Shown here piece by piece: positions 1-46,017 of a stretch of 46,017 bases of DNA. The stretch covers positions 1-46,017 of IMG/VR virus record IMGVR_UViG_3300042311_000319, one strand, 5' to 3'. A program made the translations under genes and the position numbers. Under the pieces are notes generated by a model that did no database searches, was not told the origin of the DNA, and saw only the letters and a program-made list of their open reading frames with translations. This DNA comes from a virus. The number at the start of each line of letters is the position of its first letter. Positions within the stretch are counted from its first letter, which is position 1.

Positions 1-84
1 AAAGCAGACGGCAGCATCTCTGACTCTGAACAGAAACTGATTGTTGAAATCGGTAAAGTACTCGGTCTGAAGGTCAATGCGTAA
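1..84 (+). CDS. C-terminal end of an unidentified protein (partial)
   Basis: An open frame enters from the left edge and ends at TAA 82-84, giving 27 residues. The segment ADGSISDSE fits the second half of an EF-hand-type loop (D-G-x-I-x-x-x-E), but this is too short to claim calcium binding. The next gene starts inside its last codons (ATGCGTAA), a 8-base overlap that suggests translational coupling. The family cannot be named from this fragment. Confidence 0.6.
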   Translation, partial: KADGSISDSEQKLIVEIGKVLGLKVNA

Positions 85-265
85 GTTTGACTTAGGCATT
101 ATTGCCTTTCTTCTTTCAATGGCTGTATTAGCAGACTCTATGTTTATGCTGATGTCTGTATTACTAGATTTATTCTTTGTAAGTACAGCTTTCCTTTATT
201 TAACCCAAATCGCGCTTAAACGTGATACTAAAAAGAGCAAAAAAGCTATGGGCGAAGAAGAATAG
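77..265 (+). CDS. Small membrane protein, 62 aa, function unknown
   Basis: The start ATG overlaps the stop of the preceding gene. Residues 7-25 and 27-46 are strongly hydrophobic and could form two membrane helices, followed by a short basic and acidic tail (KRDTKKSKKAMGEEE). This gives a small bitopic or hairpin inner-membrane protein with a charged cytoplasmic end. No family is recognised. It may work with the partly visible upstream protein because the two are coupled. It is followed by the structured region 278-409, so it is probably the last gene of its transcript. Confidence 0.6.
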   Translation: MRKFDLGIIAFLLSMAVLADSMFMLMSVLLDLFFVSTAFLYLTQIALKRDTKKSKKAMGEEE

Positions 266-277
266 ATTTAATTTAAG

Positions 278-383
278 TGTAGATTCATGGAATCTACATT
301 ATTGTTGTTTTTTGGGTTTCGCAGGCGTGAGAACTTGTTCCATTAAACAACAATAATGAGGGTTCCAATGTAGGTCTTTGACC
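278..383 (+). other. Structured intergenic region: tandem hairpins before a terminator
   Basis: No gene lies between 266 and 466. The stretch holds a perfect 9-bp hairpin with a three-base loop (TGTAGATTC-ATG-GAATCTACA, 278-298), a 14-bp perfect inverted repeat (CATTATTGTTGTTT 297-310 with its complement 345-358) enclosing a small GAAC-TT-GTTC hairpin (331-340), and a 4-bp hairpin GGTC-TTT-GACC (373-383) directly against the terminator at 384. It could be a small RNA with its own terminator, a 3' UTR that stabilises the upstream mRNA, or a control region. No tRNA shape was found. Confidence 0.5.
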
Positions 384-409
384 GGGCTACTTCGGTAGCC
401 CTATTTTTT
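384..409 (+). terminator. Intrinsic terminator with UUCG loop
   Basis: GGGCTAC-TTCG-GTAGCCC forms a perfect 7-bp GC-rich stem capped by the very stable UUCG tetraloop, followed by TATTTTTTA. It reads rightward and ends the transcript carrying the genes at 1-265 and the structured region before it. Confidence 0.9.
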
Positions 410-466
410 ATATAGCTGACCACTTCAGTGTTATCGTAGTGGTTATGATAAGCAAGGGCCATTGGA

Positions 467-1009
467 GTGGTTAGCTGTATGAAAAATGACATTTGTGCTG
501 TTTGTAGAATAGAATCCCAATATTTTGAAAATTTTTATGAAATTGATGCACCCTATTCTATGAGGGGATATACTCATATTTGTAATGAGTGTAATGTAAA
601 AATGACTGAAAAACTTCATCAAATAACTAGTGCTTACGTTGCAATAAAAATTGCATCTGTACAAAATACACTTATTACCGGTCATTTTGACACTCAACCT
701 TTAACTTATTTTAATTTCAGGAAGTCTTTGATGTTACTTGCTTTGTTTACAATAGCATTAACCATCTTCAATACAGTATTCGCTTTCATTGTGTTTCCAT
801 ACATGAAAGAAGATTTACTGTTAAGTGATTATGTTGCAATAGTCTTTTTTGTTGCAGTTAACTGTTTCGGCTTACTTGTTTATCTTTTTGCTATAGGTAA
901 ACAGATAAACAATATCTATGCGACTTTGAAGTTATCTTCCAAGATAGATCAACAGACTTATGTTGATTATACAACGCATGATAGATCAGAAAGAAAAAGC
1001 CCCAAATAA
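467..1009 (+). CDS. Membrane protein with N-terminal zinc-ribbon-like cysteines
   Basis: The longest form starts at GTG 467; ATG 479 (176 residues) is an equally good start, with GGAG at 464-467 about 11 bases upstream. Just after the start are two CxxC pairs (CAVC and, about 30 residues on, CNEC), spaced as in a small zinc ribbon. The second half has two clear hydrophobic helices (about residues 85-113 and 122-145, counted from the GTG start). The layout suggests a cytoplasmic zinc-binding head anchored by a helical hairpin. No family is recognised. It stands alone between the terminator at 384 and the bidirectional terminator at 995, so it appears to be a single-gene unit. Its last codons lie within the following hairpin. 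Confidence 0.7.
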   Translation: MVSCMKNDICAVCRIESQYFENFYEIDAPYSMRGYTHICNECNVKMTEKLHQITSAYVAIKIASVQNTLITGHFDTQPLTYFNFRKSLMLLALFTIALTIFNTVFAFIVFPYMKEDLLLSDYVAIVFFVAVNCFGLLVYLFAIGKQINNIYATLKLSSKIDQQTYVDYTTHDRSERKSPK

Positions 1010-1018
1010 GGGGCTTTT
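995..1018. terminator. Bidirectional intrinsic terminator between convergent genes
   Basis: AAAAGCCCC-AAATAA-GGGGCTTTT is a perfect 9-bp stem with T runs on both strands. It separates the rightward gene ending at 1009 from the leftward gene ending at 1021, and the stop codon of the rightward gene is inside the loop. Confidence 0.92.
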
Positions 1019-1020
1019 AT

Positions 1021-1323
1021 TTATAAAGTTACATGCAATCGTACTGTAATTTCATCACTTCTAGCTGTACCATCAGTAGAGTAACTAATCTTTAGTCTTT
1101 CCTCTCCCGCAGTAACTCCAGTTAAAAGCATGATTATTTTGCTTCCACTCACACCAGCTTGTACAAGTGATGCTTTATTGTTTAAGCAAACTACACTACA
1201 ACTGCCTAATACTTCTCCTTCATCCAACCAATCCATTAATTCAACAGAATAACGATCAGTCTTAGTAACTTTTATGCTTTTTGGAAAAGTATACACATAT
1301 TGTATTGTTTGATTACAAGACAT
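1021..1323 (-). CDS. Small beta-rich protein, probable fiber-tail adaptor or decoration protein
   Basis: The 100-residue product has no signal peptide or membrane segment and is rich in beta-forming residues. The segment DWLDEGEVLGSCSV resembles small phage fiber-tail adaptor proteins, which have a W-L-x-x-G-E element followed by an Ig-like beta-sandwich. Its ATG overlaps the TAA of the 115-residue gene upstream (TAATG), so the two are translationally coupled. It is the last gene of a four-gene leftward island of tail-type proteins. By position and strand this island resembles the N4 locus for the virion decoration protein gp17, but homology is not shown. Function is inferred from context and weak pattern. 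Confidence 0.6.
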   Translation of the reverse strand: MSCNQTIQYVYTFPKSIKVTKTDRYSVELMDWLDEGEVLGSCSVVCLNNKASLVQAGVSGSKIIMLLTGVTAGEERLKISYSTDGTARSDEITVRLHVTL

Positions 1324-1670
1324 TATAACGTACCGTCAGGGTAGTTAATCCGTAACAGTGTAATCTGCGATTCACCATTTAATACATAAGTAGTGTTAGA
1401 GAAAGTTACTTCTCCCGGTGATAAAAACTCATGTAAGTACGTACCTTTCGTAACCCTTACTTTTGCAGCTGTACCTCCTGCTGTAATGGTTGCATTAGCA
1501 ATAACACCACAGTTAGCTACACCTGCAGCCGAAGCACCAAATGCAGGTACTGCACCATGAGTTGCCAACACATTATTTGATGCATCCAGTACAGTTAACG
1601 TACCACCTGTTACTGTACTAGCAATAAAATCACAAATTGCATTTCTCACATCTACATCATAATTAGCCAT
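1323..1670 (-). CDS. Small virion protein, probable fiber adaptor
   Basis: A 115-residue protein begins MANYDVDVRNAICDFIAS, followed by an Ala/Gly/Thr/Val-rich beta-type sequence ending in a hydrophilic tail. The pattern (short N-terminal helix, then alternating small and beta-branched residues) is typical of small phage tail or fiber adaptor proteins found next to fiber genes. AGAGG precedes the start. It sits one base after the repeat-rich lectin-like gene (start 3132, stop 1672) and overlaps the next gene by one base. Its role in joining the 486-residue protein to the virion is inference. Confidence 0.6.
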   Translation of the reverse strand: MANYDVDVRNAICDFIASTVTGGTLTVLDASNNVLATHGAVPAFGASAAGVANCGVIANATITAGGTAAKVRVTKGTYLHEFLSPGEVTFSNTTYVLNGESQITLLRINYPDGTL

Positions 1671-1671
1671 A

Positions 1672-3132
1672 TTAAACCTCTACTGTAATATCTCTTAAAC
1701 CAGCATGATACTGGTAGTGTCTTGATCCAAAGGAAATATCTAAGTTCCTGCCTGTACCTGCTTTTGTTGTAAGGTTAATTTGCCCTTGTATAACTACAGC
1801 AAAGTGCTGAGGGTAAGATGCGTCAATAGTACAGCTTCTTCCCGGTGAAAGTAAACTAGCCATAATAGAAGCACTATGTTTTGCATAGGTACTATTGATA
1901 GTTACTATTCTGTTTAAGTACACGCTATTAATAGTTACTGTTGCTGTGTGCTTACCATAAGTACTATTAATACTTGTTGTTAATACTGGTTTTGTATTAC
2001 TTCCTGTAACACTACCAGAATATTTGTTATAAGAAGCAACTATACCTGTACTAAATACAGGTTTACTATTTGAACCTGTAACAGTACCTGTGTATTTAGC
2101 GTAAGTAGCACTTATACTTGCTTGTTTATTTGATGTAACTACACCACCTGTTACAGTAGCAGTATGTTTACCATAAGTACTGTTAACTGATGCTGTCCTA
2201 ACAGGCTTAATATTAGTACCGGTAACACTAGCAGTATATTTTCCGTAACTACTATTTATACTTGCTGTTCTTACAGGTTTGATATTAGTACCTGTCACAG
2301 TACTTGTATACTTACCATAAGATGCATTAATACTTGCAGTAAGTCCCGGTGTAACTACTCCTGCAGAAATACTACCTGTGTGCTTATTATAAGAAGCATC
2401 TACAGAAGTATTAAATACCGGCTTACTATTTGTTCCTGTAATACTTGCAGTATACTTTGGATAAGTAGAATCAATACTTACTGTTTCTACTGTACCCTCA
2501 GAATAAAATACCCATTCAGCACCAGAAGTAAAGTTAACCAATGTACCTTGGTTATTACCGCTAACTGTAGGCCAAACAGTACCAGAACCATTTGCTAAAT
2601 CTGATTCCCATCGCTGACCATTAGTAGTATCAAATTCGGTAGCGTCAAACCACTCCAACTCCATTGGAGTAACGCCACCCGTACCGCTGATACTGCCTCG
2701 GCCAAAACGGTTAAGACTAAGTGTAAAGTTACTTGCAGTAGCCCATGATTTATTTAACTGTACTACTGCACCATCTCTGTAAAAGCTAATTGTTGTGCCG
2801 GCAACACGTTGAATTCGATATGTGTGAAACTCCCCATCAGCTAATAGATACCCTGTTGGGGAATCTGCTGCTGGAATATGTGTACCTGCACTAACTAAAG
2901 CTAATACACCAGATCCAGACGCAGCACGTATAACAAAACCCGCATTTTGTGATGTGGAACCCGAACCAAGAATGTACCAGTTACCGGACGCAGGTAGACT
3001 ATCTAACTTCATACGAAATTCGATGGCCCAATTTGAAGTACCAACACCTATTCCCGGAACTAGCGCAGTACTTAGTGTAACGACATCATTACCGGCATTA
3101 CCTTCGGGATTGAACTTTAGCGCCCAAGTCAT
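1672..3132 (-). CDS. Lectin-like tail protein with ten 24-residue repeats
   Basis: The 486-residue product has two parts. Residues about 1-210 look like a LamG/concanavalin A-type beta-sandwich (elements NWAIEFRMKL, GEFHTYRIQRV and TTISFYRDG), a fold phages use to bind sugars or surface proteins. Residues about 217-456 are exactly ten consecutive 24-residue units of the pattern T-A-S-I-N-x-S-Y-G-K-Y-T-x-x-V-T-G-x-N-x-K-P-V-x, then a short C-terminal cap with SFGSRHYQYHAGLRD. The repeats probably form an elongated beta shaft. AGAAGG precedes the ATG. The gene lies one base after the stop of the 217-residue gene. A role as a receptor-binding appendage or capsid decoration is inferred from the architecture. 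Confidence 0.75.
   Translation of the reverse strand: MTWALKFNPEGNAGNDVVTLSTALVPGIGVGTSNWAIEFRMKLDSLPASGNWYILGSGSTSQNAGFVIRAASGSGVLALVSAGTHIPAADSPTGYLLADGEFHTYRIQRVAGTTISFYRDGAVVQLNKSWATASNFTLSLNRFGRGSISGTGGVTPMELEWFDATEFDTTNGQRWESDLANGSGTVWPTVSGNNQGTLVNFTSGAEWVFYSEGTVETVSIDSTYPKYTASITGTNSKPVFNTSVDASYNKHTGSISAGVVTPGLTASINASYGKYTSTVTGTNIKPVRTASINSSYGKYTASVTGTNIKPVRTASVNSTYGKHTATVTGGVVTSNKQASISATYAKYTGTVTGSNSKPVFSTGIVASYNKYSGSVTGSNTKPVLTTSINSTYGKHTATVTINSVYLNRIVTINSTYAKHSASIMASLLSPGRSCTIDASYPQHFAVVIQGQINLTTKAGTGRNLDISFGSRHYQYHAGLRDITVEV
1765..2484 (-). repeat. Ten tandem 72-bp coding repeats
   Basis: This 720-bp stretch encodes ten units of 24 residues without a single length change. Units three and four differ only at a few residues, which suggests recent duplication or gene conversion. 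Others keep mainly the S-Y-x-K-[YH]-[TS] core, and the last two are the most divergent. Such arrays can gain or lose units by recombination, changing shaft length. Confidence 0.85.
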
Positions 3133-3133
3133 A

Positions 3134-3787
3134 TTAGATACCTTCTATTGTCACATCTAAATCGTACTCTCCACGCCACCGGATCAAACGTGAGCTGCCA
3201 TAAGGCGGAATACTACCTAAGTACACCCCAGACTTATAAAGCCCGTGTACACTACCAGCAGCAGTCCAATTGACACCATCTCTGGACATCTCAAACACTA
3301 GATAAGTATTTTCAATACTATCTTGATGTAATGTAATTTCAATTTGGCGACTTGAGCCAATACTAATTGGTGTTGTCCAATCTGGACCAAAGTAATCAAT
3401 ACAATCTTGTCTTGTTACATTTAATGTTTTTTTCTTATATGTAGCAAGATTAACTAATTTATCAGCAGAACTCTGTAAAATGATACCAGCTTGTACAGCA
3501 AGCTGAAATGTTCCCCAGATATTCGGTAAACTAAAGTTAATCTTAAAATCTGGACTATAAATATGTTCAGCGCTTAATGCTACTTTTACAGCACTGTACA
3601 ATTGTTTAGTTTGCTCAGTAGCAATATAACTATCTACTTCCAGTCTTAAACCTTCTGCAAGAATAGTAGTCATTTCTTGAACATGTTCTGCTGTAATTGA
3701 ACCAATAGTGTCAACTGTCGGCTGTTCAGCAATTATTTGTGTATAAGATAAGCCACGTTTACTTTCTAAGTATTCAGCTAATGTCAT
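3134..3787 (-). CDS. Virion-associated protein of the tail island, function unknown
   Basis: This 217-residue protein has a helical N-terminal half (about residues 1-125) and a beta-rich C-terminal half with YLVFEMSRDGVNWTAAG, a pattern common in phage structural proteins. There is no membrane segment. The ribosome binding site AAGGGG sits before the ATG. It is the first gene of the leftward island at 1021-3787, whose genes follow each other with gaps of one base or overlaps, so the four are probably one transcript. It may anchor the repeat-bearing lectin-like protein to the virion, but nothing in the sequence proves that. Confidence 0.6.
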   Translation of the reverse strand: MTLAEYLESKRGLSYTQIIAEQPTVDTIGSITAEHVQEMTTILAEGLRLEVDSYIATEQTKQLYSAVKVALSAEHIYSPDFKINFSLPNIWGTFQLAVQAGIILQSSADKLVNLATYKKKTLNVTRQDCIDYFGPDWTTPISIGSSRQIEITLHQDSIENTYLVFEMSRDGVNWTAAGSVHGLYKSGVYLGSIPPYGSSRLIRWRGEYDLDVTIEGI

Positions 3788-3847
3788 AAAAATCCCCTTC
3801 TAAGTTATGTCAAGCATAACATAAATATTTTTTCAAGGAGCAAAGAA
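3788..3847. promoter_or_regulatory. Divergent start region between the tail island and middle genes
   Basis: Sixty bases separate two genes read in opposite directions, so promoters for both must lie here or within the genes. Visible are both ribosome binding sites (AAGGGG leftward, AAGGAG at 3835-3840 rightward), a hairpin GTTATG-TCAAG-CATAAC (3804-3820) and an AT-rich run after it. No clear sigma-70 promoter was found; N4-type middle promoters are AT-rich and hard to identify by eye. Confidence 0.4.
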
Positions 3848-4165
3848 GTGAAACCTGATATCTCACCTATTCAACAAGAAGTCATAAATGCTCTTGTTGA
3901 TATCATAAAAAAGCATGATCACCTCCCTGATTACCCTCTTGGCACAGATTTTCCTAATGTTTTTGGGTTTGTTCCCAAATCTAAATTTCCTTTCTGTCAA
4001 CTTTCTTTACGCTTTATGGTTGACTTACAGGGCCAAGTTTCTGTATATCCTATCCAGTACACTTCCCGTAATCACGAGCAGCTGTACCGTAATGTAGATG
4101 TTTTAATTAGAACTTTTATAGAAATCCAACAGGAAATGGACAATGAGTTACATCCGAGCAATTAA
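3848..4165 (+). CDS. Hypothetical protein, 105 aa
   Basis: The GTG start at 3848 is chosen because AAGGAG lies seven bases upstream. The product is a soluble mixed helix/strand protein with a helical start (PIQQEVINALVDIIKKHDHL), a central strand-rich part and a helical end. No motif or family is recognised. It opens a tightly overlapping three-gene unit (105, 64 and 169 residues) that ends at the terminator at 4852. Overlaps of 23 bases and one base indicate coupled translation, so the three may act together. Confidence 0.65.
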   Translation: MKPDISPIQQEVINALVDIIKKHDHLPDYPLGTDFPNVFGFVPKSKFPFCQLSLRFMVDLQGQVSVYPIQYTSRNHEQLYRNVDVLIRTFIEIQQEMDNELHPSN

Positions 4166-4337
4166 AGATATTCAGGCACAAAAAGACAGAGCTAAGATTT
4201 TTCAAATATTAGCCCAATCAGGAGTACCTTCAGACCCTTTAAAAGTATTAAGAAAACGATATCGACAAGAAAAATCACATTTACTGCCCCTTGTATTAGC
4301 TGCTATTAAACAGCTGGAGATTCTGGAGAATCGCTAA
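4143..4337 (+). CDS. Hypothetical small basic protein, 64 aa
   Basis: The ATG lies inside the 3' end of the preceding gene (23-base overlap) with AGGAA just upstream. The protein is almost entirely helical and basic (DPLKVLRKRYRQEK in the middle), with no cysteine and no membrane segment. A nucleic-acid or protein-binding role is possible but not supported by a recognisable motif. Its stop overlaps the ATG of the next gene by one base. Confidence 0.6.
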   Translation: MSYIRAIKDIQAQKDRAKIFQILAQSGVPSDPLKVLRKRYRQEKSHLLPLVLAAIKQLEILENR

Positions 4338-4846
4338 TGCGTATGAAAAGAATTGAGCCAAAAGATATAGATATAATGTTAGAGCTATATGCTAGTGATA
4401 TTTCAATTCAAGACATCGCTGTTAAGTACGAACGTAAACCATTTCAAATAGTAGGTTACTTTCGTAGAAGAGGCGTAGAAGTAGATATTTTAGATCTTAA
4501 ACAACAAAGAGCTTTAAATGCTACTGCTGCAAGATTAAAACAACAATCAGAAGGTAGACCGTCCAAAAAAATACTTGCTGCTATTGATTTACTCAATAAA
4601 GGTGGAACTTTATCCACTATTGCTTATAAATTAAAACTGAGTGAAGCATATATTTCTGCAAAGTTAGCAGAACTTAATATTGTCCCAGAAAATCTAATTT
4701 ATCAGCAATCTTTAGCTACATACGAATCCATTATCAATAAAGCTAAGACTTTAGGTAAATCCCAAGAGCATTATGCTTTGCTTGAAGGTTGGACAATCCA
4801 CAAGCTAAATTATTGGCGAAAACAATACGACAAATGTAAGAAGTAA
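4337..4846 (+). CDS. Predicted DNA-binding protein with repeated helix-turn-helix segments
   Basis: Residues about 8-45 (MLELYASDISIQDIAVKYERKP, shown in two parts: helix, turn at ASDIS, recognition helix after IAVKYE) and residues about 80-115 (LLNKGGTLSTIAYKLKL then EAYISAKLAELNI) both have helix-turn-helix spacing like resolvase or sigma-type HTH units. A third weaker copy may lie near the C-terminus (LLEGWTIHKLNYWRKQY). The composition is basic. It is the last gene of a three-gene unit, overlapping the previous gene by one base, and is followed by a strong terminator. A role as a phage regulator or DNA organiser is inferred; the family is not identified. Confidence 0.65.
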   Translation: MRMKRIEPKDIDIMLELYASDISIQDIAVKYERKPFQIVGYFRRRGVEVDILDLKQQRALNATAARLKQQSEGRPSKKILAAIDLLNKGGTLSTIAYKLKLSEAYISAKLAELNIVPENLIYQQSLATYESIINKAKTLGKSQEHYALLEGWTIHKLNYWRKQYDKCKK

Positions 4847-4851
4847 TTAAT

Positions 4852-4874
4852 AAAGCCTGCTCCGCAGGCTTTTG
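4852..4874 (+). terminator. Intrinsic terminator
   Basis: AAAGCCTGC-TCC-GCAGGCTTTT is a perfect 9-bp stem with a three-base loop and a short T run. It lies six bases after the stop of the HTH gene and ends that three-gene unit before the MoxR gene. Confidence 0.85.
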
Positions 4875-4909
4875 CGATTATCAGCCCTTAATATAGGAAA
4901 TTCTTACAA

Positions 4910-6034
4910 ATGAGCAAAATCTCTTCTCAAATTAAAACCATTGGTATCAATGAACTCTATAAAAACATTGAACTCATTATGGTTGCCGGTCTGGTTCCAT
5001 TAGTTCAATCTTCTCCCGGTATCGGCAAAACTTCTGTTGCCCGTATGTTCGGTTTCAAAAACAGACTGAAACTGATTGACGTTCGTTTGGCTACAGCTGA
5101 TCCAACAGATTTAACTGGTTTTCCGCGCATCAACCAGCAGACTAACCGTGCAGAATATGTACCATTCAACACTTTCCCGGTTGAGGGTGATCCATTACCT
5201 ATGGTCCCTAATCCAGCATTCGATTCTACACAGCCAGAATCGGCTACAAACGCCAAAGAAGTTCAGGCTAAAGGTTGGCTTATCGTATTCGACGAAATCA
5301 CCTCAGCCGTTCCTGCGCTGCAAGCAGCTGCATACAAGATCTTACTGGAGCGTGAAGTAGGATTGTTGAAGTTACACCCACGGGTAAAAATGATTGGTCT
5401 GGGTAACCGCATGACAGATAACGCTGTTGTATCGCGTATGTCTACTGCTCTGCAGTCACGGCTAATCCACTTAGTGGTAACAAGTGATCGTTCTACATGG
5501 TGTGATTGGGCCTATTCTGCAGGCGTCTTTACCCCTGTGATATCGTTCCTGAACTCTCGCCCACAGCTACTTAATAGCTTTGAGCCAGACCACAACGACA
5601 ATACTTTCCCTTGTGAACGTACTTGGGAATTTGTGTCTAAGTTGTGCAAAACAGCAATTACCCTGAACCAGCCAATTAATCTGGAAATGCTGCCTGTTAT
5701 TGCTGGTGCAATCGGCCAAGGTGCAGCACAAGAGTTCTTAGGTTTCATGTCTATTTACAACGACTTGATTCCTTTATCTGAAATCGTTGCTGATCCTGCT
5801 CGTGCCCGTATTCCCAATGAACCAGCAGGTAAATGGGCTATTACTGGCGTGATTGCAGACGGTATCAATGCAACTAACGTAGATAGACTGGTTGTTTATC
5901 TGCAACGTCTGGCAACTGAGTTCCAGATCATCACACTGCAGCAAATCTTTGCTTTGAATCCTGCAGTTCTCAAAACACCGGGCGCTATCAAATACGCTAC
6001 TGAAATGTCCAAATATTTAATCAGACGGAATTAA
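4910..6034 (+). CDS. MoxR-type AAA+ ATPase
   Basis: The 374-residue protein has a Walker A motif SSPGIGKT (residues 34-41), a Walker B LIVFDE (124-129) and a downstream GLGNR segment fitting sensor 1, the standard layout of MoxR AAA+ chaperones. Such ATPases pair with VWA-domain proteins to remodel or metallate target proteins. The VWA partner follows immediately (start 6036, one base after this stop). AGGAAA lies before the ATG. N4 and relatives carry the same AAA/VWA pair between their early and replication genes; the phage target of the pair is not known. Its coding sequence looks somewhat richer in GC than flanking genes. Confidence 0.88.
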   Translation: MSKISSQIKTIGINELYKNIELIMVAGLVPLVQSSPGIGKTSVARMFGFKNRLKLIDVRLATADPTDLTGFPRINQQTNRAEYVPFNTFPVEGDPLPMVPNPAFDSTQPESATNAKEVQAKGWLIVFDEITSAVPALQAAAYKILLEREVGLLKLHPRVKMIGLGNRMTDNAVVSRMSTALQSRLIHLVVTSDRSTWCDWAYSAGVFTPVISFLNSRPQLLNSFEPDHNDNTFPCERTWEFVSKLCKTAITLNQPINLEMLPVIAGAIGQGAAQEFLGFMSIYNDLIPLSEIVADPARARIPNEPAGKWAITGVIADGINATNVDRLVVYLQRLATEFQIITLQQIFALNPAVLKTPGAIKYATEMSKYLIRRN

Positions 6035-6035
6035 A

Positions 6036-7211
6036 ATGGAAGTTTCTTCAGAATTAGCACAAAAGTTGGACTTGGCTAAGTACAACTTTATTCGTGACCG
6101 TAAATCTGTTTTTCTGTGTAACTTGTTATTCAGTATGAACATTATTTGGGATGAAAAACATCCTTCACGAACTGCAGCAACTAACGGCATCAATTTAATA
6201 TTGGTGCCTTCTTTTTTTGAAAAGCTTGACGTAGATACTATTACTACTGTTCTTGCCCATGAAACGTGGCATGTTGCATTTAAGCACATGCTTCGTTGTG
6301 AAACCCGTAATCCATTAATTTGGAATATGGCTGCTGACTATGTAATTAACCTTTTTCTTCGGGATAACAATTATATTATCCCAAGTACTTGGCTTTGCGA
6401 TGAACAATTCCGTGACATGAACTCTGTTCAGGTTTACGACGAATTGATGAAAATGGTAAATAAATTGCCTCAGTACACTTCATTTGGTGAAGCTGGTTCT
6501 GGGGCTGATATGGATGCTCCCGGATCTGGGCAACCTGATCCAAATGGGCAACCTAAATCCGGTATGGGTGCTGCAGGTGTTGAAGCTGCTATTGATGCTG
6601 CTATTGCTAAAGCATGTGCTGCAGCAAAACAATCATCAGAAGGTTTCGGTAATTTACCCGGTGAAATTGAAGATGTGTTTGAACATATCTTTAATCCACG
6701 TATTCCTTGGGAATCTATTTTCCTGAATACACTCACTTCTTTTGCAAAAACAGATTACAGCTATAAACGCCAAAATCGTCGTTTTCCTGATCAAATCATT
6801 CCTTCTCTGTATGCACCTCATTACGGCGAAGTAGTATTTGCATTAGATACTTCTGGTTCTATGACTGATCATCAATGTGGTGCTTTTGTTACTGCAGCAG
6901 ATTATGTTATGGAAAACATCAAACCAGAACGCATGATTATTCATGATTTCGATACTGCTGTTCGCGGTACTCATATCATCGAAAATGGCCGTAGTATCCG
7001 CAAAATCGAGTTTAAAGGTCGTGGTGGTACTGATCTCGAAGATTTATTCAAAGTAGTCAGTAAAAAGAAACCATTGTTGCTGGTAGTTTACAGTGACCTT
7101 GATTGCGACCGTATTGAAAAAGATCCGGGATTTCCCGTTGTATGGATCTGTTGTGACAATCCACGGGCAGAAGTTAACTTCGGTAGACTTATTCATATCG
7201 ACACCGAGTAG
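6036..7211 (+). CDS. VWA-domain protein with N-terminal metallopeptidase-like motif
   Basis: This 391-residue protein is the expected partner of the upstream MoxR ATPase. Near the N-terminus it has HETWH (H75-E76-H79), the HExxH zinc-binding pattern, as in the putative metallopeptidase domain of DUF2201-type proteins. A Gly/Pro/Asp-rich linker follows (about 150-185). The C-terminal VWA domain carries a MIDAS metal site: D271-T-S-G-S275 and T332 in GRGGTDLED. The VWA half therefore looks able to bind a metal and a protein ligand. Whether the HETWH half cleaves anything is unknown. It stops with TAG at 7209-7211, and an open frame continues in phase beyond it (see 7221-7385). Confidence 0.85.
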   Translation: MEVSSELAQKLDLAKYNFIRDRKSVFLCNLLFSMNIIWDEKHPSRTAATNGINLILVPSFFEKLDVDTITTVLAHETWHVAFKHMLRCETRNPLIWNMAADYVINLFLRDNNYIIPSTWLCDEQFRDMNSVQVYDELMKMVNKLPQYTSFGEAGSGADMDAPGSGQPDPNGQPKSGMGAAGVEAAIDAAIAKACAAAKQSSEGFGNLPGEIEDVFEHIFNPRIPWESIFLNTLTSFAKTDYSYKRQNRRFPDQIIPSLYAPHYGEVVFALDTSGSMTDHQCGAFVTAADYVMENIKPERMIIHDFDTAVRGTHIIENGRSIRKIEFKGRGGTDLEDLFKVVSKKKPLLLVVYSDLDCDRIEKDPGFPVVWICCDNPRAEVNFGRLIHIDTE

Positions 7212-7220
7212 GAGTTTTAT

Positions 7221-7385
7221 ATCTTTACCAAAGAGCAATTGGATACAGTAACCCCTACTGTATCCAGCTGCAAACTTTGCCCTTACTTGCAGATTACCCA
7301 AGACAATAAACCTCTATGTGGCGCACCTAAAGACAATATTGAATATTGCTTGCTACTTATCCAAATTTTTGAATCATTTCCATAG
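7221..7385 (+). CDS. Small four-cysteine protein, possible ATC start
   Basis: An open frame in phase with the preceding VWA gene runs from its TAG to TAG 7383-7385. It encodes four cysteines in a zinc-ribbon-like order: CKLC, about 12 residues on a single C, then about 9 residues on another C. AGGAG at 7210-7214 is a good ribosome binding site, and six bases after it stands ATC (7221), so a non-standard start giving 54 residues fits best. A TTG at 7239 would give 48 residues but has no good binding site. Readthrough of the VWA stop would append the same residues. The end overlaps the leader of the next gene as neighbouring genes do. Confidence 0.5.
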   Translation: MFTKEQLDTVTPTVSSCKLCPYLQITQDNKPLCGAPKDNIEYCLLLIQIFESFP

Positions 7386-7397
7386 GAACACTGAAAC

Positions 7398-8693
7398 ATG
7401 TTATTCACTCCACAACAAGAAGCTATTTTAGAAAAAATCTCTGTCTTTTTAGGCTCAGAAAATTCTAATCCACTTGATAACGTTTTAGTTATCACTGGTA
7501 CTGCTGATACAGATAAATTAGCGTTAGTTTTCGAAGCTTGTCAGCAAGCTAAATCTTATCGTGAACTGATGGCTACCATCGAAAAATCAGAGTTTGATTT
7601 TACAATTAACTACTCTGGCGTTACCCATATGCATACTGTTGCTTTAAACAATGTATGCAAAGAACAAATCACTTTTGTTCCTACTGCTCTTCATTTTATT
7701 GGTACTCGTAACATCGAAACCAATGCTGTTACTTGGGAACGCGAGCCTACTGCCCCAAGACCAAAAGGCGATCTGTTTGTTGTTTACGGATCAGAAAACA
7801 TGTGTGAAACACTGTTTAAGCATTCTTTGGCAAATACTGTCGAAGATTCACTGAAAAAGAAAATGATTTTGATCCATGACTCTCGTAATGCAGAGCATGA
7901 GTACCAGAACGGCAAGCATCACGTACAAATGCTGATTGACTCTGGTGCTTTTAAAAACGTTATCGACGTTTCTGCTCAAACCACCGGCGTCAATCGTATC
8001 CCTGCTGCTCTTCGGCCATTGTTTGATAGAGTTGTTAGCGCTATTGCTACAAACACCCCTTTACAGATTTCTGATCTGGTAGAGAAAAAACTTCCTTCGG
8101 AATTGGTTTCTCTGATCCAACCTAAATCAGCTAAGTCTGTTATTGTAGCTTCTAGCTCAAACCAAGCCAAAGAACTGAATAACCAGATTCAAGCTACTTT
8201 AACCGGCAGTATCTATCCTGTTGAAGGCGATTTCATTCGCACTCACAGCATGATTCACTTAAGTCCGTTGATAGCATCTATCGGCGTTAAGCGATTAGCG
8301 CAAGTAGTAACCTCAAAGAACTATGTTCCAGTTATCGCAGAACGAGATGAAAAGTACGCTGTTCGTGTACATAAGTACTCTCTCAAAAATTTTGATCATC
8401 TGCATATGGATGAAGAAGAAATTCAAGCCATTGTGCCTGATGACACTGCTTGGTTCTTTGACAAGATCAAAACACATTGGTTAGCTGGCGAACATAAAGA
8501 TTACCACGAAGCTCGTATTTACTTCAGTAATCTGGAATTAGCTTACGCTGAAACCATCGACTATCGGGCGTATACACCTAATGAGAACGTTGCTTACGTT
8601 GTCAACAATCCAGTACTTACAGTTAAACAACTGAAAGAAGTGTATACGCTGCTGACTCATACAACCGCAGACTTTAAGTTTATTACTCTATGA
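7398..8693 (+). CDS. Dda/RecD-like SF1 helicase homolog with degenerate ATPase motifs
   Basis: The 431-residue protein is laid out like a Dda/RecD-type superfamily 1 helicase: an N-terminal FTPQQEAILEKI (Q-motif-like), a P-loop strand NVLVITGTADTDKL, TALHFIG in the place of motif Ic, and a C-terminal SVIVASSSNQAKELNNQI resembling motif IV. However the P-loop reads GTADTDKL (residues 34-41) instead of GxAGTGKT, with both inner glycines replaced by aspartate. The Walker B place reads FVVYGSENM instead of DE-containing, and motif III reads IHDSRN instead of GDxxQ. It is therefore probably inactive as a helicase but conserved as a protein. It sits where N4 has its helicase gene (gp37), ahead of the polymerase. 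AGGAAC precedes the ATG. Confidence 0.6.
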   Translation: MLFTPQQEAILEKISVFLGSENSNPLDNVLVITGTADTDKLALVFEACQQAKSYRELMATIEKSEFDFTINYSGVTHMHTVALNNVCKEQITFVPTALHFIGTRNIETNAVTWEREPTAPRPKGDLFVVYGSENMCETLFKHSLANTVEDSLKKKMILIHDSRNAEHEYQNGKHHVQMLIDSGAFKNVIDVSAQTTGVNRIPAALRPLFDRVVSAIATNTPLQISDLVEKKLPSELVSLIQPKSAKSVIVASSSNQAKELNNQIQATLTGSIYPVEGDFIRTHSMIHLSPLIASIGVKRLAQVVTSKNYVPVIAERDEKYAVRVHKYSLKNFDHLHMDEEEIQAIVPDDTAWFFDKIKTHWLAGEHKDYHEARIYFSNLELAYAETIDYRAYTPNENVAYVVNNPVLTVKQLKEVYTLLTHTTADFKFITL

Positions 8694-9223
8694 GTGCAAA
8701 AATACACTTAAGCGATAAACAAGCTCTTTTACAGCATGGAGTCTTTACTGGACTCCATCGAACTATAAAAGACTTGTCTGAGCAGATAGAACCTGTGTTT
8801 AAGATACAAGAAGCACATGTTCTAGCTATTCCCAATCAACCAACCCGCTTTACTTTTAAAAGTAGAGAATATCGTCGTTTTAATGATACAAGAGAGGGCT
8901 TTATTCATAAGGCTCCTCTCACATTTCATGCCCATCAATTAATGTTACCGTTAGTTGAGCCAATGGCAGAATATGAAATGAAAGCTTCCAAACTTAAAAA
9001 TATGTTTGTAAGTGCTCTTATATATTCACCAGACATTCCATCTTTTCTTTCTATTTTCCCCAAAGATTTATTTGCGGATATTAAATTTAAAGATGGTTAT
9101 GTTAAATCGCCTACGGCAATCCTGTCTGAGCAAGATATCCAAAATTTTATTGAAAAACATCAAGAAGCCTATGCATACTTGCAGGTAGAAATGTTTTTTA
9201 ATCAAATATCTCAGACAGGGTAG
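8690..9223 (+). CDS. Hypothetical protein between helicase-like gene and DNA polymerase
   Basis: This 177-residue soluble protein overlaps the helicase-like gene by four bases (ATGA) and ends two bases before the polymerase start, so it is a tightly coupled member of the replication unit. The N-terminal half is helical and the centre has basic patches (FKSREYRRFNDTREGF). No enzyme motif or family is recognised. Its position suggests an accessory replication protein, but that is inference from neighbours only. Confidence 0.65.
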   Translation: MSAKIHLSDKQALLQHGVFTGLHRTIKDLSEQIEPVFKIQEAHVLAIPNQPTRFTFKSREYRRFNDTREGFIHKAPLTFHAHQLMLPLVEPMAEYEMKASKLKNMFVSALIYSPDIPSFLSIFPKDLFADIKFKDGYVKSPTAILSEQDIQNFIEKHQEAYAYLQVEMFFNQISQTG

Positions 9224-9225
9224 GT

Positions 9226-11850
9226 ATGTACCACATAAATTTCCATCCTCAAAATGCCACTGATAATCTTAAAGTGGCATTTTTTACCAAATTATCTGCT
9301 TTAAATAAAGACTCCATTCATAAGGCTTATATACAGCCTATCAATGATATTCTCCCTGATGAGCACTGTATTGCTATTCAGTTACTTGAATCTGCAACTA
9401 AAACTACAGTATCTCAGATTAAAGAATATACCAAAACATTATTCCCAAATCTTAATAAATTAAATATAACTACTCTTGTAGTTACTGATTCTTCTTATTT
9501 CAAAGTCTGGACTAACAGTAAACAAGCTGATAAACATATTGGTTATGTTCTTGCTTGTACTATTCCTGACTACGAACATTTCTCTATTGTTTATGTTCCA
9601 TCGTATCAAACTGTATTTTACGATCCAAAACAACAATCTAAAATTGATTTAGCTCTCAATGCTATTACCTGTCATTTAACAGGTTCAATTAATCAGTTTG
9701 GTAAAAACTTTATCCATTCTGCGTATTATCCTACCAGTTATTCTGATATTTTAGCTTTACTTAAAAAGTTAATTAAATATCCTGAACTCGCTGTAGATAT
9801 CGAAGCATACTCTTTAGATTTCTGGCAAGCAGGTATTGCTACAATATCTTTTGCTTGGAATCAGCATGAAGCATGTAGCTTTTCTGTAGATTTATCTAAT
9901 CTTCCTAATGCAACAAATAGTCTGTATAAACACGAACTAACTCCTAATTATCAATTAAGAGAAGCTTTAAGACAATTCTTTACTAAATACCGTGGTACTA
10001 CCATTTGGCACAATGCTTCTTATGATATTAAAGTATTAGTATTTAATTTGTTTATGAAAAACAAATTTAATGCTTATGCTGAAATGGTAGAAGGTATTCG
10101 TACCATGACTAGGCAAATCCATGACACAAAGATCATTGCGTATCTTGCTACTAACTCTACAGCACGAAATGTACTTTCTCTTAAAGCATTAGCTCATGAG
10201 CATTCTGGTAACTATGCTTTAGAAGAAATAAACAATATTGCTGCTATTCCTGAAGCAGAATTACTGGAATATAACTTAATAGATAGTTTGTCTACATTTT
10301 ATGTATTCAATAAGTACTATCCTATTGCAAAACAAGATAAACAATTACGTATTTATTACGGCGTACTGTTACCATCACTGAAAACCATTATTCAAATGGA
10401 ATTAGTGGGTATGCCTTTAAATTCTACAAGAGTAAGAGAATTAAACGATGAACTTACAAAACACAGAGATTCTACTGTCAACAATCTGTTTTTGTTACCT
10501 TCTGTACTTGCTTTCCAGCAAACGCTCAGACAAGAAGAGTTTGAAGCGACAAACGCAAAATGGAAAAAGAAATCAGAACCTCTTTCGTATTTCGATTATG
10601 TTAGTTTTAATCCCGGTTCTAATCAGCAGCTTCAGCGGCTTATTTATGAGTACCTTGGCTATGCTGTCATTGACACCACAGACACAGGAGCGCCAGCAAC
10701 TGGAAAGGATACCATCAAGAAACTTTTGAACCATTCTAAATCAGCCGATGATACTCAGCTGTTTAAGCTACTTATCGATCTATCTGATGTAGATATCATC
10801 ATCAACAACTTCTTACATGCATTCATTACACGATCTGTCATGCATGAGGATGGTTGGTGGTGGATTCATGGTAACTTCAATTTAGGCGGTACTGTATCCG
10901 GTCGTTTAAGTAGCTCTAATCCAAATATGCAGAACATTCCCTCTTCAGGTAGTAAGTACGCATCTGTAATAAAAGAATGCTTCCAAGCTCCTCCTGGGTG
11001 GGTTTTATCAGGTTCTGATTTTGCTTCATTAGAAGATAGAGTATCTGCTCTACAGACTAAAGATCCAAATAAACTAAAAGTTTACACTGATGGTTTTGAT
11101 GGTCACTGTTTACGGGCATATACATATTTCTCTGAACAAATGCCAGATATTGATCTAGATTCAGTAGATTCTATTAACTCAATCCAAGATCATCCTGTTT
11201 ACAGTAAATTACGTCAGGACAGTAAAGCTCCTACGTTTGCTCTTACTTATCAGGGTACTTGGATCACTTTAGTTAATAACTGTGGCTTTACCAAAGAAGT
11301 AGCTCAAAAGATTGAAGCTAAATACCATGAGCTGTATGCAATATCTGATCAATGGGTTCAAGACCAGCTTCAGAAAGCCTCTCAAGTAGGCTACATCGAA
11401 TGTGCTTTTGGTCTGAGGATTCGTACACCTTTATTACAACAATGCATCTGGGGCAGTTCTAGGACTCCATACGAAGCATTGAAAGAAGGTAGAACAGCAG
11501 GTAATGCTTTAGGTCAAAGTTATGGTCTGCTTAACAACAGAGCAGCTGTATCTTACCAAACTGAATATTGGAATACAGAGCATAAGTACTCAATACTGCC
11601 TACTTGTCATATTCACGATGCTCAATACTTTTTATTGAAACAAGATCTTGATGTGATTCTCTATCACAACAATCGTATGAGATTTCATATGTCTTGGGTT
11701 CCTGAAGAGTTATACCATCCAGAAGTAGGTTTAGGAGGTGATGTAGAGTTATTTTATCCATCTTGGAAAGATAAACTTAAATTACCTAAAGAAATTTCTA
11801 AGTTTGATTTACTTTTACTATTAAAGAAACACGGAGAAAAATTTAGATGA
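9226..11850 (+). CDS. Family A DNA polymerase with 3'-5' exonuclease
   Basis: The 874-residue replicative polymerase has an intact proofreading domain: exo I D191-I-E193, exo II N263-A-S-Y-D267 and exo III Y349-x3-D353. The polymerase domain shows GTVSGRLSSSNPNMQNIP, motif A D598-F-A-S-L-E, motif B R663-x3-K667-x7-Y675 and motif C H797-D798. Motif C reads HDA rather than the common HDE. An N-terminal extension of about 180 residues precedes the exonuclease and has no recognised domain. It corresponds by place to the N4 DNA polymerase (gp39). It ends in an ATGA overlap with thyX. Confidence 0.95.
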   Translation: MYHINFHPQNATDNLKVAFFTKLSALNKDSIHKAYIQPINDILPDEHCIAIQLLESATKTTVSQIKEYTKTLFPNLNKLNITTLVVTDSSYFKVWTNSKQADKHIGYVLACTIPDYEHFSIVYVPSYQTVFYDPKQQSKIDLALNAITCHLTGSINQFGKNFIHSAYYPTSYSDILALLKKLIKYPELAVDIEAYSLDFWQAGIATISFAWNQHEACSFSVDLSNLPNATNSLYKHELTPNYQLREALRQFFTKYRGTTIWHNASYDIKVLVFNLFMKNKFNAYAEMVEGIRTMTRQIHDTKIIAYLATNSTARNVLSLKALAHEHSGNYALEEINNIAAIPEAELLEYNLIDSLSTFYVFNKYYPIAKQDKQLRIYYGVLLPSLKTIIQMELVGMPLNSTRVRELNDELTKHRDSTVNNLFLLPSVLAFQQTLRQEEFEATNAKWKKKSEPLSYFDYVSFNPGSNQQLQRLIYEYLGYAVIDTTDTGAPATGKDTIKKLLNHSKSADDTQLFKLLIDLSDVDIIINNFLHAFITRSVMHEDGWWWIHGNFNLGGTVSGRLSSSNPNMQNIPSSGSKYASVIKECFQAPPGWVLSGSDFASLEDRVSALQTKDPNKLKVYTDGFDGHCLRAYTYFSEQMPDIDLDSVDSINSIQDHPVYSKLRQDSKAPTFALTYQGTWITLVNNCGFTKEVAQKIEAKYHELYAISDQWVQDQLQKASQVGYIECAFGLRIRTPLLQQCIWGSSRTPYEALKEGRTAGNALGQSYGLLNNRAAVSYQTEYWNTEHKYSILPTCHIHDAQYFLLKQDLDVILYHNNRMRFHMSWVPEELYHPEVGLGGDVELFYPSWKDKLKLPKEISKFDLLLLLKKHGEKFR

Positions 11851-12773
11851 AAGTCGAATTTATTCAGGGTTCTATTTCCCCTGCTGGTACTATTCTGGAT
11901 ACTCTTGTATGTGAGTATCCTCGTACTGCCCATGCTGAACTGTTAACTCACAGAGTATTTACTAAAAACAGTTCTTCTACTCGTGCAGTACCTATTAGCG
12001 CTGTTATAGAACAAATTAGCAATTATCCTGCTGATTATTTATGGACTACCCATAGACCCGGTATGTCAGGTAATCCTATTGACGATCAAACTGTTATTGA
12101 TCAAGCCAATGATATCAAAAATGAAATGTTTGAATTTGTATCAAACAAAGTAAGGCAATTAGCTGATCCAAAGGGATTAAACATTCACAAACAACATGCG
12201 GGACGATTCTTGGAACCATTCCAAAATATCCGTATCGTTCTTTCTGCTACTGAATGGGAAAACTTTGATTGGCTCAGAATTGATGCTGATGCTTTTCCTG
12301 AAATCCATAAGCTTGCTTCTATGATCCAACAAGCTCGGAACAGTGCTGTTCGTCTTCAATTAGCTCCCGGTGAAGCTCATGTACCATTTGTAGACAGAGT
12401 TCGTATCAACGGTGAGTTATGTTACTTCCACCCTGAAACCAAAGAACAATTAACCAAAGAAGAAGCTATTGAATTAAGTATGTCTGTTTCTGCACAGACT
12501 TCTTACAGAAAAGAAGATACTTCTACTCAGAAAACCAAAACAGTTATTGATAAACTGTTTAATGGTAGAAAAGTACATGCTTCTCCGTCTGAACATCCAG
12601 CAATAGCTGTTGATAGTTTTATCAATCCAGATTGGTCATTAAAGGATGTGATCGCCTTCCTCCCGGAAGGTATTACGCATATCGATATAGATTACAATCT
12701 TTGGTCAGGTAACTACAGAGATTGGATTCAATATCGTCAATTATTACCTAATCACGATAAAGCAAAATTCTAA
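11847..12773 (+). CDS. thyX: Flavin-dependent thymidylate synthase (ThyX)
   Basis: ThyX makes dTMP from dUMP using FAD, NADPH and methylene-tetrahydrofolate, supplying thymine nucleotides for phage replication. The 308-residue protein shows the ThyX signature in its phage form, THRVFTKNSSSTRA (residues 34-47; canonical RHRxxSxNExSxR), then QHAGRFLEPF and an FDWLR segment that fits the family's C-terminal substrate-binding part. The first Arg of the classical signature is Thr here, as I recall in related phage proteins. It overlaps the polymerase stop by four bases and is followed after nine bases by the next gene, consistent with one operon. Confidence 0.85.
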   Translation: MKVEFIQGSISPAGTILDTLVCEYPRTAHAELLTHRVFTKNSSSTRAVPISAVIEQISNYPADYLWTTHRPGMSGNPIDDQTVIDQANDIKNEMFEFVSNKVRQLADPKGLNIHKQHAGRFLEPFQNIRIVLSATEWENFDWLRIDADAFPEIHKLASMIQQARNSAVRLQLAPGEAHVPFVDRVRINGELCYFHPETKEQLTKEEAIELSMSVSAQTSYRKEDTSTQKTKTVIDKLFNGRKVHASPSEHPAIAVDSFINPDWSLKDVIAFLPEGITHIDIDYNLWSGNYRDWIQYRQLLPNHDKAKF

Positions 12774-12782
12774 GGAAACATC

Positions 12783-13205
12783 ATGGCCTTAAATCAACGT
12801 CAAATTAAACATCTTCAAACTCGTATTGAAGAAATTTATACAGATAAAGTTACTGCTTACTTTACTGTCAAAGAAAAAGAAGCAAAAGAACTTTACCAAA
12901 ATTCTATTTTAACCAATGTAGAAATTATTTCTGCTATAAAACAATACCCTGATTTAGTATTAAATGCCGATAAAGGTAAACCTGTTGTTGATCTTGAAGC
13001 AGTCAGAAATGTATTGTTCAAACCATACGTTAAATCACCAGATAGTTTTGTTGTCGGAAACGCTTGGTTTAAGTTAACTGAACACCCAGAAAATAAACTC
13101 AAAGAGTTTAAACAACGTAAAAATAAAATTTTAGATGAAATGTATTTGGGTGATTCCGAAGAAGCTTTATCTATTCTTCGTGATTTTGAAAATACTGAAT
13201 TTTAA
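12783..13205 (+). CDS. Hypothetical helical protein, 140 aa
   Basis: A charged, mostly helical protein with heptad-like stretches at the N-terminus (NQRQIKHLQTRIEEIYTDK) and centre; no cysteine, membrane segment or known motif. It starts after AAGGAAA, nine bases behind thyX, and is the last gene before the GC-rich hairpin at 13215. It probably belongs to the replication operon by position; no function can be assigned. Confidence 0.65.
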   Translation: MALNQRQIKHLQTRIEEIYTDKVTAYFTVKEKEAKELYQNSILTNVEIISAIKQYPDLVLNADKGKPVVDLEAVRNVLFKPYVKSPDSFVVGNAWFKLTEHPENKLKEFKQRKNKILDEMYLGDSEEALSILRDFENTEF

Positions 13206-13214
13206 TTTTTTATC

Positions 13215-13268
13215 AGTGAACCTACGCATCTCCTGCGCTCGTTACCTCGCTTGGGATGCTGGTTCACT
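13215..13268 (+). promoter_or_regulatory. Long GC-rich imperfect hairpin between genes
   Basis: AGTGAACC (13215-13222) pairs perfectly with GGTTCACT (13261-13268); inside, GCATC (13226-13230) pairs with GATGC (13255-13259), and GCG/CGC (13235-13237 with 13248-13250) can close the top. There is no T run after it, so it is not a typical terminator. It may be an mRNA processing or stabilising element, or a cruciform DNA site. The base composition is clearly richer in GC than the flanks. Confidence 0.6.
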
Positions 13269-13280
13269 TCAAAGGTATCT

Positions 13281-13493
13281 ATGCTTCATTACGGTATGTT
13301 AGTACTCACTCCTGATGGAATGGGAACTGTTAAAGGCTTTGAAAGATTTACTCCAACAGGTCATTCAGCACCTCTTGCAACTGAAGATGTTTCCGGATCG
13401 TCTTCCAGAGTTGCAATCGAATTAGAAAATAACCCATACGCATTTTCACCTGTTTATTACTACAGAGGGCAAATAGACGCTTCCAGCGTATAA
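13281..13493 (+). CDS. Small protein with KOW/SH3-like start, 70 aa
   Basis: ATG 13281 is preferred over TTG 13251 because AAAGG lies five bases upstream and the longer form would run into the hairpin. The beginning GMLVLTPDGMGTVKGFE has the glycine and hydrophobic spacing of a KOW or SH3-like small beta-barrel (a turn followed by G-x-G-x-V). The rest is Ser/Glu-rich with a strand-like end (PVYYYRGQIDASS). It may bind nucleic acid or protein. It stands between two hairpins (13215-13268 and 13497-13514). Confidence 0.65.
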   Translation: MLHYGMLVLTPDGMGTVKGFERFTPTGHSAPLATEDVSGSSSRVAIELENNPYAFSPVYYYRGQIDASSV

Positions 13494-13496
13494 AAT

Positions 13497-13514
13497 TGAT
13501 AGAATAATCTATCA
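13497..13514 (+). promoter_or_regulatory. Perfect hairpin before the nuclease gene
   Basis: TGATAGA-ATAA-TCTATCA is a perfect 7-bp inverted repeat with a four-base loop, placed between the stop at 13493 and the AAGGA binding site of the nuclease gene. No T run follows. It could be an operator or an mRNA structure; the sequence does not decide. Confidence 0.45.
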
Positions 13515-13531
13515 TTTATAAAGGAAGCACT

Positions 13532-14515
13532 ATGTTAACTAACAATTCAAATGTTCCTATCCCAATAGCCGTATGGCTTGCATCAAATGACTATACTGGT
13601 GTCACTGGTAATAAAATTATCAGTGTCACTACTTTGCTTAAACCATTGAGACAATTTATTTTATCTCAGAGGGTTCCTGTCGGTTCTGCTCCCGCAGATG
13701 TCATGGACGGTTATAAAGCAAAAATCGGTCAATCAGTTCACGATTCATTAGAATCTGCTTGGACTAACGAAATCAAACGAAACAATGCACTCACTCTTTT
13801 AGGTATTCCTAAAAAAGTACAAGACTTAGTAAAAGTTAATCCTGAACCATCTGAAATAGATGAAGACACCATTGCTGTTTATACAGAGCAACGTAAAAAC
13901 AAAGTAATCAATGGTTGGACTATTTCAGGTGAATATGACTTTGTTTATCAAGGTCAAGTTCAAGATTACAAGTCTACTTCCACTTATACATATACTGCTG
14001 GCACTAAAACAGAAGATTACACATTACAAGGTTCCATGTATCGCTGGCTTGATCCAGAAATCATTACTGATACCTCAATGGTAATTAATTTTTTGTTTAC
14101 TGACTGGAAAGCTTTCGAAGTAGCAAGAAATCCTAAATACCCTAAGAAACCTATTTTAGCTATGACATTACCATTATTGTCATTAGCTCAGACAGAAAAC
14201 TTTATTTCTACTAAGTTATCCCAAATTGAAGAATATTGGGATGCTGAAGAAAAAGATATTCCTCTTTGTACTGATGAACAATTATGGAGATCTGAACCTC
14301 AATACAAATACTATAAGAACAAAGATAAGACTACTCGTAGTACTGCTAACTTCGATACATACGAAGAAGCAGTGATTAGATTAAGACAAGATAACAATGT
14401 AGGTATTATTGTTGAAAAACCCGGTAAAGTAAGAGCTTGTTTATATTGTCCTGCTTTTACTGTTTGTTCCCAGAAAGATCAACTTATTTTGGATGGTTCT
14501 TTAGAATTGGAGTAA
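13532..14515 (+). CDS. RecB/Cas4-like PD-(D/E)XK nuclease
   Basis: The 327-residue protein shows the RecB/Cas4 nuclease pattern: G66-x3-H70-x3-E74, then GEYD136, then D145-Y-K147 (the catalytic D-x-K), then Q166-x3-Y170 (motif with QxxxY). Near the C-terminus a C-x2-C-x5-C cluster (CLYCPAFTVC) resembles the iron-sulfur cysteines of Cas4/AddB nucleases; the fourth cysteine would have to come from elsewhere. It is expected to degrade or process DNA during replication or recombination. N4 has a RecB-type exonuclease in its replication cluster that is needed for replication. AAAGGA precedes the ATG. Confidence 0.88.
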   Translation: MLTNNSNVPIPIAVWLASNDYTGVTGNKIISVTTLLKPLRQFILSQRVPVGSAPADVMDGYKAKIGQSVHDSLESAWTNEIKRNNALTLLGIPKKVQDLVKVNPEPSEIDEDTIAVYTEQRKNKVINGWTISGEYDFVYQGQVQDYKSTSTYTYTAGTKTEDYTLQGSMYRWLDPEIITDTSMVINFLFTDWKAFEVARNPKYPKKPILAMTLPLLSLAQTENFISTKLSQIEEYWDAEEKDIPLCTDEQLWRSEPQYKYYKNKDKTTRSTANFDTYEEAVIRLRQDNNVGIIVEKPGKVRACLYCPAFTVCSQKDQLILDGSLELE

Positions 14516-14517
14516 AC

Positions 14518-14883
14518 ATGCTACAAAAAATTAAAGATTTTTTAACAAAAATATTTAACTGGATATTTTCAATTGAAATTGTTGAAGACATGCCAGATTT
14601 CACATATCGTAATAAACCTTCGGTTATTTCATCGAATAATTCTGAAGGATTTGAACCAAAAGTAGTATCTGAGAGTCCTGTTCGTAGACGGGACAGAAGG
14701 GAATTTACTGAGGAACAAATAAAAAGAATAATTCAAGTCAGAAAAGCAAATGACTCATATATACGGCATAGAGTTTTATCCGTAGACGATCTTGCTTTTA
14801 AATTGAACATTGAATTTCAATTAAACAAATCTCTCCGTTCTTACCAAAAAGTTTGGAAAGATTGGAGAAACGTGGAAGAGTAA
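14518..14883 (+). CDS. Hypothetical basic protein with amphipathic N-terminus, 121 aa
   Basis: ATG 14518 is chosen because GGAG (14509-14512) lies just upstream; longer forms would run into the nuclease gene. The first 25 residues (KIKDFLTKIFNWIFSIEI within) are an amphipathic or weakly hydrophobic helix that may touch membranes. A disordered stretch follows, then a basic region (RRRDRREFTEEQIKRII) with a helix-turn-helix-like second half. No family recognised. It stops one base before the primase-helicase start. Confidence 0.6.
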   Translation: MLQKIKDFLTKIFNWIFSIEIVEDMPDFTYRNKPSVISSNNSEGFEPKVVSESPVRRRDRREFTEEQIKRIIQVRKANDSYIRHRVLSVDDLAFKLNIEFQLNKSLRSYQKVWKDWRNVEE

Positions 14884-14884
14884 T

Positions 14885-17053
14885 ATGCGGGATTTAACCA
14901 CATTAACACACCATCCTATTGCCGATCAGTTAGTAAAAATTCTTTGTCAAAAAACTCAAAACAGTGAGCCATTATTCTTCAGGGTAATGGTTGCTTATTA
15001 CTTCTCTAAAGTCGCCTCAATGATGCGCTGCAACATCCAAACCATGGATCGTGGTGTCATACCCATCAACATGTATGCGGTCAATCTGGCGACTTCTGGA
15101 CATGGTAAAGGCCACAGTACAAACATCATCGAAGAACAGGTAATTGGTGCATTCAAGTCTCGTTTCTTGGATGAAACATTCCCTGCTATTGCTGATATCA
15201 ATCTGTACAATTTAGCGTGTGCCAGAGCCACCAAGAGAGCAGAAGACCCGGACGATATACATGAGCAGGTCAAGAAAGAATTTCGTAACCTTGGCCCCCT
15301 GGTGTTCGGTTTTGACAGTGGTACTACTGCAGCTGTTAAACAGATGCGTCACAAGTTACTGATGGCAGGTGCCGGATCAATGAATCTAGAGATAGATGAA
15401 ATTGGTTCCAACTTGTTAGGTAATACTGACGTACTGACAACTTTTTTAGAGTTGTTTGATATTGGTCGCATTAAACAAAAACTTATCAAGAACACTGCTG
15501 AAAATCTTCGTTCAGAAGAAATTGATGGCAGAACTCCAACTAACCTGATGTGTTACGGTACTCCGTCGAAATTATTCGATGCAGGTAAAGTAGAGAATGA
15601 ATTTATTTCATTTCTTGATACTGGTTACGGTCGTCGTTGTTTATTCGGTTACGCCAGAACCAATCGTAAATTAGTAGATCTTACACCAGACCAAATATTA
15701 GATTTGATGACTAATACTCAGTCTGATCTGTTTTTAGATCAAATGTCTGATAAGTTCTTTAACTTAGCTGACAGATTACATTTTGATAAAAAGCTTTATG
15801 TTTCTCGTGATGTAACTCTAGCTTATATTGAATACAAAACAGCATGTGAAAAGTTAGCTTCAGAGCTACCAGAACATGATGAAATCAGAAAAGCAGAGCT
15901 TACTCACAGATATTTTAAAGCATTAAAGCTTGCTGGTGCTTATGCATTTGTAGACGAGTCTTTTGAAATTACTGAAGACCATTTATATAATGCTATTTGT
16001 TTAGTTGAAGAATCTGGTATTGCTTTCTCTGAAATGATGTCCAGAGATCGCCCATATGTAAAATTGTGTAAGTATATCGGTTCAGTTAATTCTGAATTGA
16101 CTCAAGCAGATTTAGTGGAAGATTTACCATTCTATCGTGGTGGTGTTGCACAAAAATCTGAACTTATGCAATTAGCTATTGCTCACGGGTATAAAAACAA
16201 TATTTTGATCAAACGCAGATTTGTCAATGGTATTGAATTCATTCGTGGTGAAAGCTTACAAGAAACCAGTCTTGATAAGATCATCTTCAGTTATAGTAAT
16301 GATATTGCAGTAAGGTATAAACCAGTTGAACAATCATTCCAAAATATGGTTGATAAATTGGTAATTGCACCAAATATGCATTTTTGTAATCATCACTTCT
16401 CTGAAGAACACAGGCTTGAAACCAATGCATTACCTAACTTCAATTTATTGATTTTAGATGTAGATGGGACATTTCCATTAGTAGCTGCTCAGAAGATATT
16501 TGCAGATTACACTTATTGCATATACACAACCAAACGCCATAAAGAGAATGGTACTGGTCCTGACAGATACCGGATTATGATTCCATTGAATTATACTCTG
16601 AAATTAGATGCTGAAGATTACAAAGAATGTATGCAAAGCATATTTGAATCTTTACCATTCGAAGTAGATTCTGCTACTGGTCAACGTTCTCGTAAGTGGT
16701 TAACGAACCATAATGCTAAAGTATTTTCGAATACTGGCAAAATGTTTGATGTACTCCCGTACATTCCTAAGACTGCAAAAAATGAAGAACGTAAAGCTCA
16801 ATTCGATGGACAAACTAACTTTGCTGCATTAGAAAGATGGTTTGTAAATAACACTGGTGTTGGTAACAGAAGTAATCAACTTATTAAGTATGCATTGCTC
16901 TTAGTTGACACTGGTAAAACTATTCCTGAAATTCAGTCAATGGTTGAAGCTTTTAATGAGAAACTTCCAGATAAACTGACATTACAAGAGTTACATTCAA
17001 CAATTCTTGCTACAGCCTATAAAGCTGTAGGTAAAAGAGATGCAGGAGTATAA
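14885..17053 (+). CDS. Primase-helicase: P-loop ATPase fused to AEP-like primase domain
   Basis: The 722-residue protein has an N-terminal ATPase with SGHGKGHS as P-loop (residues 71-78) and NLEIDE as Walker B (D171-E172), like DUF3987-type phage ATPases. The C-terminal third contains D525-V-D527, then TTKRH552 and D560-R-Y-R, matching the DxD / SxH / basic pattern of archaeo-eukaryotic primases. The natural reading is a fused helicase-primase that opens the duplex and makes primers for the family A polymerase. It is close-packed between the 121-residue gene and the RecA-like ATPase. The primase assignment is motif-based and should be treated as likely, not proven. Confidence 0.75.
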   Translation: MRDLTTLTHHPIADQLVKILCQKTQNSEPLFFRVMVAYYFSKVASMMRCNIQTMDRGVIPINMYAVNLATSGHGKGHSTNIIEEQVIGAFKSRFLDETFPAIADINLYNLACARATKRAEDPDDIHEQVKKEFRNLGPLVFGFDSGTTAAVKQMRHKLLMAGAGSMNLEIDEIGSNLLGNTDVLTTFLELFDIGRIKQKLIKNTAENLRSEEIDGRTPTNLMCYGTPSKLFDAGKVENEFISFLDTGYGRRCLFGYARTNRKLVDLTPDQILDLMTNTQSDLFLDQMSDKFFNLADRLHFDKKLYVSRDVTLAYIEYKTACEKLASELPEHDEIRKAELTHRYFKALKLAGAYAFVDESFEITEDHLYNAICLVEESGIAFSEMMSRDRPYVKLCKYIGSVNSELTQADLVEDLPFYRGGVAQKSELMQLAIAHGYKNNILIKRRFVNGIEFIRGESLQETSLDKIIFSYSNDIAVRYKPVEQSFQNMVDKLVIAPNMHFCNHHFSEEHRLETNALPNFNLLILDVDGTFPLVAAQKIFADYTYCIYTTKRHKENGTGPDRYRIMIPLNYTLKLDAEDYKECMQSIFESLPFEVDSATGQRSRKWLTNHNAKVFSNTGKMFDVLPYIPKTAKNEERKAQFDGQTNFAALERWFVNNTGVGNRSNQLIKYALLLVDTGKTIPEIQSMVEAFNEKLPDKLTLQELHSTILATAYKAVGKRDAGV

Positions 17054-17770
17054 ATGAACAATCGTATTGTTCTTGTCTGTGGTAAATCTGCTACAGGCAA
17101 ATCTATGTCATTACATAATCTGAGAAATCCAGAAGGTGTAATGTATTTAAACTGTGAGAACAATAAAGCATTACCTTTTAAGTTTTTAGGTAAGTCTTTT
17201 ACTATCAGTGATCCAATGCAAGTATATGATGCTTTTGTGCGTGCAGAGAAAGCTGAAAACATTCATACCATTGTTATCGATACATTGACATTCTTAATGG
17301 ATATGTACGAATCAAAGTATGTATTAACTTCTCCAAATACTCAAAAAGCTTGGGGAGACTATGCTCAGTTTTTTAAAAACTTAATGCAAGAGTATGTAGC
17401 TAAATCAACTAAAACAGTTGTCTTTTTAGCTCACACTACTGATGTATTAAATGAAGCTGAGAATACAATTGAATCTTTAGTTAAAGTTAAAGGTTCATTA
17501 ATGAACACTGGTATCGAAGCTGCTTTTACTAACGTAATTGCTACTAAGCGTATGCCATTAACTAAATTGGCTGATTACGCCAATCCAAAATTAGTAATCA
17601 CTGAAGACGAAGAAATAGATGGTTTCAAATATGTTTTTCAAACCAAGCTAACTAAAGGAACTATCGGTGAGCGTATTCGTGCTCCAATGGGTATGTGGTC
17701 ACGAAAAGAAACCTTTATCGACAATTCCTTACAACACGTTTTAGACACAATCGACGAATTTTATAAATAA
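17054..17770 (+). CDS. RecA-like ATPase (Sak4 type)
   Basis: A 238-residue single-domain P-loop protein with Walker A GKSATGKS (residues 10-17) and Walker B TIVIDT (D76), followed by VVFLAHT as motif like that of RecA/RAD51 paralogs of phages (Sak4). Such proteins act in DNA annealing or recombination and usually work with the phage SSB, which is the next gene (start 17785). It begins directly at the stop of the primase-helicase gene (no spacing). The combination ATPase-SSB-resolvase indicates a recombination-linked replication module. Confidence 0.85.
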   Translation: MNNRIVLVCGKSATGKSMSLHNLRNPEGVMYLNCENNKALPFKFLGKSFTISDPMQVYDAFVRAEKAENIHTIVIDTLTFLMDMYESKYVLTSPNTQKAWGDYAQFFKNLMQEYVAKSTKTVVFLAHTTDVLNEAENTIESLVKVKGSLMNTGIEAAFTNVIATKRMPLTKLADYANPKLVITEDEEIDGFKYVFQTKLTKGTIGERIRAPMGMWSRKETFIDNSLQHVLDTIDEFYK

Positions 17771-17784
17771 GAGAGAATTAACTT

Positions 17785-18516
17785 ATGTCATTATTAAACA
17801 ATGTAAAAACAGATGCAGCAGCCAAAGGCGAAGAACGTGATAGTTTAGGTGGTTATTCCGTATACCCAACCAATGCCTATAAAGCAGTTATCAATATGCT
17901 GTATATGCAGAAAGCGGCTTCTGGTGCTGTTGGTGTTGTGTTCGATCTGACTTTAGATGTAGACGGCGTTCCGAAGAAATATTCTGAAACTCTCTATATT
18001 ACTAATGCTGCCGGTGAAAACTTCTTTATTGACAGAAAAGATCAGTCAAAGAAAATCTTACCAAGCTACATTACTGTTGATTCATTCCTGACCATGCTTA
18101 CCGGCAAAGGTTTAAGCTCTGGTGCTGTTACTGAGATCAAGGCAATCAAAGATCGGGATAACAAAGTTATTCAAGTAGAAGCGTTTACAGACGCTATTAA
18201 CAAGGTCTGTCATGTAGCTATCGAAAACCAAGAACAGAACAAATCTGTTAAAACAGATAGTGGTTATGTGAAAACCAATGAAAAGGTTAACCGGAACACT
18301 ATCAGCAAGTTCTTTAACGAAAATAAAGAAACAGCAACTGAAGCCAAAGCAACTGAAAAGCCCACAGAGCTGTTTTACACCCAATGGGTAGCTAAGAATG
18401 CTGGTCAAGTCATTAGCCGTTTTAAAACCATTCCTAACGCTCCTAGTGCATCTCCTATTGGCGGTGGTACATCTGGCAGCACTAACACTGTCGATCTCTT
18501 CGGTGATTTAAGCTAA
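17785..18516 (+). CDS. N4-type single-stranded DNA-binding protein / late transcription activator
   Basis: The 243-residue protein occupies the SSB position of N4 (gp45) and has a similar size. It has a beta-rich N-terminal body (about residues 20-160), a charged linker, and a Gly/Ser/Thr-rich tail ending TVDLFGDLS, an acidic-hydrophobic tip of the kind SSBs use to recruit partners. In N4 this protein covers single-stranded DNA and also activates host RNA polymerase at late promoters through its C-terminus. The same dual role is inferred here from synteny. AGAGAA precedes the ATG. The DLFG tail recurs in the small protein at 19123-19368. Confidence 0.8.
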   Translation: MSLLNNVKTDAAAKGEERDSLGGYSVYPTNAYKAVINMLYMQKAASGAVGVVFDLTLDVDGVPKKYSETLYITNAAGENFFIDRKDQSKKILPSYITVDSFLTMLTGKGLSSGAVTEIKAIKDRDNKVIQVEAFTDAINKVCHVAIENQEQNKSVKTDSGYVKTNEKVNRNTISKFFNENKETATEAKATEKPTELFYTQWVAKNAGQVISRFKTIPNAPSASPIGGGTSGSTNTVDLFGDLS

Positions 18517-18524
18517 TCAAATAT

Positions 18525-18546
18525 CTCCCGGTGTAATAGCCGGGAG
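18525..18546 (+). promoter_or_regulatory. GC-rich hairpin between ssb and resolvase genes
   Basis: CTCCCGG (18525-18531) and CCGGGAG (18540-18546) form a perfect 7-bp stem with an eight-base loop. There is no T run, and the AAGG binding site of the next gene lies seven bases on. It may act as an mRNA 3' stabiliser for ssb or a weak attenuator. Confidence 0.55.
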
Positions 18547-18559
18547 TTCTAAGGTACTT

Positions 18560-19111
18560 ATGGCAATCTTAAAAGTTTTAGGTATTGACCCAAGTATGAA
18601 CAACTTTGGGTATGCATTTGCTACCTATGATACCACTACCCAAGAACTGAAACTTGCTGCTGTAAAATTGGTTTCTCCTAAAAAAGAATCAAAAAAGAAG
18701 AGTGTTCGTCAAAATTCTTTTGATTTAGACCATTGCAAAGCTCATTTCTCTGAGTTATTATCATATTCATCGAGTGCAGACATAGTTTGTGTGGAAATAC
18801 CGGTAGGTAGTCAAACAGCAAGAGCAATGGCTAGTTATGGTATGTGTATCGGTTTATTAGCTTCAGTAAGTAAACCAATGGTACAAGTCACACCAACTGA
18901 AGTAAAACTTGCAGCGGTAGGAATTAAAACAGCTACCAAAGCACAAATGATAGAATGGGCTACAACTAAATATCCACAACTCGGATGGTTGAAAACCCAA
19001 GATAAAAACGGTGAAAGATTTCTAGAAAAAAACGAGCATCTTGCAGATGCCATTGCAGTACTAGAAGCTTCACTAAAAACTGATAACTTTAAATTATTAA
19101 CTTTGAAATAG
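18560..19111 (+). CDS. RuvC-like Holliday junction resolvase
   Basis: The 183-residue protein has the RNase H-fold RuvC pattern: GID10PS at the N-terminus, VE79IP in the middle and HLAD163AIAV near the C-terminus, giving three of the metal-binding acidic residues; His160 sits where a fourth ligand may be. The product would cut branched DNA made by replication and recombination before packaging. It follows the RecA-like ATPase and ssb genes. AAGG lies just before the ATG. Length agrees with bacterial and phage RuvC proteins (about 150-190). Confidence 0.88.
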   Translation: MAILKVLGIDPSMNNFGYAFATYDTTTQELKLAAVKLVSPKKESKKKSVRQNSFDLDHCKAHFSELLSYSSSADIVCVEIPVGSQTARAMASYGMCIGLLASVSKPMVQVTPTEVKLAAVGIKTATKAQMIEWATTKYPQLGWLKTQDKNGERFLEKNEHLADAIAVLEASLKTDNFKLLTLK

Positions 19112-19122
19112 GAAATACCACT

Positions 19123-19368
19123 ATGAAAATCCAAATGTCTCAAGCTGAACTGTTCTCTCTGGTTAAATCTCATCTGGCAGCTAAAGGTCTGACTTCTGCT
19201 GAAGTTGATATCGCAGTTGTTGCTGGCCGTAAAGGTAATCCACTGACTGTATTCATCGGTCTGGATGAACCAGCTCAAGAACCAAAAGCAGTTAAAGCTG
19301 ATGAAGCTGTAGAAGGCACTGAAGCCCCTGCTGCTGATCAAACTGATCTGTTCGGCACTACAGTCTAA
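19123..19368 (+). CDS. Small acidic protein with SSB-like DLFG tail, 81 aa
   Basis: The first 45 residues are a compact helix-strand unit (MKIQMSQAELFSLVKSHL, then VDIAVVAGRKGN and TVFIGLDE). The rest is an Ala/Glu/Asp-rich linker ending QTDLFGTTV. That tip shares DLFG with the C-terminal tip of the SSB. AGGAAA precedes the ATG, and its stop overlaps the next gene's ATG by one base. It may compete with or assist the SSB at a common partner, but the role is unknown. Confidence 0.7.
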   Translation: MKIQMSQAELFSLVKSHLAAKGLTSAEVDIAVVAGRKGNPLTVFIGLDEPAQEPKAVKADEAVEGTEAPAADQTDLFGTTV

Positions 19369-19547
19369 TGTTTAAATCCCTTTGGTTAATAGCTAAAGGG
19401 ATATTCATTACAGCAATGATAATAATAGCCACCTTAATCGGTGGCTTTATTATTTATGCTTCTGGAATAATCCTTTCTGTTGTACTTGCAGGCTTAGTAG
19501 TGTACTTCCTTGTACACGGGTACTTAGCCTACAAATCTAGTCAGTAG
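19368..19547 (+). CDS. Small two-helix membrane protein, 59 aa
   Basis: The ATG overlaps the previous stop (TAATG). The product starts MFKSLWLIAKG and is almost wholly hydrophobic, with two membrane helices (about residues 11-30 and 32-50) and a short polar tail. Size and shape are compatible with a holin-like or inner-membrane accessory protein, but there is no family match. It is the last gene of the rightward block and overlaps the vRNAP 3' end on the other strand by 11 bases. Two inverted repeats lie inside it, one of them terminator-like, so part of its coding constraint may be RNA structure. Confidence 0.62.
   Translation: MFKSLWLIAKGIFITAMIIIATLIGGFIIYASGIILSVVLAGLVVYFLVHGYLAYKSSQ
19376..19455 (+). 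terminator. Hairpins inside the last rightward gene, second one terminator-like
   Basis: ATCCCTTT (19376-19383) pairs with AAAGGGAT (19395-19402). Further on GCCACC-TTAATC-GGTGGC (19428-19445) is followed by TTTATTATTT. The second has the form of an intrinsic terminator for rightward transcription just before the convergent vRNAP gene. It lies within the reading frame of the 59-residue protein, so termination would be premature unless inefficient. Confidence 0.55.
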
Positions 19548-22500
19548 CCAGATTAATAATGTTACCACTCATTATGGTGGTAACAGGATCTGTCAGACCA
19601 AATTTGCTTTCAATAGCATCATCCCTTAATACACTTGCATCTGTTGGATCATCTAGATTTAAATCTAAGAAATGTTCCATCAAAAACAGTGCTAAAAGAT
19701 TGCCAGTCTTTTCAGTAGCAAGTTTGTATACCACTTTCTGTATACCTAAGAAAAACTTAGGAAACCACAGAATACCCATATCACTAAGCCAATGTAATGA
19801 ACGGTGCATAGGAATATCGTAGTTTACGAAGTTCTCTACTGCAGAATCTAAAGCGTCCATTTCATTCTTGCCTTGTTCTTTCTCATACTCAAACATTACA
19901 TATCTAGCTACAAAGTCGGACATCTGTGTAGCATTTCTCATTGCCTGATACAATTTAGTATCTTGAGCCATAAAGAATACTTTACCTAAGTCCATAACTA
20001 CATCCGGTACTCTGTTTGTAACTGGTGACATGATATCTTCCAGTTTACTCTTATAACCATATGTAACTTCTTCTGGATCAACTTCCTCAACAATTGTTTG
20101 GTAAACACCCAAATCAATTAATCTACTTACTGGTGAACCATTCATTTGAGTTTCTAACTCAACAAGTTTATTTTTTAACTTACCAATCTGAGTAATGCTC
20201 ATAGTACCCGCATTTGCTTTCAATTCGAATTCAATACGGTCATGTTCATACTTAGCATCTTGGTAATCGTTTGCTGCTTTCCATGCTTGCGAACTCAATT
20301 TAATAATCTTGTGAAACGGTACACCATGCATTCTAAGTAACACAATGTTAGAAATAATGTTACCTACTGCAACTACACCTGATTTAACTACGATTACATC
20401 TCGAACCATCTTCATTAAATCTTTCCAAGCTTCCTCAGCAACACCTACGTACTTATGACCCAGCAATTTAAATACATACTTTGCTAAATCATTCTGCAAG
20501 TACTTACGTGTAGATTTCAAACCACGTTGGCTTATTTCATCCAATGTCAGTTTACGGAAACCAAAAACAGTACTTACGTTAGAGTGATGAACCATCAAAC
20601 CATTAAAGTCACTGTTATCTTTGATATACCGTTTCATATCACTCGGTAAACGATACCAAATCTCTTTGTACTCTAACTTGGTTGAGTCAGGTCCAATATA
20701 TACATAATCTCTTTTATTATTAGAGTTTTTGTATTCTTCAATTGAAGCATCTACTAAAGCTCTGTTAATAGTTTTACTGTTTGCTTTATCCTTCATATGA
20801 GATTCCATATGCCCCATTACATCATCAAAAGCATCATGTCTTTCTAATAACGTCTTCTTATCCTGATTAGTCATTACATACCGATAACCAGCAAGCATTT
20901 CATATTCATTCAAGATAGGCAACAGTTTAACTTTATTTCCTTTATAGTTATTTCTTTCTGCTGCTGTATTCTTCTGTTTCTTCTGTTTACTAATTCTACT
21001 GTTATCTTTTCCTGTTTGTCTTGCTGCTTGTACATAGACAGACTTAATCTTATCAGAACTTGCATTTTGATCCATAGATGCAGATTCTTGGATAACATAA
21101 CCATCAAATACATCAGTACCTCTATGTGTAGTATCAGTACCAGATACAATACCTGCTTGATATGTTGCTAACTTAGCATCGTCATTTACATACATAAATA
21201 CTTTTGCTTTTCTATATAATGGTGGATTATCTTTGAAATCTTGAATTTCACTTTCTGATACACCACTACTACGCATAAAGTTTACAACATCTCTTAAGTT
21301 AGGTATTTCACCTACAGTTAAATCATCCTGATCTTTATCTAACATCCTGATCGGTCTGTAGCCTTGTTCCATCAAAGCTGGATCGAATGGCATAACACTA
21401 AAGCGAATGGCTTTATTAGGATTGAATATTTCCTTGATATAGCCTTTTTTCATATTAGTCTTGTTACCATCAAACGAAATATCTAATGCATCTTGTTTAT
21501 ACGTATCATGGATACGCAATGCAAAGATAAATCCATTTTCATCCAATGAAGCACCATTACTAACTTCATTATCAATAACATCTTTAATATTTTTTAAATC
21601 TTCTGGTGTTTGTAAAGTTAAAGCTTTTAACGATACATATACATCAATAAGATCTTCCATCTTAGAAGCATCTACAGTTTTATCTTTAGTCAGTCTCAAT
21701 GCTTGGTTAGCAATCAAATAAGCATTTTGAACTGAGTTCTCTACAGTACCTGCACCACCATTAACAATAATATCAGCTAAGCTATCACCCATATTAATAA
21801 ACCAGTTTCCTGTTGCATGAGTACTATTGCTTCTAATTAACTTATCGTATCTGTTAATTTGATCCATCAAATAACTTGGTTCAGTTACCAACTTATAAAT
21901 ATCACTTCCGCTGAATGCATCCAGCAATCTTGACATATCGCCCATATAACCAACACGAGTAATAGATTCTTTCTGTTCAATGTTTAATTTCCCTTTAAAC
22001 TGTTCAGTCAGAATATTTTTAACCACCCGTTGTACATACTTACGCATCTGATCGATATGGTTGTTAGCTTTAGCCAACATCAAATGCAGATGTCTATTGT
22101 CTTTGGTTCTACCTCTGATATTCGTCAGAAGGTGTGTACCAAAGCTTTCTTTGTTCTGCTTCAGTCTTGCCCGGACTTCACGCATAACCTTTGTAAACTC
22201 ACCTGCTTGGCTCTGACTGGTAGCAGTGATTACACGAGCTGTAGCACGTTTTAACGTGTTCTTGCTTCCACGCACAGCAGAACTACCTGCCCACTTGATT
22301 ATCGGCTCTACGATCCACTGAGCAATCTGAGAGCGTACTGCTTCATTCCATGAACCAAGTAAATCAATCTGCTGTCCCATCTTTGTTTTCTGTCTGGTGT
22401 TAATACCAACCAGAGTAGCTAACAAGATATGCAATTGTTGATCGTACTTCTTAGTATCAATACCTTGTATTTTATTAAATACTGTATCAATGATTTCTTT

Positions 22501-25500
22501 AACTAAATCTAAGAAACTATTAATAACCTTATCTAAGTACTTAACTAGCGTAGCATCAGACTTAGTTTCTTTTGTTTTAGCTTTTAATACCAGTTTCAAT
22601 GCTGCTGCATACTGTGGCTTATTCAGAGCTGCCATAAATGCTGCATTAGTTGCACCAAACGCTACAAACTCTTCTAAGCCTGCATTACTACGTTTAGTAG
22701 ATTTCATTCCCACTACATCTATTGATTCCTGGGTATCAATGTTTTTATTACGGAAAATATAATTAAATCTGTCTTTAGCTAACTTAGTTTGTTCTTCTGT
22801 AGGATTAGTAATAGTATTACCATTTTGATCCAATGGAAGAAAATCCACATAGCTTAAGTTACCATCATCAATCATCTGTTGAGCTGCGTCATACATTGCT
22901 CTGATTCTTCTTGCAACCATATCACCGCTTCTTAAAACGTTGACTGTGACTGCGTGAATCAATTCGTGAGCATATACTTCTGCTGCACTCATACCAGCTT
23001 TCAATTCTTCATTAACAGAGACAAATACATTTATCTTTTCTTTTAATCCTTCATATGAACCAAATGTATTACCTTCAGTTGAACCAAGGATAAAACTAAT
23101 TGGATCTGTAATCTTCTGGCTAAACTCACCAACGATTTCCCTTAACTGGTTTAATCTTGAATCACTCTCTTGTACTACACCCATCTTGGCAACTTCATCA
23201 AAAATATCAATTGCACTATCGGCAGACAGAGGAATCTCTTTATTTACCTTGGCTGTAGTACTTGTTTCTTCAGAAGAACCAAAAAACCTTTCTACATACA
23301 AATCAACTAAGTTATCTTCTTTTACTTGTAAAGCACTATCTAAAGCATCGTATTGGCTGATAGATGTTACATCGATAGCATTTCTTAAATTGTTTTGTTT
23401 TTTAATGGTACTTTCTACTAATTTAGTAAATTGACCAAATGTTTCAATTCCTTTGAAAGCTGCTTTCACTTTTCCTGTTTCAGGATTAGTGCTCATATCA
23501 TTCCAGATTCTGCTTACTGTACCAGCATCAGATTTACTAATCATATGCTCTACCTGCTTCAGTACAGCAGTAGTCATATCGTACTCACTCATTACAGCTT
23601 GTTTGAACGAATCGTTTAGCTGAGCAATTGTGTAACGAGCATTCTGGATACTCATACCTTTTGCATCGTGTTCGTTTAAACCAACGTTATCCAGTTGAGA
23701 CAAAGCCATCGTCATAGCATCCAGCATCTGTACCATCATTGCTCCAATGGATACACCCGGATCTTTAGCTTGACGTACTGAAGGACGTACAGTAGACATT
23801 CTGTAAGCACCTTTACCGGTACTGTCTCTATTCTTCTTCAATCGCAGTACTACTTTGTCTTCATCTTTTTGTGATCTTACTTTCTCTGATTTACCGATAG
23901 CTAAACCATCTTCAGTACCTTCTGAAAATGGTGTATCAAGAATCTGATACATACCCTCTTCAAACATAATGTTTTCAATAAAATCTTCTTCAGTAGTTGT
24001 TAATTCAGCAACTGAATCTTTATTGAAATGCTTTTTCATTAAACTAAGTTTAAAGTCTTCAGATAAGTTATACATTAATTGACTAGCAATAATGATCTTA
24101 GATCTTTTCTCTAACATATCACCATATACATCATCCATCGCCAGTATTAACGGACTACCATGTGAATGCTGCATTACCGCATTTAATACATTCTTTTGTT
24201 TATCAGAGAAGTTAAACTTTCTTCTTTGTTCAATTGTCATAGAAGCAATTGGTTCCCAAGTAAATAGTTGAGAAAACAATGCATCCATTCTTTCTAATTC
24301 TTTTTGATGTTCATCATATTTAGCATCAGATGGATTCTTACCAATTTTTTCCAACCATACTAATATTTGATCATCCATAATTTTATTAATAGAAGCTTTA
24401 ACACTTGAACCATAGTTACCAGTCATAGTAGGTGACTTAGACAAGTTACGTCCGAAACTGCTAATAACATTGTTTACTTTAATATGACCAACTAAATCCT
24501 GCATAATTTTAGTTGCAAGAGTTGGTTCAATATTAAAACTTTCCAGTTTTTCAATATTACCTTCGATTTTCTTCATATCACCAAAACTAAGTGAGCTGAC
24601 AACATCAGGTAATGTTTTATTTAAAAATAACTGTAACTTGTCATGCCAAGATGAACCAAGCACTTGATATGAATCCATGTTCCCCGGTGTCTTAGACCAT
24701 TTCACATAAGAATCGATATCAGCTGTATCATAAATACCAGCTCTCTTTAATGCAGCTATAAGCTGTGGTTTAGTTTTACCCATGGCAAATTGCCATACAC
24801 CGATTGCCACACCGTTAGCTACACCATCAACTTCCAATATCAGATCTGTTTCAAATGGATTCTCCATATCCATTACAGACAAAGCTTTAATACCGTGCAG
24901 AGCATGTAAGTTGGTTTTGGTTCCTTTTACAAAATCAATCAGCTTACCTACTTCTTCCGTACGTTGTGCTTCATCTTCATACTCACTGTTAGCTACTTTC
25001 TTATAGATAGCAGTTAACTCTTTCATTTTTTCATTATTGAAAGTTTCTTCAAAATAAGCATCAACAGTACCGTTATCCATTGCTTGGATATATCTGTTCA
25101 TCATATCTTTACTATCGAATGCTTCGATTAAAGATAAAATGAAATAATGCTTATGATCTTTATTTTTAAAGTCTAATGTAGACTTACTTGAAAGATATCC
25201 AAACAATCTACGAGCAATTTTACTTGTTTGAGGATTACCAACAGTATTAGTAAAACCCATACGTAAGTTTTTCCAAATTACTACTGGAAAATAAAATGGT
25301 TTATTGATTGTTACTGCTTCATTTAAAAACTCTATTGATTGATCTAAGTCTCTCAATAAAGCATCGTTACTTGCTTTAATACTTTCAGCTACAACAAAGT
25401 TATTGTTATCAGCATCTTTATCTATACCAACAAGCTCTTGCTGTTCTGCTGTGGTAAATCCCAAGAAATCAATAGCCAATGATGTTGGGCCAGCTGGTTC

Positions 25501-28500
25501 CCTTGACATCTTGTTTACTGCTTGCTTTTGTTTACGTGAAGCTTTCTGTTTTGACTTTTTAATTTCAAACTCTGCTTCATTCTCTTCATCCATTAACTCA
25601 CCATTATATTCCGCTGGAATATGGAATGTAGGTGTAGTACTTGGCTTGTTCACATCAAACAGTCTTTCTAATACTTTCTTGTCTGGAGCCGGTTGTTCAG
25701 CACGAGCCATTCTTTCCCGCTTCAGAGCATCTTTAGCTGCTTCTAAATATGGATGTAACTTGATTGGTCTTTTACCACCAATTGTATTAATACGAACCAT
25801 AGTTATTGCTTTGAAGGCTGAACTTTCTTTATTCAGCAACATATCTAAAGCATATTTAAATGATGAATCTTCTAAACCACTAATGTAATTTTTATTGTAC
25901 TGATTCAGTGTAATAAACTTCGCTTCTTCCATAGTCTGTAATAACAAACCACCAAAACCAGAAACAAGCTGACCCATCTGAATAGCTGTAGTATTTGGTC
26001 CTCTTTTAATACCCATAGCTTTAACAAAGTCTGAACCAATTGATTCAGCAACCATATTGATTGGTTCGCCTAATTGATTCATTGCAGCAATTAATGAGTA
26101 TGGGATTTCTGCATCATCATCCATTCCCAGTATCTTACGTACTCTACGTGCATCAAAATTGATAGTGTTTACGCCATCAGTTAATGCCCACTCTAAAGCA
26201 CTAGCAGCCATCTTAGATAATATGTTGTCATCAATATGACCATATGTATCCATAATCAAAGCTGTATAGTTATTTTCTTTTAATGCATCTTCAACACTAT
26301 TTGATTCAGCAAAAGTATTTTTAAATGCTTTAATAAATGCTTGTTCAAACTTTAAGAATGAATCTATTACTTCATTCTCTTCAGTAGTAAATGTACCAAC
26401 TGAATCACGATCATTTCTTAATTTATTAGAAATATTTCTGATTCTATTAATAGTTCCTTTATTTTTAGATACTTCAAATATTTCATGCATTTTATTATGA
26501 AATGGTTTAGTAACACTTTCAATTAAACTAACACCTTTCATATAAGCATTATTTAATAAAGAGTAAGTACCATCTTCATTCTTTTTAATATTTTTAATTG
26601 TATTGTCTAAAGCATCTTCCATACCTTTAGCCATTACAGTTAATACTTTATCTACTTGTTCTACAGATAAAGTAAATTTGTTCTTTTCAATCCATTTGAA
26701 TACAGCATCCACATTTTTCTTTAAAGTAGGTTTATCAATAGAAGCATCTTTGATTCTTCCTGTTACAGCTAATACACCACCTAAAGTTCTTGTTACTTTT
26801 TCCTGTATTTTTACTTTGTCTGCTTTCCAGTTAATTTTTGTTTTAACTGGTTCCTTAACTTCTTCTTTAACTTCCTCTGTTACTTCTTCCTGTACTTTTT
26901 CTTTTTTGTCTGTTTTTACTTCATCAACATTCAAATCTGAAATAGTTGGTTCAATTCTTTCTTTTTTATCTTCTACTTTTGGTTCTGGTACAACTTCAGC
27001 TACTTTACCTTCCTTCGGTTCTTTTAATGGAATAGCTGGTTGTGGTGTTACCACTTCTGGTATTGGCTCTACAGCTTCTGTAGTGGCCTGTGTCGGTACT
27101 TCTACTGCTGCCGGTACAAACACTTCAGGTTTGGTTTCGCTGTAGCCTACAAGCTGACTGAGTGCTTCATACTCTGCTTGAATGGCTTGAGCCTCTGCCT
27201 GAATCATTTGAACCATGGCACCTGAGCTGCCGTGGATCTTGTATTTCCGACCATTGATACCATACCGATCAGACAACTCCTGATTCAGGATATCCATTTC
27301 TTGATAGGCAGTACCGGCTTTGGCTTTTTCAAATACACCACCAAAGTCCAATGCTTTCTCTGTATGAGCTGCAGCAAAATTCCCCAGTTGTTGTAAGTAT
27401 TGCTTTGCTACTTCGATATTGCCTGCAGTCAATGCACGTTTAATACGTCCTGTATGCTGTTTTAAGCCTACGAAGTTATCACCCCCTACAATCACATCAT
27501 CATTGATCTGATTCATGCTTGGGATGTTTCTACGAGCTTCTTGTGCAACTTCTACTGCATCAGTTGCAACCAATGTCTTTTCAGCAATCTCTTTTACTTC
27601 AGGAGATGTTTCTTCTGTTTCAATAATGTCATTTAATGCAGTAGTAGTCAGACCTTGTGAACTTGAGCCAAGAGTTCTAAGTACCCGGTCAGAAAACTCT
27701 GTAGTTCCAATCTTATTATCTTTAACTTGCTTCTTAAGATCTTTAATACCTTGAGAACCAGCAAAAGAAGCTTGGAACAATTCAATACTAGTAGCTAACT
27801 GTTTACTTAAAGTATCCAGCTCTTTCTTCTCAGCAGCAGTTCTTTTATCTACTGGAATAGCAGCTAACTCATCTACTCTTACAGTAGTATCAGTAATGAT
27901 TTCAGATACTGTCTTTTGTAATTTAAAAGCAGCATTGTTATCATCTTTAACTTTATCTAAGTTAGTAGCAGATACTAATGAACCAACAACTAAATCAATA
28001 TCTTTATTCAGTTTACTAACTTTACTATAGTCACCAGTATTTACTGCATTATCTACAGCAGCCATAATCTTTTTATCAGATTGAGCCTGTGCAGCTACCT
28101 TAGCTAATTTATTAGCACCAGCAGTTAATGTTTCTCTACCAGTAGACAATACAGCAGTAGTTGCACCAGCAGATAAACCACCTTCAGCAGCTGCAGCACC
28201 AGTACCCTCTAATGGTTTAGCAGTTTTATCCGAATACAGATATTCAGCGTTATTCTGGATGATCTCACCGGTAACACCTTGAATAACTTCTTCAGCAGTT
28301 TCTTTGGTAGTAGCTGAACCAACTTTACCAGCAGTACTGTTTAAAGCATCTGTAGCCAATGATTTAAGCTTTGATGGTTTAGTGGCTTGATCCAATACAA
28401 TATCACCAGTCTTGTAACCGGCACTTTCTAACTTTGCAGTACCCATCAGTTTAGATGTTACTGCTGCAGTGGCAAATGTAGCCCAATAGGTATACTGGAA

Positions 28501-29466
28501 TGCATTATCTGCTACAGCTTCTTTAGCTTTCTGTCTTGCTAAGTTAATTTGCCCTGCTGTTGGATTTTTTAAATCTTTTAGTTCAGCATCTAACTTTTCA
28601 TTATATAAAGGAGACTTCTGTACTAAATCTTCGTGTGATTTACCCAGAACATTCATTTTCGATTCTATTGCATTAGAACCCGCTTCAGTGGCACCAATTG
28701 CAGCTACGCCAGCTGCTCCCTTGGCAGTCGCAGTGGCTGCTGCATTGGCACCAACTTTAGCGGCTACTTTACCTGCTAATGCACTAGCAGAAGCAGGAGC
28801 AACAAAGGCTAATGCTGATTCTAAACTTGAATCAATTAAAGCTGTAGGATTATCAATTAATGATTCTACATTGACAGAAGCAATAGCAGCTTGACGTTTT
28901 ACATCACCCCAGAATGAACCATCTGAAGTAATATCCTGTGAAGCTTTAGCAACGTCTTTATTAACTACTGCTCTTGCTGCTTGTGATTTATCTGACATTT
29001 GAGAGTTAATAAACTCTCTGCCTTTCTTTAATCCTTCCATTACAGGATTAAGATCAACATTCTTACCAGTTACTTTATTTACTATTTCACCAATAGCAGT
29101 AACTGCTTCACCAGCAAGAATAGCATTCTTACTTAATGAAAGTGCTGTATCAGAAGCAACTTCGCCCAAAGTACGATCTTCATTAGCAAAAGCTCGTAAT
29201 CTGTTATCAGCTACTAATTCACTTAAAGCATTTTGGTTATTCTCTGCTTCACTAACAAACGAGTCATTAGTACTAGCAAATGAGATATTATCTACAGGTT
29301 TATCAAAAACAGTTCCGCCAATAGCTTCTTGGTTTTGATTTGCTGTATTAATTATTTCGGTTGGTTTAATTTGAGCGTCAGAAACAAGCTTTCTATACTT
29401 GTCCTGAACAGAAGAAGACACGAGTAATTGTTTTAACTCGGCCCCTGTTTCCGGGAGTTTTTGCAT
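19537..29466 (-). CDS. Virion RNA polymerase (N4 gp50-like), with embedded metallopeptidase-like segment
   Basis: This 3309-residue protein is the N4-type RNA polymerase carried in the capsid and injected with the DNA to transcribe early genes from hairpin promoters. All T7-like catalytic motifs are seen: R1402 in a TxxGR-like segment (WKNLRMGFTN), motif A D1547 in EVDGVANG, motif B R1673-x3-K1677-x7-Y1685-G and motif C H1933-D1934. Spacing agrees with N4. Residues 1-820 form the N-terminal ejection part, with a hydrophobic Ala-rich stretch near 220-270. A Lys/Glu linker lies at about 820-885. Past the core, HELIH (2167-2171) with EEF (2265-2267) looks like a zinc peptidase. The C-terminal 1000 residues include a membrane-like helix (about 3020-3045) and are expected to handle packaging. 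AGGTGA precedes the ATG. No frame break. Confidence 0.95.
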   Translation of the reverse strand: MQKLPETGAELKQLLVSSSVQDKYRKLVSDAQIKPTEIINTANQNQEAIGGTVFDKPVDNISFASTNDSFVSEAENNQNALSELVADNRLRAFANEDRTLGEVASDTALSLSKNAILAGEAVTAIGEIVNKVTGKNVDLNPVMEGLKKGREFINSQMSDKSQAARAVVNKDVAKASQDITSDGSFWGDVKRQAAIASVNVESLIDNPTALIDSSLESALAFVAPASASALAGKVAAKVGANAAATATAKGAAGVAAIGATEAGSNAIESKMNVLGKSHEDLVQKSPLYNEKLDAELKDLKNPTAGQINLARQKAKEAVADNAFQYTYWATFATAAVTSKLMGTAKLESAGYKTGDIVLDQATKPSKLKSLATDALNSTAGKVGSATTKETAEEVIQGVTGEIIQNNAEYLYSDKTAKPLEGTGAAAAEGGLSAGATTAVLSTGRETLTAGANKLAKVAAQAQSDKKIMAAVDNAVNTGDYSKVSKLNKDIDLVVGSLVSATNLDKVKDDNNAAFKLQKTVSEIITDTTVRVDELAAIPVDKRTAAEKKELDTLSKQLATSIELFQASFAGSQGIKDLKKQVKDNKIGTTEFSDRVLRTLGSSSQGLTTTALNDIIETEETSPEVKEIAEKTLVATDAVEVAQEARRNIPSMNQINDDVIVGGDNFVGLKQHTGRIKRALTAGNIEVAKQYLQQLGNFAAAHTEKALDFGGVFEKAKAGTAYQEMDILNQELSDRYGINGRKYKIHGSSGAMVQMIQAEAQAIQAEYEALSQLVGYSETKPEVFVPAAVEVPTQATTEAVEPIPEVVTPQPAIPLKEPKEGKVAEVVPEPKVEDKKERIEPTISDLNVDEVKTDKKEKVQEEVTEEVKEEVKEPVKTKINWKADKVKIQEKVTRTLGGVLAVTGRIKDASIDKPTLKKNVDAVFKWIEKNKFTLSVEQVDKVLTVMAKGMEDALDNTIKNIKKNEDGTYSLLNNAYMKGVSLIESVTKPFHNKMHEIFEVSKNKGTINRIRNISNKLRNDRDSVGTFTTEENEVIDSFLKFEQAFIKAFKNTFAESNSVEDALKENNYTALIMDTYGHIDDNILSKMAASALEWALTDGVNTINFDARRVRKILGMDDDAEIPYSLIAAMNQLGEPINMVAESIGSDFVKAMGIKRGPNTTAIQMGQLVSGFGGLLLQTMEEAKFITLNQYNKNYISGLEDSSFKYALDMLLNKESSAFKAITMVRINTIGGKRPIKLHPYLEAAKDALKRERMARAEQPAPDKKVLERLFDVNKPSTTPTFHIPAEYNGELMDEENEAEFEIKKSKQKASRKQKQAVNKMSREPAGPTSLAIDFLGFTTAEQQELVGIDKDADNNNFVVAESIKASNDALLRDLDQSIEFLNEAVTINKPFYFPVVIWKNLRMGFTNTVGNPQTSKIARRLFGYLSSKSTLDFKNKDHKHYFILSLIEAFDSKDMMNRYIQAMDNGTVDAYFEETFNNEKMKELTAIYKKVANSEYEDEAQRTEEVGKLIDFVKGTKTNLHALHGIKALSVMDMENPFETDLILEVDGVANGVAIGVWQFAMGKTKPQLIAALKRAGIYDTADIDSYVKWSKTPGNMDSYQVLGSSWHDKLQLFLNKTLPDVVSSLSFGDMKKIEGNIEKLESFNIEPTLATKIMQDLVGHIKVNNVISSFGRNLSKSPTMTGNYGSSVKASINKIMDDQILVWLEKIGKNPSDAKYDEHQKELERMDALFSQLFTWEPIASMTIEQRRKFNFSDKQKNVLNAVMQHSHGSPLILAMDDVYGDMLEKRSKIIIASQLMYNLSEDFKLSLMKKHFNKDSVAELTTTEEDFIENIMFEEGMYQILDTPFSEGTEDGLAIGKSEKVRSQKDEDKVVLRLKKNRDSTGKGAYRMSTVRPSVRQAKDPGVSIGAMMVQMLDAMTMALSQLDNVGLNEHDAKGMSIQNARYTIAQLNDSFKQAVMSEYDMTTAVLKQVEHMISKSDAGTVSRIWNDMSTNPETGKVKAAFKGIETFGQFTKLVESTIKKQNNLRNAIDVTSISQYDALDSALQVKEDNLVDLYVERFFGSSEETSTTAKVNKEIPLSADSAIDIFDEVAKMGVVQESDSRLNQLREIVGEFSQKITDPISFILGSTEGNTFGSYEGLKEKINVFVSVNEELKAGMSAAEVYAHELIHAVTVNVLRSGDMVARRIRAMYDAAQQMIDDGNLSYVDFLPLDQNGNTITNPTEEQTKLAKDRFNYIFRNKNIDTQESIDVVGMKSTKRSNAGLEEFVAFGATNAAFMAALNKPQYAAALKLVLKAKTKETKSDATLVKYLDKVINSFLDLVKEIIDTVFNKIQGIDTKKYDQQLHILLATLVGINTRQKTKMGQQIDLLGSWNEAVRSQIAQWIVEPIIKWAGSSAVRGSKNTLKRATARVITATSQSQAGEFTKVMREVRARLKQNKESFGTHLLTNIRGRTKDNRHLHLMLAKANNHIDQMRKYVQRVVKNILTEQFKGKLNIEQKESITRVGYMGDMSRLLDAFSGSDIYKLVTEPSYLMDQINRYDKLIRSNSTHATGNWFINMGDSLADIIVNGGAGTVENSVQNAYLIANQALRLTKDKTVDASKMEDLIDVYVSLKALTLQTPEDLKNIKDVIDNEVSNGASLDENGFIFALRIHDTYKQDALDISFDGNKTNMKKGYIKEIFNPNKAIRFSVMPFDPALMEQGYRPIRMLDKDQDDLTVGEIPNLRDVVNFMRSSGVSESEIQDFKDNPPLYRKAKVFMYVNDDAKLATYQAGIVSGTDTTHRGTDVFDGYVIQESASMDQNASSDKIKSVYVQAARQTGKDNSRISKQKKQKNTAAERNNYKGNKVKLLPILNEYEMLAGYRYVMTNQDKKTLLERHDAFDDVMGHMESHMKDKANSKTINRALVDASIEEYKNSNNKRDYVYIGPDSTKLEYKEIWYRLPSDMKRYIKDNSDFNGLMVHHSNVSTVFGFRKLTLDEISQRGLKSTRKYLQNDLAKYVFKLLGHKYVGVAEEAWKDLMKMVRDVIVVKSGVVAVGNIISNIVLLRMHGVPFHKIIKLSSQAWKAANDYQDAKYEHDRIEFELKANAGTMSITQIGKLKNKLVELETQMNGSPVSRLIDLGVYQTIVEEVDPEEVTYGYKSKLEDIMSPVTNRVPDVVMDLGKVFFMAQDTKLYQAMRNATQMSDFVARYVMFEYEKEQGKNEMDALDSAVENFVNYDIPMHRSLHWLSDMGILWFPKFFLGIQKVVYKLATEKTGNLLALFLMEHFLDLNLDDPTDASVLRDDAIESKFGLTDPVTTIMSGNIINLATD

Positions 29467-29520
29467 GGTATCACCTGATTGTAAGTACTATGTACTGGCA
29501 AAATCAGAATACACCACAAA

Positions 29521-29592
29521 TAAAAAAAGCTCCAGTGTAATCACAAAGGAGCTGGCCATAAGGCAATCAACATCATGACTTGGGAGAAGTCA
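29521..29592 (-). terminator. Intrinsic terminator and hairpin ahead of vRNAP
   Basis: In the leftward sense AGCTCC (29553-29548) pairs with GGAGCT (29533-29528) and is followed by seven T residues, an intrinsic terminator between the 547-residue gene and vRNAP. A second hairpin, TGACTT-CTCCC-AAGTCA in leftward sense, lies at 29576-29592. About 50 bases remain between the terminator and the vRNAP ATG, where a separate vRNAP promoter could sit; none was clearly recognised. The remainder of 29467-29611 holds no gene. Confidence 0.8.
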
Positions 29593-29611
29593 CAATCACT
29601 ATAGCACTACA

Positions 29612-31255
29612 TTAATCATTCTGTACATCCCTGATATCAGTTTTTGGTGAATGTACTCTGATACCATCCAAAAATTTCTTCAGGTTCTCTGGTACATCTG
29701 CACCAGCATTTTTGTATGTAGATTGTAAATCTACTGTACTCTTTTTCAATGCAGCTTCTGCAGCACTCAACTTACTCATTAATCTTCCTTCTGCATTTTT
29801 ATATGTTGCAGTAGTCGGATCATAAATACTCTGTAAACCATCAAGTTTGTTTTGTATTTCGATAAGTTTTTGTTGATTACTCTTTACTCTAGAAGTAGCT
29901 GTATTAACTGCACTTAATTTCTGTACTGCTTCTTGTTCTTGTTGTTTTATAATAGCTGGTGCTTTTTCTGACTCTTCTTTATATGTTTTGTACATTTCAA
30001 CGATTTTATTTTTTAATAGTACTTTGTTTTTGTCACTATCATTAAAACCACCCGACATATCCTCTGACATCAGTGCAGCATTCAATACTTGTGCCGGTAT
30101 CTCTAAAGTACTTGGTTCTACTTTCAATGCTTCGGCTAATTCGCTTTTTGCATTATTTACGCTGGTACGAATAGCATTCTTTGCACTATCCCCCCATTCA
30201 TATGTACTGTACAGCACATTCTTTTCTCTTGGTGCTTTTTCCGCTACTACTTTTCCAATAACACCTTCTTCGTTCAAACCCTGTAAATCTTTTCCACTAT
30301 TGAAAACAGCCAACTTTTTCAACACTGGGTTCTCTTCCATGGTTCTTTTTAAATCACTTTGTACTTTCTGTTTAAAAATACCTTCTTGTGTTCCTAACAC
30401 ATTATCTGTGATCGCTACATTACTTTGTTGTTCTTTAGTCATTCTGCTTGTAAGAGTATTAACTCTTTCTGCAAATTTAGTAGCCATATCTACCTGTTGA
30501 GGTGTTTTAGCTATACTAAGTAATTTATTTGCTGCTTGTTCAGGATTATCATCAGTTAATGTAGATGATAAAAATTGCTGGGATAATTGTTCTTCAAATC
30601 CTTTTTCTTGTTTATATCTTTCTTGATTTTGATTAAATACAGTAGTGTTTTGTTCTGCATTAGTTCTTTGTATATTCTGATCTTCAACAGCTCGTTCTTC
30701 TGTTGCATTATCTTTTTGTGCAGCACTAAGCAAATTATATAATGAACTTACATTAGTATCAGGAGTACCTTCAGCAAGATTATCAATATAACCTCTGGCA
30801 CCTGTAAAGTTTTTATCTGCCAATAACTGAGTTACTTCTTCAGTTGCTGGATCAATAATACTTCTATCTTTATCTGCTTGTACTAAATTCTTATATTGAA
30901 TATTTGCAGTATTCTGTTTAAGGATATTACCTTTCTGTGCATTGAAGCCATCAATAACAGATGGAATATCAATCTCATCACCAAACTTAGTCTTTAATGC
31001 TTCATAGCTAAAATTACCAGCTTGAGCATCTAACTCAGCTGGATCTTTAGTATTAGCAATGGAAGCCAGTGCTTTAGTTGTATTTTCAAACTTACGTCTG
31101 TCAGAAGCAGCTATGTTAGCTGCTCTCATATCAGTACCCAGTTTATTAATAGATTCCAAGCCTTGATTGAACCGATTACCGGCAGCATCTAAAGCTTGGC
31201 TTGCACCACTAAAATTTGGTCCGGCCATAGACCGCCAAGTAATCGTTTCAGCCAT
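29612..31255 (-). CDS. Ejected/internal virion protein (N4 gp51 position)
   Basis: A 547-residue, highly helical, Gln/Lys/Glu-rich protein with long coiled-coil potential (about residues 170-250 and 420-520) and no membrane segment. It directly precedes vRNAP in the late operon, where N4 has gp51, and its helical, low-complexity style resembles internal virion protein B of podoviruses (T7 gp15-like in character). It probably is packaged with vRNAP and helps form the DNA ejection path. The start overlaps the tail of the previous gene by spacing of two bases, with AAGGTAGG as ribosome binding site. Homology is inferred from synteny. Confidence 0.75.
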   Translation of the reverse strand: MAETITWRSMAGPNFSGASQALDAAGNRFNQGLESINKLGTDMRAANIAASDRRKFENTTKALASIANTKDPAELDAQAGNFSYEALKTKFGDEIDIPSVIDGFNAQKGNILKQNTANIQYKNLVQADKDRSIIDPATEEVTQLLADKNFTGARGYIDNLAEGTPDTNVSSLYNLLSAAQKDNATEERAVEDQNIQRTNAEQNTTVFNQNQERYKQEKGFEEQLSQQFLSSTLTDDNPEQAANKLLSIAKTPQQVDMATKFAERVNTLTSRMTKEQQSNVAITDNVLGTQEGIFKQKVQSDLKRTMEENPVLKKLAVFNSGKDLQGLNEEGVIGKVVAEKAPREKNVLYSTYEWGDSAKNAIRTSVNNAKSELAEALKVEPSTLEIPAQVLNAALMSEDMSGGFNDSDKNKVLLKNKIVEMYKTYKEESEKAPAIIKQQEQEAVQKLSAVNTATSRVKSNQQKLIEIQNKLDGLQSIYDPTTATYKNAEGRLMSKLSAAEAALKKSTVDLQSTYKNAGADVPENLKKFLDGIRVHSPKTDIRDVQND

Positions 31256-31257
31256 GA

Positions 31258-31617
31258 TTAACCTACCTTACCTTGTACGCCATACTTGCTCATAAAATCG
31301 CTTACAGTACCTGTAGCAGTGCCTTCGTTGATCCGTCTTTCCTGACGGGTAGCCAAACGCTCATTCGTCGTCTTGGCTTGATTGGCGAGGTCTGCTGCAG
31401 CATAAGCTGACTGCTCTTTAAACATCTTTTTAGCCAAACTGTATTGCTTCATACCAAGCCAAGCATTACCCAAGCCGCTTACTGCAGCTACACCGGTATT
31501 CAGATAACCCGGTGAATCCTTACCGCCCCAGAATCGATCCATGAATGAACCCTGAGTAGTTGTAGTATCGACTGGATTAATGGAACCTGACACAGCAGGC
31601 AAACCAAAAATACTCAT
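31258..31617 (-). CDS. Internal virion protein (N4 gp52 position)
   Basis: A 119-residue protein with the pattern seen in many podoviral internal proteins: a glycine-rich lead, then AWLGMKQYSLAKKMFKEQ, then ADLANQAKTTNERLATRQERR, a helical stretch with conserved Asn-Gln-Ala. The first helix could insert in membranes, as T7 gp14-type proteins do at the outer membrane. It sits between the gp53- and gp51-position genes with three- and two-base spacings. GAGAGG lies before the start, overlapping the stop of the previous gene. Confidence 0.78.
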   Translation of the reverse strand: MSIFGLPAVSGSINPVDTTTTQGSFMDRFWGGKDSPGYLNTGVAAVSGLGNAWLGMKQYSLAKKMFKEQSAYAAADLANQAKTTNERLATRQERRINEGTATGTVSDFMSKYGVQGKVG

Positions 31618-31620
31618 AAA

Positions 31621-33708
31621 TTACCTCTCATTACCAATGATATGTTGACCCTGTAAGTTTAACTTATTTTCATAGAACATTGCTAAAAAATCCTTGACAA
31701 GAACACCCGGATTCTTTTCATGAATCATCCTTGTATAAAACATACTTGGTGATTCTCCTGAGTCAAAATAGATATTATTTCTTTTTAAGAACAAATAATT
31801 GATATCACTTGTTTTAAGTAAATCATTTGCTTCTTTTAACTCAGCTTCCTTTTCTTTTACTGTCTTCATAAATTCATTTACATCAGACTGTAAATCTATC
31901 ATTTTCTCTTGATAAACTTTACTAGTAGCATCTAAATTCAATAATGCTAACTTCATAAAATCATCTGCTAATGGTATTGGTTTAGCTGAAAAGTATCCTT
32001 GGCTTATTGCGTATGAAGCTAAAGCAACACTTAATACTAAAGCTAATTCACCACCAATCAATTCCACCAATTCCTGTAATGCTCTTAATATAATCGCATT
32101 AGAAATTACATTACTTAATATTGTAGCTCCTGCTGCCCAAAATCCTTGAGCAAATGTTCCTGACCAATCACCAAAATAAATACTTACTACTACAATTAAT
32201 ATCATTAAGAATGCTCTAAAAAATCCTCTTTGATACCATTTAACATAAACTATTTGAACAGAATATACTACAAGACTTAAACCAGCATAAAGAACTGCTG
32301 CTTTCTTTAATGGTTTCATTCTGTTTAATATTTCTCTTGATATAGGGATATACATATCCTTTCTATCTTCTTCTGGTTGAACCAAGTCATTTACCGTAAT
32401 CACAGCAAGATTACCTTCATACACATTGGTCATATGTTCTAAACCATGAACAACAATCTCCTGAACTGTTCCTACTGCAATCTGTTTTGTTAGTATGACT
32501 TTACTTCTTTCATAATCATAACCTTGTAACGTAAACCTTGGATTGTTCTCAAAAGCAATACCCACGGTTCCTACTTTCCCTATATTCCCTGCTTTGACCG
32601 TACCATCTACGTAGTTCCAAACCAGTGTTGTATTGTACTCATCTTCCTTTATTTCCATGGCTTCTTGTGGGTTATCTTTATTATTTTTATTTCCTTCCCA
32701 AGAAGTAAAGATATCTTTAGTTACTTTAGATTTATTATACAAATCTAGAAAAAATTCAAATAAGTATTCTTTTGCTTCAGGTACTTGAGTATTCATACTA
32801 ATAGCAAAAGTTAAAAACACATCATCTATATTATCTGGATTATTCCCATCTTGCGTACTCATAATGCCATCAGTTAGAGTAGACAAGTTAATACCCAGTT
32901 TATCTAATATGTTTACAGTATTGTCTTTGTTTACCCCATCAATAACATTAACTTTGTTTTTTCTGATTGGAACAATAGGATAAAACGGAGAACTATAACT
33001 ATCCTGCAATATCTTATTTATTTCAGGATAAGTATTAGTACTTATATCGTAATACCAATATTTAATATTTGGTAGGTTTGTTGGATCTAATAACACAGGA
33101 TCTACAATATACTTAACATATAAATGTAGTTTGTCTAATATCGGTGTAACAAAAGACTTTGTTTCATACTCTAATGCTGGCATTGGGTCAGTAGACAATA
33201 ATGGTTGTTTTTGTACAGCTACTTTAACTTGAGTTAGTCTTGTTTCTTCATTTAGTGTTAATGTATCCAGTGTAATAACTGTACCTAAAGGATAGATTGT
33301 AGGCCAACTATTAAATCTATTGTTGGCTGCTAAGTATCCCCAATTAGTTTGTATGTATCTTCTAGAGATAAATTCATAGTTATCTGTAGATACTTCTGCA
33401 GATTGTACTGTTGGAGTAAAACTCAATATACGGGATAAGACTTGTGCAATTTCAACATAATCAATATCACTATATGTCATGTAACCTTCAGGTAGTCCTC
33501 TGTAAAACTGATTTCTACCATATCTGTAGAAACCATTGGTTCTACTCACAAAGCTTCCACTTACTTCTCTACTAATAGATTTTGAGATACTTTCCTCTCT
33601 GAAGATAGCACCTACAATTGCATTCTTACTTACATCCGGTATTTCATCATATAAAGGAACCAATGCAGTTCCTACATACACTTTCTTCTTCTTAGAGAAT
33701 ATACCCAT
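31621..33708 (-). CDS. Virion protein with membrane helices (N4 gp53 position)
   Basis: The 695-residue protein has a large beta/alpha N-terminal half (to about residue 470), then a cluster of hydrophobic helices (about residues 475-500, 508-530 and 535-595) and a coiled-coil C-terminal part (about 615-655, with EKEAELKEANDLL). Together with its place between the gp54- and gp52-position genes this suggests a tail or ejection protein that enters the host envelope. The ATG at 33708 lacks a good ribosome binding site: the terminator hairpin ends seven bases before it, leaving mostly TTATTATTT. An internal start or readthrough-coupled initiation is possible. Confidence 0.72.
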   Translation of the reverse strand: MGIFSKKKKVYVGTALVPLYDEIPDVSKNAIVGAIFREESISKSISREVSGSFVSRTNGFYRYGRNQFYRGLPEGYMTYSDIDYVEIAQVLSRILSFTPTVQSAEVSTDNYEFISRRYIQTNWGYLAANNRFNSWPTIYPLGTVITLDTLTLNEETRLTQVKVAVQKQPLLSTDPMPALEYETKSFVTPILDKLHLYVKYIVDPVLLDPTNLPNIKYWYYDISTNTYPEINKILQDSYSSPFYPIVPIRKNKVNVIDGVNKDNTVNILDKLGINLSTLTDGIMSTQDGNNPDNIDDVFLTFAISMNTQVPEAKEYLFEFFLDLYNKSKVTKDIFTSWEGNKNNKDNPQEAMEIKEDEYNTTLVWNYVDGTVKAGNIGKVGTVGIAFENNPRFTLQGYDYERSKVILTKQIAVGTVQEIVVHGLEHMTNVYEGNLAVITVNDLVQPEEDRKDMYIPISREILNRMKPLKKAAVLYAGLSLVVYSVQIVYVKWYQRGFFRAFLMILIVVVSIYFGDWSGTFAQGFWAAGATILSNVISNAIILRALQELVELIGGELALVLSVALASYAISQGYFSAKPIPLADDFMKLALLNLDATSKVYQEKMIDLQSDVNEFMKTVKEKEAELKEANDLLKTSDINYLFLKRNNIYFDSGESPSMFYTRMIHEKNPGVLVKDFLAMFYENKLNLQGQHIIGNER

Positions 33709-33715
33709 AAATAAT

Positions 33716-33737
33716 AAAGGGGCTTTTCAGCCCCTTT
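33716..33737 (-). terminator. Intrinsic terminator between late genes
   Basis: In leftward sense AAAGGGGCT-GAAA-AGCCCCTTT is a perfect 9-bp stem with a GAAA tetraloop followed by ATTATTT. It lies between the 291-residue gene and the 695-residue gene, directly before the latter's start codon. Readthrough must occur, or a promoter must lie upstream within the 291-residue gene. Confidence 0.85.
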
Positions 33738-33752
33738 CTCCATTAAGTATCT

Positions 33753-34628
33753 TTATGCTGCATTCATAATTAACGTTTTGATTTCAGCTAATGTGATAGG
33801 CATTTGAGTTGCATCAGGATCAGTAGTTCTTGCTACTGCCCAGATATCACCTGCTACCTTCGCTGCTTTCTGTGAAGCATCTTTAGCAAATCCGTCAATC
33901 TGTGCTTGATACAGTGCCATTTGTTTACCCAGTAAACCACCGGGAACACCTGAAGTTTGTGCTGTTTCACTTACCAGTTTAGCACCAATTAAATTGGTTT
34001 CAGCATCAATTCTCAGTTTCTGGCTGTTGTTTAAAGGTATCCCTGCAACAACATTATCTTTTTGTGCTTCTACTAATAAAGATTCGAATTCAATCTTCTC
34101 TTTCTCTATTAATAAATTGTCTTTCTGTTGATTGATTAAAGTAGTTTGTGCAGTAATCTGTAAAGCTTCTTGAACCATGTTCAAACGTTTCTGAGTCTCA
34201 CTTAATACCTGAGAATCGATCAACGCATTTTGTTTACCTACAGTTACTACTTGCAGTTCCAGTAATTGTTTTTCAATTTCTGCTGCTTGTTTCTTGATAA
34301 TATTTAACTCTTTCTCTTGAGTTAAAATATCTTTTTCCAGTTTCAGTTTATCATTCTGAATTGTGATGGTTTGTTTTTGTAAATCTAACAGAGCCAATTC
34401 AGCAGTAATCTTGTCTTTAGAAAGCAGAAACTGCAGCGATTGCTGCAGTACTGTTTGAATTGACCCAAGTAATACTTCTGAGTATTGTGGCCCTGCTAAT
34501 CTACCTTTGACATACTCATCATGCAGTCTTGTAGATACTGTCTTAAATAGTACATCAAAAACGCCTGTACCTTCAGATGTATCACATGCATTAGTAAGTT
34601 GATCTACAGTGATAGCAGTTGTTGCCAT
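33753..34628 (-). CDS. Coiled-coil virion protein (N4 gp54 position)
   Basis: A 291-residue protein whose middle (about residues 70-190) is one long helix rich in Gln, Lys, Glu and Leu, with flanking globular ends. In N4 the gene next but one to the capsid gene, gp54, encodes a 30 kDa virion protein of the same size, found in the tail/connector region. AGGGGA overlaps the stop of the preceding gene and gives the ribosome binding site. It is followed by the terminator at 33716. Confidence 0.75.
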   Translation of the reverse strand: MATTAITVDQLTNACDTSEGTGVFDVLFKTVSTRLHDEYVKGRLAGPQYSEVLLGSIQTVLQQSLQFLLSKDKITAELALLDLQKQTITIQNDKLKLEKDILTQEKELNIIKKQAAEIEKQLLELQVVTVGKQNALIDSQVLSETQKRLNMVQEALQITAQTTLINQQKDNLLIEKEKIEFESLLVEAQKDNVVAGIPLNNSQKLRIDAETNLIGAKLVSETAQTSGVPGGLLGKQMALYQAQIDGFAKDASQKAAKVAGDIWAVARTTDPDATQMPITLAEIKTLIMNAA

Positions 34629-34629
34629 A

Positions 34630-35181
34630 TTAATCCCCTAATGGATTTGCGCGCTTAGCTTGCATCAGTGCTAAATCTTTTAACTCTTCTTGAGTTAATG
34701 GAGGCAATTCTTCAATCGTGAATTCTGGTACTAAATGACCAGTAGTAATTATACGACCAAATTGATCTTTACGATCACGGAAAATTTGATGTTTCCGCTC
34801 TTTAATCATATTCAACATCATTTGTGGAATATGCCAATCAACATTGAATGGAACGTATTTCTTAAATGTAAAGAAGTCGTTTTGTACAGTGAAGATCTCA
34901 CCTTCCCATTCTTTCTTGTTTGGATTCATACAAGCAATACGAACACGAACTAATTTACTCGCTTGATTACGAATATATTTAATACGTTGTTCTTCGCTTA
35001 ATTGATTGATTTGTTCATTAGTTAAAGTAGGAATATCACTTGCTACTTTGTCTTCTGCCATTTTAGCAACAACACGTTCTTTTAATGCATCAATCCCAAT
35101 ATTCGGATGATATTGAATACCTAAAGTGTCAGCTTGTTTTTTAAGATGGTTTAGGATTTCTTCTGGAGTTAAATTAGACAT
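34630..35181 (-). CDS. Virion-region protein with HeH/LEM-like start (N4 gp55 position)
   Basis: ATG 35181 (MSNLTPEEIL, 183 residues) is chosen because AAAGG lies upstream; an alternative longer form from 35238 would extend through the spacer after the terminator. Residues about 5-40 (LNHLKKQADTLGI, then IGIDALKERV) have the helix-extended-helix pattern of HeH/LEM-type domains. The later part includes VRIACMNPNKKEWEGEIF and YVPFNVDWHIPQM, a pattern I recall from many tailed phages next to the capsid gene. Its exact role is not known; it lies between the capsid gene and the gp54-position gene. Confidence 0.72.
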   Translation of the reverse strand: MSNLTPEEILNHLKKQADTLGIQYHPNIGIDALKERVVAKMAEDKVASDIPTLTNEQINQLSEEQRIKYIRNQASKLVRVRIACMNPNKKEWEGEIFTVQNDFFTFKKYVPFNVDWHIPQMMLNMIKERKHQIFRDRKDQFGRIITTGHLVPEFTIEELPPLTQEELKDLALMQAKRANPLGD

Positions 35182-35228
35182 ACGATATTTACCTTTGTTT
35201 TTCGTTGGCTTATCGCCATTTAGGGTAA

Positions 35229-35250
35229 AAGCCCTCAATTAAGAGGGCTT
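35229..35250 (-). terminator. Intrinsic terminator after the major capsid gene
   Basis: AAGCCCTC-TTAATT-GAGGGCTT (leftward sense) is an 8-bp perfect stem followed by TTACCC. It lies about 20 bases after the capsid gene stop and probably limits transcription of downstream genes relative to capsid protein. Confidence 0.82.
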
Positions 35251-35269
35251 CATTTTACTTACTTAGAAC

Positions 35270-36718
35270 TTACCACTCACACACTGTCCAGTATACGGCA
35301 ATACGTTCTGGACGCAATACCATTGAACCGTAGTACCACTTGATAGACATGAAACCAACTTCACCGTATGGATCGTTGCGATCAATGTTATCTGATGGCT
35401 TTTTGTGTTTAATAGTGAACTTAGCACTATCACCAGAGGTCTGGAAACCAACAGTAGTGAAGGCTTCTGAACCAACTACTAACATTGGGTATGCATCATA
35501 CTTAACACCGTTGTTACGGTATACGTTAGCTGCAGCACCTACGTTAGCACCAACACCTTCACGGCGCATCATTTCATCGACTACGATGATACGGAAATCA
35601 GCAATAGTACCGATCTCACCAGCTACCGGAGTAGTTGCAGCACCGTATTTCTCTACAGAAATGAATGCTGGTTGACCAAAGTGATCCAGCAGCTTACGCA
35701 GTGTAGGCACCAGTTCTGGGCCAACGTGCATGAAGCGAGCAGCTGGGATTACACGGGTATCAGTCATCTGAGAACCAGTGATCATCTTAGTGTTAGTTGG
35801 ACAACGGTTCAGGTTAAGTTCTGTTGCCAGTTTAACCAAACCAATCCAAGTAACCAGAGATGCAGTACCATCACCGGTAATACCACCTAAAGATGTTGCA
35901 GCGCCACCGTAACGAGTAACACCAGCAGCATTCAGCAAATCGATCTGAATAAGGTCTTCATTTATTTCGTTAGCTGCATTTACCATTTCACGAGTGAAAT
36001 GCATTTCCAGTTCTGCATCTGTATCGAAATCCAGAGATTCCTGAGTATATTCAGAGTAGAAACCGTATTTCTTCAGTGTGCCTTCCAGTTCGACCCGACG
36101 GAAGCCAACTTTGTTTACACGACCACCTGTTTCAGACAGTACTGGCATTTTACCGTTGATGTAACCAACATCTTTAGATGAACCATACAAGTTACCAGCA
36201 CCCGGTACAGCAGCTTGTGTAGTAATTACAAACGGTGTAGCCAATGCTTCTGCAGCAGCTTTATACGCTACATAAGTTTGAGTACCAGATGTAACACCCC
36301 ATTTGTTTTTCAGGATGTTCATTGCAACAGCTTCAGCTGCAGTTTGAGCTGCACCTGCAGTTGCACCATTACCTACAGCGTAATCGTTCAGATGTGGATT
36401 ACCACGGTTCGCTGCAGGAACGCCTGGAGGTGTGATGATAATGGTGTATTCAAACTCACCCGGTACACCTACACCGTAAGAACCAGTTGCATCCAGACCT
36501 TGATCGTTGATGTTAGCATCATCCAGAATTGGCAGATAATGGTAACGCTTCAAAGTCTTACCCATATTTTTTGGCATAGAAGTAGTATCAGCCAAACGAC
36601 TGAAAAACTGCTGCTTAGCCGCTTCAATAAGAGCTTTCTTAACATAGAAGAAAGTATTGAACTGAGTAGTACCCACAGAAGATGGTGTACCATTCGGATT
36701 TTTATACTGCATAGTCAT
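35270..36718 (-). CDS. Major capsid protein (N4 gp56-like)
   Basis: The 482-residue protein builds the icosahedral head. Its sequence has N4-family capsid features as I recall them: an N-terminal helix QFNTFFYVKKALIEAAKQQF, the segments MPKNMGKTLKRYHYLPI, NLYGSSKDVG and GGRVNKVGF, and a C-terminal SIKWYYGSMVLRPE. N4 gp56 is about 400 residues; the extra length seems to lie in an Ala/Gly-rich stretch at about residues 100-170. GAGGT lies seven bases before the first ATG. It is flanked by the scaffold-like gene upstream and a terminator downstream, as expected for the most abundant late product. Confidence 0.92.
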   Translation of the reverse strand: MTMQYKNPNGTPSSVGTTQFNTFFYVKKALIEAAKQQFFSRLADTTSMPKNMGKTLKRYHYLPILDDANINDQGLDATGSYGVGVPGEFEYTIIITPPGVPAANRGNPHLNDYAVGNGATAGAAQTAAEAVAMNILKNKWGVTSGTQTYVAYKAAAEALATPFVITTQAAVPGAGNLYGSSKDVGYINGKMPVLSETGGRVNKVGFRRVELEGTLKKYGFYSEYTQESLDFDTDAELEMHFTREMVNAANEINEDLIQIDLLNAAGVTRYGGAATSLGGITGDGTASLVTWIGLVKLATELNLNRCPTNTKMITGSQMTDTRVIPAARFMHVGPELVPTLRKLLDHFGQPAFISVEKYGAATTPVAGEIGTIADFRIIVVDEMMRREGVGANVGAAANVYRNNGVKYDAYPMLVVGSEAFTTVGFQTSGDSAKFTIKHKKPSDNIDRNDPYGEVGFMSIKWYYGSMVLRPERIAVYWTVCEW

Positions 36719-36739
36719 AAAAAATTACCTCAAATTTTA

Positions 36740-37897
36740 TTAACGAAGAGCTTTACCGTATTGTTTCTCAAACTCTTCATCTGTCATTGATAATGGATTA
36801 AAGTCTTTTAAATCTTTTTGTTTAGCTGTAGTACCAACAGTAGGAGCTACAGATTGCTTTTTAGCTTTCAGACTAACATTATCTACATTTTTGAGAGGTG
36901 CTTTCTTACCGGTTGGCTTTGTATCTGGTTTATCGACATTGGGTGTACTTACCTTATCGTCAAACTCTTTTAAAGCTCCAGCATTATAAAGGTCATCTCC
37001 AACCTGCATATATGCTTCAAATACTGAAAGATTCTTTGGAACCAAGCCTAATACCTGTCTCCGTGTAAGTTCTGAGTTTACCTTGTCAAATAATCCAATT
37101 TCAACTTGGTAGTTCAGCTTACGGATCAGTTCAGGGTCTTGGGCCAAAGCCAATTGGCTTTTTGAATCGAATTGTTCAATAGCTTTTATTGTTTTAGAGA
37201 AAGCTGGAGATTCTTTAATATCTGCCATTACTTCTTCAAACACTAAATCACTATCTGTAACTCGATCATTGCCCGGTTTATATTGTTGTCTCTGATCAGG
37301 ATCAATTGTTACAGGATCAATCTTAGCATCACTAATTAATTTTGCAATAGCACTTGGATCATGTTTTTTAATATCAATTAAAAATTGAATGTCATTTTCA
37401 TTCAATAAATTGTTATTTTCCAGCATTTTTGCAATACGCATAACAGGCTTAATACTATTCATCTTTTGATGATAGTTTGCACCTTTCTGCATTAAGGTAA
37501 TGGCTTCTTCGATGTTATTAACTTTCATCTCTGAACCATTGGCCTTAAATGGGGCTAACAGCTTTTTATATTCTTCTTCGTAGTTAATGCTCGGTTGAGT
37601 TTCAGTTTTTTCTTTTTCTTCTTCCTGAGTCTCATCCGTTGATTCATCTTTACCTTCTGATTCTTCTTCTGAACTTTCATTTTCTTCTTCAGAATTTTCT
37701 TCAGAAGCTTCTTCCTGTTCTTCCTGTTCTTCTTCGGTATTATCTTGTTCTGCTGTACTTTCTTCTTGTTCTTCTTCCTGTTCAGCAGGTTCTTCTTGTT
37801 CTTCTTCTTTTTCTGCTGAAATTAATTTATTAAATTCAGCATTGAACTCTCTTTCAAAATCATCATCATTTAGATGAGCCATATTTTCAATTGACAT
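36740..37897 (-). CDS. Acidic scaffold-like head protein (N4 gp57 position)
   Basis: The 385-residue protein has an extremely Glu-rich N-terminal segment (about residues 28-105, long E/S/Q runs), a helical middle (about 105-290), and a Lys-rich C-terminal part with KKAPLKNVD and KAKKQSVAPT. The combination, and the place directly before the capsid gene, fits an assembly scaffold or a head-assembly protein. There is no protease motif. The start is close behind the terminator at 37911 with only a weak GGAT/AAGA ribosome binding site. Confidence 0.7.
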   Translation of the reverse strand: MSIENMAHLNDDDFEREFNAEFNKLISAEKEEEQEEPAEQEEEQEESTAEQDNTEEEQEEQEEASEENSEEENESSEEESEGKDESTDETQEEEKEKTETQPSINYEEEYKKLLAPFKANGSEMKVNNIEEAITLMQKGANYHQKMNSIKPVMRIAKMLENNNLLNENDIQFLIDIKKHDPSAIAKLISDAKIDPVTIDPDQRQQYKPGNDRVTDSDLVFEEVMADIKESPAFSKTIKAIEQFDSKSQLALAQDPELIRKLNYQVEIGLFDKVNSELTRRQVLGLVPKNLSVFEAYMQVGDDLYNAGALKEFDDKVSTPNVDKPDTKPTGKKAPLKNVDNVSLKAKKQSVAPTVGTTAKQKDLKDFNPLSMTDEEFEKQYGKALR

Positions 37898-37910
37898 AAT
37901 CTTAATCCAA

Positions 37911-37932
37911 AAAAAGCGGGATTGCTCCCGCT
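37911..37932 (-). terminator. Intrinsic terminator upstream of the scaffold-like gene
   Basis: In leftward sense AGCGGGA-GCAA-TCCCGCT is a perfect 7-bp stem with a GNRA-type GCAA loop, followed by six T residues. It stands between the 125-residue gene and the scaffold-like gene and leaves only about 14 bases before the latter's ATG, too little for a promoter. Confidence 0.88.
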
Positions 37933-37949
37933 ATATTAATTGCTCGGAA

Positions 37950-38327
37950 TTATTCTGCAGAAACTTCTACTTCGCGTTGTAAACGGTATTCTTCAAGTTG
38001 TTCGAGTTTACGACGACCTTGATTACCAGAAGCATGAATAAAACTTAAATGCTTACGAAACGAACTTACAAACGACAATTCAATTTCAAGTTTCTTTTTC
38101 ATACCTTCTTGTTGAGAAGGTGCAGCATCTATGTGATTATTCCATTGTGCAGCTACTGTTAAAGGAATGTCTTCAAAAATACTTTTTACCAGCGATCTGA
38201 AGTGTTTATTCTTTTCCAGTGCAATTAGAGCATTTTGTAACTCTACTAATTCTCTTGCTGCTGCTTCTTCGATTTCTACAGTTTGTAATTCACTTTGATT
38301 CATAATATTATCTCTTGTGTCCTGCAT
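37950..38327 (-). CDS. Hypothetical late protein (N4 gp58 position)
   Basis: The product is 125 residues from ATG 38327, or 117 from ATG 38303 (MNQSELQTVE). The first start overlaps the portal stop by one base (TAATG), so coupling supports it; the second is also plausible. It is a charged helical protein with a coiled-coil-like segment (AAARELVELQNALIALEKN) and no known motif. Its place between portal and scaffold genes suggests a head-assembly role. Confidence 0.65.
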   Translation of the reverse strand: MQDTRDNIMNQSELQTVEIEEAAARELVELQNALIALEKNKHFRSLVKSIFEDIPLTVAAQWNNHIDAAPSQQEGMKKKLEIELSFVSSFRKHLSFIHASGNQGRRKLEQLEEYRLQREVEVSAE

Positions 38328-40465
38328 TATGCAGATTCTTTTTCTTTCTTAGGATTAAGAGCTGCTTTAACTGCTTCAAGCTGAATATTACCTTCTGCTT
38401 GTGCTCGTGTCTGAGCAATTGCTCTTGCGTGGTTTGTACCATTCTCTTCTTGTACAAAATTCAAATTAGACATATCAGCATCACTTTGAGCTTTACTTGC
38501 TTTAGCTGCTGACTCTTGAGCCTTATACTCATTTAATCCAGCACCTGATGCCCAGTGAATTGCCTTGGCTCTGCTTTCTTCTACTTGTGCTTCCAGCAGT
38601 GCGATCTCTAATTGTGCCTTCTGTACCGCTAATGGATCTGGTTGAGGTTCGTACTCTTCCAGTCGTTTAGCCAGAGTTGGCATTTTACGAAGTTTGGCTA
38701 TATCAGCCAAAATCATCTTCGTTATACCGAAATCTACACTATTTCCTAGAGTTTGCAACATAAATGCTAGTTCTTCTGCTTTTTGGTTGTCCACTTCAGC
38801 TGTGCTGATGGTCAATCTCAAGTCAAAATTACCCTCTAAATCTTCTCTTCGAACTGACACAAATTTTTCATTTGTGATCCGAATAACTTCTTCCGGCTCC
38901 AAGAACACAGCATTCATAGAGATGATCTTTCTGCCGATATCTTCTATGCCTTTTGACAGCCTGCGTAAGATGTCCAGATCGCGTTTAGCCGTTGCATCCA
39001 TTGCAGACCGTACACCTATTGCAGTAGTCCCTAATGACTGCCCTGTAATACCACTGGAGAACGATTTGATACCAGTAATAGACTCAGCTTCGGCCATCTG
39101 ACTTTGAATCATAAACTCTGCAGACTTTGGTATCTCCGGGAACTTATGCATGTAGAACATCAGTTCAGGATTTGTCCCAGGATTAAATTCATAGTCTTCA
39201 CCGTCCTTGAACTTCTTCAGGTTCAAAAAATCCAGTGAACCTTTCGCGTAGCCTTGCTGTCCGTTTGCAGAGCGAGCCATGATATCTACCATGCCTCTTG
39301 TCACTGCACCCAAGATCTTCTGGTTATCTATCAACAATGATGCGTCAGCTTCGCCATACACTGAGTTCGTTACCGGTAAGTACTGAACTATGGTGAATGG
39401 TAATTTCTGATCTGGGTAAGGATTACGCTCCAACCGGATCATCACATCACCCACATAAGTAGCTACGATTGGCACCAATGTCCCATCATCATGGATATCC
39501 CAAAATCCCCAGTACTCATATGCACGAATCTTTCTTCTAGTGTTATCACTAAAATTAAAATTAGTACTTCCTACCTTTTGAGTATCCAATAAACTAATAG
39601 AGTTACTTTGAATATCAATTTGATCCAAGTTCTTATAGATACCAGCTTTCTTCAATTCAGCTAACGATGTATCAAACATATCAATAATAAAGTTAGCTTT
39701 AGTCAAATCACCTTTACATGTTGGATCAATGAGAACCATATTGTATGGTCTTACTTCAACCCATGGATGATTCTTAGTAGTAACTCGTTTAGTTACTTTT
39801 TTAATTCCTGTTTGAATTGGGGCATGAGGAACCTGAGTTTGCTCAGTCATTTCCAATGCTTGTATCCAAACTTCATTATAATTAGCTTCAAAAGCTAAAC
39901 CATCTTTCTGAAACTCAGCAAGCATCTCACCAAGGATTTTTTGAGTTTCTTCTGACATATCAGGTTTAATTTCGTAAACCGGCTCGAATACTTCTCTTTC
40001 ACCTTCTTCAAATATCCAAGATGTTTTTACAATTACTGTACCTTCATTTACTGCTGTACGAACGTAATCACCAATAAATTTAACTTTATTCATTTTAGTA
40101 TTGAATTGATTATTCATTACTAATTGATTTTGCTCTGCACCAGTTTTATCTTCATAAGTAATAGGATCTACATTAAACAAATCATCAGTACTTAAAAATG
40201 GTTCAACTAATGATGCATATCTCCATTCTGCTTGTTTACGGATAAGTTTAGGTTGAACCATAGACTTACCAGTCTTTTTAGTAGGTGCATGACTGCCCTC
40301 AATATTTAATGCATCCAACCATTCTTTAACTTTAGTTATTTGGTTTGAATGATCTGTAGTACCGTCTTGATAATCTTTTTTCAAATCGGATACTGTAGGA
40401 ACATTAGCCCAATCAACTTTTAAATTACTTTCTTTATTGGAAGAAATACTTTTACTATTTTCCAT
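38327..40465 (-). CDS. Portal protein (N4 gp59-like)
   Basis: The 712-residue protein forms the dodecameric ring at the capsid vertex through which DNA is packaged. Features of phage portal proteins visible here are the N-terminal helical domain, the middle QKILGAVTRGMVDIMARSANGQQG stretch (shown in parts around residues 385-405), and GITGQSLGTTAIGVRSAMDA with the helical stem (about 480-500), ending in a long Ala/Gln/Lys-rich coiled-coil crown (about 605-700). N4 portal is of similar length (about 760). It is the first of the capsid genes after the tail-fiber gene, with AGGTA before the ATG. Confidence 0.9.
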   Translation of the reverse strand: MENSKSISSNKESNLKVDWANVPTVSDLKKDYQDGTTDHSNQITKVKEWLDALNIEGSHAPTKKTGKSMVQPKLIRKQAEWRYASLVEPFLSTDDLFNVDPITYEDKTGAEQNQLVMNNQFNTKMNKVKFIGDYVRTAVNEGTVIVKTSWIFEEGEREVFEPVYEIKPDMSEETQKILGEMLAEFQKDGLAFEANYNEVWIQALEMTEQTQVPHAPIQTGIKKVTKRVTTKNHPWVEVRPYNMVLIDPTCKGDLTKANFIIDMFDTSLAELKKAGIYKNLDQIDIQSNSISLLDTQKVGSTNFNFSDNTRRKIRAYEYWGFWDIHDDGTLVPIVATYVGDVMIRLERNPYPDQKLPFTIVQYLPVTNSVYGEADASLLIDNQKILGAVTRGMVDIMARSANGQQGYAKGSLDFLNLKKFKDGEDYEFNPGTNPELMFYMHKFPEIPKSAEFMIQSQMAEAESITGIKSFSSGITGQSLGTTAIGVRSAMDATAKRDLDILRRLSKGIEDIGRKIISMNAVFLEPEEVIRITNEKFVSVRREDLEGNFDLRLTISTAEVDNQKAEELAFMLQTLGNSVDFGITKMILADIAKLRKMPTLAKRLEEYEPQPDPLAVQKAQLEIALLEAQVEESRAKAIHWASGAGLNEYKAQESAAKASKAQSDADMSNLNFVQEENGTNHARAIAQTRAQAEGNIQLEAVKAALNPKKEKESA

Positions 40466-40472
40466 ACAATAC

Positions 40473-43283
40473 CTATTCTAGTTTATTTTCAAATGTTTTA
40501 ACTGTAGCTGTTTTCTTTGTAAACGCAAAATTAGGTGTACTACCATTCAATACTTCAAAAATTACTTGATATTGTGCAGCCTGCTGACCTGCACCATGAC
40601 CCGTACTTATTGCGCTTGCCGGATAGAATAAATTCCAAGTAGTTCTATTTAATTCTGCATTGTATACGCCTTTTGTTTCGTATGTAACAGTATCTATAAG
40701 ATTACCTGATCTAAAGATTCTTCCTGTTGCTCTCCAAATTACACTACTGTAATCCCCACCTTGAGCATACCCACTTGCACTTCCACTACCAGTAATCTCT
40801 ATTGTTTTACCTGCTGAGTTATGGGTGTAATTGATAGTTGCAAGCGCAGCTTCATTAGCTAAGCTACTATAACTTGCAAATCTGGTTTCTATAATCTCAC
40901 CTTGGAAAAAAGAACCTTTAATAAAACCAGTACCATTACGTTTAATCCAGAATAAACCATTGGTATCTTCCTTAGCTCCTGCACCAATCCAAACAAGATA
41001 AGTACCATCATCTACTATTTCAGTACGATAGCCATTACCACTGTCTGTTACTAAACTACCTTGTATAGATGCATTGTACATAGTAGCGTTTTGCATCACT
41101 ACATTACCGCTTTTATCAGTATAAAATAAACCATTGCTGCTATTTTTATCACCCTGACCATACCAAATAGGATAATCAGATGATCCATCCATCTCTACAC
41201 GATATCCAGTAGTAGCTGTCTTGAAACTAGATGCAACTAAGCCACCGCTAAATTGCCATTGTCCTTCAGTAGTATTGTAATAAAGTTGTCTTACGCCACT
41301 AGTATTAACTAATTCAAATATATCTCCTTGAAACGTCAAAGAATAATTAACACTATCTATAGTTATACCAGCAATCGTTGCTTTACCATCTGCTGTAGAA
41401 GTAACGCCTAAAAATGCTCTTGATTCAAGAGTACCTATTTTATTACTGTGCGTAGTAAGCGTAAGATTTGCACTAGTTTTAAAACCATTTAAAGTAGTTA
41501 CTGAGCTGCTTAAACCACTCGTAGTTTCTATGTTTCCTTTTAAATCTTCTTTTATTTCTAATATTAATTCGTTTTCTGCAATATAACCGTTAACATCACT
41601 TTGTAAATTATTACTTAAAGTTGTTATGTTAGTTATAGCTGTATTTGCTGTTCCTTGGGCTGCATCAGCTAAATCTTTTGCTTTTTTTGCTATAGCATCT
41701 AATAAAATTTGTCTTTTGGTATATACATCTGCAAATCTATCTCTAAAAGTTGCAGCATCTATCGGAGTATTTTGAGTAGTATCATTATATGGTGGAGTTA
41801 AACCATTCAAATAAGTAACCAATGTACTAATAGCATTAGTGTAATTTACCCTAGCTGTACTAATACCATATCTTACACCTTCTGCTGTTATGCCTGCTTG
41901 TTCATTTAAAATATTAGTTACATTAAGTATAACTGCCGGTTTTTCACCTTTACTTAAAACAGAATCAGAGCTGATTGCTAATAACTGATTATTAGCTGCT
42001 TCTGCTGCTCCTTTTGCTGCTGATGCGTCCCCTTGAGCATTATTTGCTATACCTATTGCAAGATTTGCATCAGATGCAGCATCAACTGCTTTTGTATTAA
42101 TTGATTGAATAAATTGATTACTAGCAACCCACATTGCATTAGGACCAGTAATATTATTAGACAATTCAGTTATAGCATCATTAGTATAAGTTTCCCCGTC
42201 AAGTTTAACTTGTTGGGTAAAACTGAAACTTGCTTCTAACCCTGTTACAGGATTTTTCACAATACCGTCTAATGTAGCCAATGCGCCTGCTGTACCATCT
42301 GCTAATGTGTAAGCTTGGTTCGCTCTACCAAAAGCAGCAGTTAATCCAGTTGTTGGGTTAGTTACTATCCCTGTAATAGAATCAATTGCAGTACTGTTAC
42401 CGTCTACATCTGTTTCTACTGTTCTTAGTGCAGTAATGACAGAGCTTAAACCATCAGTAAAATCTGCTCTTAGCGTTTCTACTTGACTTGCTCTTGATAA
42501 AGTTTCAGTAGCAACAGCTTCATTCACAGTTTGTATCTGTGAACCAATTAAAGAAGTTAACTGGCTCGATAAAGTATTGATTGAAGATACCCGTACAGAT
42601 GTTTCTGTAGCAATAGCATCATAAACTTGGCTTATTCTTCCTGTAATATCATTATCAAATACTACACTTAAATCATTTACAGCATTGATACGGGCAGCAG
42701 TTTCATTGCTTAAACCAATCACCAATTGGCTGATGCTTGTGTTATTTGCTTGAAAATTAGTGTTATAGACAGAAAACTGTTCTGTCATAGCAAAATCTAA
42801 AGCAGCAATGGTACTGTTGATTTGGGTTGAAGAAGCGCTGATGTCTTCTCCAATTTTAGCTACCAGATCTATTCTTTGTTGTGCGATAGCAGCATTTAAA
42901 TCAGAAGATGCTGTACTCAACTGAGTTAATTTTGCATACTTATTTTCTAATTCTGCTTCCAGTTGCAGAATAGTAGTTGCTGTAGCTTGAGTTTCATTTG
43001 CAATAGTATCTACTACAAATTGAACAGAAGCCTTACTTTCTAAAAGTTCAGTCATCCATTCTAACTCAGTACCGGTATAACCCTGGCCCTGAGCAAACTG
43101 ATAGAGTGAACCACCTGTAGTAAGTACTAACAGATCTGGTTTCTTTTCTTCTACTAAAACTACAGCATTTTTTACTTCAATAATATCAAATGAAATTTCT
43201 TCTGCTGAAATGTCAACAACCACCTTTTCAGGTGGTTGCTCCTCAACATTGATTAATGGTACTTCTTTATCTTGTATATCCAT
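40473..43283 (-). CDS. Tail fiber/appendage protein with lambda J-like C-terminal part
   Basis: The 936-residue protein has a Glu/Val-rich N-terminus, the phage-fiber element FAQGQGYTGTELEWM (about residues 66-80), then a very long helical/coiled region of Thr, Ser, Ala, Asn-rich repeats (about 100-600), and a C-terminal beta-rich part (about 610-930) with GTLESRAFLGVTSTADG and TIAGITIDS. The latter resembles the C-terminal tip domains of lambda J-type host-specificity proteins. In a podovirus this is most likely the appendage that contacts the host receptor. It is followed by the portal gene (eight-base gap) and its ATG overlaps the stop of the 127-residue gene. Confidence 0.78.
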   Translation of the reverse strand: MDIQDKEVPLINVEEQPPEKVVVDISAEEISFDIIEVKNAVVLVEEKKPDLLVLTTGGSLYQFAQGQGYTGTELEWMTELLESKASVQFVVDTIANETQATATTILQLEAELENKYAKLTQLSTASSDLNAAIAQQRIDLVAKIGEDISASSTQINSTIAALDFAMTEQFSVYNTNFQANNTSISQLVIGLSNETAARINAVNDLSVVFDNDITGRISQVYDAIATETSVRVSSINTLSSQLTSLIGSQIQTVNEAVATETLSRASQVETLRADFTDGLSSVITALRTVETDVDGNSTAIDSITGIVTNPTTGLTAAFGRANQAYTLADGTAGALATLDGIVKNPVTGLEASFSFTQQVKLDGETYTNDAITELSNNITGPNAMWVASNQFIQSINTKAVDAASDANLAIGIANNAQGDASAAKGAAEAANNQLLAISSDSVLSKGEKPAVILNVTNILNEQAGITAEGVRYGISTARVNYTNAISTLVTYLNGLTPPYNDTTQNTPIDAATFRDRFADVYTKRQILLDAIAKKAKDLADAAQGTANTAITNITTLSNNLQSDVNGYIAENELILEIKEDLKGNIETTSGLSSSVTTLNGFKTSANLTLTTHSNKIGTLESRAFLGVTSTADGKATIAGITIDSVNYSLTFQGDIFELVNTSGVRQLYYNTTEGQWQFSGGLVASSFKTATTGYRVEMDGSSDYPIWYGQGDKNSSNGLFYTDKSGNVVMQNATMYNASIQGSLVTDSGNGYRTEIVDDGTYLVWIGAGAKEDTNGLFWIKRNGTGFIKGSFFQGEIIETRFASYSSLANEAALATINYTHNSAGKTIEITGSGSASGYAQGGDYSSVIWRATGRIFRSGNLIDTVTYETKGVYNAELNRTTWNLFYPASAISTGHGAGQQAAQYQVIFEVLNGSTPNFAFTKKTATVKTFENKLE

Positions 43284-43666
43284 TAGTTACCTACCGTAGT
43301 AGCTACTTTTATATTTACTGTTCCGTACAACAAAGGAATTACATCAATTACAGTTGTTCCAGATGTTTTAATTAATTCTACATCATAGATGGCTTTACAT
43401 ACATTGTTTTCACTTGTTGCTTGTACATCAAAGTGATTCAATGCATTAGGGGGTATCTTAATTTCTACTTTCCCTGTAACGGCATCTACTATAACTACTT
43501 CCATATTAGTTAATGGAAACTTATCAGAATACTCAATCTTGATAGTTCCTTTGCCAATATACCCAGTTATATCAACTGGTACACCAAAACCATTTTTATA
43601 CTGTAATTCCAATTTAAAAGGACTTCCTTGTCTCACTATGAAATCGTATCTAGCTGCTTGGCTCAT
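43283..43666 (-). CDS. Small beta-sandwich protein, probable fiber attachment protein
   Basis: A 127-residue beta-rich protein (FIVRQGSPFKLELQYKN, DITGYIGKGTIKIEYSDKF, VTGKVEIKI). The pattern of a hydrophobic start, D-I-T-G-Y and alternating strands is typical of small adaptors that hold tail fibers or baseplate proteins. Its gene is directly upstream of the fiber gene with a one-base overlap. It has AAAGG before the ATG and overlaps the holin-like gene by four bases. Confidence 0.65.
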   Translation of the reverse strand: MSQAARYDFIVRQGSPFKLELQYKNGFGVPVDITGYIGKGTIKIEYSDKFPLTNMEVVIVDAVTGKVEIKIPPNALNHFDVQATSENNVCKAIYDVELIKTSGTTVIDVIPLLYGTVNIKVATTVGN

Positions 43667-44082
43667 TTTGTAATACCTTTAATTTTTTCATATGTTCTGA
43701 ATCCACCTAAACCAAGTAAACAAAACACTAATTCCATCAGTGCATCATTTGGGATTTTAGGTAAATCTACTTCTGGGATACCAGATAGTACTGTGATCCA
43801 TATGACAATAGGTTGAATTAAGAATGACCAAGCAAGACCTACACCGCAGACCCATCCAATAAATGGACGCCAACCAGCTACAAAAATACTGCTGTGCTTT
43901 GCTTCTTCTGTATTGACTGCCATTTGTGATCTGTCTGCTTCAAACAACATTTGAAGCTCTACAAGTGCATCTTGTTTTTCTTGCTTCAGCAGCTCTACCT
44001 TGGCTTGTGCTGCTGCATCTTTATCTGGAATGATCTTATCCAATAAGTTCATTACTGGGCCAATCAGGAGCGTTAGACTCAT
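43663..44082 (-). CDS. 3TM holin-like membrane protein
   Basis: ATG 44082 is chosen since GAGGG lies upstream (the longer form from 44145 would include a non-conserved leader). The 139-residue protein begins with a hydrophobic helix (about 2-17), has a charged helix (KDAAAQAKVELLKQEKQD), and then FVAGWRPFIGWVCGVGLAWSF, the typical W-R-P-F/G-W element of 3TM holins of the GTA_holin_3TM type, followed by a last helix near residues 110-128. Such holins permeabilise the inner membrane to release endolysin. It overlaps the next gene by four bases. Confidence 0.82.
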   Translation of the reverse strand: MSLTLLIGPVMNLLDKIIPDKDAAAQAKVELLKQEKQDALVELQMLFEADRSQMAVNTEEAKHSSIFVAGWRPFIGWVCGVGLAWSFLIQPIVIWITVLSGIPEVDLPKIPNDALMELVFCLLGLGGFRTYEKIKGITK

Positions 44083-44101
44083 GGTATATCCCTCATATGA
44101 A

Positions 44102-44314
44102 TTATGGTTTTTGATCTTGTTTAGCTTGTTCTTTGAAGACAGCAAATCTGATTACTGCTAGATCTTGCTGGAGTTGGCCCAATGTCTGAACCATGGATTT
44201 GATACTTTCACGCATCTCTTCTCTTTCTGCTGCATCACGATTCTTGTCAAAGAAGAACCATGCCTGTACCAGTCCGATCAAGACTAAGATAATAGTGTTT
44301 TGGTCGATTTGCAT
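44102..44314 (-). CDS. Small membrane-anchored coiled-coil protein, 70 aa
   Basis: A hydrophobic helix (about residues 7-22, ILVLIGLVQAWFFF) is followed by a charged region with heptad pattern (REEMRESIKSMVQTLGQLQQ). This single-helix plus coiled-coil shape occurs in phage lysis accessory proteins such as inner-membrane spanins or antiholins, but no signature settles which. It lies directly upstream of the holin-like gene. Its ribosome binding site AAGGG (leftward, 44327-44323) is inside a hairpin stem (see 44324-44385). Confidence 0.65.
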   Translation of the reverse strand: MQIDQNTIILVLIGLVQAWFFFDKNRDAAEREEMRESIKSMVQTLGQLQQDLAVIRFAVFKEQAKQDQKP

Positions 44315-44323
44315 AATAAGAAC

Positions 44324-44385
44324 CCTTATTGCCTTGATTAATTTGTCCTCGTTAAATGTATCACAGGACGATCAAAGCAATAAGG
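44324..44385 (-). promoter_or_regulatory. Long hairpin covering the ribosome binding site of the 70-aa gene
   Basis: CCTTATTGC (44324-44332) pairs with GCAATAAGG (44377-44385) and TTGAT (44334-44338) with ATCAA (44371-44375), one mismatch between; GTCCT (44345-44349) pairs with AGGAC (44365-44369) at the top. The rightward sense is followed by ATTTTTTAA, so it could also terminate stray rightward transcription. Leftward, the AAGG of the next gene's binding site is base-paired. Confidence 0.72.
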
Positions 44386-44407
44386 ATTTTTTAATTTACC
44401 CGGTATT

Positions 44408-44803
44408 TTAAGCAGTTGCCTGAACTATCTTAATCTGACCTTTCTTTGGCAGTATTGATAAGAGGTTATCAAAAGTTGTTTTTGAGTTTGTTACATCTGG
44501 AATACTGTCAGTATCAACAAATTTGATACTATCACCTACTAAAATACAACCAAGTATTTGTTTAGTGTAATTGCCCGGATGAACCTGTATAGCATTTCTA
44601 TCTTCTACATAATTTAACCAAATCACATCAGAACCAGTACGAATAGATTTCTTGATATCATATTCATATGTCCCTTCTGGAATACAACTAATGTCTTTTG
44701 CATTGTCTTTCCAAGGCAGTTCTAAGGTAAAACACTTAAAACCAGCAATACTTAATACACCCCAAGTACAATCTTTTCTGTAACTTCTTTCTACTAAAAT
44801 CAT
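44408..44803 (-). CDS. DUF5675 family protein, lysis-associated candidate
   Basis: The 131-residue protein fits the DUF5675 pattern: VERSYRKDCTWGVLSI, TLELPWKDNAKDISCIPEGTY, then IQVHPGNYTKQILGCILVGD. Members are common in phage lysis and tail regions. The C-x-P-E-G-x-Y and HPGN elements recall cell-wall active folds, but I know of no proven activity. Its neighbours are a DUF1353 gene (four-base overlap, ATGA) and the small membrane and holin-like genes, so a role in cell wall or lysis is plausible. Confidence 0.78.
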   Translation of the reverse strand: MILVERSYRKDCTWGVLSIAGFKCFTLELPWKDNAKDISCIPEGTYEYDIKKSIRTGSDVIWLNYVEDRNAIQVHPGNYTKQILGCILVGDSIKFVDTDSIPDVTNSKTTFDNLLSILPKKGQIKIVQATA

Positions 44804-45144
44804 CTGTAATTACCTTTTCCGAATAATTTACATAAAGTGTAAGCAACGTAAGCTCTTACTACATTTACACCAAATAACAAACATGTATTATAAAATGCTT
44901 TGTCTGCTTCCTTTTTTGATCTTACAGCGTATATATACATCCAATCATGTAACACCGCTGCTTCAAACATACTCCCATCGGGGTTAGCCCAAGATTTTAA
45001 TAATCCTGAGCTAACACCATCTGTTTCAAACCCTTTTGGTACTTTTCCGTAAGGAGTTGACCAATCTTCGAGAAGTTTCCATTTATTCTTACTTAACCTT
45101 TCTATCCTTAATGATCCAAAATCATACTTCTTAAATTGGGCCAT
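44800..45144 (-). CDS. DUF1353 family protein
   Basis: The 114-residue protein shows the DUF1353 pattern: GKVPKGFETDGVS (canonical P-x-G-F-x-T-D-x-A-S), AAVLHDWMY with H-D, and KKEADKAFYNTCLLFG, with a hydrophobic end (VVRAYVAYTLCKLFGKG). The family is widespread in phages near lysis or tail genes and has no known function; the His-Asp, Asp and Glu could form an active or metal site. AAGGAAG precedes the ATG. The stop overlaps the DUF5675 gene start by four bases. Confidence 0.82.
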   Translation of the reverse strand: MAQFKKYDFGSLRIERLSKNKWKLLEDWSTPYGKVPKGFETDGVSSGLLKSWANPDGSMFEAAVLHDWMYIYAVRSKKEADKAFYNTCLLFGVNVVRAYVAYTLCKLFGKGNYR

Positions 45145-45158
45145 ATTACTTCCTTCTG

Positions 45159-45389
45159 TTACTCTTCTTCTGGAATATACAGTTTTGCTTGTTCTTTTGA
45201 TTCAAATCTATAATGGTAGACTTGATTATCAGGTACACCAAAAAATCCATGACTAGGTGAGTTAACTGTAATCAAAAACTCTTCAGCACCATCAATAGGC
45301 TGTAATGTATTTACATGCCACCCTTCTAACGCTATTGGTTCTTCTGGGTTTGTCATATCGTAGATTAAACCAATTTCACTAATATCCAT
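45159..45389 (-). CDS. Hypothetical acidic protein, 76 aa
   Basis: A small acidic beta-type protein (LEGWHVNTLQPIDGAEE, then FFGVPDNQVYHYRF) without motif or membrane segment. AGGTGG precedes the ATG, which lies inside the 3' end of the 102-residue gene (25-base overlap). It is probably real because of this coupling and its binding site, but no function can be given. Confidence 0.6.
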   Translation of the reverse strand: MDISEIGLIYDMTNPEEPIALEGWHVNTLQPIDGAEEFLITVNSPSHGFFGVPDNQVYHYRFESKEQAKLYIPEEE

Positions 45390-45673
45390 ACGCCACCTGT
45401 TGCAATGATTGGAAATAAAACATCAATAATACTATCTAAAGTCCAATGGTTTAATAAACCATAAGTCCCAGATACTTTAGTTGGGCCACCACCTTTGTAT
45501 TCGTGTTGAGCCATTTCACGAAATACATACCCAGTACAAGCGGCAATACCGCCCGCTAATACCCCATGCTCAACATTAAAGCCGTGAACATAATATAAAT
45601 ATGCAGCAAACACCAGCTGTAATCCAACTGATACAACTGCGTGTGCAATACCTGTTTTAATCATTGGTTTCAT
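45365..45673 (-). CDS. Membrane protein, 102 aa
   Basis: The protein has a helix at about residues 8-28 (IAHAVVSVGLQLVFAAYLYY), a second at about 33-50 (HGVLAGGIAACTGYVF) and a third at the C-terminus (about 83-101, VLFPIIATGGVWILVKL). A polar loop with KGGGPTK lies between. Its place in the holin/DUF region suggests a lysis-related or envelope function. AGGTGA precedes the ATG; its start overlaps the previous stop by four bases (ATGA). Confidence 0.7.
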   Translation of the reverse strand: MKPMIKTGIAHAVVSVGLQLVFAAYLYYVHGFNVEHGVLAGGIAACTGYVFREMAQHEYKGGGPTKVSGTYGLLNHWTLDSIIDVLFPIIATGGVWILVKLV

Positions 45674-46017
45674 AATTTCACCTGTTGTAACTCTGCTGCT
45701 GTTAATGCCCGTGGAATCATAGCAATTAGTTCAATGGTTCCGTTAATGCTTTCTGCACCAGCAAAAGCTGGACCGGAATTTCCTATCCCTAATTGCGTTA
45801 AATTAACTGGAGCTGCACCGGATGTATCGTTTAAAACAATTACACCATCTTCAGTAGCTAAGAATTGGTTTTCTTTCCAACTAAACGCAAAAACAGTTCT
45901 TTGCCCGTTAGCTTTTGGTGTTGTGTTTACTTGAGCAACGTTAGTTCCTCCAGCAATAACTAAATGTTGACTACCTGCATCTGCATTGTTTCTACGAATA
46001 ACAACTCGATTATTTGC
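45670..46017 (-). CDS. Lectin-like tail protein, C-terminal part (partial)
   Basis: An uninterrupted leftward frame of 115 residues enters from the right edge and ends at TGA 45672-45670. The end of the sequence (SINGTIELIAMIPRALTAAELQQVK) has the closing strand and helix typical of LamG/concanavalin A-like domains in phage tail proteins, where a final A-E-L-Q-x element is common. It is the second lectin-like protein of the window besides 1672-3132. The start and N-terminal part lie outside. ATGA links it to the 102-residue membrane gene. Confidence 0.72.
   Translation of the reverse strand, partial: ANNRVVIRRNNADAGSQHLVIAGGTNVAQVNTTPKANGQRTVFAFSWKENQFLATEDGVIVLNDTSGAAPVNLTQLGIGNSGPAFAGAESINGTIELIAMIPRALTAAELQQVKL

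What the first reader, a model, noticed from the sequence alone, without database searches (positions are those of the whole stretch)
22660..22968. A zinc-metallopeptidase-like (gluzincin) motif set inside the C-terminal region of the virion RNA polymerase
Seen: HELIHAVT (H2167, E2168, H2171) in vRNAP and, about 94 residues later, GLEEFVAFGATNAAF (E2265/E2266). Known: HExxH plus a downstream Glu is the zinc site of gluzincins, and the E-E-F-V-A then T-N-x-x-F spacing resembles the metallopeptidases of phage polyvalent proteins that are injected with DNA. Inference: the polymerase may carry a protease that acts during packaging, on itself, or on host proteins after injection. I do not recall such a domain being described for N4 vRNAP.
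Basis: partly seen in the sequence, partly recalled or inferred. Interest (0 to 1): 0.75.

Follow-up and report, generated by a model that had tools for sequence, protein, structure and literature searches.

The report
Metalloprotease-like domain in injected RNA polymerase
The giant RNA polymerase that this N4-like phage injects carries a zinc-protease-like domain, a kind of domain already described for N4 in 2017; what seems new is that in this phage lineage the intact active site lies in the second of two related domains, the one that is degenerate in N4, while every relative surveyed keeps at least one intact copy.

Summary
HELIH (2167-2171) is in the vRNAP (window 19537-29466, minus strand). 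The downstream partner is E2266, not E2265: in 55 homologous domains only H2167, E2168, H2171, E2266 and F2267 never vary. AlphaFold2 gives a confident model (pLDDT 87, pTM 0.84) with zincin-like element order, but ligand distances could not be measured.

Iyer et al. 2017 described a zincin metallopeptidase in N4 vRNAP (aa 2130-2448) and proposed the same functions; Bellis et al. 2025 noted the HExxH in their cryo-EM structure.

What I add: schitovirus vRNAPs have two homologous tandem domains, A and B. N4 and most relatives have an intact A and a dead B (N4 about 2384-2580, within "C2", reported to lack structural homologues). The window's lineage lacks A and keeps B intact. Of 163 non-redundant vRNAPs: 97 A+/B-dead, 61 B+ without A between polymerase and B, 3 both, 1 A+ with undetected B, 1 dead B with A moved N-terminal. 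All keep at least one intact site. Vibrio phage phi 1 differs from VCO139 by a 654-nt in-frame block, the A domain.

Best explanation: an active gluzincin-type peptidase acting after ejection. Activity and substrate are untested.

The parts
19537..29466 (-). vRNAP gene, 3309 aa
   Evidence: ORF and translation; PHROG 2206 virion RNA polymerase, E ~0; N4 vRNAP PDB chains
23767..25929 (-). RNA polymerase domain stretch (residues 1180-1900) with the conserved EVDGVANG motif; used as tree and search anchor
   Evidence: Conserved across 24 vRNAPs
22483..23229 (-). Domain B, intact zincin-like metallopeptidase domain (residues 2080-2328)
   Evidence: Profile comparison with N4-type domain A 99.0%, E 3.9e-18, and with dead B 99.8%, E 1e-27; AlphaFold2 pLDDT 87.3, pTM 0.84
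23017..23100 (-). Three predicted strands before the active-site helix (residues 2123-2150)
   Evidence: Strands at model residues 64-71, 76-80, 85-91
22954..22968 (-). HELIH, residues 2167-2171: two predicted histidine ligands and predicted catalytic glutamate E2168
   Evidence: Invariant in 55 B domains; 0 of 73 dead B domains keep the first H
22669..22671 (-). E2266, predicted third metal ligand, in the helix after the insert
   Evidence: E in 55 of 55 intact and 0 of 73 dead B domains; helix at model residues 203-214
22645..22668 (-). FVAFGATN, residues 2267-2274, conserved tail of the ligand helix
   Evidence: F2267 invariant, N2274 nearly so
23230..23328 (-). Short linker (about residues 2047-2079) between polymerase end and domain B, where many relatives carry domain A; A is absent here
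   Evidence: Full-length alignment; no A hit in the window protein
19687..20949 (-). Conserved C-terminal region (residues 2840-3260), shared with N4

Best explanation
Domain B of this vRNAP is a gluzincin-type zinc metallopeptidase domain of the polyvalent-protein kind. H2167, H2171 and E2266 would hold the metal, and E2168 would activate the water (inferred from the family and from invariance). It is one of two homologous tandem zincin-like domains of schitovirus vRNAPs; N4 has its intact site in domain A and a dead B, whereas this phage lacks A and has its intact site in B. The peptidase most likely becomes active only after the vRNAP has been ejected and refolded in the host, cleaving either linkers of the vRNAP or the ejectosome itself or a host protein. 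Shown here: the sequence, its conservation, the two-domain pattern, the predicted order of structural elements. Inferred: metal binding, proteolysis, timing, substrate.
For: Invariance of the HExxH and downstream Glu residues in both domains: in A-type domains H101, E102, H105 and E183 are the only invariant columns among 16, and E104, H108, E109, H112 and E190 among 73; in B-type domains the same set plus one Phe among 55. A and B are homologous (99.0%, E 3.9e-18; unrelated controls and shuffles at most 1.3%; 78.6% with motifs masked). Predicted strands, HExxH helix and Glu helix follow the zincin order. Structure search ranks several zincin peptidases among its top, though not significant, PDB hits; viral hits include vRNAPs (best 4e-11), polyvalent proteins and, weakly, SprT and M48 proteins. 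Some weak Pfam hits of individual members are to zincin families. All 163 vRNAPs keep at least one intact copy, even where it moved to the N-terminal side. Dead B lacks both the first H (0 of 73) and the third Glu (0 of 73). A homologous segment is found in other podoviral ejection proteins with solved structures (9sfn, E 4e-22; 8vb2, E 5e-8). Literature: PMC5512222 and PMC12633501.
Against: No metal, activity or substrate has been shown. The window sequence itself has no significant Pfam peptidase hit, and no PDB fold match reaches E 0.001. Recombinant N4 vRNAP showed no degradation, and N4 vRNAP is packaged unprocessed, so constitutive self-cleavage is unlikely.
Confidence: 0.6

Rival explanations
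1. Self-processing after injection (a specific form of the best explanation): the peptidase cuts vRNAP linkers (NTD-RNAP or RNAP-CTD) and thereby frees the polymerase from its inhibitory C-terminal part.
For: The CTD lowers N4 RNAP activity and promoter binding does not release it; A or B usually follows directly after the RNAP-CTD linker; Iyer et al. proposed processing.
Against: No degradation of recombinant gp50; the intact domain may lie on either side of the polymerase, so it has no fixed position relative to one linker.
Confidence: 0.3
2. Injected effector (another specific form): the domain cleaves a host protein, for example a defence protein, early in infection.
For: The domain is gained, lost and moved without change to its surroundings (phi 1 versus VCO139; N-terminal copies), which fits a trans-acting module; some vRNAPs carry two or three intact copies.
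Against: At least one copy is kept in all 163 surveyed vRNAPs, from phages of very different hosts, more like a core role than a host-specific one; no substrate known.
Confidence: 0.28
3. The metal site is structural or serves a non-proteolytic reaction; the zincin fold is a scaffold for packaging or translocation.
For: The region is needed for encapsidation of N4 vRNAP; dead B domains persist and are as conserved as A (mean top-residue fraction 0.36 versus 0.33), so the fold seems to have a structural role; Bellis et al. also mention the HExxH of radical-SAM-linked enzymes.
Against: The general-base glutamate of HExxH is invariant, which a structural metal site would not need; the scaffold evidently persists without the site in dead B.
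Confidence: 0.2
4. Chance motif without function.
For: Shuffled protein shows an HExxH in 4% of trials.
Against: Invariance across 55 B and 73 A domains.
Confidence: 0.01

Closest known systems
Zincin-like metallopeptidase (MPTase) domain of N4 vRNAP and polyvalent proteins (Iyer et al. 2017, PMC5512222)
   Same: HExxH helix, downstream Glu in a second helix, three strands before; in a giant protein ejected with the DNA; [quoted passage not shown]
   Different: The domain described there for N4 (2130-2448, HExxH 2228-2232) is domain A; the window lacks A and has its site in domain B, whose N4 counterpart is dead. A paralogous dead domain was not mentioned in the passages read.
C1 domain of N4 vRNAP in cryo-EM (Bellis et al. 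2025, PMC12633501; 9pnr, 9pnt)
   Same: HExxH noted as found in zincin metalloproteases; lies directly after the RNAP domain.
   Different: C1 is domain A; the homologue of the window's domain falls in the first part of C2, reported to lack significant structural homology.
MPTase-like segments in other podoviral ejection proteins (PDB 9sfn chain G, 416-564; 8vb2, phage PhiM1 gp48, 378-512)
   Same: Sequence profile of domain A matches (E 4e-22 and 5e-8), in 9sfn with HEAVH and a downstream KELVAWGLT motif.
   Different: Carrier is an internal virion protein, not a vRNAP; the PhiM1 paper does not mention a peptidase or a zinc site. The alignment for 8vb2 was not printed, so its motif was not checked.

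Membership tests
Gluzincin-type zincin peptidase | HExxH in a helix | tested here: met
   H2167/E2168/H2171 invariant in 55; helix at model residues 102-121
Gluzincin-type zincin peptidase | Downstream glutamate ligand in a second helix | tested here: met
   E2266 invariant; helix 203-214
Gluzincin-type zincin peptidase | Three-stranded sheet before the active-site helix | tested here: inconclusive
   Three strands 64-71, 76-80, 85-91 in the AlphaFold2 model, in the right order; their arrangement as one sheet was not verified from coordinates
Gluzincin-type zincin peptidase | The three ligands converge on one metal | not testable with these tools
   No coordinates returned
Gluzincin-type zincin peptidase | Significant match to a known zincin structure or curated family | tested here: inconclusive
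   Top PDB fold hits include zincins but none at E 0.001; Pfam hits of members are weak, best 2.9e-5 for DUF6782 in one A-type member
Gluzincin-type zincin peptidase | Zinc binding and proteolysis | not testable with these tools
   Needs experiment
Polyvalent-protein MPTase of N4-like vRNAPs | Homology to the N4 MPTase domain | tested here: met
   A versus B 99.0%, E 3.9e-18, controls at most 1.3%
Polyvalent-protein MPTase of N4-like vRNAPs | Orthologous position to the N4 MPTase (domain A) | tested here: not met
   Window has no A; the profile of its domain matches N4 2437-2581 best, E 2.7e-12, and it lies in the B slot
Schitoviridae virion RNA polymerase | Giant protein with N4-type RNAP and C-terminal region | tested here: met
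   PHROG 2206 and N4 PDB chains

The most novel reading that the evidence does not exclude
Schitovirus vRNAPs descend from a tandem pair of metallopeptidase domains in which the active site has been handed between copies: at least one copy must stay active while the other decays into a helical scaffold or is lost, so the first part of N4's unexplained C2 domain is a dead metallopeptidase.
Probability: 0.6. Interest if true: 0.55.

Novelty: new variant of a known kind. Interest (0 to 1): 0.45.

Why it matters
The function of the vRNAP C-terminal half is an open question in N4 biology. The retention of at least one intact site, in whichever copy, says that the catalytic site itself, not only the fold, is under strong constraint, and names the exact residues to mutate in N4 (H2228, E2229, H2232, E2310). 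It also gives an evolutionary origin for part of the C2 domain, and natural comparisons such as phi 1 versus VCO139 for testing what the extra copy does.

Tried and rejected
Single-sequence search of the window domain in viral contigs found no relative. Pfam on the whole vRNAP found nothing. The independent-pairs test of 'A present' against 'B dead' is not significant because changes are few (2 same way, 0 opposite, 3 no difference), so the reciprocity is stated as a pattern, not as a statistically proven correlation. The case L227 first looked like a loss of all sites, but has an A-type site at residue 890. E2265 as ligand was rejected. Chance motif rejected. Foldseek matches with low TM-score and large rmsd were not used as proof of fold identity.

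Full report
Observation. The window is a 46-kb virus record. The minus-strand gene 19537-29466 encodes a 3309-aa protein that matches PHROG 2206, virion RNA polymerase, and N4 vRNAP chains in the PDB. It has one HExxH, HELIH at 2167-2171, and GLEEFVAFGATN at 2263-2274. One HExxH in so large a protein has a 4% chance by shuffling, so the case rests on conservation.

Conservation. I took intact vRNAP genes from 23 named phages and found HExxH in all of them; two (phi 1 and PG11) have two in tandem, and D505 has a further one in its polymerase half that is not of this kind. Adding virus contigs from three scans gave 163 vRNAPs that are less than 90% identical in the stretch between polymerase and C-terminal region. 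Among 55 B-type domains, at 19-38% identity to the window, only H2167, E2168, H2171, E2266 and F2267 never vary. Among 73 A-type vRNAPs the only invariant columns over both domains are E104, H108, E109, H112 and E190, all in domain A.

Two domains. Full-length alignment shows two consecutive domains after the polymerase, here called A and B. Profile comparison supports common descent of A and B: 99.0%, E 3.9e-18, while comparisons with the polymerase, the C-terminal region and column-shuffled profiles give at most 1.3%; with both motifs masked the score is still 78.6%, E 1.7e-5. N4's own second domain is recognised as a B domain without its active site: intact versus dead B gives 99.8%, E 1e-27, and the intact-B profile, built without N4, finds N4 residues 2437-2581 at E 2.7e-12. 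In 73 dead B domains the first histidine is never H and the third ligand is never E, while F2267 is kept in 65. The AlphaFold2 model of an N4-like A+B stretch predicts essentially only helices in dead B, where the window's B has three strands, and matches the N4 cryo-EM entries at E 2e-27. Dead B is as conserved as A on average (0.36 versus 0.33), so it is not simply decaying.

Pattern. The tally is 97 A+/B-dead, 61 B+ without A between polymerase and B (5 of these with an additional A-type domain before the polymerase), 3 with both intact, 1 with A and no B detected (its B-like stretch also lacks the motif, by eye), and 1 (L227) with dead B whose A-type site lies at residue 890, before the polymerase. 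The A and B scans select for the motifs; the scan with the polymerase motif does not. Clusters with a member from that scan are 39, 19, 1, 1 and 1 in the same order. A polymerase tree needs at least 7 changes for A presence and 4 for the B state; this is too few for a significant test. Tree branches are long and the method was FastTree, so counts are approximate. Vibrio phage phi 1 has a 654-nt in-frame block (the A domain) missing from VCO139, JA-1, JSF3 and 12VC501; against VCO139-type DNA (L174) the flanks are 94-96% identical. The A module can therefore be gained or lost without disturbing the rest.

Fold. The model of window residues 2060-2330 has pLDDT 87.3 and pTM 0.84. The order of elements, three strands, a helix with HExxH and a later helix with E2266, is that described for zincins (description from PMC5512222). 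Foldseek against the PDB finds nothing at E 0.001; the weak top hits include several zincin peptidases but also unrelated proteins. Against predicted viral proteins it finds vRNAPs and, more weakly, polyvalent proteins, an internal core protein, SprT-like and M48 proteins. Convergence of the ligands was not measured.

Prior knowledge. Iyer et al. [quoted passage not shown] they note that N4 vRNAP is packaged unprocessed and that the region is needed for encapsidation. Bellis et al. 2025 report a conserved HExxH in C1 (2124-2375), say that C2 (2376-3500) has no significant structural homology, show that the CTD inhibits transcription, and saw no degradation of the recombinant protein. I found no mention in these texts, in the parts and with the words I searched, of a dead second copy; the supplements were not read.

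Mechanism. I favour a peptidase that is active after ejection. The invariant general-base glutamate argues for catalysis and against a purely structural metal site. The retained copy can sit at three places in the protein, which fits a domain that acts at a distance or in trans better than one tied to one linker. Whether the substrate is the vRNAP or ejectosome itself or a host protein cannot be decided from sequence. Homologous segments in other podoviral ejection proteins (9sfn, 8vb2) suggest that this is a wider feature of ejected proteins.

Verdict. Real, already known in kind, with an apparently new detail of which copy holds the active site.

Noticed in passing
window 6036-7211 (+) and 4910-6034 (+): A second HExxH protein: DUF2201_N putative metallopeptidase with a VWA-like domain (Pfam E 7e-34 and 3e-25), next to an ATPase gene; PHROG labels the first an HNH endonuclease, which disagrees with Pfam.
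   Followed up: partly
L177 4955-8248 and 8224-14739: The vRNAP appears split into two overlapping ORFs: 1098 aa with an A-type metallopeptidase motif and 2172 aa with polymerase and intact B. True split or assembly frameshift not decided.
   Followed up: partly
L245, residues 72-556 of its vRNAP ORF: Two A-type domains with intact motifs in tandem before the polymerase plus an intact B after it: three copies in one protein.
   Followed up: partly
L023 (Alteromonas phage AD45-P1): vRNAP-like gene in two frames, with no HExxH in any forward frame of the annotated stretch; annotated as a potential frameshift and not assigned to Schitoviridae in the record. A possible exception to the rule, not analysed.
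   Followed up: no
L165 3289-9222: A 1978-aa protein without a detected vRNAP polymerase or C-terminal match carries an A-type domain (HELVH).
   Followed up: no
L007 (Vibrio phage 1.169.O): 4093-aa vRNAP with about 500 extra residues between polymerase and domain B, of unknown nature.
   Followed up: no
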